Positions 1-64,000 of a DNA stretch of 64,000 nucleotides are shown piece after piece. The DNA is from Chlamydoabsidia padenii. Lineage: Eukaryota > Mucoromycota > Mucoromycetes > Mucorales > Cunninghamellaceae. The translations under genes were made by a program, and so were the position numbers. Numbering within the stretch: the first letter of the stretch is position 1; every line of letters starts with the position of its first letter. The stretch is taken from positions 31,042 to 95,041 of the forward strand of contig JAIWND010000059.1 in NCBI GenBank assembly GCA_025330725.1, read 5' to 3'. Below the pieces are notes generated by a model, which saw only the letters and a program-made list of their open reading frames with translations, made no database searches and was not told where the DNA came from.

Positions 1-70
1 AAAAAGAAAATGGGTTAACTTCACACGGGCTACGTGTTCTCTTTCTTATCTTTGTAAGCAAACACTTTAC

Positions 71-167
71 ATTTGACTTTGCCGAAAGAACCAGTACCAA
101 TAGTTTTGATGATTTGATATTGACCAATTCGAAGTCGTTGTTGTTGTTGTTGTTGATTAGTAGACAT
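71..167 (-). CDS. SNF1: SNF1/AMPK-alpha protein kinase, first exon only (gene continues off the left edge)
   Basis: The exon reads from an ATG at 165-167 on the minus strand and gives 32 codons: a short poly-Gln stretch, then RLRIGQYQIIKTIGTGSFGK, the start of a Ser/Thr kinase domain with the glycine-rich loop GTGSFGKV. The RIGQY..IKT lead-in is typical of the Snf1/AMPK catalytic subunit, the energy and glucose-derepression kinase. The exon stops at 71, followed by a GTAAAG donor. The intron runs off the window with a TTAAC branch-like motif and a pyrimidine tract at its end. Because only the N-lobe tip is visible, another CAMK-like kinase cannot be excluded. Confidence 0.7.
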
Positions 168-215
168 GTTTTGAATCACTTGGTTTATAAAAAAAAAAAA
201 AGAAGTGTGTTGATG

Positions 216-283
<68 letters not shown>
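216..283. repeat. A68 homopolymer
   Basis: An uninterrupted run of 68 A on the plus strand lies between the SNF1 start and the CPSF30 stop. On the minus strand, on which both genes are read, it is poly(dT) about 50 bp upstream of the SNF1 ATG. It could be a nucleosome-depleting promoter tract. Its exact length is unreliable in any assembly. Confidence 0.9.
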
Positions 284-286
<3 letters not shown>

Positions 287-398
287 TCTCACATTTCGGA
301 CTTTTGATCCAACGAGAATAAGAGCATACTGACGGCCCACATGATTGGTCTACTCTGTTACAACATAATAAGTGTCTTTTATTGATATATATTCTATT

Positions 399-611
399 CT
401 AAGGATTAGATCGGCCGTTGGGACATTTGTTTGCATAATGACCTTGTTCGCCACACTTGTAACAGGTGACATCTTCCAATTTTCGGTAAGGAGTTCGTTG
501 CCTATTATTATCATTGGTTGAGAACCTTGGTTGTTGTTGTTGTTGTTGTTGTTGCCCAAAGAATGGTTGCTGCTGTACATGATAAGAGTGTTGCTGTGGT
601 TGTTGATATGT

Positions 612-643
<32 letters not shown>

Positions 644-1343
644 GGTGGTGTGACTCGTCATTATTGCTTACGAGTGGTAGTTCGTATTTAGGATGTCCAT
701 TAGTGCAATTCAATCCATCAGGGCAAAAGCCTGTTAAATAGTTTTGACAAACCATTTTGCGTACGTGTTTATGCCGGCAATGAGGTCCTAGAAAACAAAA
801 ATAATCAGTCAATGACACTTGTTTTTTTTTTTATAGGATGGTGTTTCAAACCTTACCATGTTTACAAAACCCTCGAGCATACCAAGGACACTCTTTTTGT
901 TTGCTTTCAGGATCTATATGTAGATACATACATTCATCACCGTTACAACATTCACCATATTTCGAATAAAACCAACATTCAGGCATTTTCTTCATATTAA
1001 AGACATGAAGAAATTCACACCGATCACCTTTCTTGCACAATCCTCTTAACCAATGTTTACAGACCACAAGTTTATCCTGATCGGAATCCTTGTGTTTAAA
1101 TGGGCAGCGACCGCCTTTAGTACAAGTGCCTTTAAGGAAATATTTACAGACTGGTTCATCTATTTTTAACAAAAGAGAGATCAGAGATGGGCCAGTGCAA
1201 TAGAAAAAGAAGTTCATTGTTGTTTTCTTACCTTCACGCTTATTGAAGCTATCCAAATCCAAACCTAGCTCTTCTTTTATAAAGTCTTCAAAGTCAAACT
1301 TGATATTGGTGCGGTCAATATATTGTATAGGGGATACAAGCAT
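399..1343 (-). CDS. YTH1: CPSF30/Yth1-type CCCH zinc-finger subunit of the mRNA 3'-end processing complex
   Basis: Model: complement(399..787, 857..1159, 1232..1343), all GT..AG junctions in frame. The product has five CCCH zinc fingers in tandem (from CKYFLKGTCTKGGRC through CQNYLTGFCPDGLNC), then a His/Gln-rich linker and a C-terminal CCHC knuckle (CYKCGEQGHYANKC), which is the CPSF4/CPSF30 layout. Yeast Yth1 lacks the knuckle; metazoan and many fungal forms carry it. The protein binds AAUAAA-region RNA in the nuclear cleavage and polyadenylation factor. The start chosen (ATGCTTGTATCC at 1341-1343) gives the short acidic N-terminus (IKFDFEDF) usual for the family. A GTGAGT donor near 1507 and TTTAAG acceptor near 1360 suggest a spliced 5' UTR. 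Confidence 0.9.
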
Positions 1344-1518
1344 GTCAAACAAACGGTGGGAGCCCTTAAAGAAAAAATGAAAAAATGAACGTCCATCATA
1401 ATAAAACACAGCCTTGAGTAACTTGAATTTTTCGTCGAATGAGCGGAGAATAAAATGTCAGTTAGCGTTTTGCGGAAGAAGATATGATGTGTAACTTTTC
1501 AACTCACCTTCTAAGAGA

Positions 1519-1541
1519 CCCATCTCGCCTCAGAGGATGGG
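1519..1541 (-). other. Hairpin spanning the Fanzor stop codon (candidate guide-RNA 3' scaffold)
   Basis: CCCATC (1519-1524) and GATGGG (1536-1541) are perfect reverse complements enclosing an 11-nt loop that contains the TGA stop of the Fanzor reading frame. In TnpB and Fanzor loci the guide RNA commonly overlaps or follows the 3' end of the nuclease gene and the element's end. Placement fits that rule; function is inferred. Confidence 0.35.
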
Positions 1542-4500
1542 GAGCCGAGTGTTCCCATACCAGGAAGGACGCGACCCAAAAAGATGTTTAGCTAATACAT
1601 TATCTGTTGTTGTTGTTGATGTTGAGAAAGCAGGATACGCCACATTTGTGGCAGCCAGATGTATACCAATTTTAATGATGTTAATGGCAGCATTTGCATC
1701 TCGACCACGAAATGAGTATCCATGCTTTCTTCCAAAGCAATCGGGGTTGATACAATGGATGACACCAAGGTTGGAGCGACCGTTCCGACGCTTTGGATGC
1801 TGGACACGACTATCACAAAGGCAGCATAGTTTGGATGACAAGTATTTGTTTGTGTCGATCAATTTTGTATGTAATTTCGAATACAATGCCATTTGTAGCC
1901 GGTCCGTACTTCTTCTTTTTTGCCCATGGATTCTTGAACCAAAACCACGACCAGCATCGCCATAATAAATGGTGATGGGTGCAGTGATTTTTTTTCCTTT
2001 CCCTTTCCCTTTTTTAGCCGTAGCAGGAGCAGCAAGGGAAGCAGAAGTAGTAGCACAAGCAGCACTAGCAGAAGAGAAAGCAGAAGCAGAAGAAGAAGAG
2101 GAAGAGGAAGAAGGAGCAGCCTTTATGATCTGATTAGCGACGGTGGTGTACGCCTTGTCACGAAAAGGCAGCACACCGTTCTTTATCTTCTTCATCCAGG
2201 ACGATTGGTGATAAAATTGTGTCGAAATGTCTCTTGATTGCTTGTTATAGAAGAGTTTATCAATGAGCACCTCACATACATTGTCGGTTTTGATTTTTTT
2301 TTCCCAGTTCCGACAAATGTTTTTCCACCACCAAGACATTATCGTTCTTTTTCTTTTCACCTTGCAGCTTGATTCGGTTTTGCAAGGTCCGGGCTTTACT
2401 GCTAATGGACTTGGCCGATATTTTTTTCTTGACAATCTTCAAAACTTTTTTTCTTGCATCTTTATTGTTGTCGAGATGTTGTTCCAAAGCTGCATACTTG
2501 TTAGAAAGTAAGAGGTACGTCCCTGCTTGTTCCGAGTTCATAATCACCGCCGACGCCATGGTCTTGACACCAGGATCGACGCCAATATAATTGCTTCCAA
2601 CTCGTAGGTAGCCATCAACAGTAGGTTCACAAGAAGAAGTAGTATCAACGGATTTTTTTTACCATTGATGTTGTTGTAGATCACCGCTTTCTTCTTCTTA
2701 GCTACATCAATGTCACCATATACATCAATAACTTGACGGTATATGCGATTCAAAGATGCTTTGTTGATTTTCCGCTTTTCGATACTTGCTTTTTTATCTT
2801 CCATGAGCTGACTGCTGGGTGATTCACGGAAAGACTTGACAATGTTGAAAATCTGTTGATTATTGTCTTTGATAGTCTTTTGCAAACAAGATACGGACGC
2901 CTTGATACCTTTCAGTCGTGCATAAAGGTTGTTGGTTTCTTGTTTCAAAGCGGCTATGTCGTCCCAGTCTTTTTGTTTGTCAGCTTGCTGTCGATGTGCT
3001 TTTTGATCAACCGTCTAAGAAGCAAACGAATGAGAAGATTCCTTTTTGTTATAAGTCACTTGAAGATGGATGACGCCAGAAGATGTAATGATGATCTTAT
3101 TATTGAATTCAACATTTCTTTTGGCACACAATCCTTCAACCTCTTGCATATCAATACCTGTTTCGAAAATGGCTGCAGGATTCGGAGGAGGCCATTTTCA
3201 AACTTGTAATCGAATCGTCTTGTCTGGTTTTTAATATGCTTGTATTTTTCTTGTTCGAGTCGTCAACACATCGGGTGAATGTATAAAGACCATGGAGATT
3301 GATATGGAGAGCATGTAGTGTGCCCAGAGAAGGTTCAGGTGTCATTTTACGTGAGTATCGACCATAACCAGTGGATTGCAGCACCGCGTTACACATATCG
3401 ATAGTGTGAAGGTTTACCAATACATGACTATCAATCTCGGCTTCATTCACTTCTTGTAAAACAAAACGCCGAAAGAATGTAAAAACCTTGACGATGGGAG
3501 CAGTTGACTGTTCGTTTATTGCTGGGAAGGTATCCATAATTTCCTCTTGCGTGAGCGGATCGTCATTTGGTTTTTATCGTAGGTGTTTCATCAAAAATCC
3601 ACATAAACGATTGATCATCGCTGCGCTGGGACAATGCTGAAGATCTGAGGTAGGCGCCGAGGTAGTATCCATTACTTCATCATTCATTGTTTCAGTAGAA
3701 GGATTGTCTTGTTCAATACGAGCATTCTCTTTTTCAATAAGAATATGTTCTTTTCTCATGTTTGCGATTTTGGCTTTCAGATCATTGAGTTCGGTTTCGA
3801 GATTTTCCTCCTTGGTTCTTTCATACAGGATTTTTTTCTCATGGTGAGCTTTTGGTGTAGGTCGTCCAAATTTTTTTGTGTTTCCAGAGCAGCAATTCCA
3901 GTTGTCTCCGATCAACCATAAGTTTTAGTATTTAAGACTTCTTTCCAGCAGGATTCTTGGTTTTTTTTCGAGTGAGCACTAAAAAAAAAAAAAAAGAGTA
4001 ACATCAGTACTTTAATTATCTTCATTATAGAATCAGTTGGTTTTCTTTTATTTACCCGCTAATTCTGTCATAGTATGATTTTTCTCATTCTGGACACAGA
4101 TTTATCCGTAACAGCAAAGTAATAGCCTTTTTAATAACATAGTTCACCCGTTTGTCTGCGTGCATATTTATAATGTTAATTGCCATTATCGTGAATTGAG
4201 GAAGAATTAATGGATAATACCCATCAGGTAAGTCGTTTAAAAAGCGTGAATCAAAGTCTTTGTATGGAAGTATCAACTCTTCATTGGTAACTTTTAAAGA
4301 TGACATCCCCATGGAAAAAATGACATTTGAGAGGAAGACGTAGACATTTCAGTGGAAAAGTTGACATTTGAGAAGATGACGCTTCATCATGCACTGCGCA
4401 GTCCTTTCGTTGTTTTGCACCATAATACTTGTCAAAGAGATGTTCAAGATGTCGATTTGTAAATGTATCCAATAGTTTTCTTTTTTGAGAATCCGTTCGT

Positions 4501-4841
4501 GTTTTCATATTCATTAGTCTGTCCTTCATGTCCCGGTTGATGTGAGACAGTTTTTTTTCGCATTTTTGTCGGAGATGGGAAGATGGTACAATGTCAGTAA
4601 CAAATGAATAAGAAGAATGGCTGTCCAAAATATAACAAAGATACATTAGCTGTCTTTAATAATATATAATTTGATGGATTTACCTGTCAAGGTAGGACTG
4701 TGCGATCAGGGGTACCATGATTGACATCTCGTATACTACATCAGAAACAGTCTTCATCACATCCAAGTATCTTTCTCGCCATTTTGGTCTTCTAATTTTC
4801 GTATTTTTCTTGATGGTCTTCACACCTTGGTTTACCTTCAT
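1530..4841 (-). pseudogene. Decayed Fanzor (eukaryotic TnpB-like RNA-guided nuclease) gene
   Basis: Pieces in order along the minus strand: 4684-4841 joined by an intron to a segment starting at 4653; a coiled-coil piece 3574-3915; 3151-3537; 2660-3050; 2300-2655; and 1530-2300. The last three carry a RuvC nuclease: RuvC-I YIGVDPGVKTMASAV near 2560-2600; a YYGDAGRGFGSR segment near 1950 in the RuvC-II position; a zinc ribbon CCLC...CINPDC; and RuvC-III GRDANAAINI near 1690. This order is the TnpB/Fanzor signature. Breaks: in-frame TAA near 3576, frame changes near 3180, in the A8 run at 2655-2662 and the A9 run at 2294-2302, and a TAG near 3016 that could be a short intron acceptor. A Ser/Ala/Lys-rich insert lies between RuvC-I and RuvC-II. 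The N-terminal assignment (3574-4841) rests on strand order and style and is less certain. Two breaks in homopolymers could be assembly errors, so the copy may be less dead than it looks. Confidence 0.72.
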
Positions 4842-4896
4842 TCGCTTGTTTCCTCTTAATTTTGGCTGGTCATCTGATTGCTTTCTTGGGTGAGGT

Positions 4897-5266
4897 TACT
4901 TCATCATATACTGCATCAACGTTTTCTGCTACAAACTTTCGCCATTTCACCTCCAGTGCAGAATAATATTTGACACAGAAGTCCGTCATACTATCTGCAG
5001 TCGTAGTTGGTGGCACATCTGCATGTGAAAGAATGACCAGTAAGTAAATTTATATATACTTACTCACTCTCCTTTTTACCTCCATCTTCCAGCTTCCCGT
5101 TGTATTCATTCCACAAGGCTGCGGATTTTTTATAAACTAAACGAAAACGAGGTTTCTGTTGATCCTCCTTGTATCTTTCCAATATGACTTCTTTACTTGT
5201 GGGGATGTTTTTGTAGGATTTGACAACTTTCTTCGGCTGTTCCTCCAGTCGGTCCTTGAATGCCAT
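4897..5266 (-). CDS. Short two-exon ORF upstream of the Fanzor locus, function unknown
   Basis: An ATG at 5264-5266 opens a Lys/Glu-rich frame to a GTGAGT donor at 5067; the second exon starts at 5018 after CACATGCAG and continues in frame to about 4897 (segment TDFCVKYYSALEVKWRKFVA, then a stop). The total is about 110 residues, hydrophilic, with no signal peptide or membrane segment. I do not recognise it. It may be a 5' exon of the Fanzor-bearing element, because it lies on the same strand and is separated from the next Fanzor-like exon by under 60 bp, or an independent relic. Confidence 0.35.
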
Positions 5267-5279
5267 TTTGATGAAATGA

Positions 5280-6236
5280 TCACATCGTCCTGTATACTGG
5301 AATGATTATAAAAACTTCGTCCATCGTCCATCCTCAGGTGGAGGGATAGAGTGAGATGTATTTGACGGGGCAGCGTCTTCATCCATATGTATATATATAA
5401 AGTAGAAGGAAGTGGTAGAGAGAGTTTGTTTTTTTAAAAAAAACAAGAGTCAATCATGTTTTATATATATTTACTGATGCCGGATGTGACCCCTTTTTTT
5501 TCTTATCCTATTTGAACATAATCATTGATATATATATAATAGCAATGTGGATTTGATAAATGGCATCTTCGCTTTGTACTCTACTTGACTCTTTCCATTT
5601 ATTAGTGACACGACGATTCTAATCAACATGGAATCTTGACCGATTGTAACTCGAACATGTGAAAAAGTGGAGTAAAAGCAAGCACACATGGTGTTTCTTC
5701 CTTTTTTTTTTTCTATATATTTTTTAATAAAACACATCATCTTTTCTTGATCCCTTGCTCGTTGATATTGTCACTCGCAATTAGACTGTTGTGTAGTTTA
5801 GTTAATACAGATGAAGAAAAAAAAAAGTAACAGGGACATGATTGTGAGGAAACGTAATTAAAGTTTTAGAGAAGAGGTGGTGCACGGACATTGTGTAACA
5901 ATGATCGATAAAGAGGATGATCAAGATGGGAATACAGTCAAGGGTAATAGATAGATAAATACATACACTAGTAAAGATTTTTTCCCATTCAAATAGAAAC
6001 AATAGCACCACCATCCATCAATAAGAAAAACATGACCTTCTTCATCGAAACAATAGGATTTGACACCAAGCGGGATATTAACATTATACAGGTTCAGGAA
6101 TCACTTTTTACTTCTCTTTCGCTTGTTTCTTCTTCTTTACCTTTTTCTCACTTTTAAGATTGATACTAAACATCACTGTTTTTCTCTTTCTTGTTTTTTC
6201 TTTTGACACGTCTCTGCCGTTTTCGAAGAGCGGAAA
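5280..6236. other. AT-rich stretch without a recognisable gene
   Basis: Several TATATATA runs, T and A homopolymers, and only short ORFs in unrelated frames. No protein motif, RNA gene or terminal repeat was recognised. Confidence 0.6.
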
Positions 6237-6311
6237 TCAAACTTTGATTGTGGCCATCAGGTAAAAGAAAAAAAAGAAAAAAGAGTATTTGTACAACCTG
6301 TCACTCACGTA

Positions 6312-6842
6312 TGGTGTTGGTAATGATATAGCCGGCGGTAATGGTTTTTCCATCAAGATCTCCAATAGGTGCCATTCCTTATCGTCGGTAATGGTGCTGA
6401 CAATTACATTGTCGGCCGTGGCGGGTTTTTCGGTGAAAACCCATATTTGGTGCCTCAGTCTGCGCAAATATAGACTCGAAGGTAGCCAACACCTGACAGC
6501 CAACATTTTACGATTGGCTTTGAAAAACTGTCGATTTCTACAACACTTAGAAATCCGTCAAGTCAACCGGGTGTACCTTTGGCTGAAGGTGGCGATCAAG
6601 AAGACTGTCAAGTTCCCAATGACAATGGTGGTAATATCAGGACAATTTTGGTGGAGAACTTACATCTATACAACTCCACGCTTGACAACATTGCCTATTA
6701 TTGTACTTTGTTGTCATGTCTTGGTTTGATTCACACTGGTGGTGGCAATGAAGTAGTCGGCGGTGGAGGTTTTTGCATCAAGATCTCCAATTGGTGCCAT
6801 TGCTTATCTGTCGGTCATGGTGTTGGGGATTGGGATGATTAA
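6312..6842 (+). pseudogene. LRR/F-box-like gene fragment flanked by ~85-bp repeats
   Basis: Around 6490-6560 the plus strand reads LRLALKNCRFLQHLEIRQV, the cadence of a leucine-rich repeat of the F-box/LRR type. The frame then changes and continues as an acidic Asn-rich segment followed by an ENLHLYNSTLDNIA-type repeat to 6842. Two similar ~85-bp blocks, 6312-6398 and 6738-6822, both containing CATCAAGATCTCCAAT, bracket the fragment, and a weaker third copy lies at 6392-6465. There is no start codon or complete frame. I read it as a broken piece of a repeat-type gene; the LRR call is by pattern only. Confidence 0.35.
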
Positions 6843-7486
6843 AATATAAAGAATAAAGGAATAAAAAAACATAGTGTATCTAAAAAGTAGAAAGGCTAGT
6901 GAGTACGATGGGATTCTTTTATACTTTATTGACATTGCTTGTTCCGTGAACTGCAACATTGTTATAAATAAAAAATCATACTCTCTGTAAATATAATGGT
7001 AACTGGGAATGTTATATAGACAAGGAATAATACATGGGTTTCACCTACAGGGAGGATATTAACCTAGAATGGATGACTTCTTCTTTGTTTTATTAACTAA
7101 GGTTTGTTTCTAATCGGAATTCAGTTGAAAACTATTGATGATGGAGATGGCCAGTCTATACATCTGAGTCAATGGTAAAATCAATCCATGCAAACATGTC
7201 AAGCGGGACTTTAATTGAAAGACCGCTTTCTCTCTTCTGGTTTTACTACCCACCATTTCATGATACGGCATTGCCCCCTACCAGTCTATTCCGCATGACT
7301 TTTTTTTCAAGTGGATTTCATAGTGTAAAGTGGACTCTCCGAGGACGTTTAAAACAGTTAAAATGGAGCATTTTTATTGGCCAAATAATAAGGTCAAAGA
7401 AGCGGACGGAAACGTCCGCCAAGAATAGTACTTAATAAAGGCATTTGTTATTACAAAAAAATAAAAAAATAAAGGCATTTGTGTTT
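6843..7486. other. Intergenic, nothing recognised
   Basis: AT-rich DNA with one 87-codon plus-strand ORF (7172-7435) that has no motif I recognise. It lies downstream of the LRR-like fragment and of the 3' end of the MULE pseudogene. Confidence 0.5.
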
Positions 7487-9801
7487 TTACATTGTAACGG
7501 ATTTAGCCAAATTGTCGGGATTGGCGCCTTGTTGGTTGTTGGTGGGTTGTTGGATTGACACTTGTACATGTTGCAGCTGGACAATGTCAGGGAACAAGAT
7601 GAGGTGCACCCTGTTCACCAAAAACATGTGCTTGCATCTTGTTGCTCCTCGGGCAAAGGAAAAGCAGGTGCACGAAACCATTGAGTTTTCATTTTCACTC
7701 AATGTGATGGTGTACACCAATTCGATTTCCAAGTTAAATGATTTGACCTTGATGATACCAGGTTCTTCATCATCAACCATCGCCCTGACTTCGTCATCTA
7801 TGTAAAAAAAATATTCAATGTTACTGCCCTTTTTTTTGGGGGGGGGGTATGCTGCCCCTTTTTATCTTCCTTTTCATTACCGGTAACTGCATTCGCCCTT
7901 CTTCTTTTTTTTCGACGGCAGTGAGAACATCGCTCCGGAAAAGAGCACCAGTCTTGATGCAATCTGCCATGAAGTCTGGCACGACCATCTCAAAAAGTAT
8001 ATACACTAGGACATCCACGCGCTGAGTCCTCAAATTGCGCAGATAAACCTCCTTCAACCCATGATACCACGCTTTAACGTAATTATTGGTCTTTCTGTCA
8101 TAGTCGCATTACCGTAAACAGCACGATTTCAAGTTTAAAAACGTTTTTATTATTAACATCAACAGTCGCAACAACATAACAGGGTATAATATTCTACAGG
8201 TTCCTTGTATCTATACTACAATCACCATCACCATCCATGCCACCTAAGGACTTACCTTTCTCCAAGCCAATGACCACTTGTCTTTTTTCCAAGATATTCC
8301 CGGTTGAAGTAAACAACCAGGGCAGACCCATCCCACACATCATCAGCTACACCATTGCATCCTTCGAATTCCCGACAAGCTTCTTCAAATGCATCACTGG
8401 TTTGGGAAACCATCACCGCAATCATTTGTCGAAGTACGTCGTCACGGTAAGCCTTGCGTTCCGTTGCTGTTGGTGCTGTTGATCCACGCGCGATGACCTT
8501 CACCTTCTTGACGATGTTTTCCCTCCAGGCTTTAATATATGCCATTGGCAAATTACAATTTACGTGTCATCACCAAACGCAGTCTTGATACCAGCGATTT
8601 CAGCATCCGAGTTGTCGATCATCACTTGACAAGGAGTGTAGCCATGGTCTTGTCGAAGCCACTGAAGCCAGAATTGCACAGAGTAAGAAGACGCATGATT
8701 GATGACCATAAAATCAACGGGTTGCCCTTTACCAATCTCAGATGATCGTACCACCAAGGTATAGAGATAGCAGAAGTTCCTTGGGTTAGTGACGCAGGTC
8801 TTGTGTGTGGAGTCCAAGCATACAATCCTACCATCCTTTCGTAAACACTATACCCAAAAAAATAAAGAGTCAACAGTAATATACCACCTTGTTCCTTCGT
8901 CTTTTTTTTCCCCATATACTTGCGTTCATTTGCCATTGAGAGCAGAAAGCAAAGGCAAACATCCCATCGTCCATCGTCTCCATATTTTTCGTAAAGCAAT
9001 AACCACCAGATTGGACGATCTTTTCCTTCCATATTATCAAACTTTTCGCCAGATCAGTATCGAGTTGAGACTTGGATTTCATCGTCTTGTTCATCTGGTA
9101 ATACACCGACTGATAGGTGAGACGTATTGATTCTTCGATGTTCGCATTTCCCCCCATTTCCATAATCAATGCCAGCTGATTGGCATCCTGGCGTAAGAGA
9201 TGTTCAATGCTGATCCAGGTCATCTTGTTTTCAATTAATTGCTGAAGAGCCAAACGAGCATCTCGACTTATGGGCGCTGAGGCCATGTCCTGGACGCTTC
9301 CGGGTGTATGTCCAGTGTGTCCCCAATGGTATTCGATAGTAGCTTCCGTGGGGTCTTCTTTGGGGACCAACATCTTCAAGTACGCTTCACATTAACAGGA
9401 AATCGAATCATGAGTACGAACAGAGCTGGTGGACGGTTTAGACGCTCCAACTAGGTGGAAACAATAAGTCTATAAAAAAGTACACATTATTGGTTAGATG
9501 AATATATATTATACGGACACTTACTTCTCTATAACGTAGTGCATATTTTGAGTGCTAGTTCGATAATTGCACCATGGTAAGGTGTTCCATCGTGATTGCC
9601 AAACCTCTGAAGGAATACAACATTAGCCTTGCGAGTAGGTCCACTTGTTTTGTCGTATAAGGAGAAGTTGCACCTTTGTTCTTCTCTTTTACGGAAGGCA
9701 TCGAAATCACGACGAGGCATGGTAAACTTGGTGGGTTCTTCGCGTGTTGAGAAAACTTCATGGAAAGGCTCCACAGTACCGGTCGTGCGTCTATTCAACA
9801 A
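7487..9801 (-). pseudogene. MULE (Mutator-like) transposase with SWIM zinc finger, broken
   Basis: Read on the minus strand: an N-terminal basic region (9529-9801), a central part (8870-9379) with DDGMFAFAF and then CLDSTHKTC near 8810, a segment VMIDNSDAEIAGIK near 8600 that gives the second transposase acidic residue, a CQWHI/KAW motif near 8540 (usual MULE C..H helix), a helical region (8252-8500), 7821-8057, and a terminal SWIM motif SCTCFSFARG...RCKHMF (7620-7690). This is the MULE domain order. A TAA followed by a one-base shift occurs at the CQWHI motif near 8540-8565, so the copy is disabled even though some gaps (for example 9380-9528, 8820-8869) look like introns. No terminal inverted repeats were found by eye. 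Confidence 0.65.
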
Positions 9802-10229
9802 AGTAAAGGCGGATTGGATAATTGACCCTTTTTTTATATATAAAAAGAGGAAGGATGAAAGGAAGAAAAGTTTGTTTTTTCAATGATTTAAAGCGGCAGG
9901 GCAAAAAGCCACAGGGTCAAGTCTATCGGGATTCGAATCCTTGTTTTACTCAAAATTAAATTTACGCCACAGCCTTGGTGCCGGATCAGCAAACCTCACA
10001 ACAACGGGCTTTGAAAAATATACGAAGTCGAAGTCGTCAGTCGGACATCACAACCCAAGACGCCGAAAAATTTACACTCCGTATGCGGCTGTTTCAGACT
10101 CCCAAATTCCACTATCACTTTTTGGGCTTTGTGTTTTCCTCCCTCATTTAATTTTGTCTGTGGGTATAAAATCTATTTTGGCTTTGATTGTTTTATCTCT
10201 CTTCTTTATACAAAAAGAAAACAAAAAAC
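9802..10229. promoter_or_regulatory. Upstream region of the amine-oxidase-like gene
   Basis: 428 bp between the MULE pseudogene and the ATG at 10230. It contains a CT-rich stretch (about 10140-10210) just before the start, as is common in fungal promoters and 5' UTRs, and a GGGATTCGAATCC motif at about 9928-9940 resembling a tRNA T-arm, but no full cloverleaf. No TATA box is convincing. Confidence 0.4.
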
Positions 10230-10508
10230 ATGACCGAACGAACAGAAGAAAAAATCGTCAAAGTAGCAGTTATAGGATCAGGATTGGCAGGACTATCAGC
10301 CGCCTACCTCTTGACAAAAGGGGTGTCTACAGATAATGAAAACAATGTGAAATTCCAAGTTCATTTATTTGAGAAAAACAATATGATCGGGATGGATGCT
10401 GCCTCTATATCTATAGGATCCGAAGACAAAAATGTTCGAATTGATGTGAGTAAGAAGAAGTGATATGTGTAGAACAATGGTGTACTGATTGAATCATTTT
10501 ATCATTTC

Positions 10509-10578
<70 letters not shown>

Positions 10579-12239
10579 TCAAGGTACCTATGCGGTCGTT
10601 TATGTCTGGTAAGGAACAAACAAACAAACAAACAACGCATCGAGAATAGACGAGAATAACAAACAAACTCATACTTTCCCTTTCCCCTTGTCATCCAGGC
10701 TATTATTCTCATCTTATAAACTTGTATAAGCATCTCGGTATTCCTGCAAAACCAGCCCGGTTTAGTTTTGGTTGGTATACCATCGAGTCATCACATCCTA
10801 TTGACAATAAATTAGCACACGATATTGCGTCTTATACCAACAACCAATCTTACTTGACATATAGTGGTGCGCGTACAGTAGGACGACTTCAAGCCATTTC
10901 AAGATCTTCTCTCTCCAAAGATGACATTGATTCGACACCCAATTGGACATTGCGAGTCAACGATCTACTTATTTCCTGGTATTTCATGATTGTTGTTGCC
11001 TTGTCATATAGTTGGCTCATGATCTTGACACTCTGGCTTCATCATCGTGGACATCTCCGAAATCCTCAACATTCAGTTGCGAAAATGACTCTTGGACAGT
11101 GGTTGAAGGAGAATCACATTCATCCTTATTTCATACATCAAGTATTTGTTCCTTTGTTCGCTGCAGTTTGTACCAACTCATGGGGAGCCATGTTGAATTA
11201 TCCTGCAAGTGAAGTGCTTGGTAAGCTCAAATACAATGGATCAAAAAAAAAAAAAAGTACTGACGAATAATTTCTATTTTTGGAACATCTCCCCTTTGTA
11301 CCAGAATACATGGCAATGGGATTATTCCAAGAATCATATGTGGTGACACAAGGCATTCGGCAAGTGGTGGATCGACTGGCAGAACCCTTAACCCATATTC
11401 ATCTCGGTGTTCATATCAAATCGATTCAACCTGATCGCAAAAATGGATATCGTTACGTATTACAGGATGAACAAGACCAGACCTACGAATTTGATCATAT
11501 TATATTTGCAACTCAAGGAAATCAAGCGAAACGGATGTTAGAAACATGCTACACTTCTGTCAGAGACCATCATAATGATATCACGAATAATAACAACAAT
11601 AATAATAATAGCAATAGCAATGACGACGCGGTACTAATATCAACATTGGAAGCTCAATTGAATATGTTGAAACAATTCAGTTATGATACATCCTTGGTCA
11701 TTAATCATACCGACACTCGCTTATTACCCAAAGACAAAACTCATTGGCGAGCTCTTAACTTTGCACGTATTGATCACACTATCCAACCCGATCCAAAGAA
11801 TGATAACAAATATATCATTCCTTTCCCTCATGATACAACGATGACCACTCATATTTTAAACTGGACACATTCTTGCTTTAATAATAGCGACGACGACAAG
11901 AGTGATGAGGATGATTTATCCGATCGATCACTTTACTTACAAACCACCAATCCTTGTATTAGTCCAGATCCTAAACATATCATTTCAGTCTCATGGTTTG
12001 AACGAGCGACTGTTACCTTGGCGTCTAAAAGAGCCATTGAATCTGATCTTTTCCCAACAACAGTACATAACAACAATGTCACTCTGGGTGCATGTCAGGG
12101 GACAAATGGTATTTGGTTTGTTGGATCTTATTGTTGGCGTGGTATCCCATTATTGGAAGGCTGTGTAGCTAGTGCAGAAAAAGTTGTTTTGGATGGACTC
12201 AGTGTTCAAGAAGGTGTAAATCTCAAAAGACCTTGGTAG
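10230..12239 (+). CDS. FAD-dependent amine-oxidase/NAD(P)-binding Rossmann oxidoreductase-like protein
   Basis: Model: join(10230..10445, 10584..10608, 10699..11220, 11305..12239), 565 aa, all junctions GT..AG in frame. The N-terminus carries the dinucleotide-binding motif VAVIGSGLAGLSAAYLL followed by the acidic FEK that binds the FAD ribose, and a VPMRSF...YYSHL segment seen in the predicted amine-oxidase/protoporphyrinogen-oxidase-like flavoproteins of fungi. Near residues 160-185 there is a hydrophobic helix (WYFMIVVALSYSWLMIL), so membrane attachment is possible. The C-terminus has IWFVGSYCWRGIPLLEG, the usual second FAD contact region. Substrate is unknown. A low-complexity Asn stretch and an acidic Asp/Ser stretch interrupt the middle. 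Exon 2 is only 25 nt. Confidence 0.8.
10510..10579. repeat. (ATT)n microsatellite inside an intron
   Basis: About 23 perfect trinucleotide units in intron 1 of the amine-oxidase-like gene (intron 10446-10583), ending a few bases before the TTTCAAG acceptor, where it replaces the usual polypyrimidine tract. Confidence 0.9.
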
Positions 12240-12643
12240 AAAACTCTTGTTATTGTTTCTTCGTTTTGCAAATAAATTGAATCATACATCATTTGAAAGA
12301 AGAAATAAAAAAAAGGGGGCGGGGTTTATTGACAAAGACACTAAGTATTTTTCATTTTAAAAAAAAAGTTGGATACAACTTCCCATCGCAAGCATTATCT
12401 TGATCTGGTAATGAGGGTTTTAGATTCTCAGCCATGTAAAAAATACATAGGCTCCCCTAGTTGTATTCAACCAAAATAAAAAAAAACCTACATATACGCC
12501 ATTCATTTTTTTTTTTACAGTAACAGTATCCATGTTGAATCATGGGATATCCCATGGAATAAAGAAAACAAGATTATTAGATCCGGTACCAGAAATGTGT
12601 ACAATGTTAACTTACCAGTGTAAAAATAAACCAAAGTGTTTGT
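12240..12643. other. Convergent intergenic region
   Basis: The 3' ends of the amine-oxidase-like gene (+) and THI5 (-) face each other here. A TAAATTGAATC-type AT-rich 3' end and several A runs are present. No gene is recognised. Confidence 0.6.
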
Positions 12644-13853
12644 TTAAGCTGTAGCTGTTTGACAGCAAGCAGCAGAGCGATGGAATTCCTTTTTTCCCTT
12701 CTTGACCAAAGAATCCTCATCTTTGACCAAAACCCCAGTATCAATAGTAGGATAAATAAACCCAGGTTCAGATTCAGGAAGAAGGGGCCAAGTCAAGAAT
12801 TCATTCGTTTGATTTTGCTCAAAATCGTCATTGACAATACCCAAACGCTTGCAGTAATTGGTTACCTTGTGCCAATCACGAGGGACATTTTTGAGATCAC
12901 GAGACATGTAGCGGAAAGAGCGTTGATAAATCTTACGATTCACAGTACTATTCATCCAAGGTTTCATATCCACAAAAAGCTCATAGGCTTGAGCAGGTTG
13001 AGCAAACATCAGATCAGCACCACGTTTCACAGCTTTCATGAACTTGGTAACCTTTTCAGGATTCTTTTCAATAAAAGCTTCATTACCAATGAAGAGGATC
13101 TACGAGTAAGAAAGAAAAAAACCTTGAAGGATGGGTATCAATGTTGTCGACTCTATGGGGCGAAATATTCTTACCGAACAGAAGCAACAGCAACCAAGAT
13201 CAGCCAATTCATCAATACGAAGCATTTCAACATCATCAGGTGAACGACCTTGTTTCACTGACCATTCTTCCAATTCCACCATTTGGACATTTTCAAGTCC
13301 GATTCCAGCATCGATTTCTCCGTCTTGCAATGCCTTGCTGACATTCATACCCACACGCACAGCTGTGTAGTCATCCAATGCCATTCCATACTGTTTGGCC
13401 AAATCATCTACTTGGATTTTCCCGAATTCACCCACGTAGCCAATTCGTTTGCCTTTAATGGATTCAAAAGTTTCATCAATCCCACTTTTATGTTTCAAGT
13501 GGATCACACCGGTGAAAGGTTCATCCAATAAAGTACCAATGGATTTGATGGGAAACCCGCGAGCTTTTCCTATTTGATTAAAATAAAATACAGGAGTAAA
13601 GAAAAGAGAAAAATAAAAAAAATAAAAAAAGTATATACCACTCACCAGCAATTGTATGGATCATGGCTTTACAACCCAAATCGACTTTTCCAGATCCAAT
13701 GATTTCAGTTACATCAGAAGGATTGTTAGGCTCAATAACAGCCACTTGAATACCCTCATCTGAGAAGTATCCCAATTTGTCGGCCAAAAAGAGAGGAAGA
13801 TGGTAAGGAGTTGCGTGCCAGTTCAATAAACAGGTGATTTTTTCTGTAGACAT
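12644..13853 (-). CDS. THI5: 4-amino-5-hydroxymethyl-2-methylpyrimidine phosphate synthase (THI5/NMT1 family)
   Basis: Model: complement(12644..13099, 13175..13569, 13646..13853), 352 aa, in frame. It makes the pyrimidine half of thiamine from PLP and a histidine of the protein itself, a single-turnover reaction in the cytosol. Visible key residues match the known yeast enzyme positions: Lys62 and His66 ([11 protein letters not shown]), which supply the PLP-binding lysine and donor histidine, and the CCCFC motif at residues 196-200 that binds iron. [10 protein letters not shown] at the N-terminus and [12 protein letters not shown] in the middle are family hallmarks. I looked for a fungal TPP riboswitch in the leader and introns and did not see the CTGAGA...ACC / CTGATC core. 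The neighbours are not thiamine genes. Confidence 0.95.
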
Positions 13854-14168
13854 GTTTTTGTTAAAATCGTTTTCTGTGTAAAACTTTTTTTTTCGTCTCT
13901 TATATAATCTCGAAGTACAAAAGAAAAAAGAAAAATTGATCCGAGGATTTCCGATTGCATCTGTTGGGGACCCGAACGGTGCTTTTGCTTTTGTCGTGAA
14001 ACGTGAAAAGACAATCTGTACTCTCATCGTGCACTTCCCAAGCTTTTAACCCCTGCAAGGTGCGTATACACATTTAATACCATAAATAAGGCTCTGCATA
14101 GGCTTCGCATAGGCTCTGCGTTTGATAAGAACATCAACGGCCATTACATGGGCTTCCTGTTTCGACAT

Positions 14169-14354
14169 TTACCCCAGCACTTGTAAGAATGCGAGACGAA
14201 ACCTTACTCTTTGCCACTGGCTCAGAAGAGTAAGTAGGGAGATACGCACATGAATGTACTTTTTCATGTTTTTATGCGTGTGAATGGGTGCATTATCCAT
14301 CACGATATCCCAATGAATATTTTGGTCTTGTTCCGCTTTTAATGATGATCTCAT
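14169..14354 (-). pseudogene. Tc1/mariner-type DDE transposase fragment
   Basis: A 61-codon frame contains WDIVMDNAPIHTHKNMKKYI, the second catalytic Asp block (MDNAPIH) of Tc1/mariner-like DDE_3 transposases. No N-terminal DNA-binding part, no downstream catalytic block and no inverted repeats are visible, so it is a scrap left between THI5 and the carboxypeptidase gene. Confidence 0.55.
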
Positions 14355-14459
14355 AATGAGACCAAGTTAGTACACACTTACACGTGTTACAAGAAGTTTT
14401 TATTTGTGTATTATGAGAAATCAAACTAAAACAAAATGGCCATTTAATGTTTACTTGAT

Positions 14460-16268
14460 TTATTTCAATTCATTTCGAACCCATTGGTTGAGCATTTCCA
14501 ATGAAGCTTCAGGTTGATCATACGGAACCATATGACCAGCTCCATTAACCCGTAAGAAAGCGAATTGACCGTCTTTGACAGATCGCAATTCACCAATTTT
14601 CTTACCACTAGGAGAAAGCCAATCAGCATCATCACTACCCTTGAATTCGTCATGACCAGACCAAGGAAGTTCCAATGTCCAGGCTTTGTTCCCCATCCAG
14701 TTACAAATATAATCAGCATCCCCACTATAAATCAAAACACGTACACCATCCTCAAGTAAAGGAGGAAGTTCATTCACATAGGGCCGCATCCAATCACCGG
14801 CCAAATTGAATCTGAAATTGATTTGCATGTTACAGCTTTCGTATTTTCCATCAATGTTTGCTCCCACTGCCTTTTTCACATCATCTCGGTTGAGGTAGGT
14901 TTGGACACTGTTCAAGATTTCATAGCAAAGATTTCCACCTTTACATTTTTCACGCACATCGTAAGGGTTCATGCCAGTTTGCTGATAAGGGGCGATCTGA
15001 TCTTTGTTGCATTTCATGGCAGCAGGGAGACATGAAAACACATTTTGTGAGCGATAACATCTTTCGATCAAAGTAGCACATGCAGGGTAACTGTCTTCCA
15101 TGTTCTGGCAAGTGGATTCATCAAGTACAGGGCCGTATGAGTTTTCACAAGCCATTTTTGCATAGTATTTGTATTGAATTAAAGGATCGGTTAGACCATT
15201 ACCAATCATCAAACTCTTCAAATTGATTGTTTTCAATGTCGATGCATGTTGACTGAGCAAAGATGATTGGAATCGTCCTTTGTTATTTTGATTCACTTCA
15301 GTTCCGATTCTAGGTATGTAATGCCCGGCATACGATTCACCAGCAACATGGAAATCCAAGTGAGCGTATTCTAATTCAACAGGGGGGATCAGCAAGTTGA
15401 GAACAAGAACTTTTGTTTTAATGAACATTTTTCCATTTTACCGGAGAATTCTTTGAAGAAAAGTTGAAGGAAGGCATAAACGTGCTTGGCTGCATCGACA
15501 GTGTTGGACGCACCGCCACTTCCATAAGAATAACCAACATTTATAGGCTGGTCCAAGAAGAAAACACTGCTGTTTGAATTCCATGAATAAGGGTTGATTT
15601 TTGTGTCATCACCTGCTTCATTCACCGTGCATGGACTAACCAAAAAAAAAAAGTGTGTTTTAAAATAATTTAACCTCAGTGCATTCATGTGTTGCCGTTT
15701 TTTTACCCCAGTTCCATCAATAACCCGGTCAAAGATGAACAGCCAGGACCTATGGTCGTTATGTAACATTTAGTATACACACATTTATATATTCATCTTT
15801 GATATATTTACCTCCGTTAAGCCACATCACCAAAGGATCTTCTTTAGGTTTATTACGAGACTCGAAAAACCAGAAAAAGAAGTGTTTGTCACTATCAACG
15901 TCCAAATAACCACTTATCTATTCCAATCAAAAATCACAGTCAATACTCTGCAACTTCCCTGTGATTTCAGTAAGAATCTATACCTGTTTCACATCTGGAT
16001 CACATAGAGACGGGCTTTTATATCGCATTGTATATTGGGGGAAAGCTGGGTGAGAAAAGGCTTTGAATTGTTGAGTGATATCATCAATAGCATGGTGTAC
16101 AATGTCAGCAGTATCATGGATAACCCCTTGGAATTGTTGCCAAGAGTCTGAAATTATACCGTTTTGTGCCCCTTGAAACAAAAACTTTTCTTGCGATTCA
16201 ACTGCGGTAGCTGAGCAGGCCAAAAGACCATATATAGTCAGTTTTAATATATTTGAAAGGGTAGGCAT
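14460..16268 (-). CDS. Serine carboxypeptidase, carboxypeptidase Y-like (vacuolar)
   Basis: Model: complement(14460..15370, 15442..15635, 15707..15749, 15812..15917, 15984..16268), 512 aa, all in frame. S10 family peptidase, which removes C-terminal residues in the vacuole. The catalytic triad is visible: Ser in GESYAGHY, Asp in [14 protein letters not shown], His in [11 protein letters not shown]; the substrate-binding WLNGGPGCSS motif spans the 2/3 intron. The N-terminus is a hydrophobic signal peptide ([14 protein letters not shown]) followed by a pro-region before [20 protein letters not shown], where the mature domain starts. Many Cys residues are consistent with disulfide bonds. Length and layout match CPY/PRC1 rather than the membrane-anchored Kex1, since no C-terminal transmembrane segment follows. 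A purine-rich GA repeat lies just upstream (about 16292-16310). Confidence 0.93.
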
Positions 16269-16480
16269 TTGTTAATAAGAGAAAGAAAAAAAAAAGAGAG
16301 AGAGAGAGAAAGGAAGGGCGTCAAGCTTTCTACTTCGCTACAAACTTTATTTATGGAACATTTTAGTTACATCTTCCTTATTAAGTAATTTTCGCCTCAC
16401 GAATAATAACAAAGAAGAGAAAAAAGCCGAGCAAACGGCCAAGGAAAAAATATACCTACGCATCCTCTCTCTCACTTCTA

Positions 16481-16834
16481 TCAAGCACTGGGTTTTCTTC
16501 CGTCGAAATCTTTCATGTTTTCAAGTTTGTAGTTATTGGCCAACCAATATTGTCCAAGCAAAGTATTTGAAGGACCATAACGTTGATTAGCATTTCTGTC
16601 CTCTTTCTGTTTTTCTGCTTTTGTCGGTGGGTCCACTTGAAGATAAGGAATAGCAAGGGATGGGTCAGGGTACACTCTTTTTTTACTGGCAACTTCGGGG
16701 GCATGGCGACGGCCGCGAAATAATGGATTGACGCCGTGTGCTGTATTATCCTTGCTTCTACTTCCACCACCACCAACGGCAACACCGCCTGTTGGAGGGG
16801 GCCTATGAATTTTTTCTTTTTCTCGGTATGACAT
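16481..16834 (-). CDS. Small hypothetical protein, 117 aa
   Basis: An uninterrupted single-exon frame from an ATG at 16832-16834. The product is basic and hydrophilic: a Gly/Pro-rich start (PPPTGGVAVGGGGSRSK), a basic centre (LFRGRRHAPEVASKKRVYPD) and an Asn/Tyr-rich end (LLGQYWLANNYKLENMKDF). No signal peptide or membrane helix. I do not recognise the family. The ordered composition and the position between two well-formed genes on the same strand support its being real rather than random. Confidence 0.55.
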   Translation of the reverse strand: MSYREKEKIHRPPPTGGVAVGGGGSRSKDNTAHGVNPLFRGRRHAPEVASKKRVYPDPSLAIPYLQVDPPTKAEKQKEDRNANQRYGPSNTLLGQYWLANNYKLENMKDFDGRKPSA

Positions 16835-17102
16835 AGCTTGAGTGGGAGGGTATTTATTGGTGGTGGTTAGGAAACAATAAACGTTGTAGAAAATGTAAAA
16901 AAAAAAAAAAAAAAAAAAAGGTTCTTCGGTTTCTCGTTCAGATGTATCAAAGGATTTTCAACAGTCACTTTCGAAGAAGAAGAAGAAGAAGAAGAAGAAG
17001 AAGGAAAAGTTGCATCCAGGTCATGCTTGAGTGTCAAGTAGAGAAGGGTGGGGTGGTTCTTTATTTTTAAGTTTCTTATAAGATTATCTAGGAACTTCTA
17101 AT

Positions 17103-18184
17103 TCATTGTCCACGAACAGCTTTCATAACATCTTCAGTAAAGTTATCGACTCGTTTTTCGATATTTTCGCCTGCTTCCCATCGCACAAAGTCAACTAGCT
17201 TAGCACCAGGAAGGCCATTATCCACCGCAGTTTGGTTCACAAACTGACTTACAGTCTGGTCAGCATTCATCAAGTAAGCCTGGTTTGACAAAACCACTTC
17301 TTTCAAGTAGGCAGTCTTATCAGTCTGTTTCTCCAACACATCAGCAGGCACTTCTTGTTCAGTAACATACATGGGGTTGAAACCTACGGCTTGACGGGCG
17401 ACTTGTTGGGCGGCTTTAATAAGCACGTTAGAATGTTCAGTGTTAAATTCGCCACCACCAATTGCTTTCAAAACAGCCAGACCACCAATCTTGCCAGTAA
17501 ATTTGTCACCACCATGTATGTAACTCGCAGAGATGCCTTGATTGACAATGGCAGCCCGTCTTAAAGTGATGTTCTCGCCCAAAATACCAATTGCTTTCAC
17601 AATTGCTTCTTCCACTGTCTTGCCAATATCGCTATCATTGTCATCACCGCAATCAGATGGCATCAAAGGAGCTTGGAGAAGTGTCGACACAGAAATGTTT
17701 TCAATAACCTGATTTACATCGCTGGGTTCATAAACGAGCAAAGAGGTGGCAGCAATACGAGATACCAAACTTTTAAAGACAGTGTTACGAGAAACAAAAT
17801 CTGTTTCACAGTTGAGCTTAACGACAAAAAAAGGCAGGTTAATCAAGTTTGCCTGTCAAAAATAAATTCTGTTTTCTTTACCTCAATAATGGTGCTTCGC
17901 GAATTCACAGAAGCAGTGCCTATAAGTCCTTCACCAGCCACTCGGTTTGCTACTTTGGCAGCTTTTTTTGCACCTGAAGTTAAAGCGTCTTGATTTAACC
18001 AATTTAAAGCCAATTGATAGTCGTTATTATTCTTGATCAAAGCCTCTTTGGCTTTTGTCATTGACACTTCTGTTTCTTGGCGTAACTTTGCTAGAAGTTT
18101 AATGTTTGGTTTGATGGGAGCGGCTGTGGCAAAGCCTCGTTGAAAAGATAATCTACTAGCTAGTAAAAGGGTGGATCTGTACAT
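17103..18184 (-). CDS. TSF1: Mitochondrial translation elongation factor Ts
   Basis: Model: complement(17103..17816, 17882..18184), 338 aa, in frame. EF-Ts reloads EF-Tu with GTP during mitochondrial protein synthesis. The start carries a basic, Ser-rich presequence (MYRSTLLLASRLSFQRGFAT) typical of mitochondrial import. Then come the UBA-like domain (LLAKLRQETEVSMTKAKEAL) and the core signature NCETDFVSRN right after the intron, with the C-terminal part ending in a WEAGENIEKRVDNF block like the RFxxGEG..K segment of bacterial EF-Ts. The insert VSTLLQAPLMPSDCGDDNDS is a fungal-style acidic expansion. The intron is 65 bp. Confidence 0.92.
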
Positions 18185-18703
18185 TGGTGGTTTGAGAGAG
18201 GTGGAGGAAAAAAAAAAAGAAAAAGAAGTCTTGTGTGCAACTAGCTGAAAACATGTCAAACTCAGATTTTATTTTCAGAACATCGTTGTGGTCAGCATTC
18301 AAGCCTTTTTTTCATTTATTCTCGTTTGGCCAAGGAATTTACTAGGCCACATTGAGAGCACCGTAGTAGTTGTATCATGTACGTCCATGAACCACGTCCT
18401 GAGTGAACACAGTGTCATTGAATTGAAGGGAAGGGACGAAAAGGCGGCAGGTCAGTCACAAAGATCCCGGCATGTTTCCTGGAGAAATCTGACATTTAGT
18501 TTTTCCAGGTGCGACAAGCAAACGGATGAAGGTACTTCATGAACTACTCTGCTTTCTTCGACTAGGTCAGTGCCCTTTTCTTGATCAATTATTACTATTT
18601 TTCAGGTTCCAAACATCATTATCCTGAATAAGAATAGCTTACGACACTTCTATCAGGAGGAGAACCCTTGAACTTGTATTCTTTACTCTGCTGCTGCCGT
18701 TCC

Positions 18704-18706
<3 letters not shown>
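18185..18706. other. Spacer between EF-Ts and the LINE
   Basis: EF-Ts promoter side followed by DNA of unknown origin. On the minus strand around 18340-18500 there is a Cys-bearing fragment (RCSQCGLVNSLAKRE) broken by stops that may be a transposon relic; I cannot assign it. Confidence 0.4.
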
Positions 18707-18743
<37 letters not shown>

Positions 18744-21700
18744 TAATGAGTCAGTTTTATTATAAAATTAAAAAGGACAGGACCCGACGTCGAAGTTGAG
18801 AGGTAGGCCAGAGTGTAATACGGAAGACTTATGGTAATTAGTGGGGAGGAGATAAGTGTGGTAAGAAGAGAAAGGGCGGTAAGAGAAGAAGACAAAGACA
18901 AGAAACACACATATATATATATAGTATGCGGGAGAAGGGGAAAGATTGTAAAACGGGGAAGGGTATGTACTGTAGTACATGAGACCATGATTATGGTCTC
19001 TTTTTTTTTTTTTTTGTACAAGAGCTTACCTAGAAATAAACCGAGCTAAGCATAATATACAGATGTGTGGAGAGAAGGAAGCAGCTTGTTCATATCTAGT
19101 ATTACTTGGTTACAGATGGCAGAAGCAAGGAAAGGGACATTATCGAAATGAAGACGCCAACGGGCGCGCCAGATCGCTTGGAGGGTCGTCCCTACGACTT
19201 GGAAAATCAGAGTAGGAGGGGAGCAAAGATGGCAGGGAGGTAAGTGAAGAGACGTCAGGAACAACCAAAGATCATCGGGATTCAGTGATGAACTCGGAAA
19301 AAATGTACCCCAGATACGGATCCAAATACCAATCTTTGTAGGACAGAAGAGAGCCATGTGAGGGATATCTTCGAAAGGATGGTGACAGATTGGGCATGAA
19401 GGAGAGACTTCGGGAAGATGAAGCGTATTATGAACTAAGCCTTATGCTGTCCATCGTCGGTGTATCAAACGGTAGTAAGTTTGTCGTGCCCCTGGAGATA
19501 ATTTTACCGACCAGAAAAACCGCCATTGGGAGTTGCTTGTAAGTGAGGGACCAAAGATGAGTTGATGATGTTGATGTAGGTGATGAAGACGTACATAAGA
19601 GCCGTGAGTAGGTAGATCGAAGTAAGAAGCCCAGAGTGAGTGATCAAGAGATAGAACGAGAGACGGGGCAGCCGACCGGTGAAAGAAAGGGCGCACCTCA
19701 GGAAGCAAGTTGGATGAGAGGACCCGAGTGGAGAACAGACGATGTACTTTGGTGACTAACCGAGGATCCAATGGAAAATGTGTAAGACCATGTTCAATCA
19801 AGGTTAATTTGACCAAGAGAGTTCCAAGCAAAGAAATCACGACCACATAAATGGCGACTGGGAGCCTGTTGTAAAAAATGCTTTGGTGGTAGATCAAGGA
19901 ACTTTCTAGACAGGAGAGTATCCAAACACATCTGATGAGACCAAGTCAGCTGATTCAAATCTAGATTAAGAAGAGTAAAGAAAGAGAAGATGAGGAGAAA
20001 AGGTGAGTGAAAGGGAAGTATGGAATCGTGAGTGTGAGATGGGGTGATGAGGGGGAAAAGATGTGAGAGAAGGAATTAGGGGTATAAGTCTGTAGGACTG
20101 AATGAGTCGAATAAGTGAGAGGGTGACCCAGATTATCAGCTGAATTTAGAAGAAGAGGTACCCATCGTCGTTGAAGAGCCACTTGCTGTGCCTGTGGGTC
20201 GATGAGACCGAGGCCACTATCGGTCACCAGTCGACAGAGGGTCGTCCAAGAAAGTCGATTAAGTTTATGCTTGCCATTGATAAAGGACGAGAGAGCCAGA
20301 CGGGCATCTTTGAAGAGGGAAGACGGTAAGGGTACCATCCGCAAGACATGCCACAGACGAGAGGAGAACAAAGAGTTCGATGCCGTTACCTTACCACGAT
20401 ATGAGAGATGTCGTAAAGAGAGAATACCATGTTTCTGACGTAATTTGTTTAGAAGAGAAGCCGCTACTTGTTTTGCATGGTTGGGAGTAAACACCAAAGG
20501 GTATCCAATATAAGTGGGATAAGAGGGTGAAAACTTGTCAAACCATTGCGTAACACCTTTTTGTAATAGAAATGCTTGCCAAGGAGAGAGAGCAGCACCA
20601 GTCAGCGAGAACACTTGAGTTTTCGTCACATTGAGCTTAGCATTAGACGCTTGGCCATACAGTTGAAAAATATTGAGGAGGTGATCGTATTCTGATGTTG
20701 AGTTTAGAAAAAGACAAATATCGTTTGCATATGCTAGAGCTTTGGTATTGATCTGCCACGGGGATGTCAATGTTGGAGTATGTGCTGGCGCCTGGTGATC
20801 ACCTGATACCTGAGCAGGGATTCCTTTGAGTGTGGAGTCGTTTATGATAGTAAGGAGGAGATGTTCTAAAGCAAAATAAATAGTATAGGAGACAGCGGGT
20901 CCCCTTGTCAGAGACCTCGTTGTTGGATGATAGGTGATGTAAGATGTCCATTAATGTTTACCTGTACCCGGTTATTGAGGAAGAGCTTGATAATTACATA
21001 GGTAAGAGGAGGTGGGAAACCAAAAGCAGAAAGTGCTTGACGAAGATATAATGGATGTACACGATCGTATGCCTTTTCCTGATCTAGTAGAAGGCCTATT
21101 GATTCCGGTGCTGTGTCATGGACTCGATCCATAATCATACGGAGCATGAAGAAATTGTCGGCGATAAAACGCCGTGGTATAAAACCTGATTGATACGGAG
21201 AAATAATTTTACCTGCCAGAGGAGCAATACGCAATTAATCAGGGACACCGGTCTCCAATTCTTGAGCATAGAAAGGTCACCTTTTTTGGGTAGTAGACGC
21301 ATCGTAATATCTTGTCAAGAGTTTGGAAGTATTCCTAAAAGTAAAGCTTGATTATAGACTTTGAGAGCAATTGGTCCTATATCTGAGTGAGAGAAAAGAA
21401 GTGAAAGAAAAGGGTATCCGAGACCATCCAGGCCCGGGCTGCTTTGGTTAGAACATTTGTGTGACTGAAAAATAAGGCCTTCGATACTGAAAGGTTGAGT
21501 GGGTTGAGAGAGGTGGGTATCCGGAATCCGATGTTGTGGTTGTACATGTTGAAGAAGGAAGTCTACTGCATTTTGATTGATGGAGTCTGTTGTAAATAGA
21601 TTTTGATAAAAGTCCGTGGTGATCTGTTTCATTGAGCCGAGATCATAATGATCTTCCTAAGATGTTGGGTGTTTGAGGCAGTGTAACTGTTGTTGTGTTT

Positions 21701-22085
21701 GACGGCGCTTCATGGAGTTGACAATATATCGAGGGAATTTTTCGCTTTCTTCCATCCATATTACCCCTGAACGAATTTTGGCTATTTTGATCGTTTCTTC
21801 CTGAAGATGTGAAATAAGTTTGTTGCAAATGTCAAGTCGTTGATGTAGAATTCCCAGTGCTGGTTTCGTTCGAAGAAAGGCGTTGCGTCGACGTTGAAGA
21901 TCACGAAGAGTAGCTTTGTGCCAAGATGTGTGTTTTTTACCATACCTGACAGTGATTTTTTTAACTGGCTTTTTGACCTGATCCCATTGTTCCTGTGGTG
22001 ACGGCAAAGCTTTAATTGAGGGGCTGATCTTGGTGAGAAAACCGGCCAGTTCGGATTGATGTGTATATACCTGATCTGCCTGTAA
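18707..22085 (-). mobile_element. 5'-truncated LINE (non-LTR retrotransposon) with RT and C-terminal zinc-binding domain
   Basis: On the minus strand: a region preceding RT (21657-22085), RT blocks SSPGLDGLGYPFL near 21430, YQSGFIPRRFIADNFF near 21180, LLDQEKAYDRVHPLYL near 21080, QRGL-stop-QGDPLSP at 20908, the polymerase box ALAYANDICLF near 20730, then the C-terminal zf-RVT motif CPICHHPFEDIPH...C near 19360-19400. The element ends in T36 on the plus strand (18707-18742), its poly(A) tail. The endonuclease is missing, an in-frame stop splits RT, and the catalytic YxDD reads YAND (Asn codon at 20723-20725), so it is inactive. It abuts a Harbinger relic at its 5' end. Confidence 0.8.
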
Positions 22086-22620
22086 GCACATATGTGAATT
22101 TGCATTGATGATCACAGACCGCTAGAAGATTCATTGAGTATTGATTCTTGCAATCCATCCAAGCTCTACCAGGTTTGTTTGCAGGTTTATGAATCCGAAC
22201 AAGCCTACCATCCACCGCACCCATTATTCTTGATAAACGAACAGACATCGTTTCGAACTCACTTTCTTCCACGCGAGCAAAACCATTCATTGTCTCGGCT
22301 ATTTCACTGGGTGTTGTGGGCCACCTTATCTGAAGATGGTGACAATCTAGCAAAGCAGTAAGATCCAACGGAGATGCCCAGGAAGATTTCAGCAATTCTA
22401 AAGGGAATGTGAGCGTTTGCGAATCGCCACAGTACTGTACAGTAGCAATTTGTACGTAAACTGGATTGGACCGTGGATCTTCTTGTGCAAAAATTGGGTG
22501 ATGTTTCATTGAGTTCACCAGTCAGGTGAACGTTCTTAGTCCAATTCGATAATGTTGCTTGAATGATCTTCCTTCATTCCCTTCATCAACCAAGTGGCGA
22601 TGGACATACTCCTAATAACC
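22086..22620 (-). pseudogene. PIF/Harbinger transposase relic cut off by the LINE
   Basis: Minus-strand translation gives HYRIGLRTFT-stop-LVNSMKHHPIF, VYVQIATV, then RIMGAVDGRLVRIHKPANKP (first catalytic Asp) and MNLLAVCDHQCKFTYV, matching the order of the better preserved Harbinger transposase at 38999-40432. About 40 residues between VQIA and the catalytic block are altered, an in-frame TGA occurs near 22530, and the frame ends where LINE sequence starts, near 22085. The C-terminal half was not found beyond the LINE. Confidence 0.6.
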
Positions 22621-23566
22621 ATTGTGTCGTAGTCGTAGTCGTAGTCGTGGCTCCTTCGGTCTTCTAAAAATAAAGAAGGGGGAAGACATCAACACCGAAT
22701 TGTACTCTGCCATCATAAGGGTTGCTGTGAAGGTAAATGATGCCATAGCCGTAATCACTCTCAATAATTGCATTCGTCTTTTTCGGATCCGCTCGCGCAA
22801 TCTTTTCTAAGTCTCATGTTCTTGTCGTGATTCAGACATCTCATTAACAGAATATTGAAATGACAAGAATGCATGGAACACTTTGTCCTGGAAATAAAAG
22901 TTTATTTACCCTAGTGAAATGATATACTAGTCTAGATTTATTGTAGATAGAATAACAGATATGGAGTATATGTAAAAAGGGACAAAAGAAGTAAACATTC
23001 CCCAGGAACGGAAATAATATTAAAATTCCGCTCCGCCTCAATTAGAGTCATTTGGGACCACATTGACATACATACTCTTGGTTCATATCTAAGAAAGAAA
23101 AAGAGCATCATTCCAGTTAAGAAAAAAACATCTATACAGTCGTAATAGCTAATTGTATTTTGTATATATACCTGTATTTCTCATTGATAAATAAAGGACT
23201 ATTAATTCAGTCTCAAAGTATTTCACTTTCCTGTCTTACTATTTTTTTTATATCCAAAATATCACAGTTCCTTTCCTAATGATAGTCCATCACAGCTATA
23301 AGGTATTGTAGTCGTGTATTGTTGTTCATAATAACTGTCGAAAAACGACACCTTCCACATCTTTTTTACCCCTTTTTTATGCGCCTTCACGATGGTCCGA
23401 TGACTCATGATGATCTGGTCAGAATAGTTTATCAGGTATTACAAGGATTTAAAACGGCGTCGGAATCTACCCCCGCTTCCCCACATCTTCGGTGTTTAAA
23501 GTTTCTAAAATCTTTTTTCGGAATAGTGAGGTAAAGATGTTGGGGTCTGATGAGCGCAACCCCCCC
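22621..23566. other. Repeat-rich spacer, nothing recognised
   Basis: Contains a short (CGTAGT)n-like run near 22626-22648 and AT-rich DNA. A plus-strand 71-codon ORF (23319-23534) shows no motif I recognise. Confidence 0.45.
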
Positions 23567-24756
23567 TTTTTTTTTGTAAAAGGAATGACATTTATTAAAC
23601 TGATGACATAAAGATTATTATACATTAGTGTATTATACAAGGAAAGAGCAACTTTTTTCCTCCAGGGACTATTCTCAAAGTGGCAGATCCAGTGATACTT
23701 CCAGATAGTACACATCACTTTACTAATCCATCGCAGGAGGTCTCCGTTTGTGGTATTGGGTGACGTCATTGTGGTCCAGATGGTTGACTATGAAGGGAAG
23801 AAAACTGGGCCCGCCCACGTATCCAGCCACAGGTGGTCTTTGGTCGTGCACCCCAAAAAGAAATGGAAATCGTCTTCTATCTTGTCTTTGCATAGTGAGC
23901 AGATTGGATCTATTACATTGTTGGTTCGGGATTTGATTTGCTCCTTCGTGGATATGACACCATGTAGTAAACGCCACCATATCGTTGTTGTGGTATGATT
24001 CACGTCCATCTTCCAGAAAGTCTTCCATGTTTTCGGTGATATGCGCCAGCCCATGGGAATTTTCAACGGAGGAGTAGGAGGGGCGGGAAACCAAGGTTGA
24101 TAAGGATGCATATATAGTCTGAGTGACTTGGGTGACATGGATGGAGATTCCATTTCTTTGTCGTTCGAAGTTTCGAGTACAGCATCACCAGAACCCATAA
24201 ACATTCCGGACAAAGGATCAGTATGGATGCCGACATCCAAAACCTGGCCATAATGGGATTAGGTTTTAACGAGGCCAATTTCGAGTTCATCGGGAAAGAG
24301 GAAAGGAAGACGGGTGAGACGGAGTTTGACGATATATGGGAAGAGGCGGGGAGAGCTTTGGTAGGTGTGATACGTATACCATCAGGGAAAAGTAAGCCAC
24401 TTGTAGAGAAGTCATTGGTTTGAGAACCATCTTTGGGATCGATATTGACTTCGAAGAGACGACGGCCGCCCTCACGATGAGGAGCAGTGCCGCGACAGGA
24501 TTATTATTGATTAGCGGATCCCCTTCTTTACGAGTGGAGATGTCAAGGAAGAAAGAGCCCTGGCTACGGCCGGTGCGCCAAGCATTGGAATGGATGATCG
24601 ATGGTTGGTCATCCTTGGATGCTTCCATCATGGATGAGTTCGTAGGGGGTGTATCGAGTAGAGAGATACGATTCGAGCGATTAGCCACAACGTTGACCCA
24701 GGTGCGAGCTGAGCGGGATCCCTTAGGTGGGTCCTGAGAATTAGCGGAAGAAGCCA
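23567..24756 (-). mobile_element. Internally deleted LINE: ORF1 start joined to ORF2 zinc-binding end
   Basis: The minus strand opens at an ATG (24754-24756; MASSANSQDPP, then a Ser/Thr-rich ORF1-like protein), changes frame near 24400 and 24270, and without any RT region passes into WKMDVNHTTTTIWWRLLHGV and CSLCKDKIEDDFHFFLGC (23830-23900), the zf-RVT C-terminal domain of LINE ORF2. The 3' end shows AATAAATGTCATTCC followed by a short A9 tail (T9 at 23567-23575). An entire EN-RT segment of 2-3 kb is therefore missing. The 5' end lies only 173 bp from the divergent septin start codon. Confidence 0.6.
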
Positions 24757-24929
24757 TGAAGAACCGTTCCCAATTTTGATCACCAACGTGGTACATACAC
24801 ACACGAGAAATAATATCGGAGTAAGTGCAGATGAATTTGTGAGTGGCCAATCACAATGAGAGTTTCCTTGCACCTTAACATTGCTCTTTTTCCCAAATTT
24901 CCTTTTTCTTACTATCTTTTGTTTAACCA

Positions 24930-25348
24930 ATGGCTCATGTAAGTAAATGTTGAGAAAAAGTGTTTATGTGTAAGTATCTTCGTTGAATATTTATATAACT
25001 ACAACTTGTATATTATAGAGACTCGGTGGTCGTAGAAAGAATGTGAAAAAAGGGTTTCAATTCACCCTCATGGTTGTTGGTAATGGTTCAGAGATGATGA
25101 ATTATCGAGCAATACAGTTATCGTCTCCTTTGAAAAAATTTAACCAATGTGTAAATGTTCTTTTTGTTTAGGCGCGTCTGGGACCGGTCGTACTACTTTT
25201 GTAAACACTCTTTGTAACTCTAATGTATTGGAACAGCAAGCGTATGATAATGCGGAAGAGGCGCATAATGAACCTGGAATCAATATTAAACCTGTTTCAG
25301 TCGGTAATATGAAAAGACATGGGCAAAAAAAAAAAAAAAAAAAAAAAA

Positions 25349-25384
<36 letters not shown>

Positions 25385-26769
25385 ATGCATTGCTATTTTT
25401 ATTAGAATTGGACGAAGATGGTGTTCGGTATGCTTTATTTTCAATACTGTAGTATCAGGATAATATATTCATTGTTGACGATTATTTTCTTTTTGATAGT
25501 ATTTCGTTGACTATAGTTGATACACCTGGCTTTGGGGATAACATCGATAATGAGAGATGGTAAGGAACACATCAACATTTGAATCAGATTATGTATCTAG
25601 CCAAAGTTGCTCACTTTCCATTTACGGATATTTAGTTTCCAAGAAATCGTTGGCTATCTGGAAAGACAATATGATGATATTCTCGCAGAAGAATCTAGAA
25701 TCAAGCGTAACCCTCGATTCCGTGACAACCGTGTACACTCTCTTCTTTATTTTATTTCTCCAACTGGTCATGCGTAAGTTCGTTTGTCTTTATTTTTTGT
25801 TTTTGTTTTACTGACCAGTACATTCCAGTTTGCGCGAAATTGACATTGAGCTGATGCGTCGGTTGAGTCCTCGTGTCAATGTTATTCCTGTGGTTGGTCG
25901 CGCTGATTCTTTAACGCCTCAAGAGCTAAAGGATTTCAAGATGAGAGTATGTCGAATTTGTTGTAACTGTAACAGTCGAGTTAATATTAAATTAATTTTA
26001 CCTTGGTAGATAATGGAAGACATTAAGCATTATAATATCCCCATTTACAATTTTCCTTACGATGTTGAGGAAGATGATGAAGATACCATCGAGGAAAACA
26101 GTGAACTAAGAGTAAGGCCTATATTTGATGCCAACATAAATATGCAGTTTCTTGCTTTCTAATGTTTATTATACGATAGGAACTCTTACCTTTCGCCATC
26201 ATCGGCAGTGATGAGGACATTGTAGTGAATGGCCGTACAGTGCGTGGTCGTCAATATTCTTGGGGTGCTGTAGAAGTGGACAACCCCCAGCATTCTGATT
26301 TCGGTCGGTTACGGTCTGCCTTACTTAACTCCCATTTGCAAGATCTGAAGGAAATCACCCATGACTTTTTATATGAGAATTATCGTACTGAAAAGTTATC
26401 TCGCACTGTCAGTGGAGGTGATCAAGAGTAAGTTCTTGGCTTTTGCTTGAGAAAGAAGAAAAAACACTCATGCGATTTTTTTTTTCTTTTAGAGATGCAT
26501 CATTGAATGCGGAAGATATGGCCAGTCAAAGCGTTCGGCTCAAAGAAGAGCAGCTTCGAAAGGAAGAAGAAAAGGTAATCAATGTGAAATCCCCTCCCTC
26601 AATCCCATGAACAAAATTATTCCTCATTCCTATCCCTCTTCAGCTTCGTGAAATCGAATTAAAGGTACAGCGGGAAATCCAGGAAAAACGTGCTGAATTA
26701 CTAAGCAAGGAAGAGGCACTTCGAAATTTGGAAGCAAGGTTGGCCCAAGCTCAGTTAGCCGAGGATTAA
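24930..26769 (+). CDS. Septin, CDC11-like
   Basis: Model: join(24930..24938, 25019..25079, 25172..25303, 25406..25427, 25500..25559, 25636..25773, 25829..25946, 26010..26111, 26180..26427, 26493..26574, 26644..26769), 365 aa; all ten introns GT..AG and in frame. Septins are GTP-binding filament proteins at the cell cortex, septa and branch points. Visible: polybasic GGRRKNVKKG, P-loop GASGTGRTTFVN (Arg in place of the usual Lys, as in the Cdc11 group), DTPGFGD (G3), GRADSLTPQELKDFK (G4 region), septin-unique element around GRTVRGRQYSWG, and a short C-terminal coiled coil (LREIELKVQREIQEKRAELL). Exon 1 is only 9 nt and exon 4 only 22 nt. Assignment to Cdc11 rather than another class is inferred from the P-loop. 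Confidence 0.92.
25326..25379. repeat. A25-(AC)n tract in septin intron 3
   Basis: A run of about 25 A is followed by about 15 AC units inside the intron 25304-25405. It explains a spurious open frame through the intron and is likely polymorphic. Confidence 0.85.
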
Positions 26770-27064
26770 ACATCTCCCTTATGCTTATATCACACAAAGG
26801 CACGCACTATCTCTTTCTCACTTTTTTGATCCATCCACTGTTTTCTAATGAAGCAAATAAACAAATAACTAATAATAGTATGAAATACAATGTCTCGTGG
26901 TTAAAAATTGTTTATTATCAGTTGCTTATAATAGTTGGGTCTCCTCCTCTTAAATAAAAATGTAATGATTGAATGTTTCAAAATATGTATGTGTATCTTG
27001 CCGTAAAAAGGAGTGAATAAAAAAAGTACATAAAGAAGGTGGGGGGGGGCATATGGCTTCAGAT
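26770..27064. other. Convergent spacer between septin and the TEA factor
   Basis: Holds AT-rich 3' ends (AAATAAACAAATAAC at about 26855, AAATAAAAATG at about 26955) that could serve as polyadenylation signals for the two facing genes. No ORF. Confidence 0.6.
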
Positions 27065-28934
27065 TTAGGAGGATTGCTCCATTTTGATAGATGAAGGAGA
27101 GGAAGGAGAGATACTGAGGTGCTGGAAGTGTGCCAATATAGAGAGATTCATTAACCCCGTCAACCCTTGTTGCTGAGGGGTTATATCACGGCTGAAATCA
27201 GACAAAACGGCAAGTAGAGGCTCCTTGGTAACGTAATCTTCGAATACTTGTATCACACATAAATTATTGATTGCTGCGTTTATTTCATCCCATGATGATA
27301 GTGATCGGATACCCTTCAAAAATGCATCGAAAAAAGGATTGATAAAAGAAAAGTTATACGTATAGCATTCATCAGTTTTGATTTGTTTGTCGCCAATTAC
27401 GGGCTTGGTGCACTTCTGTGAGGTCATTGCCACATCTTGGGTTTGAGGTAGCTGTGTTTCCTTGGTTTCCAATACTCGTGCACCAAATGAGTAAACTGAA
27501 GTGATACATTCCAAAGTTCTTTGTTCACGTGATCGGTAAAGGCATGTATTTTGAAACACAGAATAATCTGATATAGCATTCAATTGGATATTCAATGAAA
27601 CTTGATTGTGAAGGAATGGGCAGGAAGGGGGTAGTCGCGTCAGTAGGTGATGTAAATCTTGCCAAGGGCACTTTAGCTGAAGCGTACGAGGATCCTTGAG
27701 GGTTAACATTTCGGGTTCTTGGCATTGACCCTGTGAAATTACATGAGCACAAACAATAGTGTTGCTTTCACAGCCATTGTTGGTGCTATTGGTAGTCATT
27801 GTATTAGAGATAGGAGGGGAGTAGTCCAAATAAAATCTTGTATAGCTTGGCCATAGAAGAAATTGTTGAGATAATGTCAAAGCTGGCTGTATCGAATAAA
27901 CATTTTCCTTGTGCTTCTGTGTTTGAGTATCATTACTGAAGTAAGAAGAGGAACAATGATTTATCATTGTAGTATCATTGTAGTAGTCATTTGAGTAGCT
28001 CGTTAATGATGCAGAAAATTCAGATGGCATCCCATTCAAATTGGCGTTGGGAGTGATATGATAAGTAGAAGCTAGTGGCGTTTGCATAGGTAAGTAACAG
28101 GATGAGGATAGAGCTGAAGATGTATCCGCGGTCGGAAGTATAGAAGCAGGCGAGTCATAGAGCGTCGCCCAATCTGAGGAAGCTGCCAGATTTGTTAAAG
28201 AAGACGATGTCGGTGTGGTAACTGACTCCCTGGCTGCTGATAACGCAGATGCTAAACGGTGATATTGTGAATATTGTGGAGGAGGGTAATAATACATAAG
28301 ATTGCTGGTACCCATATGGCTCAGAAGAGGATCCATAACCATGTCATTTTCTTGGCTAGTATCTGTCAGTAATCGCATGACTAGAAGTAAAAAAAGAGTA
28401 AATGTCTTGATATTTGTTCTTTGAAATTAGAGAATTAACTTACAATGAGGATCATTTTTACGGGTGTTTTTGAGTACTTGGATGTGAGACGACACTTGTT
28501 TCCTCGTCCTCAATTTACCGGTTTGACGGAATATGAAATCCGAGATTAATTCGTTACGGCCGCACGGTTTCCCATTCACCAGAATCTTTCTTCTACCCAA
28601 TTTCGGTATGGTCTCTAATGCTATATAATCAAAATAAATCAAGTCGGTAAGTATACGAAAATAGAAAATGGTCTGTGTGTATTTTCAGGAGTAAATTGGT
28701 GTTACCTTGAATAAAGGCGGCTTCGACATCAGGCGGCCAAACTTGCTATCAAAAATGTATTATCCAAAGATTATAAAATTAGTGAACAAGACTGTCAAAA
28801 ATACATTTTTTTATATAATACTATATTGTTTGTACCTCGTCCTTGTCTTTAGTGGCATTAGTCAGATGAGGTGAGTACGAACTGGTTGCGTTGTAGTCAT
28901 TGCTGAAGAAAAGTTCATGTGTGCAGGCCAGCAT
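27065..28934 (-). CDS. TEA/ATTS-domain transcription factor (TEC1/AbaA family)
   Basis: Model: complement(27065..28380, 28444..28620, 28706..28745, 28836..28934), 543 aa, in frame. The TEA DNA-binding domain is assembled over exons 2-4: [60 protein letters not shown]. In fungi the family (Tec1, AbaA) controls filamentation and conidiation, and it binds CATTCY-type sites. The remainder is Ser/Thr/Asn-rich with a structured-looking block in the last third ([18 protein letters not shown]). The start ATG (28932-28934) gives a 33-codon first exon that joins in phase 0. This could also be called TEAD-like; the specific developmental role is unknown. Confidence 0.9.
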
Positions 28935-29463
28935 ATTAGGATATTATAGTAATGTAGGAAAAATAATCAAGTAAATTGTGTAAAACAAAAAAAAATCACT
29001 ATTTAAATAAAATAAAAAAACGCAGAGTAACCAAGTATACAATTACATTTGTTTAAAATGAAATAATGAAATCAATCGGTAAATGAAAAAAAAAGAGGCT
29101 CATGAATTCAAAAACGGTTGGTCTACTTTTGGGAATAGTGAAAACGGAGAGGAAACAAAGGGTGTAAGGGGTCACGTCAAAGTAGCAATCTATATATTAA
29201 AAGGAGAAATGGAAAAATATAGAAATATAGAAATCAATGCAGCGTCATATTAGTACTATTATGTGCTTTGTATTGTACATACCTCTATGTTTATGTCTGT
29301 GATCAAGAAAAGTGCTGTGTATGGTATTAATCATTAATGTTTATTAAAAAAACAGGGCAAGGAGGTGAAAGGGGCAGAAGAGGGAGGGAAAGGGAGGGAA
29401 CGAAAACAGGAACACATGATGACCTTTTTCTTCACAAAGTATCTTCATTTCCTTACCACTTCT
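28935..29463. promoter_or_regulatory. Promoter region of the TEA factor / 3' flank of CLASP
   Basis: About 530 bp between two minus-strand genes. A purine-rich block (29360-29415) and several A8 runs are visible. No gene, no clear TATA box. Confidence 0.5.
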
Positions 29464-32400
29464 TCACCTCAATTGACCGTTGGCACAAAGCTGTCGAAGA
29501 CTTGATTTCTTTTTGATAGACTTGTTGACGTAATGACGGATCAAGTTAAGTTGGTCTTGTCGAAGGGCGCCCAAAAACAGGTATAAATCATCGCCCAATA
29601 TTTCTTGAAATTCTACAATAGCATTCACGCACATTTTTCTTACTTGGACTTGGGGATAATTCAGTCCTTTCACGAATACAGCCACACCTCCTCGACTCAA
29701 CCATTCTTCAATGAACAAAGTGTTGTTCACTTGAGTGACACTTTGACCCAAGAACATGAATGCAGAAGCAATGGGATCGTATCTCGGATTATTCGATATG
29801 TCGTTCATACTCTCTTCGCATGATGTTATTGGAGTATCAAAAAACGTCAATCGGTAGGTCAGGTATGCTAGAAAAACTTCAAAGACAGTTTGAGATTCCA
29901 AGCCAACCAATACAGCTTCTGTGGCATCTTCTGCAGCTGTACAAATCTATGAATACTCAAAGTTTTAATATTCGAAAAATTGGCTCCCTGAAAATTGACT
30001 ATTACCGTTGGATTAGGGGATCCTCGTTTTTCCAGCAATTGTTCGAGAAGTTGCGATTCCAAAGTCATCCCCTGGCGATCGAGCTTCATTTCATAGAACC
30101 TCATCAAGCCAGTTTGCGCCAAAGCCAATTGCCGGACCAAATCAAGTATCAACAGTGTACAGCAACTAAATTGTGGTAGTGTTAGCATGTGAAGGATGAC
30201 CTGTACCAATTCGACAAAATTCCCCCCATCTTTGTTTGCAGAAGCCCACATTTCGCTCCCAGGGAACTCTTCACTCCCTCCCTGGTCCCATTTCTTCTGT
30301 ATAGGCGCTTCTTTAGATAATCGCATAAGCTTTCGGAACAAGATTGAATGTTGTTGGTGTGCAGTTGTTCCTGCTGATTGACAGTATTGTTTAAGCTTAT
30401 CAACTAATTGATAGAGAGAGGCTGCCTTATCCTTTGTTCCTTCACTTCGGTTATTGTTCTCAAATACAGGGTGCCATTCCGAGATATCTTCAATATTGGG
30501 TGCATAGTAAGGTACATATTTAGGAATATGTATATCTATTTCACTATTCTTAGTTATAAGATTTTCATTACTGGCTTTGATTGTCGTAGCATTATTGCTC
30601 GCCTGGGTTTCTTCACATTGAATTAAAGCAGTTGCCAACTTTTTTTTTCACATAAAGAAAATTTTAGTTTTACTTGCATATGTTTCTTTTTATATATTAT
30701 CTCTTACAAGTGCAGGAACCAAATGAGTATTGGAAGAAGGAGATAGTTCATGTATATGAGGTGAGATAGGTCCGCCATTTTCATTATTACAAGAGTTCCT
30801 CATTGAAAGGGATGCGGTGGGTACCTGTAATTATATAATTGTCAGGTTAATTGATCCGATTTATACTACTACAATACTTACAGGTGACGGATAACAAAGG
30901 TCTGTCAAAGGGGAGGCGTCTAAAACCGGCCGTGCTGGTGGCTCTTGTGAAATCAATCCAACGGAAAGCGAGTCATTTGATAATGATAGCATATCATTTT
31001 TTGTATTATTGGCAAGTGTTGTCATCTCGATCTGGGATATAGCTCCCAAATTATCAGTGCATAGTCTGTTACTGTTGATAATTGACTCATTTATAGTTTC
31101 AATAGGAGAGGTGTTAACTGAATCATCAGGTTTTTCGGTTGCTGATATATTTTCTATATGGAACTCTGAGTTCTTTGCCTCTGACAACGAAGCTTGCTGA
31201 TCTATCAGAGAGACTCCATCGCTTGTTACACACTTTAATGATTCTTGCTTGCTTTTCTCATGAGAATCATCGTGATCATCCACTGAACCTGCTTCAATCG
31301 GCATTAAAGTTGTTGTCGTCGTCTCAGGATTAGTGGAAGACAAAGTGGGGACTGATACAGCTTGAGTAGGTGCCGATGGAAAAACAAAGCGGAGGTGAAC
31401 ACCGAGTATGCGAGTAATCTTGGCAGCAACAGAATCGTCTAATGTACCAACAAGCATATCAAACAATTTCTGGTTAATTAGGCGTATATGACCTACCAAA
31501 GTAACCAAAGGCTCGTGCCAAAGAGACCCCGGGGAAGAACTTGACAACAAAGGTAGCAGGAGGTGCAAGCACTGTCGTACATTTGCATCAGATTCGAACC
31601 ACGATGAGGCCAGATTCTTAGCAGTAGATTCGTTTCCAAAAAGATCTTGCCAATATGTTCGCCCAAGACCATGGCGTAATAAAGCTGGATCTTCCCCATC
31701 TTCGGAAAGCCACAGATTATCATCGTCATTGTCAGCGCCATCTTCATTATCCAATCCAATCACACGTAAAACCAGTTCATCCATCCACAATAACCACTGT
31801 TTTGTCAATTTACGCCGCTCCATAGGGCGCATTGTAGCCTTTTTTTTAGACGCTACACTTGATTGATGATATGCACTGCTTCCACTGTTCGATCCATCCA
31901 GCACCAGTAAGCCGTTGTATATTTTCTCCGCCAAATCAGGGTCGTGCCGTTTCAAATACCACTTGGCTCTCGCCCATGCTCTGGACGCGCTTGCAAATTT
32001 AATCCATTCATCATCCTTCTTCTGTTGTAATAGACTTTGATGAGGCTGTTGTTGTTCGATTGCACAATCCAACATTATTTTGGGCAAATATTCGTCGAAA
32101 GGGATGAGTTTTAGCATCACTCCCATGACACTATCCCAGGTTGACAAGGCTTCATATAGTTTTGGATTTCCATTGTTTTGCTCCAATGTTGATGTAAATA
32201 ATGTTAAAAGAACAGACTGGAAAGTAGCTCCGTCCACCATAAGTGCGTTGGTACCTCCACCAGCGTCAACTTGAATAGTTGCAACATCAACAGGATACTC
32301 AACGTAAGGAATTAATTTTCTTGACAGTGCCTGTAGCCCTTCCACACGAATTGCCAAATCTTCTTGTTGAAGCATGGCCAAAATGCTCTGTTTCCTTTTC

Positions 32401-33707
32401 ACACTAAGTATTGATTTTTTTCTTGATAAACCAGGAACGCGCGATTTCCGAAGGTTATTGTTCAACGAGTTATCACTGTTACCAGTAGCGTTTTGAATTC
32501 CCTGACTAGGCGGAGCCTGTGGAAGTGTTGCTGCAGTTGCCGGTGGCGCCATTGATGATGTTGCATGTCGGAAGACCAAGGGAGAGGTGCTTCGGAGCAG
32601 CGACGGTGACAAGGAACGCTTATGTAAACCTGTTGCTGTGTTATTGTTATTATTGGAGACAGCGTGCTTCTGTTTGGCGGTGGCTGAATCTAGCGAGCCC
32701 ACAGACGTATTGGAAGAAGATGGAGACACTTGACGGTGCTGAGGGTGAGAACTTGTAGAATTAGAAGGGCTGCAGCTCAGAGGATCCACCGCAAGAGAAG
32801 CAAGTGCTGTGGATTTTGATCTTTCTAAAGGCTTTAAAATAGAAATAGGCAGGTGACGAAGTAAAGCATCTCCACGCTCCTGCCAGAAATACCAGAAGAA
32901 CCAAAAGGGTTCGCGGCAGGTCTCACGGACGATTGGTGTTGCATCTATTAACCCCTTTTCAAGAATTTTTCCAATTAGTTCTGTTCCACCTGACCGGTCC
33001 ATGCTGTAGCGAACTTGTTCTTTAGGAGCATGGGCATGTAACATCGCTTTCACATAAAGCGCTACAAAGTGACGGACTTGGTTGTTTTTCTCATTCATGG
33101 CTAGCCAAAATAGCTGAGGCGTTTTAGGATAATAGTTGGCATGCTGCAAAAACTTGATCATGGCCTCTTTTGATTGCAGGGCAACAATTTTTTTAGAAAC
33201 ACTTGTAGCACGAATCAGACAGTTTAAAAACTGATCATACATATACGCATCCAATGATTTCGATAGGTAAGCACCAATGTCAGCCACCAATTGTAGGGCA
33301 TCTAATGCCAAAGTCGTCCGAAGGCTTTCTGTCTATGGTAAAAAGAAGGTTACTCAACGTCGTATATCTTGATTCAAAAACATACTATAACTGTTTATTA
33401 ACTCGAAGACTTACTGATTTTGTTATCCCATCTACCATCAAACGAAGGCCAAAGACAACAGCATCAAGATATTTTTCCGGTGCATTTCCACGTAAAAGTC
33501 CACGAAGACGTATAATATCCTTGTGCCGTGATTCCCAATTGTGTTCAGACTCTTTGTCTTTAAAGACAGCGGCCATCTTTGTAAATAAGATGTCCACCTC
33601 CTTGGCACTGTTTATCTGTAGCAAGTATGTGTGTCAGTAAGGATTGGGAAGGAAAGTATTGTGCTTTTTAGACTTACAGTTATTAGTTCTATTTCATTAT
33701 TTTGCAT
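29464..33707 (-). CDS. CLASP family microtubule-stabilising protein
   Basis: Model: complement(29464..29946, 30006..30638, 30708..30824, 30882..33332, 33415..33615, 33678..33707), 1304 aa, all joins in frame. CLASPs (Stu1, Cls1/Peg1) bind tubulin through TOG repeats and rescue shrinking microtubules at the spindle midzone and cortex. N-terminal HEAT/TOG region: WESRHKDIIRLRGLLRGNAP, then VKAMLHAHAPKEQVRYSM and ETCREPFWFFWYFW. A Ser-rich linker (about residues 270-420) contains SRVPGLSRKK, a basic region with an SxIP-like motif, the usual EB1-binding feature. The C-terminal third has another helical repeat domain ending VQVRKMCVNAIVEFQEILGD. No frameshift seen. Identity is by domain order; the exact ortholog was not tested. 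Confidence 0.85.
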
Positions 33708-34069
33708 GATTTATATACTGTTTCATGAGACGAAGACAACAATTACAAATGAAAGGAGGTGGAAAAGAGAGATTGGGGATGACACGAGCTTCTAAGTTAG
33801 GGTTACACAATCAGCCAACCAATGTTCCCATCATCACAAGCGACTACAATTATTAAGCACAAGGAACAAGAGATATTATCCTACCCTGTAACGAAGACGT
33901 TTTAAAACGTGAGTGGTGCTCGAATATGCTTCTTGTATTATACAATACTAATAATGTTGCCATACAATAGGGTACATAAACTATGTTTGCGTAAAAACAT
34001 TGTGTTGGAATGTCAAGGCACTCAAGTTTTCGACGTTTCTGGAAAATCAACAATCCCCACGGTGCCCTG
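33708..34069. other. CLASP upstream region
   Basis: A CLASP 5' flank with no recognisable gene. The next recognisable sequence is a LINE scrap. Confidence 0.5.
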
Positions 34070-34430
34070 AATTGCGTCTCTTGATTCAGAAACTATCGAC
34101 CAGGAAGTTACTACACCATTCTGATGGCGGTTCCCCTCCTATGCAAAGACATTGACGATGAATACCATATGATATTTGACTGTCTAAAGAAAAAATCCTT
34201 TTGATCAGTGGCTCGAACTCGAAAGATATCTATAATTGACGTCAACATGGATGACATATTGGCAGCTCTGAAATTCAAGAAGAAAACTGATACCTGGGAG
34301 AAATCCTAATGGTAATCTGGCAACTCCATCGATCATGCGTAATTGACAACATACCCTGGAACATCACACGCTCCATTCGACGTCTAGGTCGAATCCACTA
34401 GCGGGATGGTATATTGATAGAATAGAAATA
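34070..34430 (+). pseudogene. LINE ORF2 C-terminal fragment
   Basis: The plus strand reads LLCKDIDDEYHMIFDCLKKK at about 34135-34195, the C..H..C zinc-binding tail of LINE ORF2, preceded and followed by related sequence in other frames (KLSTRKLLHHSDGG; IMVIWQLHRSCVID-like). Several stops and frame changes. It is in the opposite orientation to the LINE piece that follows. Confidence 0.4.
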
Positions 34431-34652
34431 TTATGATAATTAACGCGGAAATAAATCGTTACCACATAAAGTTTAAAATTAACGAAGAAAGAATAAAATA
34501 ATCGACAGCGTTAAATATGTCAGGGAAGGAGCTTCTTCGTCGATCATAATCCAATTTAATGACAAACATGTTGAATTTCTTCATCTGGCCCGTGTGAGTG
34601 CGGCCAAATTTGATGTGGTAAAGGCGAGAAGAAGCAAGAAGGAGGGTGATGG

Positions 34653-35841
34653 ATTATTATTATTATTATTATTTTATTTTATTTTTTGCATAAGGGGTGA
34701 CTTTATTGAAACATAAAATAACTATAAATCCATCTCTGAGGAACTATCTTGTCCTTCTTCTTCGGTCTGCAGAGCATTAATCTCTACCACTAATTCTTTC
34801 ACGCCTTCTAATGAAAGCCAACCTTGATCAATCAATGTATATGCCAGAGGGTAGAACACATGAACTTGGACGTGTCGGAGAGCTCGGAGAAGGCGTCCTT
34901 TCTGGAGTTTCTGAGCTTTTGAGCGATGTTCGTCTTCTTCAAGCTCTGCGTACTGGGGATCGTTCAGGTTCTTGGGGTCAGCAGGGTCGAATGGAACGGA
35001 GGTAATATCATGGGACTTGAGAGTTGCGCGTAATGATGATGCATAGTCTTGGTGGATCAGCATGGCAATGATGTTTCTGGCTGGGAAGTGTATGTCAAGG
35101 ATTCGATGAGTTTGGATACCTAAAGCTCGTAGCTTTCGTCGAGTCGATATTCTTGATAGACGGTGTCGTGTTGGAATGTATATGAGTTTAAAAGCTTTAG
35201 GTTCAGTGGGAGGGCGTTGGAAAGTAGTTTAGGCAGATTGGATCCTTCTGGCTTGGTTTTTAGGTCTATGTTTCTTCGCAACCGTCGACCATGATTGTTG
35301 GGTTTCTGTTTGTTGATGGTGCGTATTCACGGTGTTGGTTCGGCAAAGAGATGGAGGCTTCATGTTGAGTCGAGGGTCTGTTGTAGGAGTCATATCAATA
35401 TTTTGCATTTCAAGGTGTTTTACTCGTTTTTGTAGCTTGGAGACCGTTTGCTGTAGTGGAGTGAGTTCGGCAATGAGGGTGGCCATTTGTTCTATTGTAG
35501 CTTGTAAGGTCTTGATAGTTCGTTGGAGTTGTTGGATAGTTTGGGACTTTGAGGTATCTACTCGTACCTTTTCGGTAAGGGAACCAGGAGGGCTCGGGGT
35601 ACTTTGTCGGTGTCTTGTCCGAAAGCGTATGGGTGCTGTTAATTTTGAGGTACTTCAAAAGTTCGTCATAATCTTGAGGTACTTCACCTTCATTAAGCTT
35701 CGCCGGTTTGTTAACACCTGTTTGGAAGTGTCCGAAACACCCTTTCATATACCTTAATACATCAGCCGGCCGTCTTCTTGTGAATGCAACAAAAGCCTCC
35801 TGGAAACCTTTTGCTTGCGCAGCTAAAAACTCCATCACCAC
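34653..35841 (-). mobile_element. LINE fragment: ORF1 plus 3' tail, no RT
   Basis: On the minus strand: 35841-35410 (ADVLRYMKGCFGHFQTG...), 35486-35229 (coiled-coil KLQKRVKHLEMQ, then SWSTVAKKHRPKNQARRIQ) and 35063-34722 (LIHQDYASSLRATLKSHDI, acidic end) resemble successive parts of a fungal LINE ORF1. Directly after the last stop comes a short 3' UTR with CAATAAAGTCACCCCTTATG and a tail of (ATA/AATA) repeats (34653-34688). No EN or RT sequence is present between, so the copy is internally deleted. Its 5' end falls inside a MULE gene. Confidence 0.5.
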
Positions 35842-36743
35842 ACCTAAAAAAAACTATCTTCTTTGAATTGAATTTGATACAAATGAAAAAAATCATCGAA
35901 GTATCGTTTAAATGCCAGTGTGTGTGAATGGCGAGTTACGGCAACATGGAGAACGACATGACGATCCAATTCCTTGCAGTATATAACAGAAGAACACAAA
36001 TTATAGTCTCGAAAGAGTTTAAACGTTACATCCACCAGGACAGGGTTGTTTTAGAAATTCAGGAATGGATTGATAGAGTCTGCCTTAATCGAGATAAAAA
36101 ATTCATCGATGTTAATATTGCATACTCGAAATACCCCAGGATTCTCTTTTTGAAGAGCAAGAAAATCCTCAATTGCTGTTTGATCTGATCGACTAATGCC
36201 ATAGGATTTAGCAATTTTGCGACATTCGTACTTGGTACGGTCAAGGTTCTGCAAAATAGGGTGAATGGAGCGGACAGACTTGAAACTACCAAAGCCAGGA
36301 GCATTACCAACCACGAGGACCTTCGCTGTTTCGTCGGGATATGATACAACCAACTCTTCGAGCTCTTTAACTTTATCTTGATGTAGGTGAAGAGGAGGGT
36401 ACGTTCCGTGAGAGTGCTTTTGGGAGCCCTTTTCGATATTAGGGTACATGCGACAGGTTCCTTGTTGAAAATCAAACTTTACTTTGACATCGCATGGAAC
36501 ATGAATGAAAACTTGTTCGCAATGCTTGCATTGGGCTTTAGTATCTGCAGCTCTATATCGTGGTCGTTTATCGATTGAATATAGAGGACATACTGAATTC
36601 GTACAAAGAACAGAGCCGAGGCACACCTTCGTAACATATTGACCCCATCGAGTAGGACGACTGTTTTGTTTATGCATGCACCAGCCAATGTCCATGATGG
36701 CGCGGAGATCAGCCTCCCCATTGTCGCTTTCAAGGAGAGACAT
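35842..36743 (-). pseudogene. MULE transposase N-terminal half, interrupted by the LINE
   Basis: From ATG 36741-36743 the frame runs 230 codons through a Cys/His DNA-binding region (CLGSVLCTNSVCPLYS, CKHCEQVFIHVPC, KHSHGTYPPLHLH) of the WRKY/GCM-like type found in fungal MULEs. It crosses one TAA near 36049 and continues in the same frame with LVDVTFKLFRDYNLCSSVIY, the first catalytic Asp block of the MULE domain. Sequence then switches to LINE ORF1 near 35842. The remaining transposase half was not found. Confidence 0.55.
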
Positions 36744-36759
36744 GGTAATGTCGGCATTA

Positions 36760-37455
36760 GAGAAAATCCTATACTACTATTAACTATCTAACCATTAACT
36801 ATCTAACTATAATTACATTGTATGGTATATATGATATAGCCTTACCATCCACCACAGCCGCCTGAAGGATTACCTTGAAAATAAGTCCGAAAGTCGGTAT
36901 GATGAAGGACCGGTGAAGAGCATCATGTTCGTATCCGATCAGTTAAAAAATATGTATTCGGTACTAAAAGACAGCGAAGTTGCCAGCCGTCGTCGCCACC
37001 ATCACCGACACACGTTTAGCTAGTAGCTTTTATACAAGATCTTTTTATTTTTATCTTTACCTTCTTTTATCAGTCCCTTCCATCTATTTCTATTTTTAAC
37101 ATTAGCTATTAGACTTTATCTTTATCTTTATCTTTATCTTCTTTTCTCTTTACTTTTTTTTAACTGTTATCTTTTATAAAATGCTGACTTGTCAACTATA
37201 TTAGTCCATCACTTTTTTGAAAGGAGGAAGGAAAAAACAGATCCACATCAAAAAAGTCTCTATTAGAGCCACAACTACAGTATTTTAGCTTGAATTTGAG
37301 GCAGCGTCAGTTTTTTTTAGACAGTGTGAATTAAAGTTTTAGACAGAGTTACATAATTTTTTAGACGGAGCGGAGATAATTTTTGGAAACTGGATCATTA
37401 TTTTTAAACGGATGAATATGCAAAGTGGACGCCAAGAAAAAAAAATCGAGACAAG
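36760..37455. other. Spacer with (TTATCT)n-like repeats
   Basis: Short TTTATC repeats at 37110-37140 and AT-rich DNA; no gene recognised. It ends at the left terminus of a Harbinger element. Confidence 0.5.
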
Positions 37456-37602
37456 TAGTGCTCTCTCATGACGACTTAAATTTCCATCGCATCAAAAGCA
37501 TCGCATCAAACTTTGATCTAAAATGGTAAGTGGTGGGTGGGACGAAAGTGATACGATGAGATGGTCGGGGTTGATTATTTTTCCATTTGATGCGATGGTT
37601 TT
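37456..37602 (+). repeat. Left terminal inverted repeat of the Harbinger element
   Basis: Pairs with 40692-40838. Contains two tandem ATCGCATCAAA blocks and ends with CCATTTGATGCGATGG. Confidence 0.85.
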
Positions 37603-37747
37603 TTGAGCCCAGGGGAAGTTGGTCTTTGATGTCGACCAAAGTGACAAATTGGCGGATTTTAAATGTTTCTCACACTTCCTTGTTATTCCTTTTTCTACTT
37701 TTTTTTGTTCCTTTCTCTTTTACTTACTTTTTTTTTTTTTCTTCAAC

Positions 37748-38707
37748 ATGCCTTCTTGGAACGACACACACATTCGCCATTTAATTGCCACCTACGCCTT
37801 TCACTCTGATATTATCAACATGCGAACTCAAAACTCCATCAAAAGCTCGCAATACGAAATGATATTGGCGAAATATCACGAACTGTCAGGGGACACTTCT
37901 CGGTCATTTGACTCCATCAAGCAAAAGTGGAAACGATTAGTTGACGAGTTCAAGTCGATTGCGACCCAGGTTGGACAAACGGGTAGTGGTGGGGGACCGG
38001 CTGCATCTCGTTGGGTATACTATGATCTCATGTATAATATATACCACGATGATCCCAATTTTTTTCCCACTGTTAGCCTGGACTCCATGCAACAGTCGAG
38101 CAACAACAACAACAACAACAGCAACTACGACAATGTCAGCAGCAACAGTGAGGACGACGGCAGCGACAACAACGACGACGATGGCGATGGCGATGACAGC
38201 GGCACCATCAACAACAATACTGATGACGAAAGCGATGAAGTGGACGATGAAGGTGAACAAAGAGGGCGGCCTCGACGTAGAACCCCTTTGCCATTAGCAC
38301 CAGCAGCAGCAACACCAACACCAGCAGCTCGACCTGGATGGCGTTTCACTACTGCCGATCGCCATGCTCTTCTGGAAAACCTGGCAAGCGAAAACAATGC
38401 CACCAGGGATTGTTTAAGAGAGTCGACGTCTGCGTTTATCCAGGCAATGAACGAAAGGGCGGCTCGTCGGGACCAGCGCCAGCAACAATTCTTGGCGAAC
38501 CAGGAACGGGCAATCCGGAACCAGGAACAGTTGACGGCGTCGATCAATGGGCTCATCCAGCTGATGACAAGTCGACCAACTCCTGCCGCGACCCGACCCA
38601 CTCCTTCTTACTACCCTCCCTCACCATCAAACCCCCGCCCCAATCCATCACAATCCCCATCCCCATCCCCATCCCCATTCCACTATAATAGACATAGCCA
38701 ACAATAG
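37748..38707 (+). CDS. Harbinger-associated Myb/SANT-like (trihelix) DNA-binding protein
   Basis: 319 aa, single exon from ATG 37748. The N-terminal 100 residues form a Myb/SANT-like trihelix (SWNDTHIRHLIATYAFHSDI, SFDSIKQKWKRLVDEFKSIA, RWVYYDLMYNIYHDDPNFFP), then an Asn and Asp/Glu-rich acidic spacer, a basic RGRPRRRTP patch, a Gln-rich helical region and a Pro/Ser tail. Harbinger elements typically encode such a partner, which binds element ends and carries the transposase into the nucleus. It faces the transposase gene of the same element. A protein with the same role sits at 60988-62158. Confidence 0.75.
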   Translation: MPSWNDTHIRHLIATYAFHSDIINMRTQNSIKSSQYEMILAKYHELSGDTSRSFDSIKQKWKRLVDEFKSIATQVGQTGSGGGPAASRWVYYDLMYNIYHDDPNFFPTVSLDSMQQSSNNNNNNSNYDNVSSNSEDDGSDNNDDDGDGDDSGTINNNTDDESDEVDDEGEQRGRPRRRTPLPLAPAAATPTPAARPGWRFTTADRHALLENLASENNATRDCLRESTSAFIQAMNERAARRDQRQQQFLANQERAIRNQEQLTASINGLIQLMTSRPTPAATRPTPSYYPPSPSNPRPNPSQSPSPSPSPFHYNRHSQQ

Positions 38708-38998
38708 ATATCATAATTATTCGATTTTAATAAAGATATAGTTTGATTGGATTTAAATAAATGTATGGTTTTTATTGGCTTATATATAAAGGTCTGATTC
38801 TATTCTATAAATCCGACCTATCCAACAACCTACGGATTTGATCACGGCGTGCACGCCCTTCAACGAAACTCGTTTGTCTCGTCGGATCTTGTCGTTGAGG
38901 TTGTGACTCCAATGAAATGGAAGCATTCCCATCACTCCAACTGTAAACTTCGTTTAACACATCATCATCCGCATCGGGGGGGAGAACGTCACTTGCAT

Positions 38999-40432
38999 TT
39001 ATACAATACAACTGACAAAAATAATTTTGGCATGGCGATCCACGTTGGTCACATAAAGATATGTGCCAATGAACCTCCATCGTGCCACCAATTCCCCAAA
39101 AGCCCGTTCTATCACGTTGCGAGTCGAAGCATGCACTTTGTTAAATTTCTTTTCCGATTGAGTGCCGTTTCGGGGATACGGCGTGATGAGGTGCTTCCCG
39201 AAGGCGTACGCAGAGTCTAATATAAAGTATGATTAGTTGGTAGTATAATAAATTCCCGTATTCTAGGTATTACCTCCAATGATGTACGTGCCGTTTGGGC
39301 AGATCATGTGATATGGGACGTGATTACGAGACGTAATGAGCTTGTTTATTCAAGTGAAGAAGAAAAAAAGTCTGTTACTGTTTTTCTATCTCTAATAAGT
39401 GTTTGTCCCATCAGTTAAGCCCCCACATTCGTAGTCCGAATGTGATCATCTTCAACTACTGTGTTACCATACGGATATACTTGTATGGTTCCTGAAAAAA
39501 TAAAAAATAAAAACTTGACTTGATTGCTCACTTCGAGATCAATCACTTCAATAAAAAATAAAAATAAAAAATAAACTACTGCCGTATACGACAGATCACA
39601 TCACCACGTTGCGACATGAGACTATGAAGGGTGCTTCGTTGATATGCCCGAGAATCGTGAGTACGACCTATAAAAATATAAAAATATAAAAAAAAAGTAA
39701 ATCGGATGAAGAATGTATAATATTTTTTTTATTACCTGGGTTACCCACATACACATAAGTGAAGCGCTTATGTGCATCACACACCGCCGTCAGATTCATG
39801 GACAAATGGTTTTTTCTGTCAAGGTAGTCCAATGGCCTAGCGGTGGTTGGCTTATGGATTCGCACCAGTTTGCCGTCGATAGCCCCCAGAACACCACCAG
39901 GAAGACGTCTTGATGATTGTTCACCGGGAAGACCAGTAACACCACGGAAGCCAGTCACCACACTTCTGACTTCAGCAGGACTAGTTGGCCAACTAATCAC
40001 CGACTGGAATACGTTAATCATCGCCTCCAGGAACCTTTTGGTGAAGTTATGATAGGAGCCCTGGCTGATTCCCATATGAGTGCTGAAAATATGGTACCCA
40101 AAATGACAGTTTGCAAACCGCCAGATGACCGCCGCAATTTGAATGTATGCTGGAGTTTGCAGCCCATCCGTATTGTAAACAGGATGTTCACTGAGTCGAT
40201 TGACCAACACTTCGAACGTTCGCTTTCCCATTCGATAGTGTGCCAAGTAGCTGTTGGTGGAGCGATCGTCCCGAAGGCCTGGGTGACTCACCGTCCAGTA
40301 AGTGGAATTCCGCGTGGTAGTTCGACTGGCGGAAAAGCTACCTGGAAAAGAGGACACAAGAGTATAGTACACAGTGTTGTACTTCAACGCCATCGTGTGT
40401 GCCTGAATTTCCGCGAGAAAGTGAAAGGCCAT
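38999..40432 (-). CDS. PIF/Harbinger DDE transposase (HARBI1-like nuclease)
   Basis: Model: complement(38999..39216, 39274..39340, 39427..39491, 39590..39667, 39736..40432), 374 aa, in frame, close to the ~350 aa of HARBI1. Catalytic residues: Asp in LGAIDGKLVRIHKP, Asp in IIGGDSAYAFG, Glu in RNVIERAFGELV; THDSRAYQRS follows the first block as in the family. The stop at 38999-39001 directly follows KIIFVSCIV. A compatible frame (ASDVLPPDADDDV...) continues to 38805 one base off, so either the tail was lost by a small indel or a longer intron-containing end exists. The intron at 39341-39426 has a weak GTGGGG donor. A Glu-coding GAA run precedes the first ATG. Confidence 0.75.
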
Positions 40433-40691
40433 TTCTTCTTCTTCTTCTTCTTCTTCGTCTTCGTCTTCGTCATGGAAGCTGGCAATGTCGGTACAAACAG
40501 AGGATTCAATAACAGCTTAAGAAATAACGGCAAGACTGAGGGTAACTCGTTGTTGTTGTTGTTGTTGTTGCATGTTGCATGTTGATTTCGAGTCGAAATG
40601 AATGAAGAAAGAAAGAGGATGGGAAAGAAAAAAGGGGCGAAAACCCAATATTTATTTTTAAACAGCGCCTTTAAATCACCCCTCAGGTTAG

Positions 40692-40838
40692 CAAAAACCA
40701 TCTCATCAAATGGAAAAACAATCAGCCCCGACCATCTCATCGTATCACTTTCGCCCCACCTACCACTTACCATTTTAGATTAAAGTTTGATGCGATGCTT
40801 TTGATGCGATGGAAATTTAAGTCGTCATGAGAGCACTA
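40692..40838 (-). repeat. Right terminal inverted repeat of the Harbinger element
   Basis: Pairs with 37456-37602; reads inward TAGTGCTCTCATGACGAC. Confidence 0.85.
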
Positions 40839-40849
40839 AAGGTAGAAAT

Positions 40850-41067
40850 AAATTTTAGACAACATGTTACTCCGAACCAAGTTCTCTTTGATGGCATCTA
40901 TCCCAAAAGAATTAGTGTGCCTGATCCAACCTTGATAATCTTCAATGGTGACACTTTTGCAAGCTTCAGCGATACAATCACTCAGCGTGTCGGCTTTACT
41001 GAGCGGATTTCTTCTAATCTGACTCTAGATTTTCGCCCAGCATTCTTCAATAGGATTGAGAAAGGGA
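40850..41067 (-). pseudogene. Tc1-like transposase C-terminal fragment
   Basis: The minus strand gives HPFLNPIEECWAKI-stop and then IRRNPLSKADTLSDCIAEAC, the third catalytic block (NPIE) and C-terminus of a Tc1/mariner-like DDE_3 transposase. One in-frame stop. The upstream part is cut off at 41068 where an LTR begins. Confidence 0.55.
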
Positions 41068-41539
41068 TGAGATGTCTGTATAAAATACGAGGTTTCAATG
41101 TATCTTTTATTATGAGATAAAAGTAAAGAGAAAAAAGTAACTCTTTGTTATGACACCTACATATAAAAAATAAAAAAACATCTTCGGCTGTGTTGTAGTG
41201 GTGGTTTATATAAATAAAGACTGTATGAATACTGAGTCAAAGGTGTGGGTCAAGTTTATTAGATAAAAATGAGAGAGAGAAGAAAACAGTAATACAAAAA
41301 CTACTCCCCGGATATAATAACAGGGCTGCAGGCAGAGGGACTGCTCTAGAATAATTTTATCCGAGCTGAGTATTCCAGCATGTATCACAATTGTTACTAA
41401 ATGCCTGTTAGAATACGACAGGCTGAGCCTAATTTCATTGGCTCTGCCTCATCTTCATCTTGTACCTGCATTTCTGAGTTTATAATCAAGTTATAGATGT
41501 GCAATACAAAAAAAAAACATGCCTTGTTTGCTTATGGAT
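41068..41539 (-). repeat. LTR family F, first copy, carrying a nested LTR A and truncated at its far end
   Basis: Starts TGAGATGTCTGTATAAAATA and matches the second copy at 48599-48896, but is interrupted at 41190 by LTR A and lacks the last ~55 bp because another LTR A (41540) follows directly. Confidence 0.75.
41191..41420 (-). repeat. Solo LTR A (copy 1) inside LTR F
   Basis: 230 bp, TGTTGTAGTGG...AATACGACA, same as the LTRs of the intact Gypsy element at 54422-59811 but in reverse orientation. Flanked by a GGCTG target duplication (41186-41190 and 41421-41425). Confidence 0.92.
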
Positions 41540-42164
41540 TGTTGTAGTGGTGGTTTATGTAAATAAAGACTGTATGAATACTGAGTCAAAGGTGTGGGCC
41601 AAGTTTATTAGATAAAAATGTGAGAGAGAAGAAAGCAGTAATGCAAAAACTACTGTCGTATCAGGCAAAATCAATAAAAGAACGTTAAAACTCAGCTGTC
41701 AAAAATTAAATTTAGCCGAGAATGATCGGCGATCGAAGAAGAAAAAAAAAAGAGAAAAACGGCGACCAATTCAACAACAGCCAAAGCATTGTCTTAGAAC
41801 CTGATCCCGTTATAAAACCCAATGAAATCAACTCCACTAAACAAAAGAAATAAAACCAGTCTTGTCAACTTCCCCTCATTGGCTCAACTCAACAAAAAGC
41901 CAAGGTTTAGAAATTTTTAGATTTTGTATAAGTAGTAGCTCTTGTATTGACCTTTCTTGGTTTTTCTTCCTCAATTCGATTTTAAAATAAAGATATACAA
42001 GGATCTCACTTAACTCTTGCTGTCTTTATTGTCGAATTTCACAACTACTCCCTGGATATAACAACAGGACTGCAGGCAGAGGGACTGCTCTAGAATAATT
42101 TTATCCGAGCAGAGTATTCTAACATGTAGCACAATTGTTACTAAATGCCTGTTATAATACGACA
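41540..42164 (-). repeat. Solo LTR A (copy 2), split by LTR B
   Basis: The two halves 41540-41653 and 42044-42164 together give one LTR A. Outer flanks (TGGAT left, AATGT right) do not match, so this copy probably arose by recombination rather than simple insertion. Confidence 0.85.
41654..42043 (+). repeat. Solo LTR B nested in LTR A copy 2
   Basis: 390 bp, starts TGTCGTATCAGGC and ends TTTCACA. A perfect ACTAC target duplication (41649-41653, 42044-42048) lies within LTR A sequence. AAATAAAGAT near 41985 could be its polyadenylation signal. Confidence 0.88.
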
Positions 42165-42612
42165 AATGTCACCCGTCATATACGTGAAGATAGAAATAAA
42201 ATTAGTGTAAGTAACCAGACCCTGGCAACCGCCGGATTTTTCGAACTATATGCTCTATATTAATGTATAATCCTTTTCCAATCAACGTAGGCTGATGACA
42301 ATAACGATGATATTGATATGGTGGTTTCGAATCAGATCACAATGACGACTTATCAGAAGAAGATAATGATGATGATGATAAAGATCTTGTTTTCGAAAAT
42401 CAAGAATCTGACACTATGATCGAAGCCGAAACCCTGTCCTTCTTTATGTCAAGATTCGACGCTATTACTGGAGCTTCTGCTAATGATGAAGATTTCGCAA
42501 TGGAGGATGTCACACTCGCTCAGAATGAAATCTGGGACAATATGACTCGACCAACACATCCCTTCCGCGATATACAAACCATGATCTTGATGGCATTAAT
42601 GCATGATGATGA

Positions 42613-42988
42613 TGTCAAGAATCGGACAGGCAGAGAGGTTAATACTTCGAACGGACAGATGACTGATGACTGGTAATGATTGTTGACCTAGGTGCAGTGT
42701 CAGATCAAGAGAGAAGAGTTGTTGGTTTTAAAAGGGTTTATTGATGTGATAAAAGATAGAGATAAAATAAAATACTAAACTAGGGGATATTTATACGGGG
42801 GACAAGAGATTGGTGCCAAGGCGAAGAGGACAAGGGAAGACAAGAAAAGGACAAGAGCACAAGAGGGGGACAAGAATGCCAAGGCTTCAGGTGAGGGAGA
42901 GAGAGAGGGTGATACAAGGTACAGGATCTTCAGGGTCCAGTTTGAAGTCCCGACATGTTATTTTTATTTGTGTTATTGATTCCTGACA
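42613..42988 (+). repeat. Solo LTR C in CACTA copy 1
   Basis: 376 bp, TGTCAAGAATCGG...TTCCTGACA, flanked by GATGA (42608-42612, 42989-42993). Strand is arbitrary. Removing it and one duplicate restores colinearity with copy 3. Confidence 0.88.
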
Positions 42989-43643
42989 GATGATGATATT
43001 ATATCGGAGAGGATGTTGAAGAAGATCTTGTATGCGATCAACCTGATCATACAAGTAAAATCACATTATGCAACCGAGGGCCGTGAATTTAAACTCCCGA
43101 AACTTGATGCACTCCTTAATTATCATAAGAGGAAGAGTAATGATGTGCCTGTGTTCCCAACCACAACAATGGAAGTCGAATTGGAGCTTAAGAAAACGAC
43201 GAAAACTGCCGATAACCGCATCATCAAGGAAGTTGAAATAAAGAAGGCCAATGTATATGCCAACATGCCTTCCGACCATATCCGTCTTTTGGTATCTGAT
43301 CCCGTTAAATGCTCAATGATTTCTTCGCTTTCGGATCGCTCGACTGGTCAACGAAAACATTTACAACAAGGTGATAAATGGAAAACTCATGAGCTTTTCC
43401 AGTATCCAATGATCGCAGTAAAAAATCAAGATTTCGGGGTCGGAGATCATGTTGAAACTCCCGTTTTACAAATGCATGCAATTATTAGTGGCTTCCATGT
43501 GGACAACGAACAGAAAATAGCCAGATGTTTTGAATATCTCGACTGTGGGAATGGCCGCCTCTTGATGTATCTTGAAAAAACATTGGTGGTGGTTGAATTG
43601 CTAAAGAAAGTTAATACTCCTTTTGTCAATGTGGATATCTGTC

Positions 43644-44028
43644 TGTCATGAACCGATTCTAATAATAGAATATCAAACTCCGCTCAGGAACCAGATCTAT
43701 GTACTTCGTCACTTACTCAGCTGACACCACACCTGACTCGTTTACTTCGCCACCTACTCAGCAATTACTGCGGCAGTCTGTAGAAATAGTATAAATACCC
43801 CCCCTTCTCGATCACTTTTCCAATTTCAATTATCAGTTATCTTCGTCATCATCTTAAATCTTTCTTTAAATCAATCCCTCCTTCTATTATCCAAAACCCC
43901 TTATATTAATAAAAGTCCAATTTTATTACATATAACTCCAATCTATCTATTCTATTCCATCTGGCTACGGTATATCCTATTCAACCAATCCAATCAAGTT
44001 CAATCAACCCCCTCAACAACCCGTGACA
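43644..44028 (+). repeat. Solo LTR D in CACTA copy 1
   Basis: 385 bp, TGTCATGAACCG...CCCGTGACA, flanked by CTGTC (43639-43643, 44029-44033). Contains AGTATAAATACC near 43790 (TATA-like) and AATAAAAGTCC near 43911 (polyadenylation-like), consistent with plus-strand orientation. Confidence 0.88.
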
Positions 44029-45188
44029 CTGTCAAACATTGTCATATAATGGTGTAGACCCTCCTGCCGGCCTTTTCGATCTGCATAAAAAATTAATTCA
44101 AAACCAGACCACCTTGAAACGTCAAATCCCCAACCATAATAAGGCATATCCCGTCAAAATCATACATATCCTTCTCTTCTCTGATGACACTTCTGTAAAT
44201 ATAAGCAAGCAATTCAGCAAATATGATAGTTGGTCGATGACCTGCCCTGCGATGCCCTTGTCAGAAAGAAATATACGGGAAAACACTTTCTTTATTTATG
44301 CTGTATCTGGATCAGAAGGTCTAAATGCTTTGCATGTGGTTCCTGGATTAGCCGAAGATTTGAAGAAACTGGAAGATGGTATTGTAATGTATTCCTCTGA
44401 AGTAGATGCAAATGTTCTTGTGGTGGCCCCCATTCTTTTTATAACCGCTGACAATTCCCGTCATTTCTAGTTATGGAGGTCGTTCATAAATAGCTACTTA
44501 CTGGAAATACTATTAGAATACCAAAACCAATAACTTCTGGCAACATTGTTATCCTCCCATTATTTAATGATTTAATCTGCCAACAAAAAAAAAGAACCAA
44601 GGAACATTACATGATCGCCGCATCCGAATATTTGAAATCCCGAATCATTGACAATGTTTTGCATGAATCAGCTAAATCAGCTAATTTAAGCTTCAAATAC
44701 AACGAATCAAAACATCTGTTGAAATTAAAATAATTCGATCCAGTAACTGACACTCCTGTAGAGGTTCTCCACACTATTCTTCTTGGTATTGCAAAATACT
44801 TGCTAACATGCCTTGTAAAAGACATTATAAGAGGAAATCAACAGCTCATGACACACCTTCAAAAACAACTGGAACAGCAATCGAAATCACCCAGCTATTT
44901 CAGGAACTTCAGGAGAAAAATCCAGCATGTTGGTTCCTTCCTCGGTCGGGATTTTAAACAACTGAGCCAAATTCGTCCTGTGGCTCTTCGGCTTGAATTT
45001 GGTACATACAGCAATAGACCTGTGGAAACGATACAAAACATTATCCTTTGCTTTTCTGCTTTGGCTGTTCTCTTTTCTCTCCTATTTGTTTGGTCCATTG
45101 AATACGATTTCGATCGTTATGTCCAATCTGTTGAAAACGCGGCAAAAAATGTTTTAAGTGCATTGTACAAATGCGAGTCCGACATCAA

Positions 45189-45416
45189 TGTTGTAGTGGT
45201 GGTTTATGTAAATAAAGACTGTATGAATACTGAGTCAAAGGTGTGGGTCAAGTTTATTAGATAAAAATGAGAGAGAAGAAAACAGTAATACAAAAACTAC
45301 TCCCTGGATATAACAACAGGACTGCAGGCAGAGGGACTGCTCTAGAATAATTTTATCCGAGCTGAGTATTTCAACATGTAGTACAATTGTTACTAAATGC
45401 CTGTTAGAATACGATA
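45189..45416 (-). repeat. Solo LTR A (copy 3) at the junction of two opposed CACTA relics
   Basis: 228 bp, starts TGTTGTAG and ends ACGATA instead of ACGACA. Flanks ATCAA and AGTTC do not match. Plus-strand CACTA copy 1 stops on its left and minus-strand copy 3 stops on its right. Confidence 0.88.
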
Positions 45417-45855
45417 AGTTCGATTCAAGCAATTCCATCGCCGACACAAGTTCTAACCCGACAACTCTTCGTACTTTTTTTGCAATAACATTTCGACACC
45501 CATATATGGCATTGAAGCGTTTGATTGCACATATATCGACATGACGAGAATTATCACCCGAGATAAATAAAATAGGGGCAAATACCAAGGCCTTTTTTTT
45601 GTATTTTGCAGAATACATGAGCACACCATCTTCAAGCTTCAACAAATCATCAACCAAACCAGGTACCACATCCATTTCATCCAAACCTGAAGAGCCGGCC
45701 ACCGCAGAGACATAGAACATGTTTTCTCTTTTGTTCTTTTCTTCAAAGGGCATAGCAGCACACGTGAAAGGCCAACTATCAAGCAAGTTGAATTGCTTGG
45801 ATTGGTTTCCAGAAGTGTCATCAGTGAATAAAATAATAGGAGCAATAATCACCGG

Positions 45856-46430
45856 TGTAGAATATAGGTTTTTGTAGAATAAAAATGGATGTATATAAAA
45901 TATAAAATAAAGACAAGTACGGTGAGAATCCTTCCTAGCCTTTATTTGTGAAGAGTAAAAGTAGATGAAGAAAAATATGTTAACGGGAGAAGAGAACTAT
46001 TTATACATGTATGTGATTTTATGGGACGAGTAGTAAGGACCAATTGCAATCATTAATTGATCATGAAGTTACGATGGAAAGTTTCTTTTGATGTGATGTA
46101 TCATGGAAAGAATCGTTCTGTCTTGTAATGGTGTGATACGGTGTTTGTATTGAAACCCCGCATGACAGAACGTTCTTTTTCTTTTTTCTTTTTTTTCTCT
46201 TTGTTAAATGACCGTTCCATTATTACTTTCATGATCATATCATACCATATGGATAGATCATGATGTTTCTCTTTCTATAATCATTTAACTTGTGAGTTTT
46301 TGTTCATACGATCGGAGACAGACTGACTGTGTCGATCGTCGATCTCTTTTATATTTTAAATCCCGCATCGAGGCATGATGCTTCGGGGCGGGCTTTATCT
46401 TTTATCAATTGAATTTTGCATGATACGACA
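45856..46430 (-). repeat. Solo LTR E (copy 1), reverse orientation
   Basis: 575 bp, plus-strand start TGTAGAATATAGG and end GATACGACA. Flanked by ACCGG (45851-45855, 46431-46435). Nearly identical to the reverse complement of 46753-47329. Confidence 0.9.
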
Positions 46431-46752
46431 ACCGGATAGAATCCAGTGATATTTCCGCATGCATCAACGACAGATCTTTTCATAGGATGAGGGTCGGAGA
46501 TTAAGCACTTTAGTTTCATGCAGAGAGATTCCATCTTGCCACCAACGGTGAGTAAAATCGAGTTCGATTGGTTGAGATAGCCGTGACCATAATTGATTGT
46601 AAGGGATGCCACCAAAACGTCTACTTTTTGTTCGGAAATGCCGTACGTCCCATTTTGGTATGCTACGACAGTATGACGACGAGCAAATTGAGATCCATAC
46701 ATGGTAATGAAAGATTCGATCAAAAATGATGATGCGGGGGGAAAAGCATAGT

Positions 46753-47329
46753 TGTCGTATCATGCAAAATTCAATTAATAAAAGATAAAGCCCGCCCCGA
46801 AGCATCATGCCTCGAAGCGGGATTTAAAATACAAAAGAGATCGACGATCGACACAGTCAGTCTGTCTCCGATCGTACGAACAAAAACTCACAAGTTAAAT
46901 GATTATAAAAAGAGAAACATCATGATCTATTCATATGGTATGATATGATCATGAAAGTAATAATGGAACGGTCATTTAACAAAGAGAAAAAAAAAGAAAA
47001 AAGAAAAAGAACGTTCTGTCATGCGGGGTTTCAATACAAACACCGTATCACACCATTACAAGACAGAACGATTCTTTCCATGATACATCACATCAAAAGA
47101 AACTTTCCATCGTAACTTCATGATCAATTAATGATTGCAATTGGTCCTTACTACTTGTCCCATAAAATCACATACATGTATAAATAGTTCTCTTCTCCCG
47201 TTAACATATTTTTCTTCATCTACTTTTTACTCTACACAAATAAAGACTAGGAAGGATTCTCACCGTACTTGTCTTTATTTTATATTTTATATACATCCAT
47301 TTTTATTCTACAAAAACCCATATTTTACA
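46753..47329 (+). repeat. Solo LTR E (copy 2), forward orientation
   Basis: 577 bp, TGTCGTATCATGC...CATATTTTACA, flanked by ATAGT (46748-46752, 47330-47334). AAATAAAGACTAGG near 47240 looks like the polyadenylation region. Confidence 0.9.
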
Positions 47330-48598
47330 ATAGTAGAGACAACACAATCATCAACCCAATAATCATAGTTGTTGATTTTAACAAATGGTTGCTAGAACAA
47401 ATTATGGGTTTTCTATTTTTCACCTTGTTAAAGGTTGATCGTTTGATCAGGGGTGAAATCTGGCAAAGCGGTGATTAAATCACATTTTTTTGGATTGGCT
47501 ACAAGTAGTTCCAAATGGGATGATGATAAATTCATGCAAACATCCACTTTTTCTTCGTCCTTGTTTTCAATAGCCAAAGTTGTAGCGGGAAAGATGGGGA
47601 TATTGTTTTTTTCATAAAATTGATGAGAGCATCCAACCGAGGTAGTCGAAACTCCATCTTTTCTTCAGTATATTGATCCTTGACCATCATCAAAATGTTG
47701 ATCACGTATAAAATCTTCTTTAATAGCCTTTCCAAGATCACATCGTCGTCCCCATTGATGAATGCTTGATAGTACCATCGACTGAATGTCAAGAAAAGGA
47801 TGCGCACCACCAAGATCCCGAGCAAAATGTTCAACGTCTTCTTCAGCAATACATTCAGTATCGTTGGTCATGTCTTCGACAGCGTCAAAACGATTGATGA
47901 AAAAGTTTATTTGGTCGGCATCATGATCTTCTTCCGAATGATCAACGTTGGGTTCGTTCCAGTTCCAACAACTCTGTTCTTCTTCGTCCGAAATATCACC
48001 CAAATATGAAACGGCTCCACTGACAACCGATTTACTGTCGCTGGTAACTTCTTCAGTAATGGGTGGTTCAGGGGAATCAGGGGAGACATTAGGAAACTCG
48101 ATTGCATCATTTTCGGATCCCGGCTTCTGTAAAAAAAAATCAGGAACCTCCTTTATATATATGTTATATATATATTACTTACATCGGCTTCATGTTGGTC
48201 AGTCGGATGCGTTTTTTTTTTTGTGTATCTGAAGAGCATTGTTATCCCTGAAAGATTTGTCAAGACGACATTCAAAACTCTTTTTGTTTCTCTGACGTTT
48301 TTGTAAGGAAGCCTGTCAAGTAGGTTCATTTGATATCTTCGAGGTTGAGATTGCTTAGACATTGTCACGTAAGAAATTGATGTGAATGAATGTTTTGAGG
48401 TTGAGAAAGTCATCTTGTTCTCAGTTACAAGGGGAATAATAAACACTACGAAATGTACGAAACGGATTACTTTAAAAGATTTATATTTTCTGACCCCTTT
48501 AAAGATATGCACCAGTAATACTTTGTATGGAAAATGAACTTTAACACTCACCCCTTCTTGGAAAAAGATCGATGTAGCAGGATTTCAAAATTACATCT

Positions 48599-48896
48599 TG
48601 AGATGTCTGTATAAAATACGAGGTTTCAATGTATCTTTTATTATGAGATAAAAGTAAAGAGAAAAGAAAGTAACTCTTTGTTATGACATCTGTATATAAA
48701 AAAAAATTTCATCTTCGGCTGAGCCTAATTTCATTGGCTCTGCCTCATCTTCATCTTGTACCTACATTTCTGAGTTTATAATCAAGTTATAGATGTGCAA
48801 TACAAAAAAAAATAAAAAAACCTGCCTTGTTTGCTTATAGATCAAACAAGACAATAAAAAACAATAAAAAAGTAAAGATAAATGCCGGATACGACA
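48599..48896 (-). repeat. Solo LTR F (copy 2), complete
   Basis: 298 bp, plus-strand start TGAGATGTCTG and end GCCGGATACGACA, flanked by CATCT (48594-48598, 48897-48901). On the minus strand it begins TGTCGTATCCGGC. Confidence 0.88.
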
Positions 48897-48968
48897 CATC
48901 TTGTTCATAAAAGGAAATCATATGTATTTTATTTTAGTCGAAAAAAATGTAAAGTTAAAAAAAGGGGG

Positions 48969-49322
48969 TTATTCGACAGTCTTTGGAGACAAGCCATTTT
49001 TTTCTTCGTCAACTGGATCACGTTCTAATCCAATTAATCCAGCTATTTCTTCTGTGCTATAAATAGCTAGATTGTCGCCAAACCCTGATACCTCGTTCCA
49101 CCAAGCGTAAATATACCTCTGAGGGTGTACTACATCCTTCATAAGTTTGACAGCTACATAGGTCATTTGAGCACCGTCGTTATTCTTCAAAAGCAAAAAA
49201 AAAATGGATAGATCCATAAACTGTTGCATGACCTGATGGACTTCTATCACACCCAAATTTGTTTTTATAATTCCGATTCTAAAATTGCTGTTTAGGGCAA
49301 GGCAAAATAAAATTTTAGCCAA
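48969..49322 (-). pseudogene. Possible CACTA C-terminal fragment
   Basis: A 117-codon frame (FRIGIIKTNLGVIEVHQVMQ, later YAWWNEVSGFGDNLAIY) resembles in style the C-terminal part of CACTA copy 2 (IGKVKKLDSLSVVRYL, VSWFLNN). Weak evidence; it may belong to another transposon type. Confidence 0.3.
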
Positions 49323-49411
49323 ATTTTATCCACTTTGGGATTAGTACCTTTTGTGATAGCCAATAAAATCACTGTAATCATCATCCACTGACCACTGACC
49401 ATTGCCCATGA

Positions 49412-49642
49412 TTGTTGCAGTGGTGGTTTATGTAAATAAAGACTGTATGAATACTGAGTCAAAGGTGTGGGTCAAGTATATTAGATAAAAATGAGAGAGA
49501 GAAGAAAACAGTAATACAAAAACTACTCCCTGGATATAATAACAGGACTGCAGGCAGAGGGACTGCTCTAGAATAATTTTATCCGAGCTGAGTATTCCAG
49601 TATGTAGCACAATTGTTACTAAATGCCTGTTAGAATACGACA
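49412..49642 (-). repeat. Solo LTR A (copy 4)
   Basis: 231 bp, flanked by ATGAT (49407-49411, 49643-49647). Confidence 0.92.
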
Positions 49643-49668
49643 ATGATCACTGCTTTTCAATCACGTAT

Positions 49669-49923
49669 GGAGGTGATCCAAGTTTATACCAAGGAAGTTT
49701 AACCCTGGTAACCATATATATTACCAGAATTTACGCTTGATATCACATCCCAGTAATCGCCCTTGTTTTTAAAAATTAAAAGGATATACTTTTTGGGTGA
49801 ACACAACTTTCTGGATGTGATATTAAGCGTAAATTCTGGTAATATACTTAGTTGCTGTTGACTTTCTGTTCTTGGTATGGTTACCAGGGTTAAACTTCCT
49901 TGGTATAAACTTGGATCACCTCC
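49669..49923. mobile_element. MITE with two nested inverted repeats
   Basis: 255 bp. Outer arms start GGAGGTGATCCAAGTTTATA on both ends and remain paired for about 45 bp, to GGTAACCATA. Inner arms TTACCAGAATTTACGCTTGA / matching reverse complement pair again (49730-49760 and 49815-49845). TAT occurs on both sides (49666-49668, 49924-49926), fitting a 2-3 bp target duplication. No coding sequence. Confidence 0.85.
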
Positions 49924-50416
49924 TATTCCGTATCATTTGCTATTATGATTTGGGAGAATAAATGGACTTTTATTACAAATATATATGTATACCAAGTTAT
50001 TTCTACAGTCTATATTACGATCTATGTTACAAAGGTAAGGGCCTGCCACCGAAACGACCATGGTCAACGGAGCGACCATCATCCATCGCCAGGGAGTCTG
50101 TGAAGAGCACCTGTTCATCCATTCATCCATTCATCCATTACCTGGGGTTTCCATTCATTCATTACCAGAGGGCTATCATTCATCGCTAAGAGACATTCAT
50201 TACAAAGAGTAGTAGATAGTGAGGAATGATAATGCGCATAGCATGTCAATCGGTAAACTAAAGCCTACTACTACAGATATTGTACAAACTTTTCTTCCCT
50301 ATCTTCAATAAACGCTTCAGATTACAAGTAACCTCACTTTGGAATGTGCGAAGTGTTAATGTCAGATTAAAAAGAAAAAAGTTTAAGAAAGAAGAAGAGG
50401 CCCAACGAAAAAGAGC
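49924..50416. other. Repeat-derived spacer
   Basis: Contains (CATTCATC)n-like repeats at 50115-50195 and CTTCAATAAACGC near 50305, possibly the end of another degenerate element. No gene. Confidence 0.4.
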
Positions 50417-50646
50417 TGTCGTATTCTAACAGGCATTTAGTAACAATTGTGCTACATGTTGGAATACTCAGCTCGGATAAAATTATTCTAGAGCAGTCCC
50501 TCTGCCTGCAGTCCTGTTATTATATCCAGGGAGTAGTTTTTGTATTACTGTTTTCTTCTCTCTCTCATTTTTATCTAATAAACTTGACCCACACCTTTGA
50601 CTCAGTATTCATACAGTCTTTATTTACATAAACCACCACTACAACA
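50417..50646 (+). repeat. Solo LTR A (copy 5)
   Basis: 230 bp, TGTCGTATTCTAACAGG...CTACAACA, flanked by AGAGC (50412-50416, 50647-50651). Confidence 0.92.
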
Positions 50647-50759
50647 AGAGCTGACAATTTTTTAATGTACTTGTTAAAACCCCTATCGGGCACTGAATAA
50701 GAACAATTACTGTCTCTTTTTATTTTTTTGTACTTTCTTCTTGCTTTTAAACATGATTA

Positions 50760-53357
50760 ATCCTAACATCTGTCGAAGTGGAAATCACGAAGTCGCAAAA
50801 ACCAGCAACCACTCACGCCACCGACACCTCCATTGATGCAGCTATCACAACAACAACAATAAAGGAAACGTATTACATCAACCTTCCTTCATCTATATTA
50901 CGCCTTTTGATCGACAACCCCAGAAAATCGCCATACATATCAGCTCTTCCCGATGACACTTCTAATGGTGCTACTTCTCTTCAACAAGGCTCGAAATGGC
51001 GACAACATCATCCCTTTCAACAACCGATAATGACAATCAGTGGGATGGATTATTGGGTGGGGAATTTGGTTGAAGTCCATGATACAGGAAAAACTATTTG
51101 CTTGTTATTAGATAGATATTATCTGCTCAATGGCACTGTGATGGCTCAAGGGTATGAAGTCCTGGTGGTCTCATCCAATGATTCATGTCCTTCTTTTTGT
51201 ATTGTGCAATCTCGTGTCATCTCTACTCAAATCTCAAACATCCGTGCTATCTTATCCAAGCAACCCTTGAAGCAACTCCAGTGCGTCTCTCAATAACCAG
51301 ATGTATCCGGATTCATGCAACTCTCTGAACGACACCAAGAACTCATCGATGGACAACATTCGATGAAAAAACGATCCCCAACAGTAACGGTAAACTATAC
51401 AAGGTCCAGATTGTCCCTCTTATTCTTTTTTTACTGACGACACTTCCGGTAACATATCGAAACAATTCAATCTTTATGATACCTGGTCAATGGAATATGG
51501 TGCTTTACCTATCGAAGAACGTAACAAACGGGCCAACATCAACTTTGTTGCGGGGGTACGTTGTGATACTGGTCTGACGTCCATGCACATGATTCCTACT
51601 CTTGCTCAGGATCTTTCTGAACTAGAAAAGGTGGTGATCATGCATTCGGCTTTATACAATGAAGACGTATTGGTGGTGCCTCCTATTGTTCGTATCATAG
51701 CTGACAATCCTCGACATTCGCAGCTATGTGGTATTTTTGGCCTGACGTCTCTATTCCCGTGCCGAAAATGCTATCAGAGGAACCACAAGACCAAGAAGGA
51801 TATCAACGGCTGTAACACGATTAACAACAACGACGAAAATCTTCAGCTTAAGACAACCCGTGGTAACATTCAATTGCAAGATCTCTTCGTTGGGCGGTGT
51901 ACTCCAAGAATAAAACAACACTACCTTACGGCAACTATGGATCCTAATGCTATCCTGTCTGGTGTGACTGAAAATGAACTTTCTTACAAGGATCTCAAAT
52001 TCAAGGATACCAGCTCTGGACGACTACTGGATCTGGGTTTTTTTCGACCCTTCTAAAGACACACCTGTGGATGTCCTACACACAATCTCTTTAGGTATTG
52101 CAAAATACTTGGTGAAACATTTGGTCAGGGATGTCATTGGTGTTGTAGTGGTGGTTTATATAAATAAAGACTGTATGAATACTGAGTCAAAGGTGTGGGT
52201 CAAGTTTATTAGATAAAAATGAGAGAGAGAAGAAAACAGTAATACAAAAACTACTCCCCGGATATAACAACAGGGCTGCAGGCAGAGGGACTGCTTTAGA
52301 ATAATTTTATCCGAGCTGAGTATTCCAGCATGTAGCACAATTGTTACTAAATGCCTGTTAGAATACGACAATTGGCAACAAGAAAAAGGTGCTTCAAAAA
52401 CTGGAATCAAGTCTACAACATTACCAAGGATCTACCGGGTTTACAAGAACATTCCGTGCTAAACTTACTCACTGCGGCTCATTCCTCGGTCGCGATTTCA
52501 AGATACTAACGCAATGCCTTCCTTTGGTGATCACTTATGAATTCACTGGTCCTTCTTACGGTGATATTCAAGAAATAGGTAAGCTATTTAATGCATTAGG
52601 GGTTTTATCTTCTCTTGTTTTTATAAAGGAAATACCTGCCAACCTGGACGAATACGTGGCTGATTCGACGAAGGCATTATACGAATACGACTGTAAACAC
52701 CCCCAATATGGATCACTGTCAACAAAACCAAAGACACATCTCCTTCAACACCTCACTGACGACATTATCCGATTTGGATGCGCCCTCCACTATGAAACAG
52801 AAAAAGGGGAACAGTACAACAAATTCGTAAGGGAAGCTATTGCACACACTAATCGTCAATCAACCTCCCGTGACCTTGCGAAAATCTTCGGGAAACGACT
52901 AATGTTGCGCCATATCATTGAAGGTGGATCTTGGAAGGACAGTACAAACTCGACGGTGACATACGGAAGCGGCATCAGGCAATTCATCAACAACAACAAG
53001 CAGTTTTACGAAATGTTTCTCGATGGTTCCCGCGAATTGATCGACAACAACAGTTCTCCTATCAACACCAATCACGGCACTTTTGTTGTCTTCTCAACTG
53101 AAAATGATACCAACCGGATATTCTTTATTGGGAAGGTGAAGAAACTTGACAGTTTATCTGTGGTTCGCTACCTCTGTCATGGAAAAGATGATCTTGGCTA
53201 TCTTGTTGCATCTCCTTCTTCTGTAGTGTACAAGTTGGATGAACTAAAAGCTGAATGTATCTTGGATATGCATATGGTCAACTCTTCGAAACAGCATATT
53301 ATCAATCACAACAAATTTGGTGTCTCCTGGTTTTTAAACAACTGCAACCTTCAATAA
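50760..53357 (+). pseudogene. CACTA (Tnp2-like) transposase relic, copy 2 (best preserved)
   Basis: Plus strand: a 5'-truncated frame from about 50760 (INLPSSILRLLIDNPRKSPY, ISGMDYWVGNLVEV) to 51296; then, after stops, FFTDDTSGNISKQFNLYDTW and MEYGALPIEERNKRANINFV (51430-52056) with IIADNPRHSQLCG and CRKCYQR; DVLHTISLGIAKYLVKHLVR up to LTR A (52141); and a long intact C-terminal frame 52389-53357 (CGSFLGRDFKILTQCLPLV, KPKTHLLQHLTDDIIRFG, RLMLRHIIEGGSW). The first ~150 residues are missing and at least three stops or shifts occur, so it is dead. The continuity across 52141-52370 shows the LTR is a later insertion. Confidence 0.65.
52141..52370 (-). repeat. Solo LTR A (copy 6) inside CACTA copy 2
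   Basis: 230 bp, flanked by ATTGG (52136-52140, 52371-52375). Confidence 0.93.
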
Positions 53358-54128
53358 GGATTTACAAACTAATCACTTTAGTAACTCTCTCTCTCTCTCT
53401 TTTATAGATATATTGTTATAGTATATTCGCCATCGAAACTCATCACAATGATATCACTCATATAATTATATAGTCATAATCACAACATAGATTCATTTAA
53501 CTCAATTTTTTACTTTCTATTATCTTCAATAAAAATGTCCATATTTGCCTTATCTTGATCTTTTTTTTTTTGCTGTCATGGTTACGCTTTCACTGAAGCC
53601 AAAGAAAACCGCAACCCATTTGGCAGGTAATTATGCTAGAGCTGTTGTAAGCTGACATTTAAAAAAGAGCTTGTCTGCTGATGCCTTCGCCTTACAGAAC
53701 TGGCTTTTAATATACTCCAATGAAACTGCTTCTCTTTACTTTCAATCGCCGTTTTAAGTCATTAAAAAAATTAAAACCCGTATTTGTTGCTTTTATCCAA
53801 TCGAATCCCTCCTTTGACTTTCTGGGTTCAAACTTTCACCATTTTTGGGCTAAAGGTCTGTAGGTGTGATCAAATACATTAGAGACCTTGTGTATTTTGC
53901 GAAATTTGCAAACGTATAAATTTGGTAAGGTGACCTTGAAAATAAAGTTTGTACGACTTCGACATTGTTCCGATTCATACACCGATATTTTGCAAGTCCA
54001 AAAAGAGGGATTTTGAAAAAGGAATAGCGCGAACACCGTTCTATCCTACCGAGGGTTCAAATCCCGACTTTTACTTTCCTTCTCTTTCTCTTTCTTTCTA
54101 CATCTCTTTCTCTTCTCACATTAACATC
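53358..54128. other. Spacer between CACTA copy 2 and Harbinger element 2
   Basis: Begins with a (CT)n run at 53387-53401. Near 54045 there is GGGTTCAAATCCC, tRNA T-arm-like but without a cloverleaf. A CTTTCT-rich stretch precedes the ATG at 54129. The left end of the Harbinger element must lie here, but I could not identify a terminal repeat. Confidence 0.4.
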
Positions 54129-54421
54129 ATGGCCGATTTGACTTACCGATATCTCTCTTTTTCCTGCGAACTTACTTCGCTTGTAGTCGCTTTTGGTGAA
54201 CAAGAACAACAGCAACAGGAACAACAAGAACAAGTGCGACGGCCACGAACTAGAATTCGGCGTACTCCGTAACATTCAAGAATTTACGGATCAACAAAGC
54301 CGACAATTTTTTAGATTTACCTACGGCGACGTAAGTTCCACGATATTGGGATGTTTAACAGTTACTAATAACATGATTCTTTGGTAGATCTGTCGAATCT
54401 GTTTGCCGCTGGGGTTGCCTG

Positions 54422-54651
54422 TGTCGTATTCTAACAGGCATTTAGTAACAATTGTGCTACATGCTGGAATACTCAGCTCGGATAAAATTATTCTAGAGCA
54501 GTCCCTCTGCCTGCAGCCCTGTTGTTATATCCGGGGAGTAGTTTTTGTATTACTGTTTTCTTCTCTCTCTCATTTTTATCTAATAAACCTGACCCACACC
54601 TTTGACTCAGTATTCATACAGTCTTTATTTATATAAACCACCACTACAACA
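54422..54651 (+). repeat. 5' LTR of the intact Gypsy element
   Basis: 230 bp, TGTCGTATTC...CTACAACA. Differs from the 3' LTR by about one substitution and one single-base indel. Preceded by target duplication GCCTG (54417-54421). Confidence 0.97.
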
Positions 54652-54673
54652 TATTTTTTTACTGAATTCAACC

Positions 54674-56770
54674 ATGTCTGCTTCTAACAACAACAACCAA
54701 CCCATCGTCGAAGATGACACCGTGATGGTCGAAGCCCCTCTCAGGAAGCCGCTCTCGGGATTATCCTCTGCGGAAAAGGCGAAGCTTGTCTTGGAGCGTT
54801 TCAGGGTGGAAATGGATAGGGCCTCTGATGCCTACTTGGAAATGGAACTCATGGAACCTGAGCAAAGCGAAGGTCTCCTGGAAGACGGTATCAGCATGAG
54901 ATCCGTCGACCTCAATGATTTGTTGGAAGCTAGCAAGAGAGCTACCGACAAGTATTTGGATGCTAAGGCACATTTTTTGAGAATGAATCCAAATGAACCT
55001 GCTTTTGGTGGGGTGCCCCTTGTCGCCGCGAACCATGTTCACGAAACTCAAGTGGGACCAACCCTCATCAACAGCTTGCCCGGTTTGAGGTTCAAGCATG
55101 ATGCTCCTCCTACCATGATCAGGTCAACTCAGGTGCATCTTGAAGTCCAAGATTTTATTACGCATTTTGAAAAGGTTTTTGCGGTGAACGGCATTGATGT
55201 GTCCGAACATTTCAAAACACCTTTGTCTTGGTGCCTTAGCGACACCATCCTCGCCCATTACCGCATGCATCAGGAAGCATTGCCGGCCGGTCAGCATGAG
55301 ACCTGGGACTTGGCTAAGGAGTGGATTGCTTCCTTCGTGGAGACGCCTGCTAGCAGGATTGTCAATTTGCAAGCCCTCTTTAACGTTCGGTATGCTCAGC
55401 ATGAGAGTAGTACTGAAATGGTTGCTCGTTACAGGGATGTCTTGAAAAAGGCAAAAGTTGATAAGCTGACAGTTTATCAAATTTTGGCTGTTCAACTGAT
55501 GATGTCAACACCAAAGGTCTGGCAACGTAAGTTTCAAGAAGATTTACAAGTGGCAATGAAGGAAGGAAAAGGGGATGAGCAGCAGATGTTGGATCTGCTC
55601 ATGGGTTTAGATATGGATGCGGTGACGATCAGCAAGAGATCGCTTTCCGAAGCCAACACCAGCAACAGCAAGAAGTTGCACACCTCTTCTTCCACAATAG
55701 GTCTCGGTATGTGTGGTAACAAGTACAATTCCAAGACTTGTGGTATGACGTACAGACCAGGTCATAACGCCGTGTGTCCCGTTTTGTTGGCCAAGGACAG
55801 GGACTTGGCTAAGAAAAGAAAGGATGACGACGAGGCACCTGTGAACAATGCGTACCAACACCACCGGTACCCTAACAAGCAATGGGGACCAAGATCAGTT
55901 GACAACGTCGACAATAAGACCAAGGCCAAGCCTAGGTTTTCTCGTGCCGTCAAGAAGACGAAACAACAAAAACAACAACAACAGCAACGAAACAGCAGCG
56001 ACCTTCCTAACAATGATGGGATCAATGGTTGGCCTGTACCTGTTCCTCGCGACGACAAAGTTGTGCGTGCTGGTCCCGGTTTGGCTAAGTCCAAACATGC
56101 CCCACCAACTGTGGATGAAATCGCTGATGAGTTGACAAAGGCAACTTATCTGTCAAGCGATGACATGTTTGATCGTTTCGGTAAGCTTAACATGAATGCA
56201 ATGAAGGGAACACCGCAACTGACTTATTCTCCTAATATCAAACAGATTGACGGCGATGAAGTAAATGTGCCTGTCATGATTGGCACAATACCGGTGATGG
56301 CTCTCGTAGACGGAGGTGCCAACTTTTCTTCTTTAGATCAGAAATTCTGTATCGAAAATAAAATTGCTTTTAAACCTTACTCCAAACCTATCCCAGTGGG
56401 ATTAGCAGATAGCAAAGCAATCGGCTCCATCCTCGGACGCACAGATGCTATCAAAATTCATTATAACTACAAAACATATACAGTAGCCTTGGATGTCATG
56501 AATCTAGCTCTTAACAAAGATATGAGCATTGGTACTGATCTGATGAAAGTATTCGGCATAGGATATACTGGTTTAGCTGTTTCATGGACACCACCGGTAA
56601 AGACGGAAGAGGAAAGTCCTTCAAAGATGTGGCTGTACCTAATGAAGATCCTTATGGTACTCCCACTCAACAACGTCGATTCCTGGATGAAGTACAAAAT
56701 AGTATCGATCGTAACCAAGCTATTGATAAACTTAGCTTGTGTACCCATCCTGATGCTATCGTGCGTCTAG
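54674..56770 (+). CDS. Gag-protease polyprotein of the Gypsy element
   Basis: 698 aa from ATG 54674. Residues about 150-330 form a retrotransposon Gag capsid domain (DFITHFEKVFAVNGIDVSEH, KTPLSWCLSDTILAHYRM, VARYRDVLKKAKVD). A Cys/His motif follows with unusual spacing, C-x8-C-x7-H-x3-C (CGNKYNSKTCGMTYRPGHNA), in place of the standard CCHC knuckle. A basic, Gln-rich segment precedes an aspartic protease (VPVMIGTIPVMALVDGGANF), where the active site reads DGG in place of the usual DSG/DTG. The frame overlaps pol by up to 230 nt. Confidence 0.9.
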   Translation: MSASNNNNQPIVEDDTVMVEAPLRKPLSGLSSAEKAKLVLERFRVEMDRASDAYLEMELMEPEQSEGLLEDGISMRSVDLNDLLEASKRATDKYLDAKAHFLRMNPNEPAFGGVPLVAANHVHETQVGPTLINSLPGLRFKHDAPPTMIRSTQVHLEVQDFITHFEKVFAVNGIDVSEHFKTPLSWCLSDTILAHYRMHQEALPAGQHETWDLAKEWIASFVETPASRIVNLQALFNVRYAQHESSTEMVARYRDVLKKAKVDKLTVYQILAVQLMMSTPKVWQRKFQEDLQVAMKEGKGDEQQMLDLLMGLDMDAVTISKRSLSEANTSNSKKLHTSSSTIGLGMCGNKYNSKTCGMTYRPGHNAVCPVLLAKDRDLAKKRKDDDEAPVNNAYQHHRYPNKQWGPRSVDNVDNKTKAKPRFSRAVKKTKQQKQQQQQRNSSDLPNNDGINGWPVPVPRDDKVVRAGPGLAKSKHAPPTVDEIADELTKATYLSSDDMFDRFGKLNMNAMKGTPQLTYSPNIKQIDGDEVNVPVMIGTIPVMALVDGGANFSSLDQKFCIENKIAFKPYSKPIPVGLADSKAIGSILGRTDAIKIHYNYKTYTVALDVMNLALNKDMSIGTDLMKVFGIGYTGLAVSWTPPVKTEEESPSKMWLYLMKILMVLPLNNVDSWMKYKIVSIVTKLLINLACVPILMLSCV

Positions 56771-59550
56771 ATACACCTCCTGATGCAGAAGGTTTCCGTA
56801 TCCAATACAAGATTCCTGATACACTCATTCCCAAGGTGCGTGAAACGATCGACAAGTGGATTGTTGATGGTGTTATTGAACGAGTACCTTCGAATGTGGA
56901 TAACCGTTGGAATAGTCCTTTAACACTAGCACCCAAAAAAGATAGTTCGGGTAAATACACGGACAAGCGTCCATGTCTTGATCCACGACACATCAACAAA
57001 TATCTTAAGGAGGACAGATTCCCCTTACCCAATATCAATGATATTTTCAAGAAATTTGCCAAGGCAGAGGTATATACCACGTTGGATTTGACAAACGCTT
57101 TCCATCGTTTTCCCATCCTTCCAGAACATAGGCATAAGACCGCTTTCACTGATCCTGACGGCCGTCAATTCATGTTCATTGGTTGTCCTTTTGGTTTGAA
57201 ACCTATTTCTTCCAAATTCCAAAGAGTCATGACCACACTCTTTACCCAACCACCGTTCCAAACGTTTGTTGCTACCTTTGTCGATGACATCGTGATCTAT
57301 AGTAGCACTTACAAGGAACACGCCGACCACACCAAGTTAGTGATCGACGAACTTACTCGATACAATTTGATCCTCAATCCCAAAAAGTGTCACTTTGCTC
57401 AAAGAACAATCTATTTATTAGGTTTCTGTGTTTCGGCGCAAGGAAAGTCCTTCCTCGATCCACGCAAAGTCACTAATGCCCAAGAATGGCCCATTCCTGT
57501 TACAGGAAAACAGATTCAACGATTCCTCGGTCTCATCAATTATTTCCATCAGTACTTGCCAAAGGCTCCTACTCTTGCTGAACCGTTGAATGCCTTGCGT
57601 AACCACCAAGGTCAGTTGGGTGCCCTTTGGACAAAGGACCATACGATTGCCTTTAACAAGATCAAAGAATCTTTGGTCCATGCTCCTTACCTTTTCTCGC
57701 CTAGACCTGATTTACAGTTCCATGTTGCTACTGATGCCTCCGATGTCGGTATTGGTGCTGTCCTCTATCAAATTGATCATGACGGCACTATCCTTCACAA
57801 TGGCTTCATGGCTCGTGCTCTGAGCAAGTCAGAACGCAACTATCAGATCACAAAAAAGGAGTTGTTAGCTATCATTTACGCTTTCAACAAATTCCATCAG
57901 CATCTCTGGGGTAGAAAATTTACCTTATATACGGACCATAAAGCTCTTGTCTACATCCATACACAACGTGACCTGAATGCAATGCTTTCGAAATGGTGCG
58001 ATACGTTATTGGATTATAACTTTGATGTGGTGCACCTCCCAGGTATAAACAATGTCTTACCTGATGCACTTTCTCGACTTTTTCCTTCGGCCAAAGATCT
58101 GGGGGAGGGTAATGATGGAGGTGAACAAATCAAAGCAGACTATGCAGCAACTCGTAATCAGAGAAAGCTTATCCGAGTACTTCGCAAAGCAGAGTTGAAG
58201 GATAATTATCTGGAACCACCTACACAAAAGGAGAGAAAAGAGTTATTACAAAAGGCACATCTGTTCGGTCACTTCGGTGCAGAAGCAATAGTCAAAGCAG
58301 TGCATAACAATGGAATTCACTGGACTAACATAAAACACGAAGCGTTGGAAATGGTGAAGCAATGTATACCATGTCAAAGATTCAACATAGTCAAAACAGG
58401 ATACAACCCACACAGACCTGTGCATGCAGCATTGCCGGGAGATCACTGGGCAATTGATTTAGCAGGCGAATTACCTTTGACAAAGAGAGGTAACTGTTAT
58501 TTATTGATAATGATTGATATATGTAGTCGTTTCGTGATATTGAGACCACTCGAGGATAAGACGGCAGAATCCGTCGTTAAAGCCATAATACCGGTATTTT
58601 GTGATTTCGGAATACCTAGAACATTACAGTCAGATAATGGAAAAGAGTTTGTCAATCAAGTAATGACAAGATTCAAAATCAAAGCAGGATTTGATCATAG
58701 ATTAATAACACCTTACCATCCACAAGGTAACGGTGCAGCAGAAAGAACTGTTGGTACAGCCATGAGATTAATCAAAAAGTTGGTTGAAGGCGTAACAGAT
58801 ACATGGGATCTATTTGTGCCAAGCGCACAGTTAGCAATTAACAACAAAGTGTCAAAAAGACACAACGCTACACCTTTCAGTGTTATGTTTGGAAGAAAAC
58901 TAAATGATTTCAAAAACTTCAATGAAGAAACAAACAAACAAACGCCACTCACAGCTGACCAAGTGCAAGCACGCATTGCGGAATTACAAAATGTAATCTT
59001 CCCTGCAATTGAGGAAAGAACAATGCAGACCATCAAGAAACAAAAGGAAACTTTTGACAGAACACATCTACTCAAGGACTTCAAAAATGGCAGCACTGTA
59101 AGGGTAAAGATACATCCCAACTTCCGAACAAAGATGGATGCAGTGTATGAAGGCCCGTATGAAGTAGTAAGGAAAACCGACCAAGGTTCATACGTGTTGA
59201 GAGATACACTGAACCAGCTTATGACAAGACACTACCAAGCAAGTGAATTAATTCAGGCAGAGACTGAACATCAAGGAGCAGACAACGTGTACGAAGTTGA
59301 AGCTATAGTTGATCACGAACATGACGAGACAACTAACAAATATACCTACAAGGTAAAATGGCTCAATTTCGATGATTCGCACAACACGTGGGAACCCGCA
59401 GAGAACTTCCATTCCCAGCAGTGCATCCAACAATATTGGAAACGAATCGGCCAAGAACCTAGGGTGGTACAAAGGAAGCGCAAAGCGCATAACAACAAAA
59501 GAGGCAGCAAAAGAGGCAGGAAAAGCTCCAAACCGAGCAAAACCGCTTAA
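56584..59550 (+). CDS. Pol polyprotein (RT-RNase H-integrase-chromodomain) of the Gypsy element
   Basis: 988 aa in the -1 frame relative to gag; the frame is open from about 56539. Order: RT (TLDLTNAFHRFPILPEHRHK; polymerase box FVDDIVIYSS), RNase H (TDASDVGIGAVLYQID; TDHKALVYIH), integrase with HHCC zinc finger (HLFGHFGAEAIVKAVHNN...CIPCQRF), catalytic Asp in AIDLAGEL, Asp in QSDNGKEF, Glu in GAAERTVG, then a GPY-like stretch (YEGPYEVV) and a C-terminal chromodomain (YEVEAIVDHE, YKVKWLNFDDSHNTWEPAEN), followed by a basic tail. The chromodomain places it among chromoviruses and suggests targeting to methylated-histone chromatin. No stops inside. Confidence 0.96.
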   Translation: MDTTGKDGRGKSFKDVAVPNEDPYGTPTQQRRFLDEVQNSIDRNQAIDKLSLCTHPDAIVRLDTPPDAEGFRIQYKIPDTLIPKVRETIDKWIVDGVIERVPSNVDNRWNSPLTLAPKKDSSGKYTDKRPCLDPRHINKYLKEDRFPLPNINDIFKKFAKAEVYTTLDLTNAFHRFPILPEHRHKTAFTDPDGRQFMFIGCPFGLKPISSKFQRVMTTLFTQPPFQTFVATFVDDIVIYSSTYKEHADHTKLVIDELTRYNLILNPKKCHFAQRTIYLLGFCVSAQGKSFLDPRKVTNAQEWPIPVTGKQIQRFLGLINYFHQYLPKAPTLAEPLNALRNHQGQLGALWTKDHTIAFNKIKESLVHAPYLFSPRPDLQFHVATDASDVGIGAVLYQIDHDGTILHNGFMARALSKSERNYQITKKELLAIIYAFNKFHQHLWGRKFTLYTDHKALVYIHTQRDLNAMLSKWCDTLLDYNFDVVHLPGINNVLPDALSRLFPSAKDLGEGNDGGEQIKADYAATRNQRKLIRVLRKAELKDNYLEPPTQKERKELLQKAHLFGHFGAEAIVKAVHNNGIHWTNIKHEALEMVKQCIPCQRFNIVKTGYNPHRPVHAALPGDHWAIDLAGELPLTKRGNCYLLIMIDICSRFVILRPLEDKTAESVVKAIIPVFCDFGIPRTLQSDNGKEFVNQVMTRFKIKAGFDHRLITPYHPQGNGAAERTVGTAMRLIKKLVEGVTDTWDLFVPSAQLAINNKVSKRHNATPFSVMFGRKLNDFKNFNEETNKQTPLTADQVQARIAELQNVIFPAIEERTMQTIKKQKETFDRTHLLKDFKNGSTVRVKIHPNFRTKMDAVYEGPYEVVRKTDQGSYVLRDTLNQLMTRHYQASELIQAETEHQGADNVYEVEAIVDHEHDETTNKYTYKVKWLNFDDSHNTWEPAENFHSQQCIQQYWKRIGQEPRVVQRKRKAHNNKRGSKRGRKSSKPSKTA

Positions 59551-59582
59551 AAGCACCCTTCTTCTAAGCTGGAGGGGGGTTA

Positions 59583-59811
59583 TGTCGTATTCTAACAGGC
59601 ATTTAGTAACAATTGTGCTACATGCTGGAATACTCAGCTCGGATAAAATTATTCTAGAGCAGTCCCTCTGCCTGCAGCCCTGTTGTTATATCCGGGGAGT
59701 AGTTTTTGTATTACTGTTTTCTTCTCTCTCTCATTTTTATCTAATAAACTTGACCCACACCTTTGACTCAGTATTCATACAGTCTTTATTTATATAACCA
59801 CCACTACAACA
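59583..59811 (+). repeat. 3' LTR of the intact Gypsy element
   Basis: 229 bp. Preceded by a polypurine tract, followed by GCCTG. Confidence 0.97.
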
Positions 59812-60987
59812 GCCTGAAACCATTAACGTCGGTACTCGGTCTCATCCGCTGCAAATTCGGCGTGGATTTGGGGTAACCGTCCTTGTGCGACGTTTATGTT
59901 TCCCTTCTCGGTTGGAGAACATAGCGGAATTCTTCAATCTTGGGTATGGTTCAAAGGCGTCACTTATCTGTACTGGAATGTACTCCTTGGTTTTTGGTAA
60001 AATTAAGCATGGAATGCGCTTCAACACTTACCAGCTTCGTCGCGAAAACCTCATAATGTTTGCCGCCCCTATCAGGGCTCGAGGTAATTGCATAAACACA
60101 TTCCTAAAAAAAAAGATGAACTAACGAACATTTTATTGTATAGGTGATGAAGTCCGGGACGTTATTGGTTTCATCGATGGGACGATGCAAGCAGTGTGCC
60201 GGCCCTACAACAGAGAAGAAGAACAACGGTTGATCTACAATGGCTGGAAGGTAAGGTATTATATACTTTGAATGATGTATGATTACTTGACCACTAACGT
60301 CTTTCTCCAATACATTTAAATAGCATATACACTGTTTGAAGTATCAAGCCATCACTACTCCAGATGGTATGACTGCCAGTCTCATGGGACCTGTACCAGG
60401 AACGCACCATGATTTACGGATTCTGAATGAATCATGGACACGACAAACCTTGGAGCGGTATATTGCTCCATTTTTTATTTACGGGAACCCTGCGTATACG
60501 CAGTCTATGGAACTTCTTCGCCCTCTTCCACGGGGACTGAGAAATGATCATGGTGAACTGGATCCTGAAGACGGTAAGTAATTGGATCTACCAGGAATAT
60601 GAAGTCCGTACTATCAGTAATCTTTTATTTTAGAAATACGGCGCCAGATCAACCGGTCTATGTCAAGGGAACGGGTGTCGGTGGAGTGGGAATTTGGGAA
60701 GACGGCAATCTACTTCAGCCATGTCAAACACAAGTATGCAATGCGGACATATCAGACCTCTCCCGCTCTGGCATACACTATTGCCACATTTTTTAAGAAT
60801 GTACACACGTGTTTGTATGGATCCCCTACGTCAAGACACTTCCGCCTTCAACCACCGACATTGGAGGATTATATCAGAAGTGTAGTTACCCAAGGTGAAT
60901 TAGAGGTAGTAGATGTAGATGGTTTGGAGTAGTTTGTAGGGGTAGAATTTATATATGTATATATATATATTTAGTTTTAGATGTTTT

Positions 60988-62158
60988 TTATTTTTTAATC
61001 CATAAATAAACCAGTCTTTGTAAAATAAAATGCAGTGCGAAACATTTTATTAATTGATGGTCAAATAATTGGTTGCGGGTAGGAGGTGGGGGTTGGAAAG
61101 GGCGGATTGATGGTGTGGGCATAGAGGTGGGATTCGGGGTAGGGGTAGGAGGTTGATGATATTGATGGGGATGATGAGGTGGGTGGTTTTGGGCCATCAG
61201 CAGGCGCATTATCTGCTGATGGGATTGCATTATTTGATGGTGAGATTCCAACACCATCCGGTTGGATTCGAGTATGGCTGCCTGGTTGTCCCGCGACTGT
61301 TGTAGGTGATCCGTCATAACAGTCGCCATTCGGCCAAGCCGATCCATTCCTGCTTCGACCATGGTGAGCACGCGTTGATTGTGCTCCCGCTGCTCTTGTC
61401 GCATCTCGTTGTATCCTTGATCGATGCGCTCTTGCAAGCGGTTTATGGCCGCCCATGGTGGTGTGATGGTGGGGCGGGTTTCGGATGGTAGTGGTGATGA
61501 TGGTGATGAAGGTGCTGGTACCGAAGGAGGCGCACGACGGGCAGAGCGGGCATTGGTTGAGGGCTCACCAACAAAGGGATGATCAACAAGAGGACGAGCA
61601 TAAGCGGCCGCCGCAATGACTTGTCTATCCAAAGCGCGAGACATTTCAATACGGGCAGCTTCCGCATGACGCTGCTCTGTGTTAACACGATTGACTTCCC
61701 TTTCCTGTAGCAAAAAAAAAAAGTTATGCATAATGGATCTTCTTTACCCCCCTTTTTTTTACCGCACTCCAACATTGATAGACCATTTCTTCAAGTGGTC
61801 CACGGACAAGGTTAACACCAGTCATGGTGTCATTAAGACCTTGTTCAAACGAAGGGCTGTATTGATCGTACAGCCTTTGCACTTTTCGCTTGATGGAATC
61901 GCGCGAGAAACCTCCCATATCGTCTGAATCCACCATGTTTACCCTGGTGGTGATTTGCTCCCATACAGTGGTCACTGTTCCATGGGCAGCAGCATATGGA
62001 GCCAGCTCGTAGTAGCTGGTCATAAGTTGCAGGAGCCGGGCATCTGTCCAACGTGCTCTTCCACGACGATTCACCTCAGTAGCTGGAGCAGAAGCAGGAG
62101 CAGGAGGAGCAGTAGCAGCATGCAGCAGGTACTTCTCGATCGAAGTTGGCACTTTCAT
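60988..62158 (-). CDS. Myb/SANT-like partner protein of Harbinger element 2
   Basis: Model: complement(60988..61704, 61763..62158), 370 aa, in frame. N-terminal trihelix-like domain (RARWTDARLLQLMTSYYELA, DSIKRKVQRLYDQYSPSFEQ), Ala/Pro-rich spacers, a Gln-rich helical region (INRLQERIDQGYNEMRQEQR; HHQIMQSHQQIMRLLMAQ) and a Pro-rich tail. Same general plan as the protein at 37748-38707 and likewise convergent with a DDE transposase gene. The start ATG at 62156-62158 follows a different-frame ATG slightly upstream. It appears intact although its transposase neighbour is broken. Confidence 0.7.
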
Positions 62159-62334
62159 CGACAAAGGTGAAATTAGCTTGAGACATTATAGAAATAAGAA
62201 ATTGAATAAAGTGGAAAGTGAATAAGTGGAAGAAAGTGAAGGAAAGTCGAAGAAGGTCAAGAAAAAAAAAGTCTCTTTGAGTAACGGAAGTCCTGTTAGG
62301 ACCTAATTCGACCTCCGGTTTCGTTCTTGAACGG

Positions 62335-62393
62335 GGTTGCATCAAACGGTCAAAAAATGCAGCCGTTGCTTTTTTTCACCGTTTGATGCAACC
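62335..62393. repeat. Perfect 16-bp inverted repeat in the right flank of Harbinger element 2
   Basis: GGTTGCATCAAACGGT (62335-62350) pairs with ACCGTTTGATGCAACC (62378-62393) around a 27-nt loop. The GCATCAAAC core also recurs in the terminal repeats of the element at 37456-40838, so it may be a transposase or SANT-protein binding site. Confidence 0.7.
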
Positions 62394-62409
62394 TCTTTTT
62401 GGGTGAGTC

Positions 62410-62874
62410 GGTTTTTAAACCAGATATTTTTAGATTTTAATTCCCGAAGTAGCACGAATTAAAGTTTTTGGTTGCTTTTTTTGGGGAATGCTCCGCGCAG
62501 GACCACTCCCACAGGACTAAACAACAAGACGGAATTTAAAATACGTCTCGCGCAGGACCTAAGAAAAGTCGGACGTTGAATTACCGGTGGGAAGGGCCTG
62601 TGACAGGTGAGTAGTGAATGGACCAGAAAATATTCCCATATTTAATGCCGCTACCGATTTCTTTCGCTTTTCTTCTCCATTTTGTTAATTCACTTCAGAC
62701 ATCAGTTTACTCTTTTTTATGGTAATACCCTTTATATCCTTTTATATACTATCTCCTTCCAACCAGTATAAATAGCCTTATTATTTTACTCAATAAAGAT
62801 CTATCTTACATTTAACCAACTACTCGACTTTTTAACATTACGTTTTTTAACAATCTACTAAGCTTATAGTCAAC
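62410..62874. promoter_or_regulatory. Upstream region of the last MULE gene
   Basis: Contains CCAGTATAAATAGCC near 62765 (TATA-like), followed by a 5' leader rich in T and A to the ATG at 62875. It also includes two GC-richer CGCGCAGGACC-type repeats at about 62494 and 62550. Confidence 0.45.
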
Positions 62875-64000
62875 ATGTCCTCTAAACAATCTCTCCTCCC
62901 TACTCTTGGAATGGAATTCTCGACAATTAATGATTGTAGAACCTTTATTCAGGCATACGCTAAACAACAGGGTTTTGCGACTGGCACCACTTCAAGCAAC
63001 AACAACTTGGGAAAACTCTCTTTGGCTTGTGTTCATCACGGTCAGTATCGCAAAGGGAAATCAACAAACGACGAAGATAATAAATCCGCAGTGCACGACG
63101 ACGACATCATTGATCTTACCAAGAAGGTTTCCTCTGTCTCTGTCAAGAAACGCAATTGTAAAACTGGCCGGATTGGATGTCCTGTGAACTTCTTCTTCTA
63201 CCGTGGCCGCGACGACACCCAGCAGTTTAGGCTAACAAAGATGGAACTGGAGCACAACCACCCCATGGCATTATCTCAAGCGACTTACCATGTGCATCGC
63301 AAGCTGGACGATCAACAAGAAGCGAAGGTTTGGGATATGGTGTCAGCAAAAATACCACCTAGGGCGATCGTGGATCTTATGGCTCGGGATGGTGGAAATA
63401 TGATCGCCAAAGATGTCGCTAACTTGAATCAACGACGATTTGCTGGATTGGATAACGCTGGATGCAAGGACATGGGCGGGTTTATAAACTATTTGGAAGC
63501 CAATGGATACGAGGTGCGCTGGTTAAAGGATTCCGTCAACCGTACTGTGTGCTTCTTCTTTACTCACGAAAAGTGTATGCATATGGCAAGACGATTCAAC
63601 GAGGTGGTGGTGGTGGACGCTACTTACAAGACCAATCAGTTCCGCCTTCCTTTTGTCAACATGGTTGGGGTGAACAATGTGGGGTGCGACGACAAAACAC
63701 TGGCCAACTTTGCAATCGCTGGTGCCTGGATGGCGAAAGAATGCGAGGTGTCGTATACTTGGGTGATGGAACAACTACGAAACACTGTGTATATGGGTGG
63801 AAAGTGGCAACCTGGCTTATTTGTTACTGACCAAGCGCAAGCTCTGATCAACGCTATCGAAAAAATATATCCTTTGTCTAACCATTTGCTATGCTATGTC
63901 CACTTGATGAAGAACATGAAAACCAACACACTTCGCTACTTCACATCTGTCGAAGAATACAGCAAGGCGGAAATGGCATTCAAGAAAATGTGTCTTACGG
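62875..64000 (+). CDS. MULE transposase with FAR1/WRKY-GCM-like DNA-binding domain, incomplete at the window edge
   Basis: Open from ATG 62875 to the end of the window (375 codons seen). The N-terminal part has a zinc-binding region (RNCKTGRIGCPVNFFFYRG...LEHNHPM), then VWDMVSAKIPPRAIVDLM, and the MULE domain: first catalytic Asp in VVVDATYKTNQFRLP, AIAGAWMAKE, second Asp in FVTDQAQALINAI, and the C..H helix LLCYVHLMKNMK. No intron or stop so far. It is distinct from the two broken MULEs at 7487-9801 and 35842-36743 and could be an active copy. Confidence 0.8.
   Translation, partial: MSSKQSLLPTLGMEFSTINDCRTFIQAYAKQQGFATGTTSSNNNLGKLSLACVHHGQYRKGKSTNDEDNKSAVHDDDIIDLTKKVSSVSVKKRNCKTGRIGCPVNFFFYRGRDDTQQFRLTKMELEHNHPMALSQATYHVHRKLDDQQEAKVWDMVSAKIPPRAIVDLMARDGGNMIAKDVANLNQRRFAGLDNAGCKDMGGFINYLEANGYEVRWLKDSVNRTVCFFFTHEKCMHMARRFNEVVVVDATYKTNQFRLPFVNMVGVNNVGCDDKTLANFAIAGAWMAKECEVSYTWVMEQLRNTVYMGGKWQPGLFVTDQAQALINAIEKIYPLSNHLLCYVHLMKNMKTNTLRYFTSVEEYSKAEMAFKKMCLT

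Follow-up and report, generated by a model that had tools for sequence, protein, structure and literature searches.

Fanzor1 genes inside elements of the MuDr type, flanked by 9-bp duplications, have been in print for three members of the Mucorales since 2013 (PMC3627910). The element that we describe here lies in the window, i.e. the whole stretch of 64,000 nucleotides that was analysed, and belongs to Chlamydoabsidia padenii, a mould of the Mucorales with an assembly of 34.2 Mb in 95 contigs. It is a further example of an association that is already known. Compared by description, it resembles the published MuDr-like elements in its host order, its Fanzor1 cargo, its MuDr-like ends and its 9-bp duplications; however, in the parts of PMC3627910 that describe them those elements are reported without a MuDR transposase, whereas the unit in the window holds a broken MULE-type transposase. 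The MCi-2 family from Mucor circinelloides shares with our element a Fanzor-side end that is uniform and a far side that varies from copy to copy, but is described with 11-12-bp duplications and no inverted ends, while the composites considered here have duplications of 9 bp and short inverted ends (PMC3627910).

A second point of comparison is SpuFz1/Spu-1 from Spizellomyces punctatus, where 75-80 nt are given from the stop codon to the right end, a length similar to the 92 nt in the window. The account of Spizellomyces also lists 134 ghost elements, that is, ends without a gene, and many ghosts occur in C. padenii too. The RNA of SpuFz1 was shown by small-RNA sequencing and its enzyme is active (PMC10432273); in contrast, the window copy is dead. 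Another fungal Fanzor1, like the window gene, is PpFz1 from Parasitella parasitica (PMC11423790). As described in PMC10711439, Fanzors and IS607 TnpB proteins carry DPG in RuvC-I and use an "alternative" catalytic glutamate; DPG is found in the window as well and its relatives have both DPG and the alternative glutamate, whereas the window copy has K in that place. The Fanzor/TnpB motif is given as D-X(125,275)-[TS][TS]XX-C4 zinc finger-X(5,50)-RD, to which Fanzor1 proteins add the conserved residues G500 and E536, 36 apart (PMC3627910). Our literature search, outside of which most subscription papers lay, returned nothing on Fanzor in Mucoromycota and PMC3627910 alone on Fanzor with MuDR; C. 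padenii itself came up in a single paper, on taxonomy.

We are highly confident that the feature in the window (Table 1) is a divergent Fanzor1-like gene, inherited in a dead state, and that it forms the cargo of a cut-and-paste DNA transposon of the MULE type in C. padenii.

Table 1. Features of the element and of its surroundings, in window coordinates.
Feature	Position	Strand	Basis
CPSF30 (CPSF4/YTH1) host gene	399..1343	-	Lies downstream of the Fanzor end
Presumptive guide: 15 nt of host DNA past the duplication, upstream of CPSF30	1392..1406	-	Analogy with the account in PMC10711439
Target-site duplication CACAGCCTT, Fanzor side	1407..1415	.	
Entire composite element of MULE type, 8,552 bp	1416..9967	.	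Sharp ends of homology in other copies; 9-bp repeat on both flanks
Terminal inverted repeat GAGTAACTTGAATTTT, Fanzor end	1416..1431	.	13/16 against the other end
Right-end non-coding stretch, from Fanzor stop region to element end; candidate guide-RNA scaffold	1416..1507	-	Inferred
5'-splice-site-like GTGAGT just past the family's stop region	1502..1507	-	
Fanzor piece with GDAGRG, K for the alternative glutamate, zinc ribbon and RuvC-III	1530..2438	-	
GRDANAA (RuvC-III)	1706-1686	-	
CINPDC (zinc ribbon)	1754-1737	-	
CCLC (zinc ribbon)	1826-1815	-	
K codon in the alternative RuvC glutamate position	1845..1847	-	
GDAGRG	1961-1944	-	
Fanzor piece with RuvC-I GVDPG	2272..2658	-	
GVDPG (RuvC-I)	2583-2569	-	
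Fanzor piece preceding RuvC-I	2544..3014	-	
Broken Fanzor pieces, n=3 (3015-3197, 3151-3573, 3574-3924)	3015..3924	-	
N-terminal Fanzor pieces (4085-4348, 4281-4655, 4680-4895, 4870-5049, 5060-5305)	4085..5305	-	
Broken MULE-type transposase	7487..9391	-	Domain matches below cut-off
Transposase subpiece, SWIM finger	7487-7861	-	
Transposase subpiece, RNase-H-like	8560-8847	-	
Terminal inverted repeat, transposase end	9952..9967	.	
Target-site duplication CACAGCCTT, transposase side	9968..9976	.	

Organisation of the composite transposon

Alignment with other copies in the genome draws a sharp border at about 1415 on the Fanzor side, and on the far side the homology between the window and the copies C41, C23 and C32 continues, with gaps, past the MULE-type remnant to 9967. 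The original prediction had boxed a Fanzor locus at 1530..4841; the Fanzor is there, but the box covers only a part of the element, which extends from 1416 to 9967. The duplication that flanks it is exact (9/9), as are those of the C23 composite (ATTATCTTT) and the C32 composite (GGTATTCCT), and C41 has a match of 7/9. We considered chance as the source of the 9-bp repeat and rejected it, as the repeat is exact at three of the four composites. Compared with each other, the ends of the window element are identical at 13 of 16 bases, a value reached by 1 of 100,000 random pairs.

The target-site duplications of MULE (MuDR) elements range from 9 to 11 bp, and the unit in the window has a duplication of 9 bp together with short terminal inverted repeats. 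Its transposase pieces have matches below the cut-off to PF10551 (MULE, E 0.013), to PF21056 (RNase-H-like, E 0.0046) and to SWIM (E 0.0018), which follow one another in the order usual for MULEs; this place is not among the genome's 82 matches to PF10551.

It could be argued that two transposons, one with the Fanzor and the other a MULE, have come to be neighbours without forming a single unit. Indeed, MULE copies without a nearby Fanzor match exist at C68 and C73, two loci of the transposase family at which, read by eye, the ends are inverted and a 9-bp duplication is not seen; some Fanzor copies (L032-L034, L036) have a far side unlike that of the composites; and the ends of the window element are alike in 13 of 16 bases only. 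However, four places hold both genes between the same two borders, and the pair as a whole is flanked by a 9-bp duplication (9/9 in three of them, 7/9 in one). A junction of independent elements is unlikely, because neither the same borders nor a duplication spanning the pair would be expected from it, and we consider two neighbouring transposons a very improbable explanation.

The family is numerous. A 302-aa Fanzor piece from the window has at least 128 matches in the genome, at no fewer than 78 loci (best non-self E 5.8e-154), and the terminal 27-mer is found in 138 copies with up to 3 mismatches, while its reversed control is found in 0. Among 100 listed ends of these 138, 18 have a coding match at a distance of up to 1.5 kb; the other 82 are ghosts. 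The two ghosts that were read are 367 and 395 bp long, are flanked by 9/9 duplications (ATGCAACTT and CTCCTTCTT) and have ends alike in 22/26 and 19/26 bases. The notion of a host factor that arose by domestication, rather than of transposon cargo, for which we found no supporting point, is already contradicted by the dozens of dispersed matches, by the broken frames in the compared copies and by the transposon ends and duplications; we give it practically no credence. Fanzor and MULE matches also lie close together at a fifth place, C61.

The neighbour of the transposon's Fanzor end was identified as CPSF30 in the original prediction, and rightly so: the piece at 846-1457 matches CPSF4/YTH1 structures with E 2.2e-48, and the first ATG of the gene is at 1343. 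The insertion point is located 63-72 bp upstream of this start codon, and the predicted empty site upstream of CPSF30 reads AAAACACAGCCTT/GGTGCCGG.

Identity of the Fanzor1-like gene

Eleven Fanzor pieces, adjacent or overlapping, occupy positions 1530-5305 of the minus strand. By our reading by eye, GT-AG introns join some of the N-terminal pieces and the rest are broken. All five motifs that had been named for this strand were located by coordinate, in the order claimed. The role assigned to one of them has to be revised: GDAGRG is present, but it is a conserved glycine-rich segment without a glutamate. We place the catalytic (alternative) glutamate just before the zinc ribbon, where the window reads TNKYLSSKLC (1853-1824), with K in the place of the glutamate.

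The window shows the Fanzor1 motif only when it is read across the frame break in the A9 run (spacing of about 245, SSKLC, C4, RD). The same motif stands in one open frame in P0001, an open metagenomic relative of 729 aa (33% identity, E 3.2e-107), as D411, TS606-607, C4 and RD. P0001 has GVDPG, EYLTSKLC, the C4 ribbon and GRDKNAA in its single frame, so that the DPG signature is common to it and the window, and it keeps E at the alternative glutamate position. Its residues G567 and E603 are 36 residues apart (G-X35-E) and, judged by spacing and order, would correspond to G500 and E536 of Fanzor1. In the window counterpart of this pair the spacing is 38 and K replaces E.

Profile searches give a divided answer on the original prediction of a relationship to Fanzor/TnpB. 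At the level of single sequences the match fails to reach significance: no Pfam family exceeds its curated cut-off with the window's Fanzor pieces, PF07282 (the TnpB zinc ribbon) being found at E 0.036. When the 11 members of the A5 alignment were scanned singly, PF07282 appeared in 7 of the 11, always below the cut-off, and every other family listed had one matching member. At the level of profiles the comparison is significant: hhalign aligned the C-terminal profile (the window and ten relatives) with a second, TnpB-type family of the same genome, which itself exceeds the PF07282 cut-off, at E 7.6e-9 and a probability of 95.8, with a score of 53.2, whereas the best of 30 column shuffles scores 18.3.

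In searches against solved structures with the family pieces and the profile, neither a Fanzor nor a TnpB reached a significant E-value. PpFz1, whose host we take to belong to the Mucorales, was not among the rows of these searches. The profile search gave a sensor protein (E 0.0023) and two proteins with leucine-rich repeats (E 0.0036 and 0.043), which we took as chance matches of low-information stretches. With the zinc-ribbon region of P0001 the top row was the TnpB-like L79 (E 0.19), presumably a mimivirus protein, and of the five rows with E-values up to 10, three are TnpB or Cas12f. AlphaFold2, run on P0001 with four sequences, gave a mean pLDDT of 36.3, too low for a usable model. No relative of P0001 was found in viral contigs. 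Further protein searches, which detect only sequences sharing short exact words, brought in, among the candidates scored, a single annotated model of C. padenii (P0004) and nothing else.

P0004, like P0002, is an annotated C. padenii protein found by similarity. We rejected these public gene models as proof of working genes; the P0004 model omits parts of its own copy and extends into the flanking DNA, and it is therefore not evidence of a working gene.

As far as sequence comparison goes, the view that the minus strand holds a decayed gene for a divergent nuclease of Fanzor1-like type is supported, because the motif and its order, DPG, the G-X35-E spacing in P0001, the profile comparison and the residence in a eukaryotic DNA transposon agree with it. 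The Fanzor identity proposed in the original prediction is thus upheld.

Decay of the window copy

The Fanzor family keeps the alternative glutamate and the window copy has lost it: among 21 copies with a readable motif, a count that excludes four rows which the motif scan picked up by chance, the residue is E in 18, K in the window and in L014, and V in L013. Consequently, the RuvC acidic residues are not all preserved in the window, one of them being replaced by K.

It had been supposed that the nuclease core might be intact, with the breaks caused by assembly errors in homopolymers. Two breaks do fall in A8 and A9 runs, the A9 run at 2294-2302 as had been reported and the A8 run at 2653-2660 rather than 2655-2662, and the lengths of such runs vary among copies in the assembly. 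The length of the A8 run is specific to the window; the A9 site has the same total length as in L032. However, further breaks lie outside homopolymers. We compared the window with four close copies that are 94-96% identical to it. With L030, the C23 copy, the window shares three lesions: 35 bp are deleted at about 4888, the length differs by 1 bp at about 4317, and 7 bp are duplicated at 5326-5332. The in-frame stop at 3574-3576 occurs in L030 and L031 as well, and the frame near 3195 is also broken in L029, L031 and L032. Since these five lesions outside homopolymers are common to separately inserted copies, they are inherited and not assembly errors. Other lesions occur in the window only, namely a 1-bp change at about 4358, the stop at 3015-3017, a 2-bp change at about 1550 and an 11-bp change at about 3872, where L030 also differs, in another way.

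The shared 35-bp deletion and stop codon already refute the homopolymer explanation for the whole gene, the K at the alternative glutamate speaks against it as well, and a working gene in the window is hardly conceivable. The supposition of an intact core is abandoned accordingly: the window copy is almost certainly dead and its protein is no longer made. As lesions are common to the C23 copy, which has a target-site duplication of its own, the window and C23 copies probably descend from an ancestor that was itself broken and relied for its movement on proteins from elsewhere.

The right end as a candidate guide RNA

From the donor-like motif to the end of the element there are 92 nt, which is near the 75 nt of the SpuFz1 scaffold. 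Consensus folding of 16 right ends gave 0 pairs, folding of a longer right-end stretch gave -0.8 kcal/mol, and the search of positions 1-12000 of the window against Rfam gave nothing at the gathering score. We also compared the conservation of 42 nt of the right end, lying outside the bait and the terminal repeat, between the window and 9 diverged copies. In three of them (L038, L039, L042) the right end is more conserved than the coding part (76-83% against 69-72%), in the other six (L037, L040, L041, L044, L045, L047) it is less conserved (49-81% against 67-82%), and random stretches in the same comparison reach up to 57% identity. Conservation of the right end alone was rejected as an argument for a guide RNA, because the ghosts show that about 26 nt of it are terminal repeat. 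The guide-RNA reading is thus unproven, as no conserved RNA structure was found and the conservation is modest.

Should this reading apply, we infer the following scheme for the working ancestors. The MULE transposase would have cut and pasted the unit. The Fanzor would have bound an RNA made of the right end (about 92 nt) and of the first nucleotides of the host flank. Cutting of the matching empty site by this complex would then have led to the element being copied back, which would favour its retention.

A splice-site-like pattern after the Fanzor stop

The most unusual feature here is the GTRAGT motif by the Fanzor stop codon in two families. Right ends of the window's family were baited with the 27-mer (up to 5 mismatches) and identical ends were collapsed to 37; 20 loci were taken, of which L043, L046 and L048 are without such an end and L035 overlaps L034. 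GTRAGT stands in 27 of the 37 distinct ends, against 0.45 expected in shuffles, a comparison in which related copies are not independent, and its position is 77-94 nt before the end in 26 of them and 50 nt in one. In the second, Pfam-confirmed Fanzor family five of the six copies have GTAAGT and L001 has GCAAGT; a pyrimidine-rich stretch follows, then CTAAAC in 4/6 and TTATAG in 6/6, the latter about 20-25 nt before the point where the copies diverge. The region from the stop codon to that point thereby resembles an entire intron. The motif comes directly after the stop codon (past ACC) in L001, L003 and L008, and in the near-identical L004-L006 the frame as read terminates inside it.

The public P0004 model uses the GTRAGT of its own copy as a donor and is spliced into flanking DNA, a choice which may be only an artefact of the gene predictor. 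Taken at face value, the pattern would mean that the making of Fanzor guide RNA is coupled to splicing in the C. padenii genome, as a spliceosomal counterpart of bacterial IStrons. Splicing, or binding of U1 that blocks early polyadenylation, would then decide the fate of the transcript, which would become either mRNA or a guide RNA running on into the flank. We regard this coupling as unlikely on present evidence. Among the listed papers on Fanzor with intron, judged by their titles or the start of their abstracts, none concerned such a pattern.

Implications

The window copy is not a candidate editing enzyme, whereas an intact Fanzor would have been one. What remains useful is the composite of a MULE-type transposase with a Fanzor, the numerous ghosts, the open relative P0001 and the predicted empty site. 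If the splice-site pattern were true, the production of guide RNA would be linked to the spliceosome. Together, the composite, the ghosts, P0001 and the empty site make it testable whether the cutting of empty sites by Fanzor helps a cut-and-paste transposon to persist.

Intron-like signals at the Fanzor ends

A donor-like motif, GTRAGT, lies just past the Fanzor stop region in 27 of the 37 distinct right ends (Fanzor-side termini) of the window family, a count far above the shuffled expectation. The host genome also harbors a second Fanzor/TnpB family, whose members passed the PF07282 cut-off and carry an intron-like stretch at the stop codon or immediately past it in six copies. This stretch contains GTAAGT in five of the six copies, CTAAAC in four and TTATAG in all, and it is flanked by TAAACC and GGTTTA, which, judging from the sequence, could pair with each other.

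Positions of the features
Feature	Location	Strand	Remark
GTRAGT donor-like motif	window 1502-1507	minus	immediately past Fanzor stop region
Second Fanzor/TnpB family	L001, L003-L006, L008 (host contigs C39, C41, C43, C35)		PF07282 match
Further MULE transposase	window, about 63604-63915	+	PF10551, E 2.8e-20
Candidate fifth composite	C61:10324-13352 (host genome)		Fanzor and MULE matches
Abutting Fanzor copies L034 and L035	C25:280000-294400		opposite orientations

Two public gene models, P0002 and P0004, were built on Fanzor copies; the latter skips parts of its copy, which is broken, and reaches into the flanking DNA.

Transposases, ghosts and deleted forms

MULE transposase domains abound in the host genome, where 82 matches were counted, and five other places equal the PF10551 score of the further transposase at the window's far end. 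On contig C61 Fanzor and MULE matches are separated by a short distance, and this arrangement is perhaps a fifth composite. Close to the window start we observed a long poly-A run (about 216-283) with CPSF30 on one side; the start of the gene across the run looks like that of an SNF1-type kinase.

Two ghosts on contig C1, L049/L078 (395 bp) and L050/L077 (367 bp), retain the Fanzor right end without the gene, and both have exact 9-bp duplications. Two Fanzor copies on C25 abut each other. One of these, L034, shares with copies L033 and L036 the same internal junction, which joins window position 2039 to 4026. Therefore, an internally deleted form has spread.
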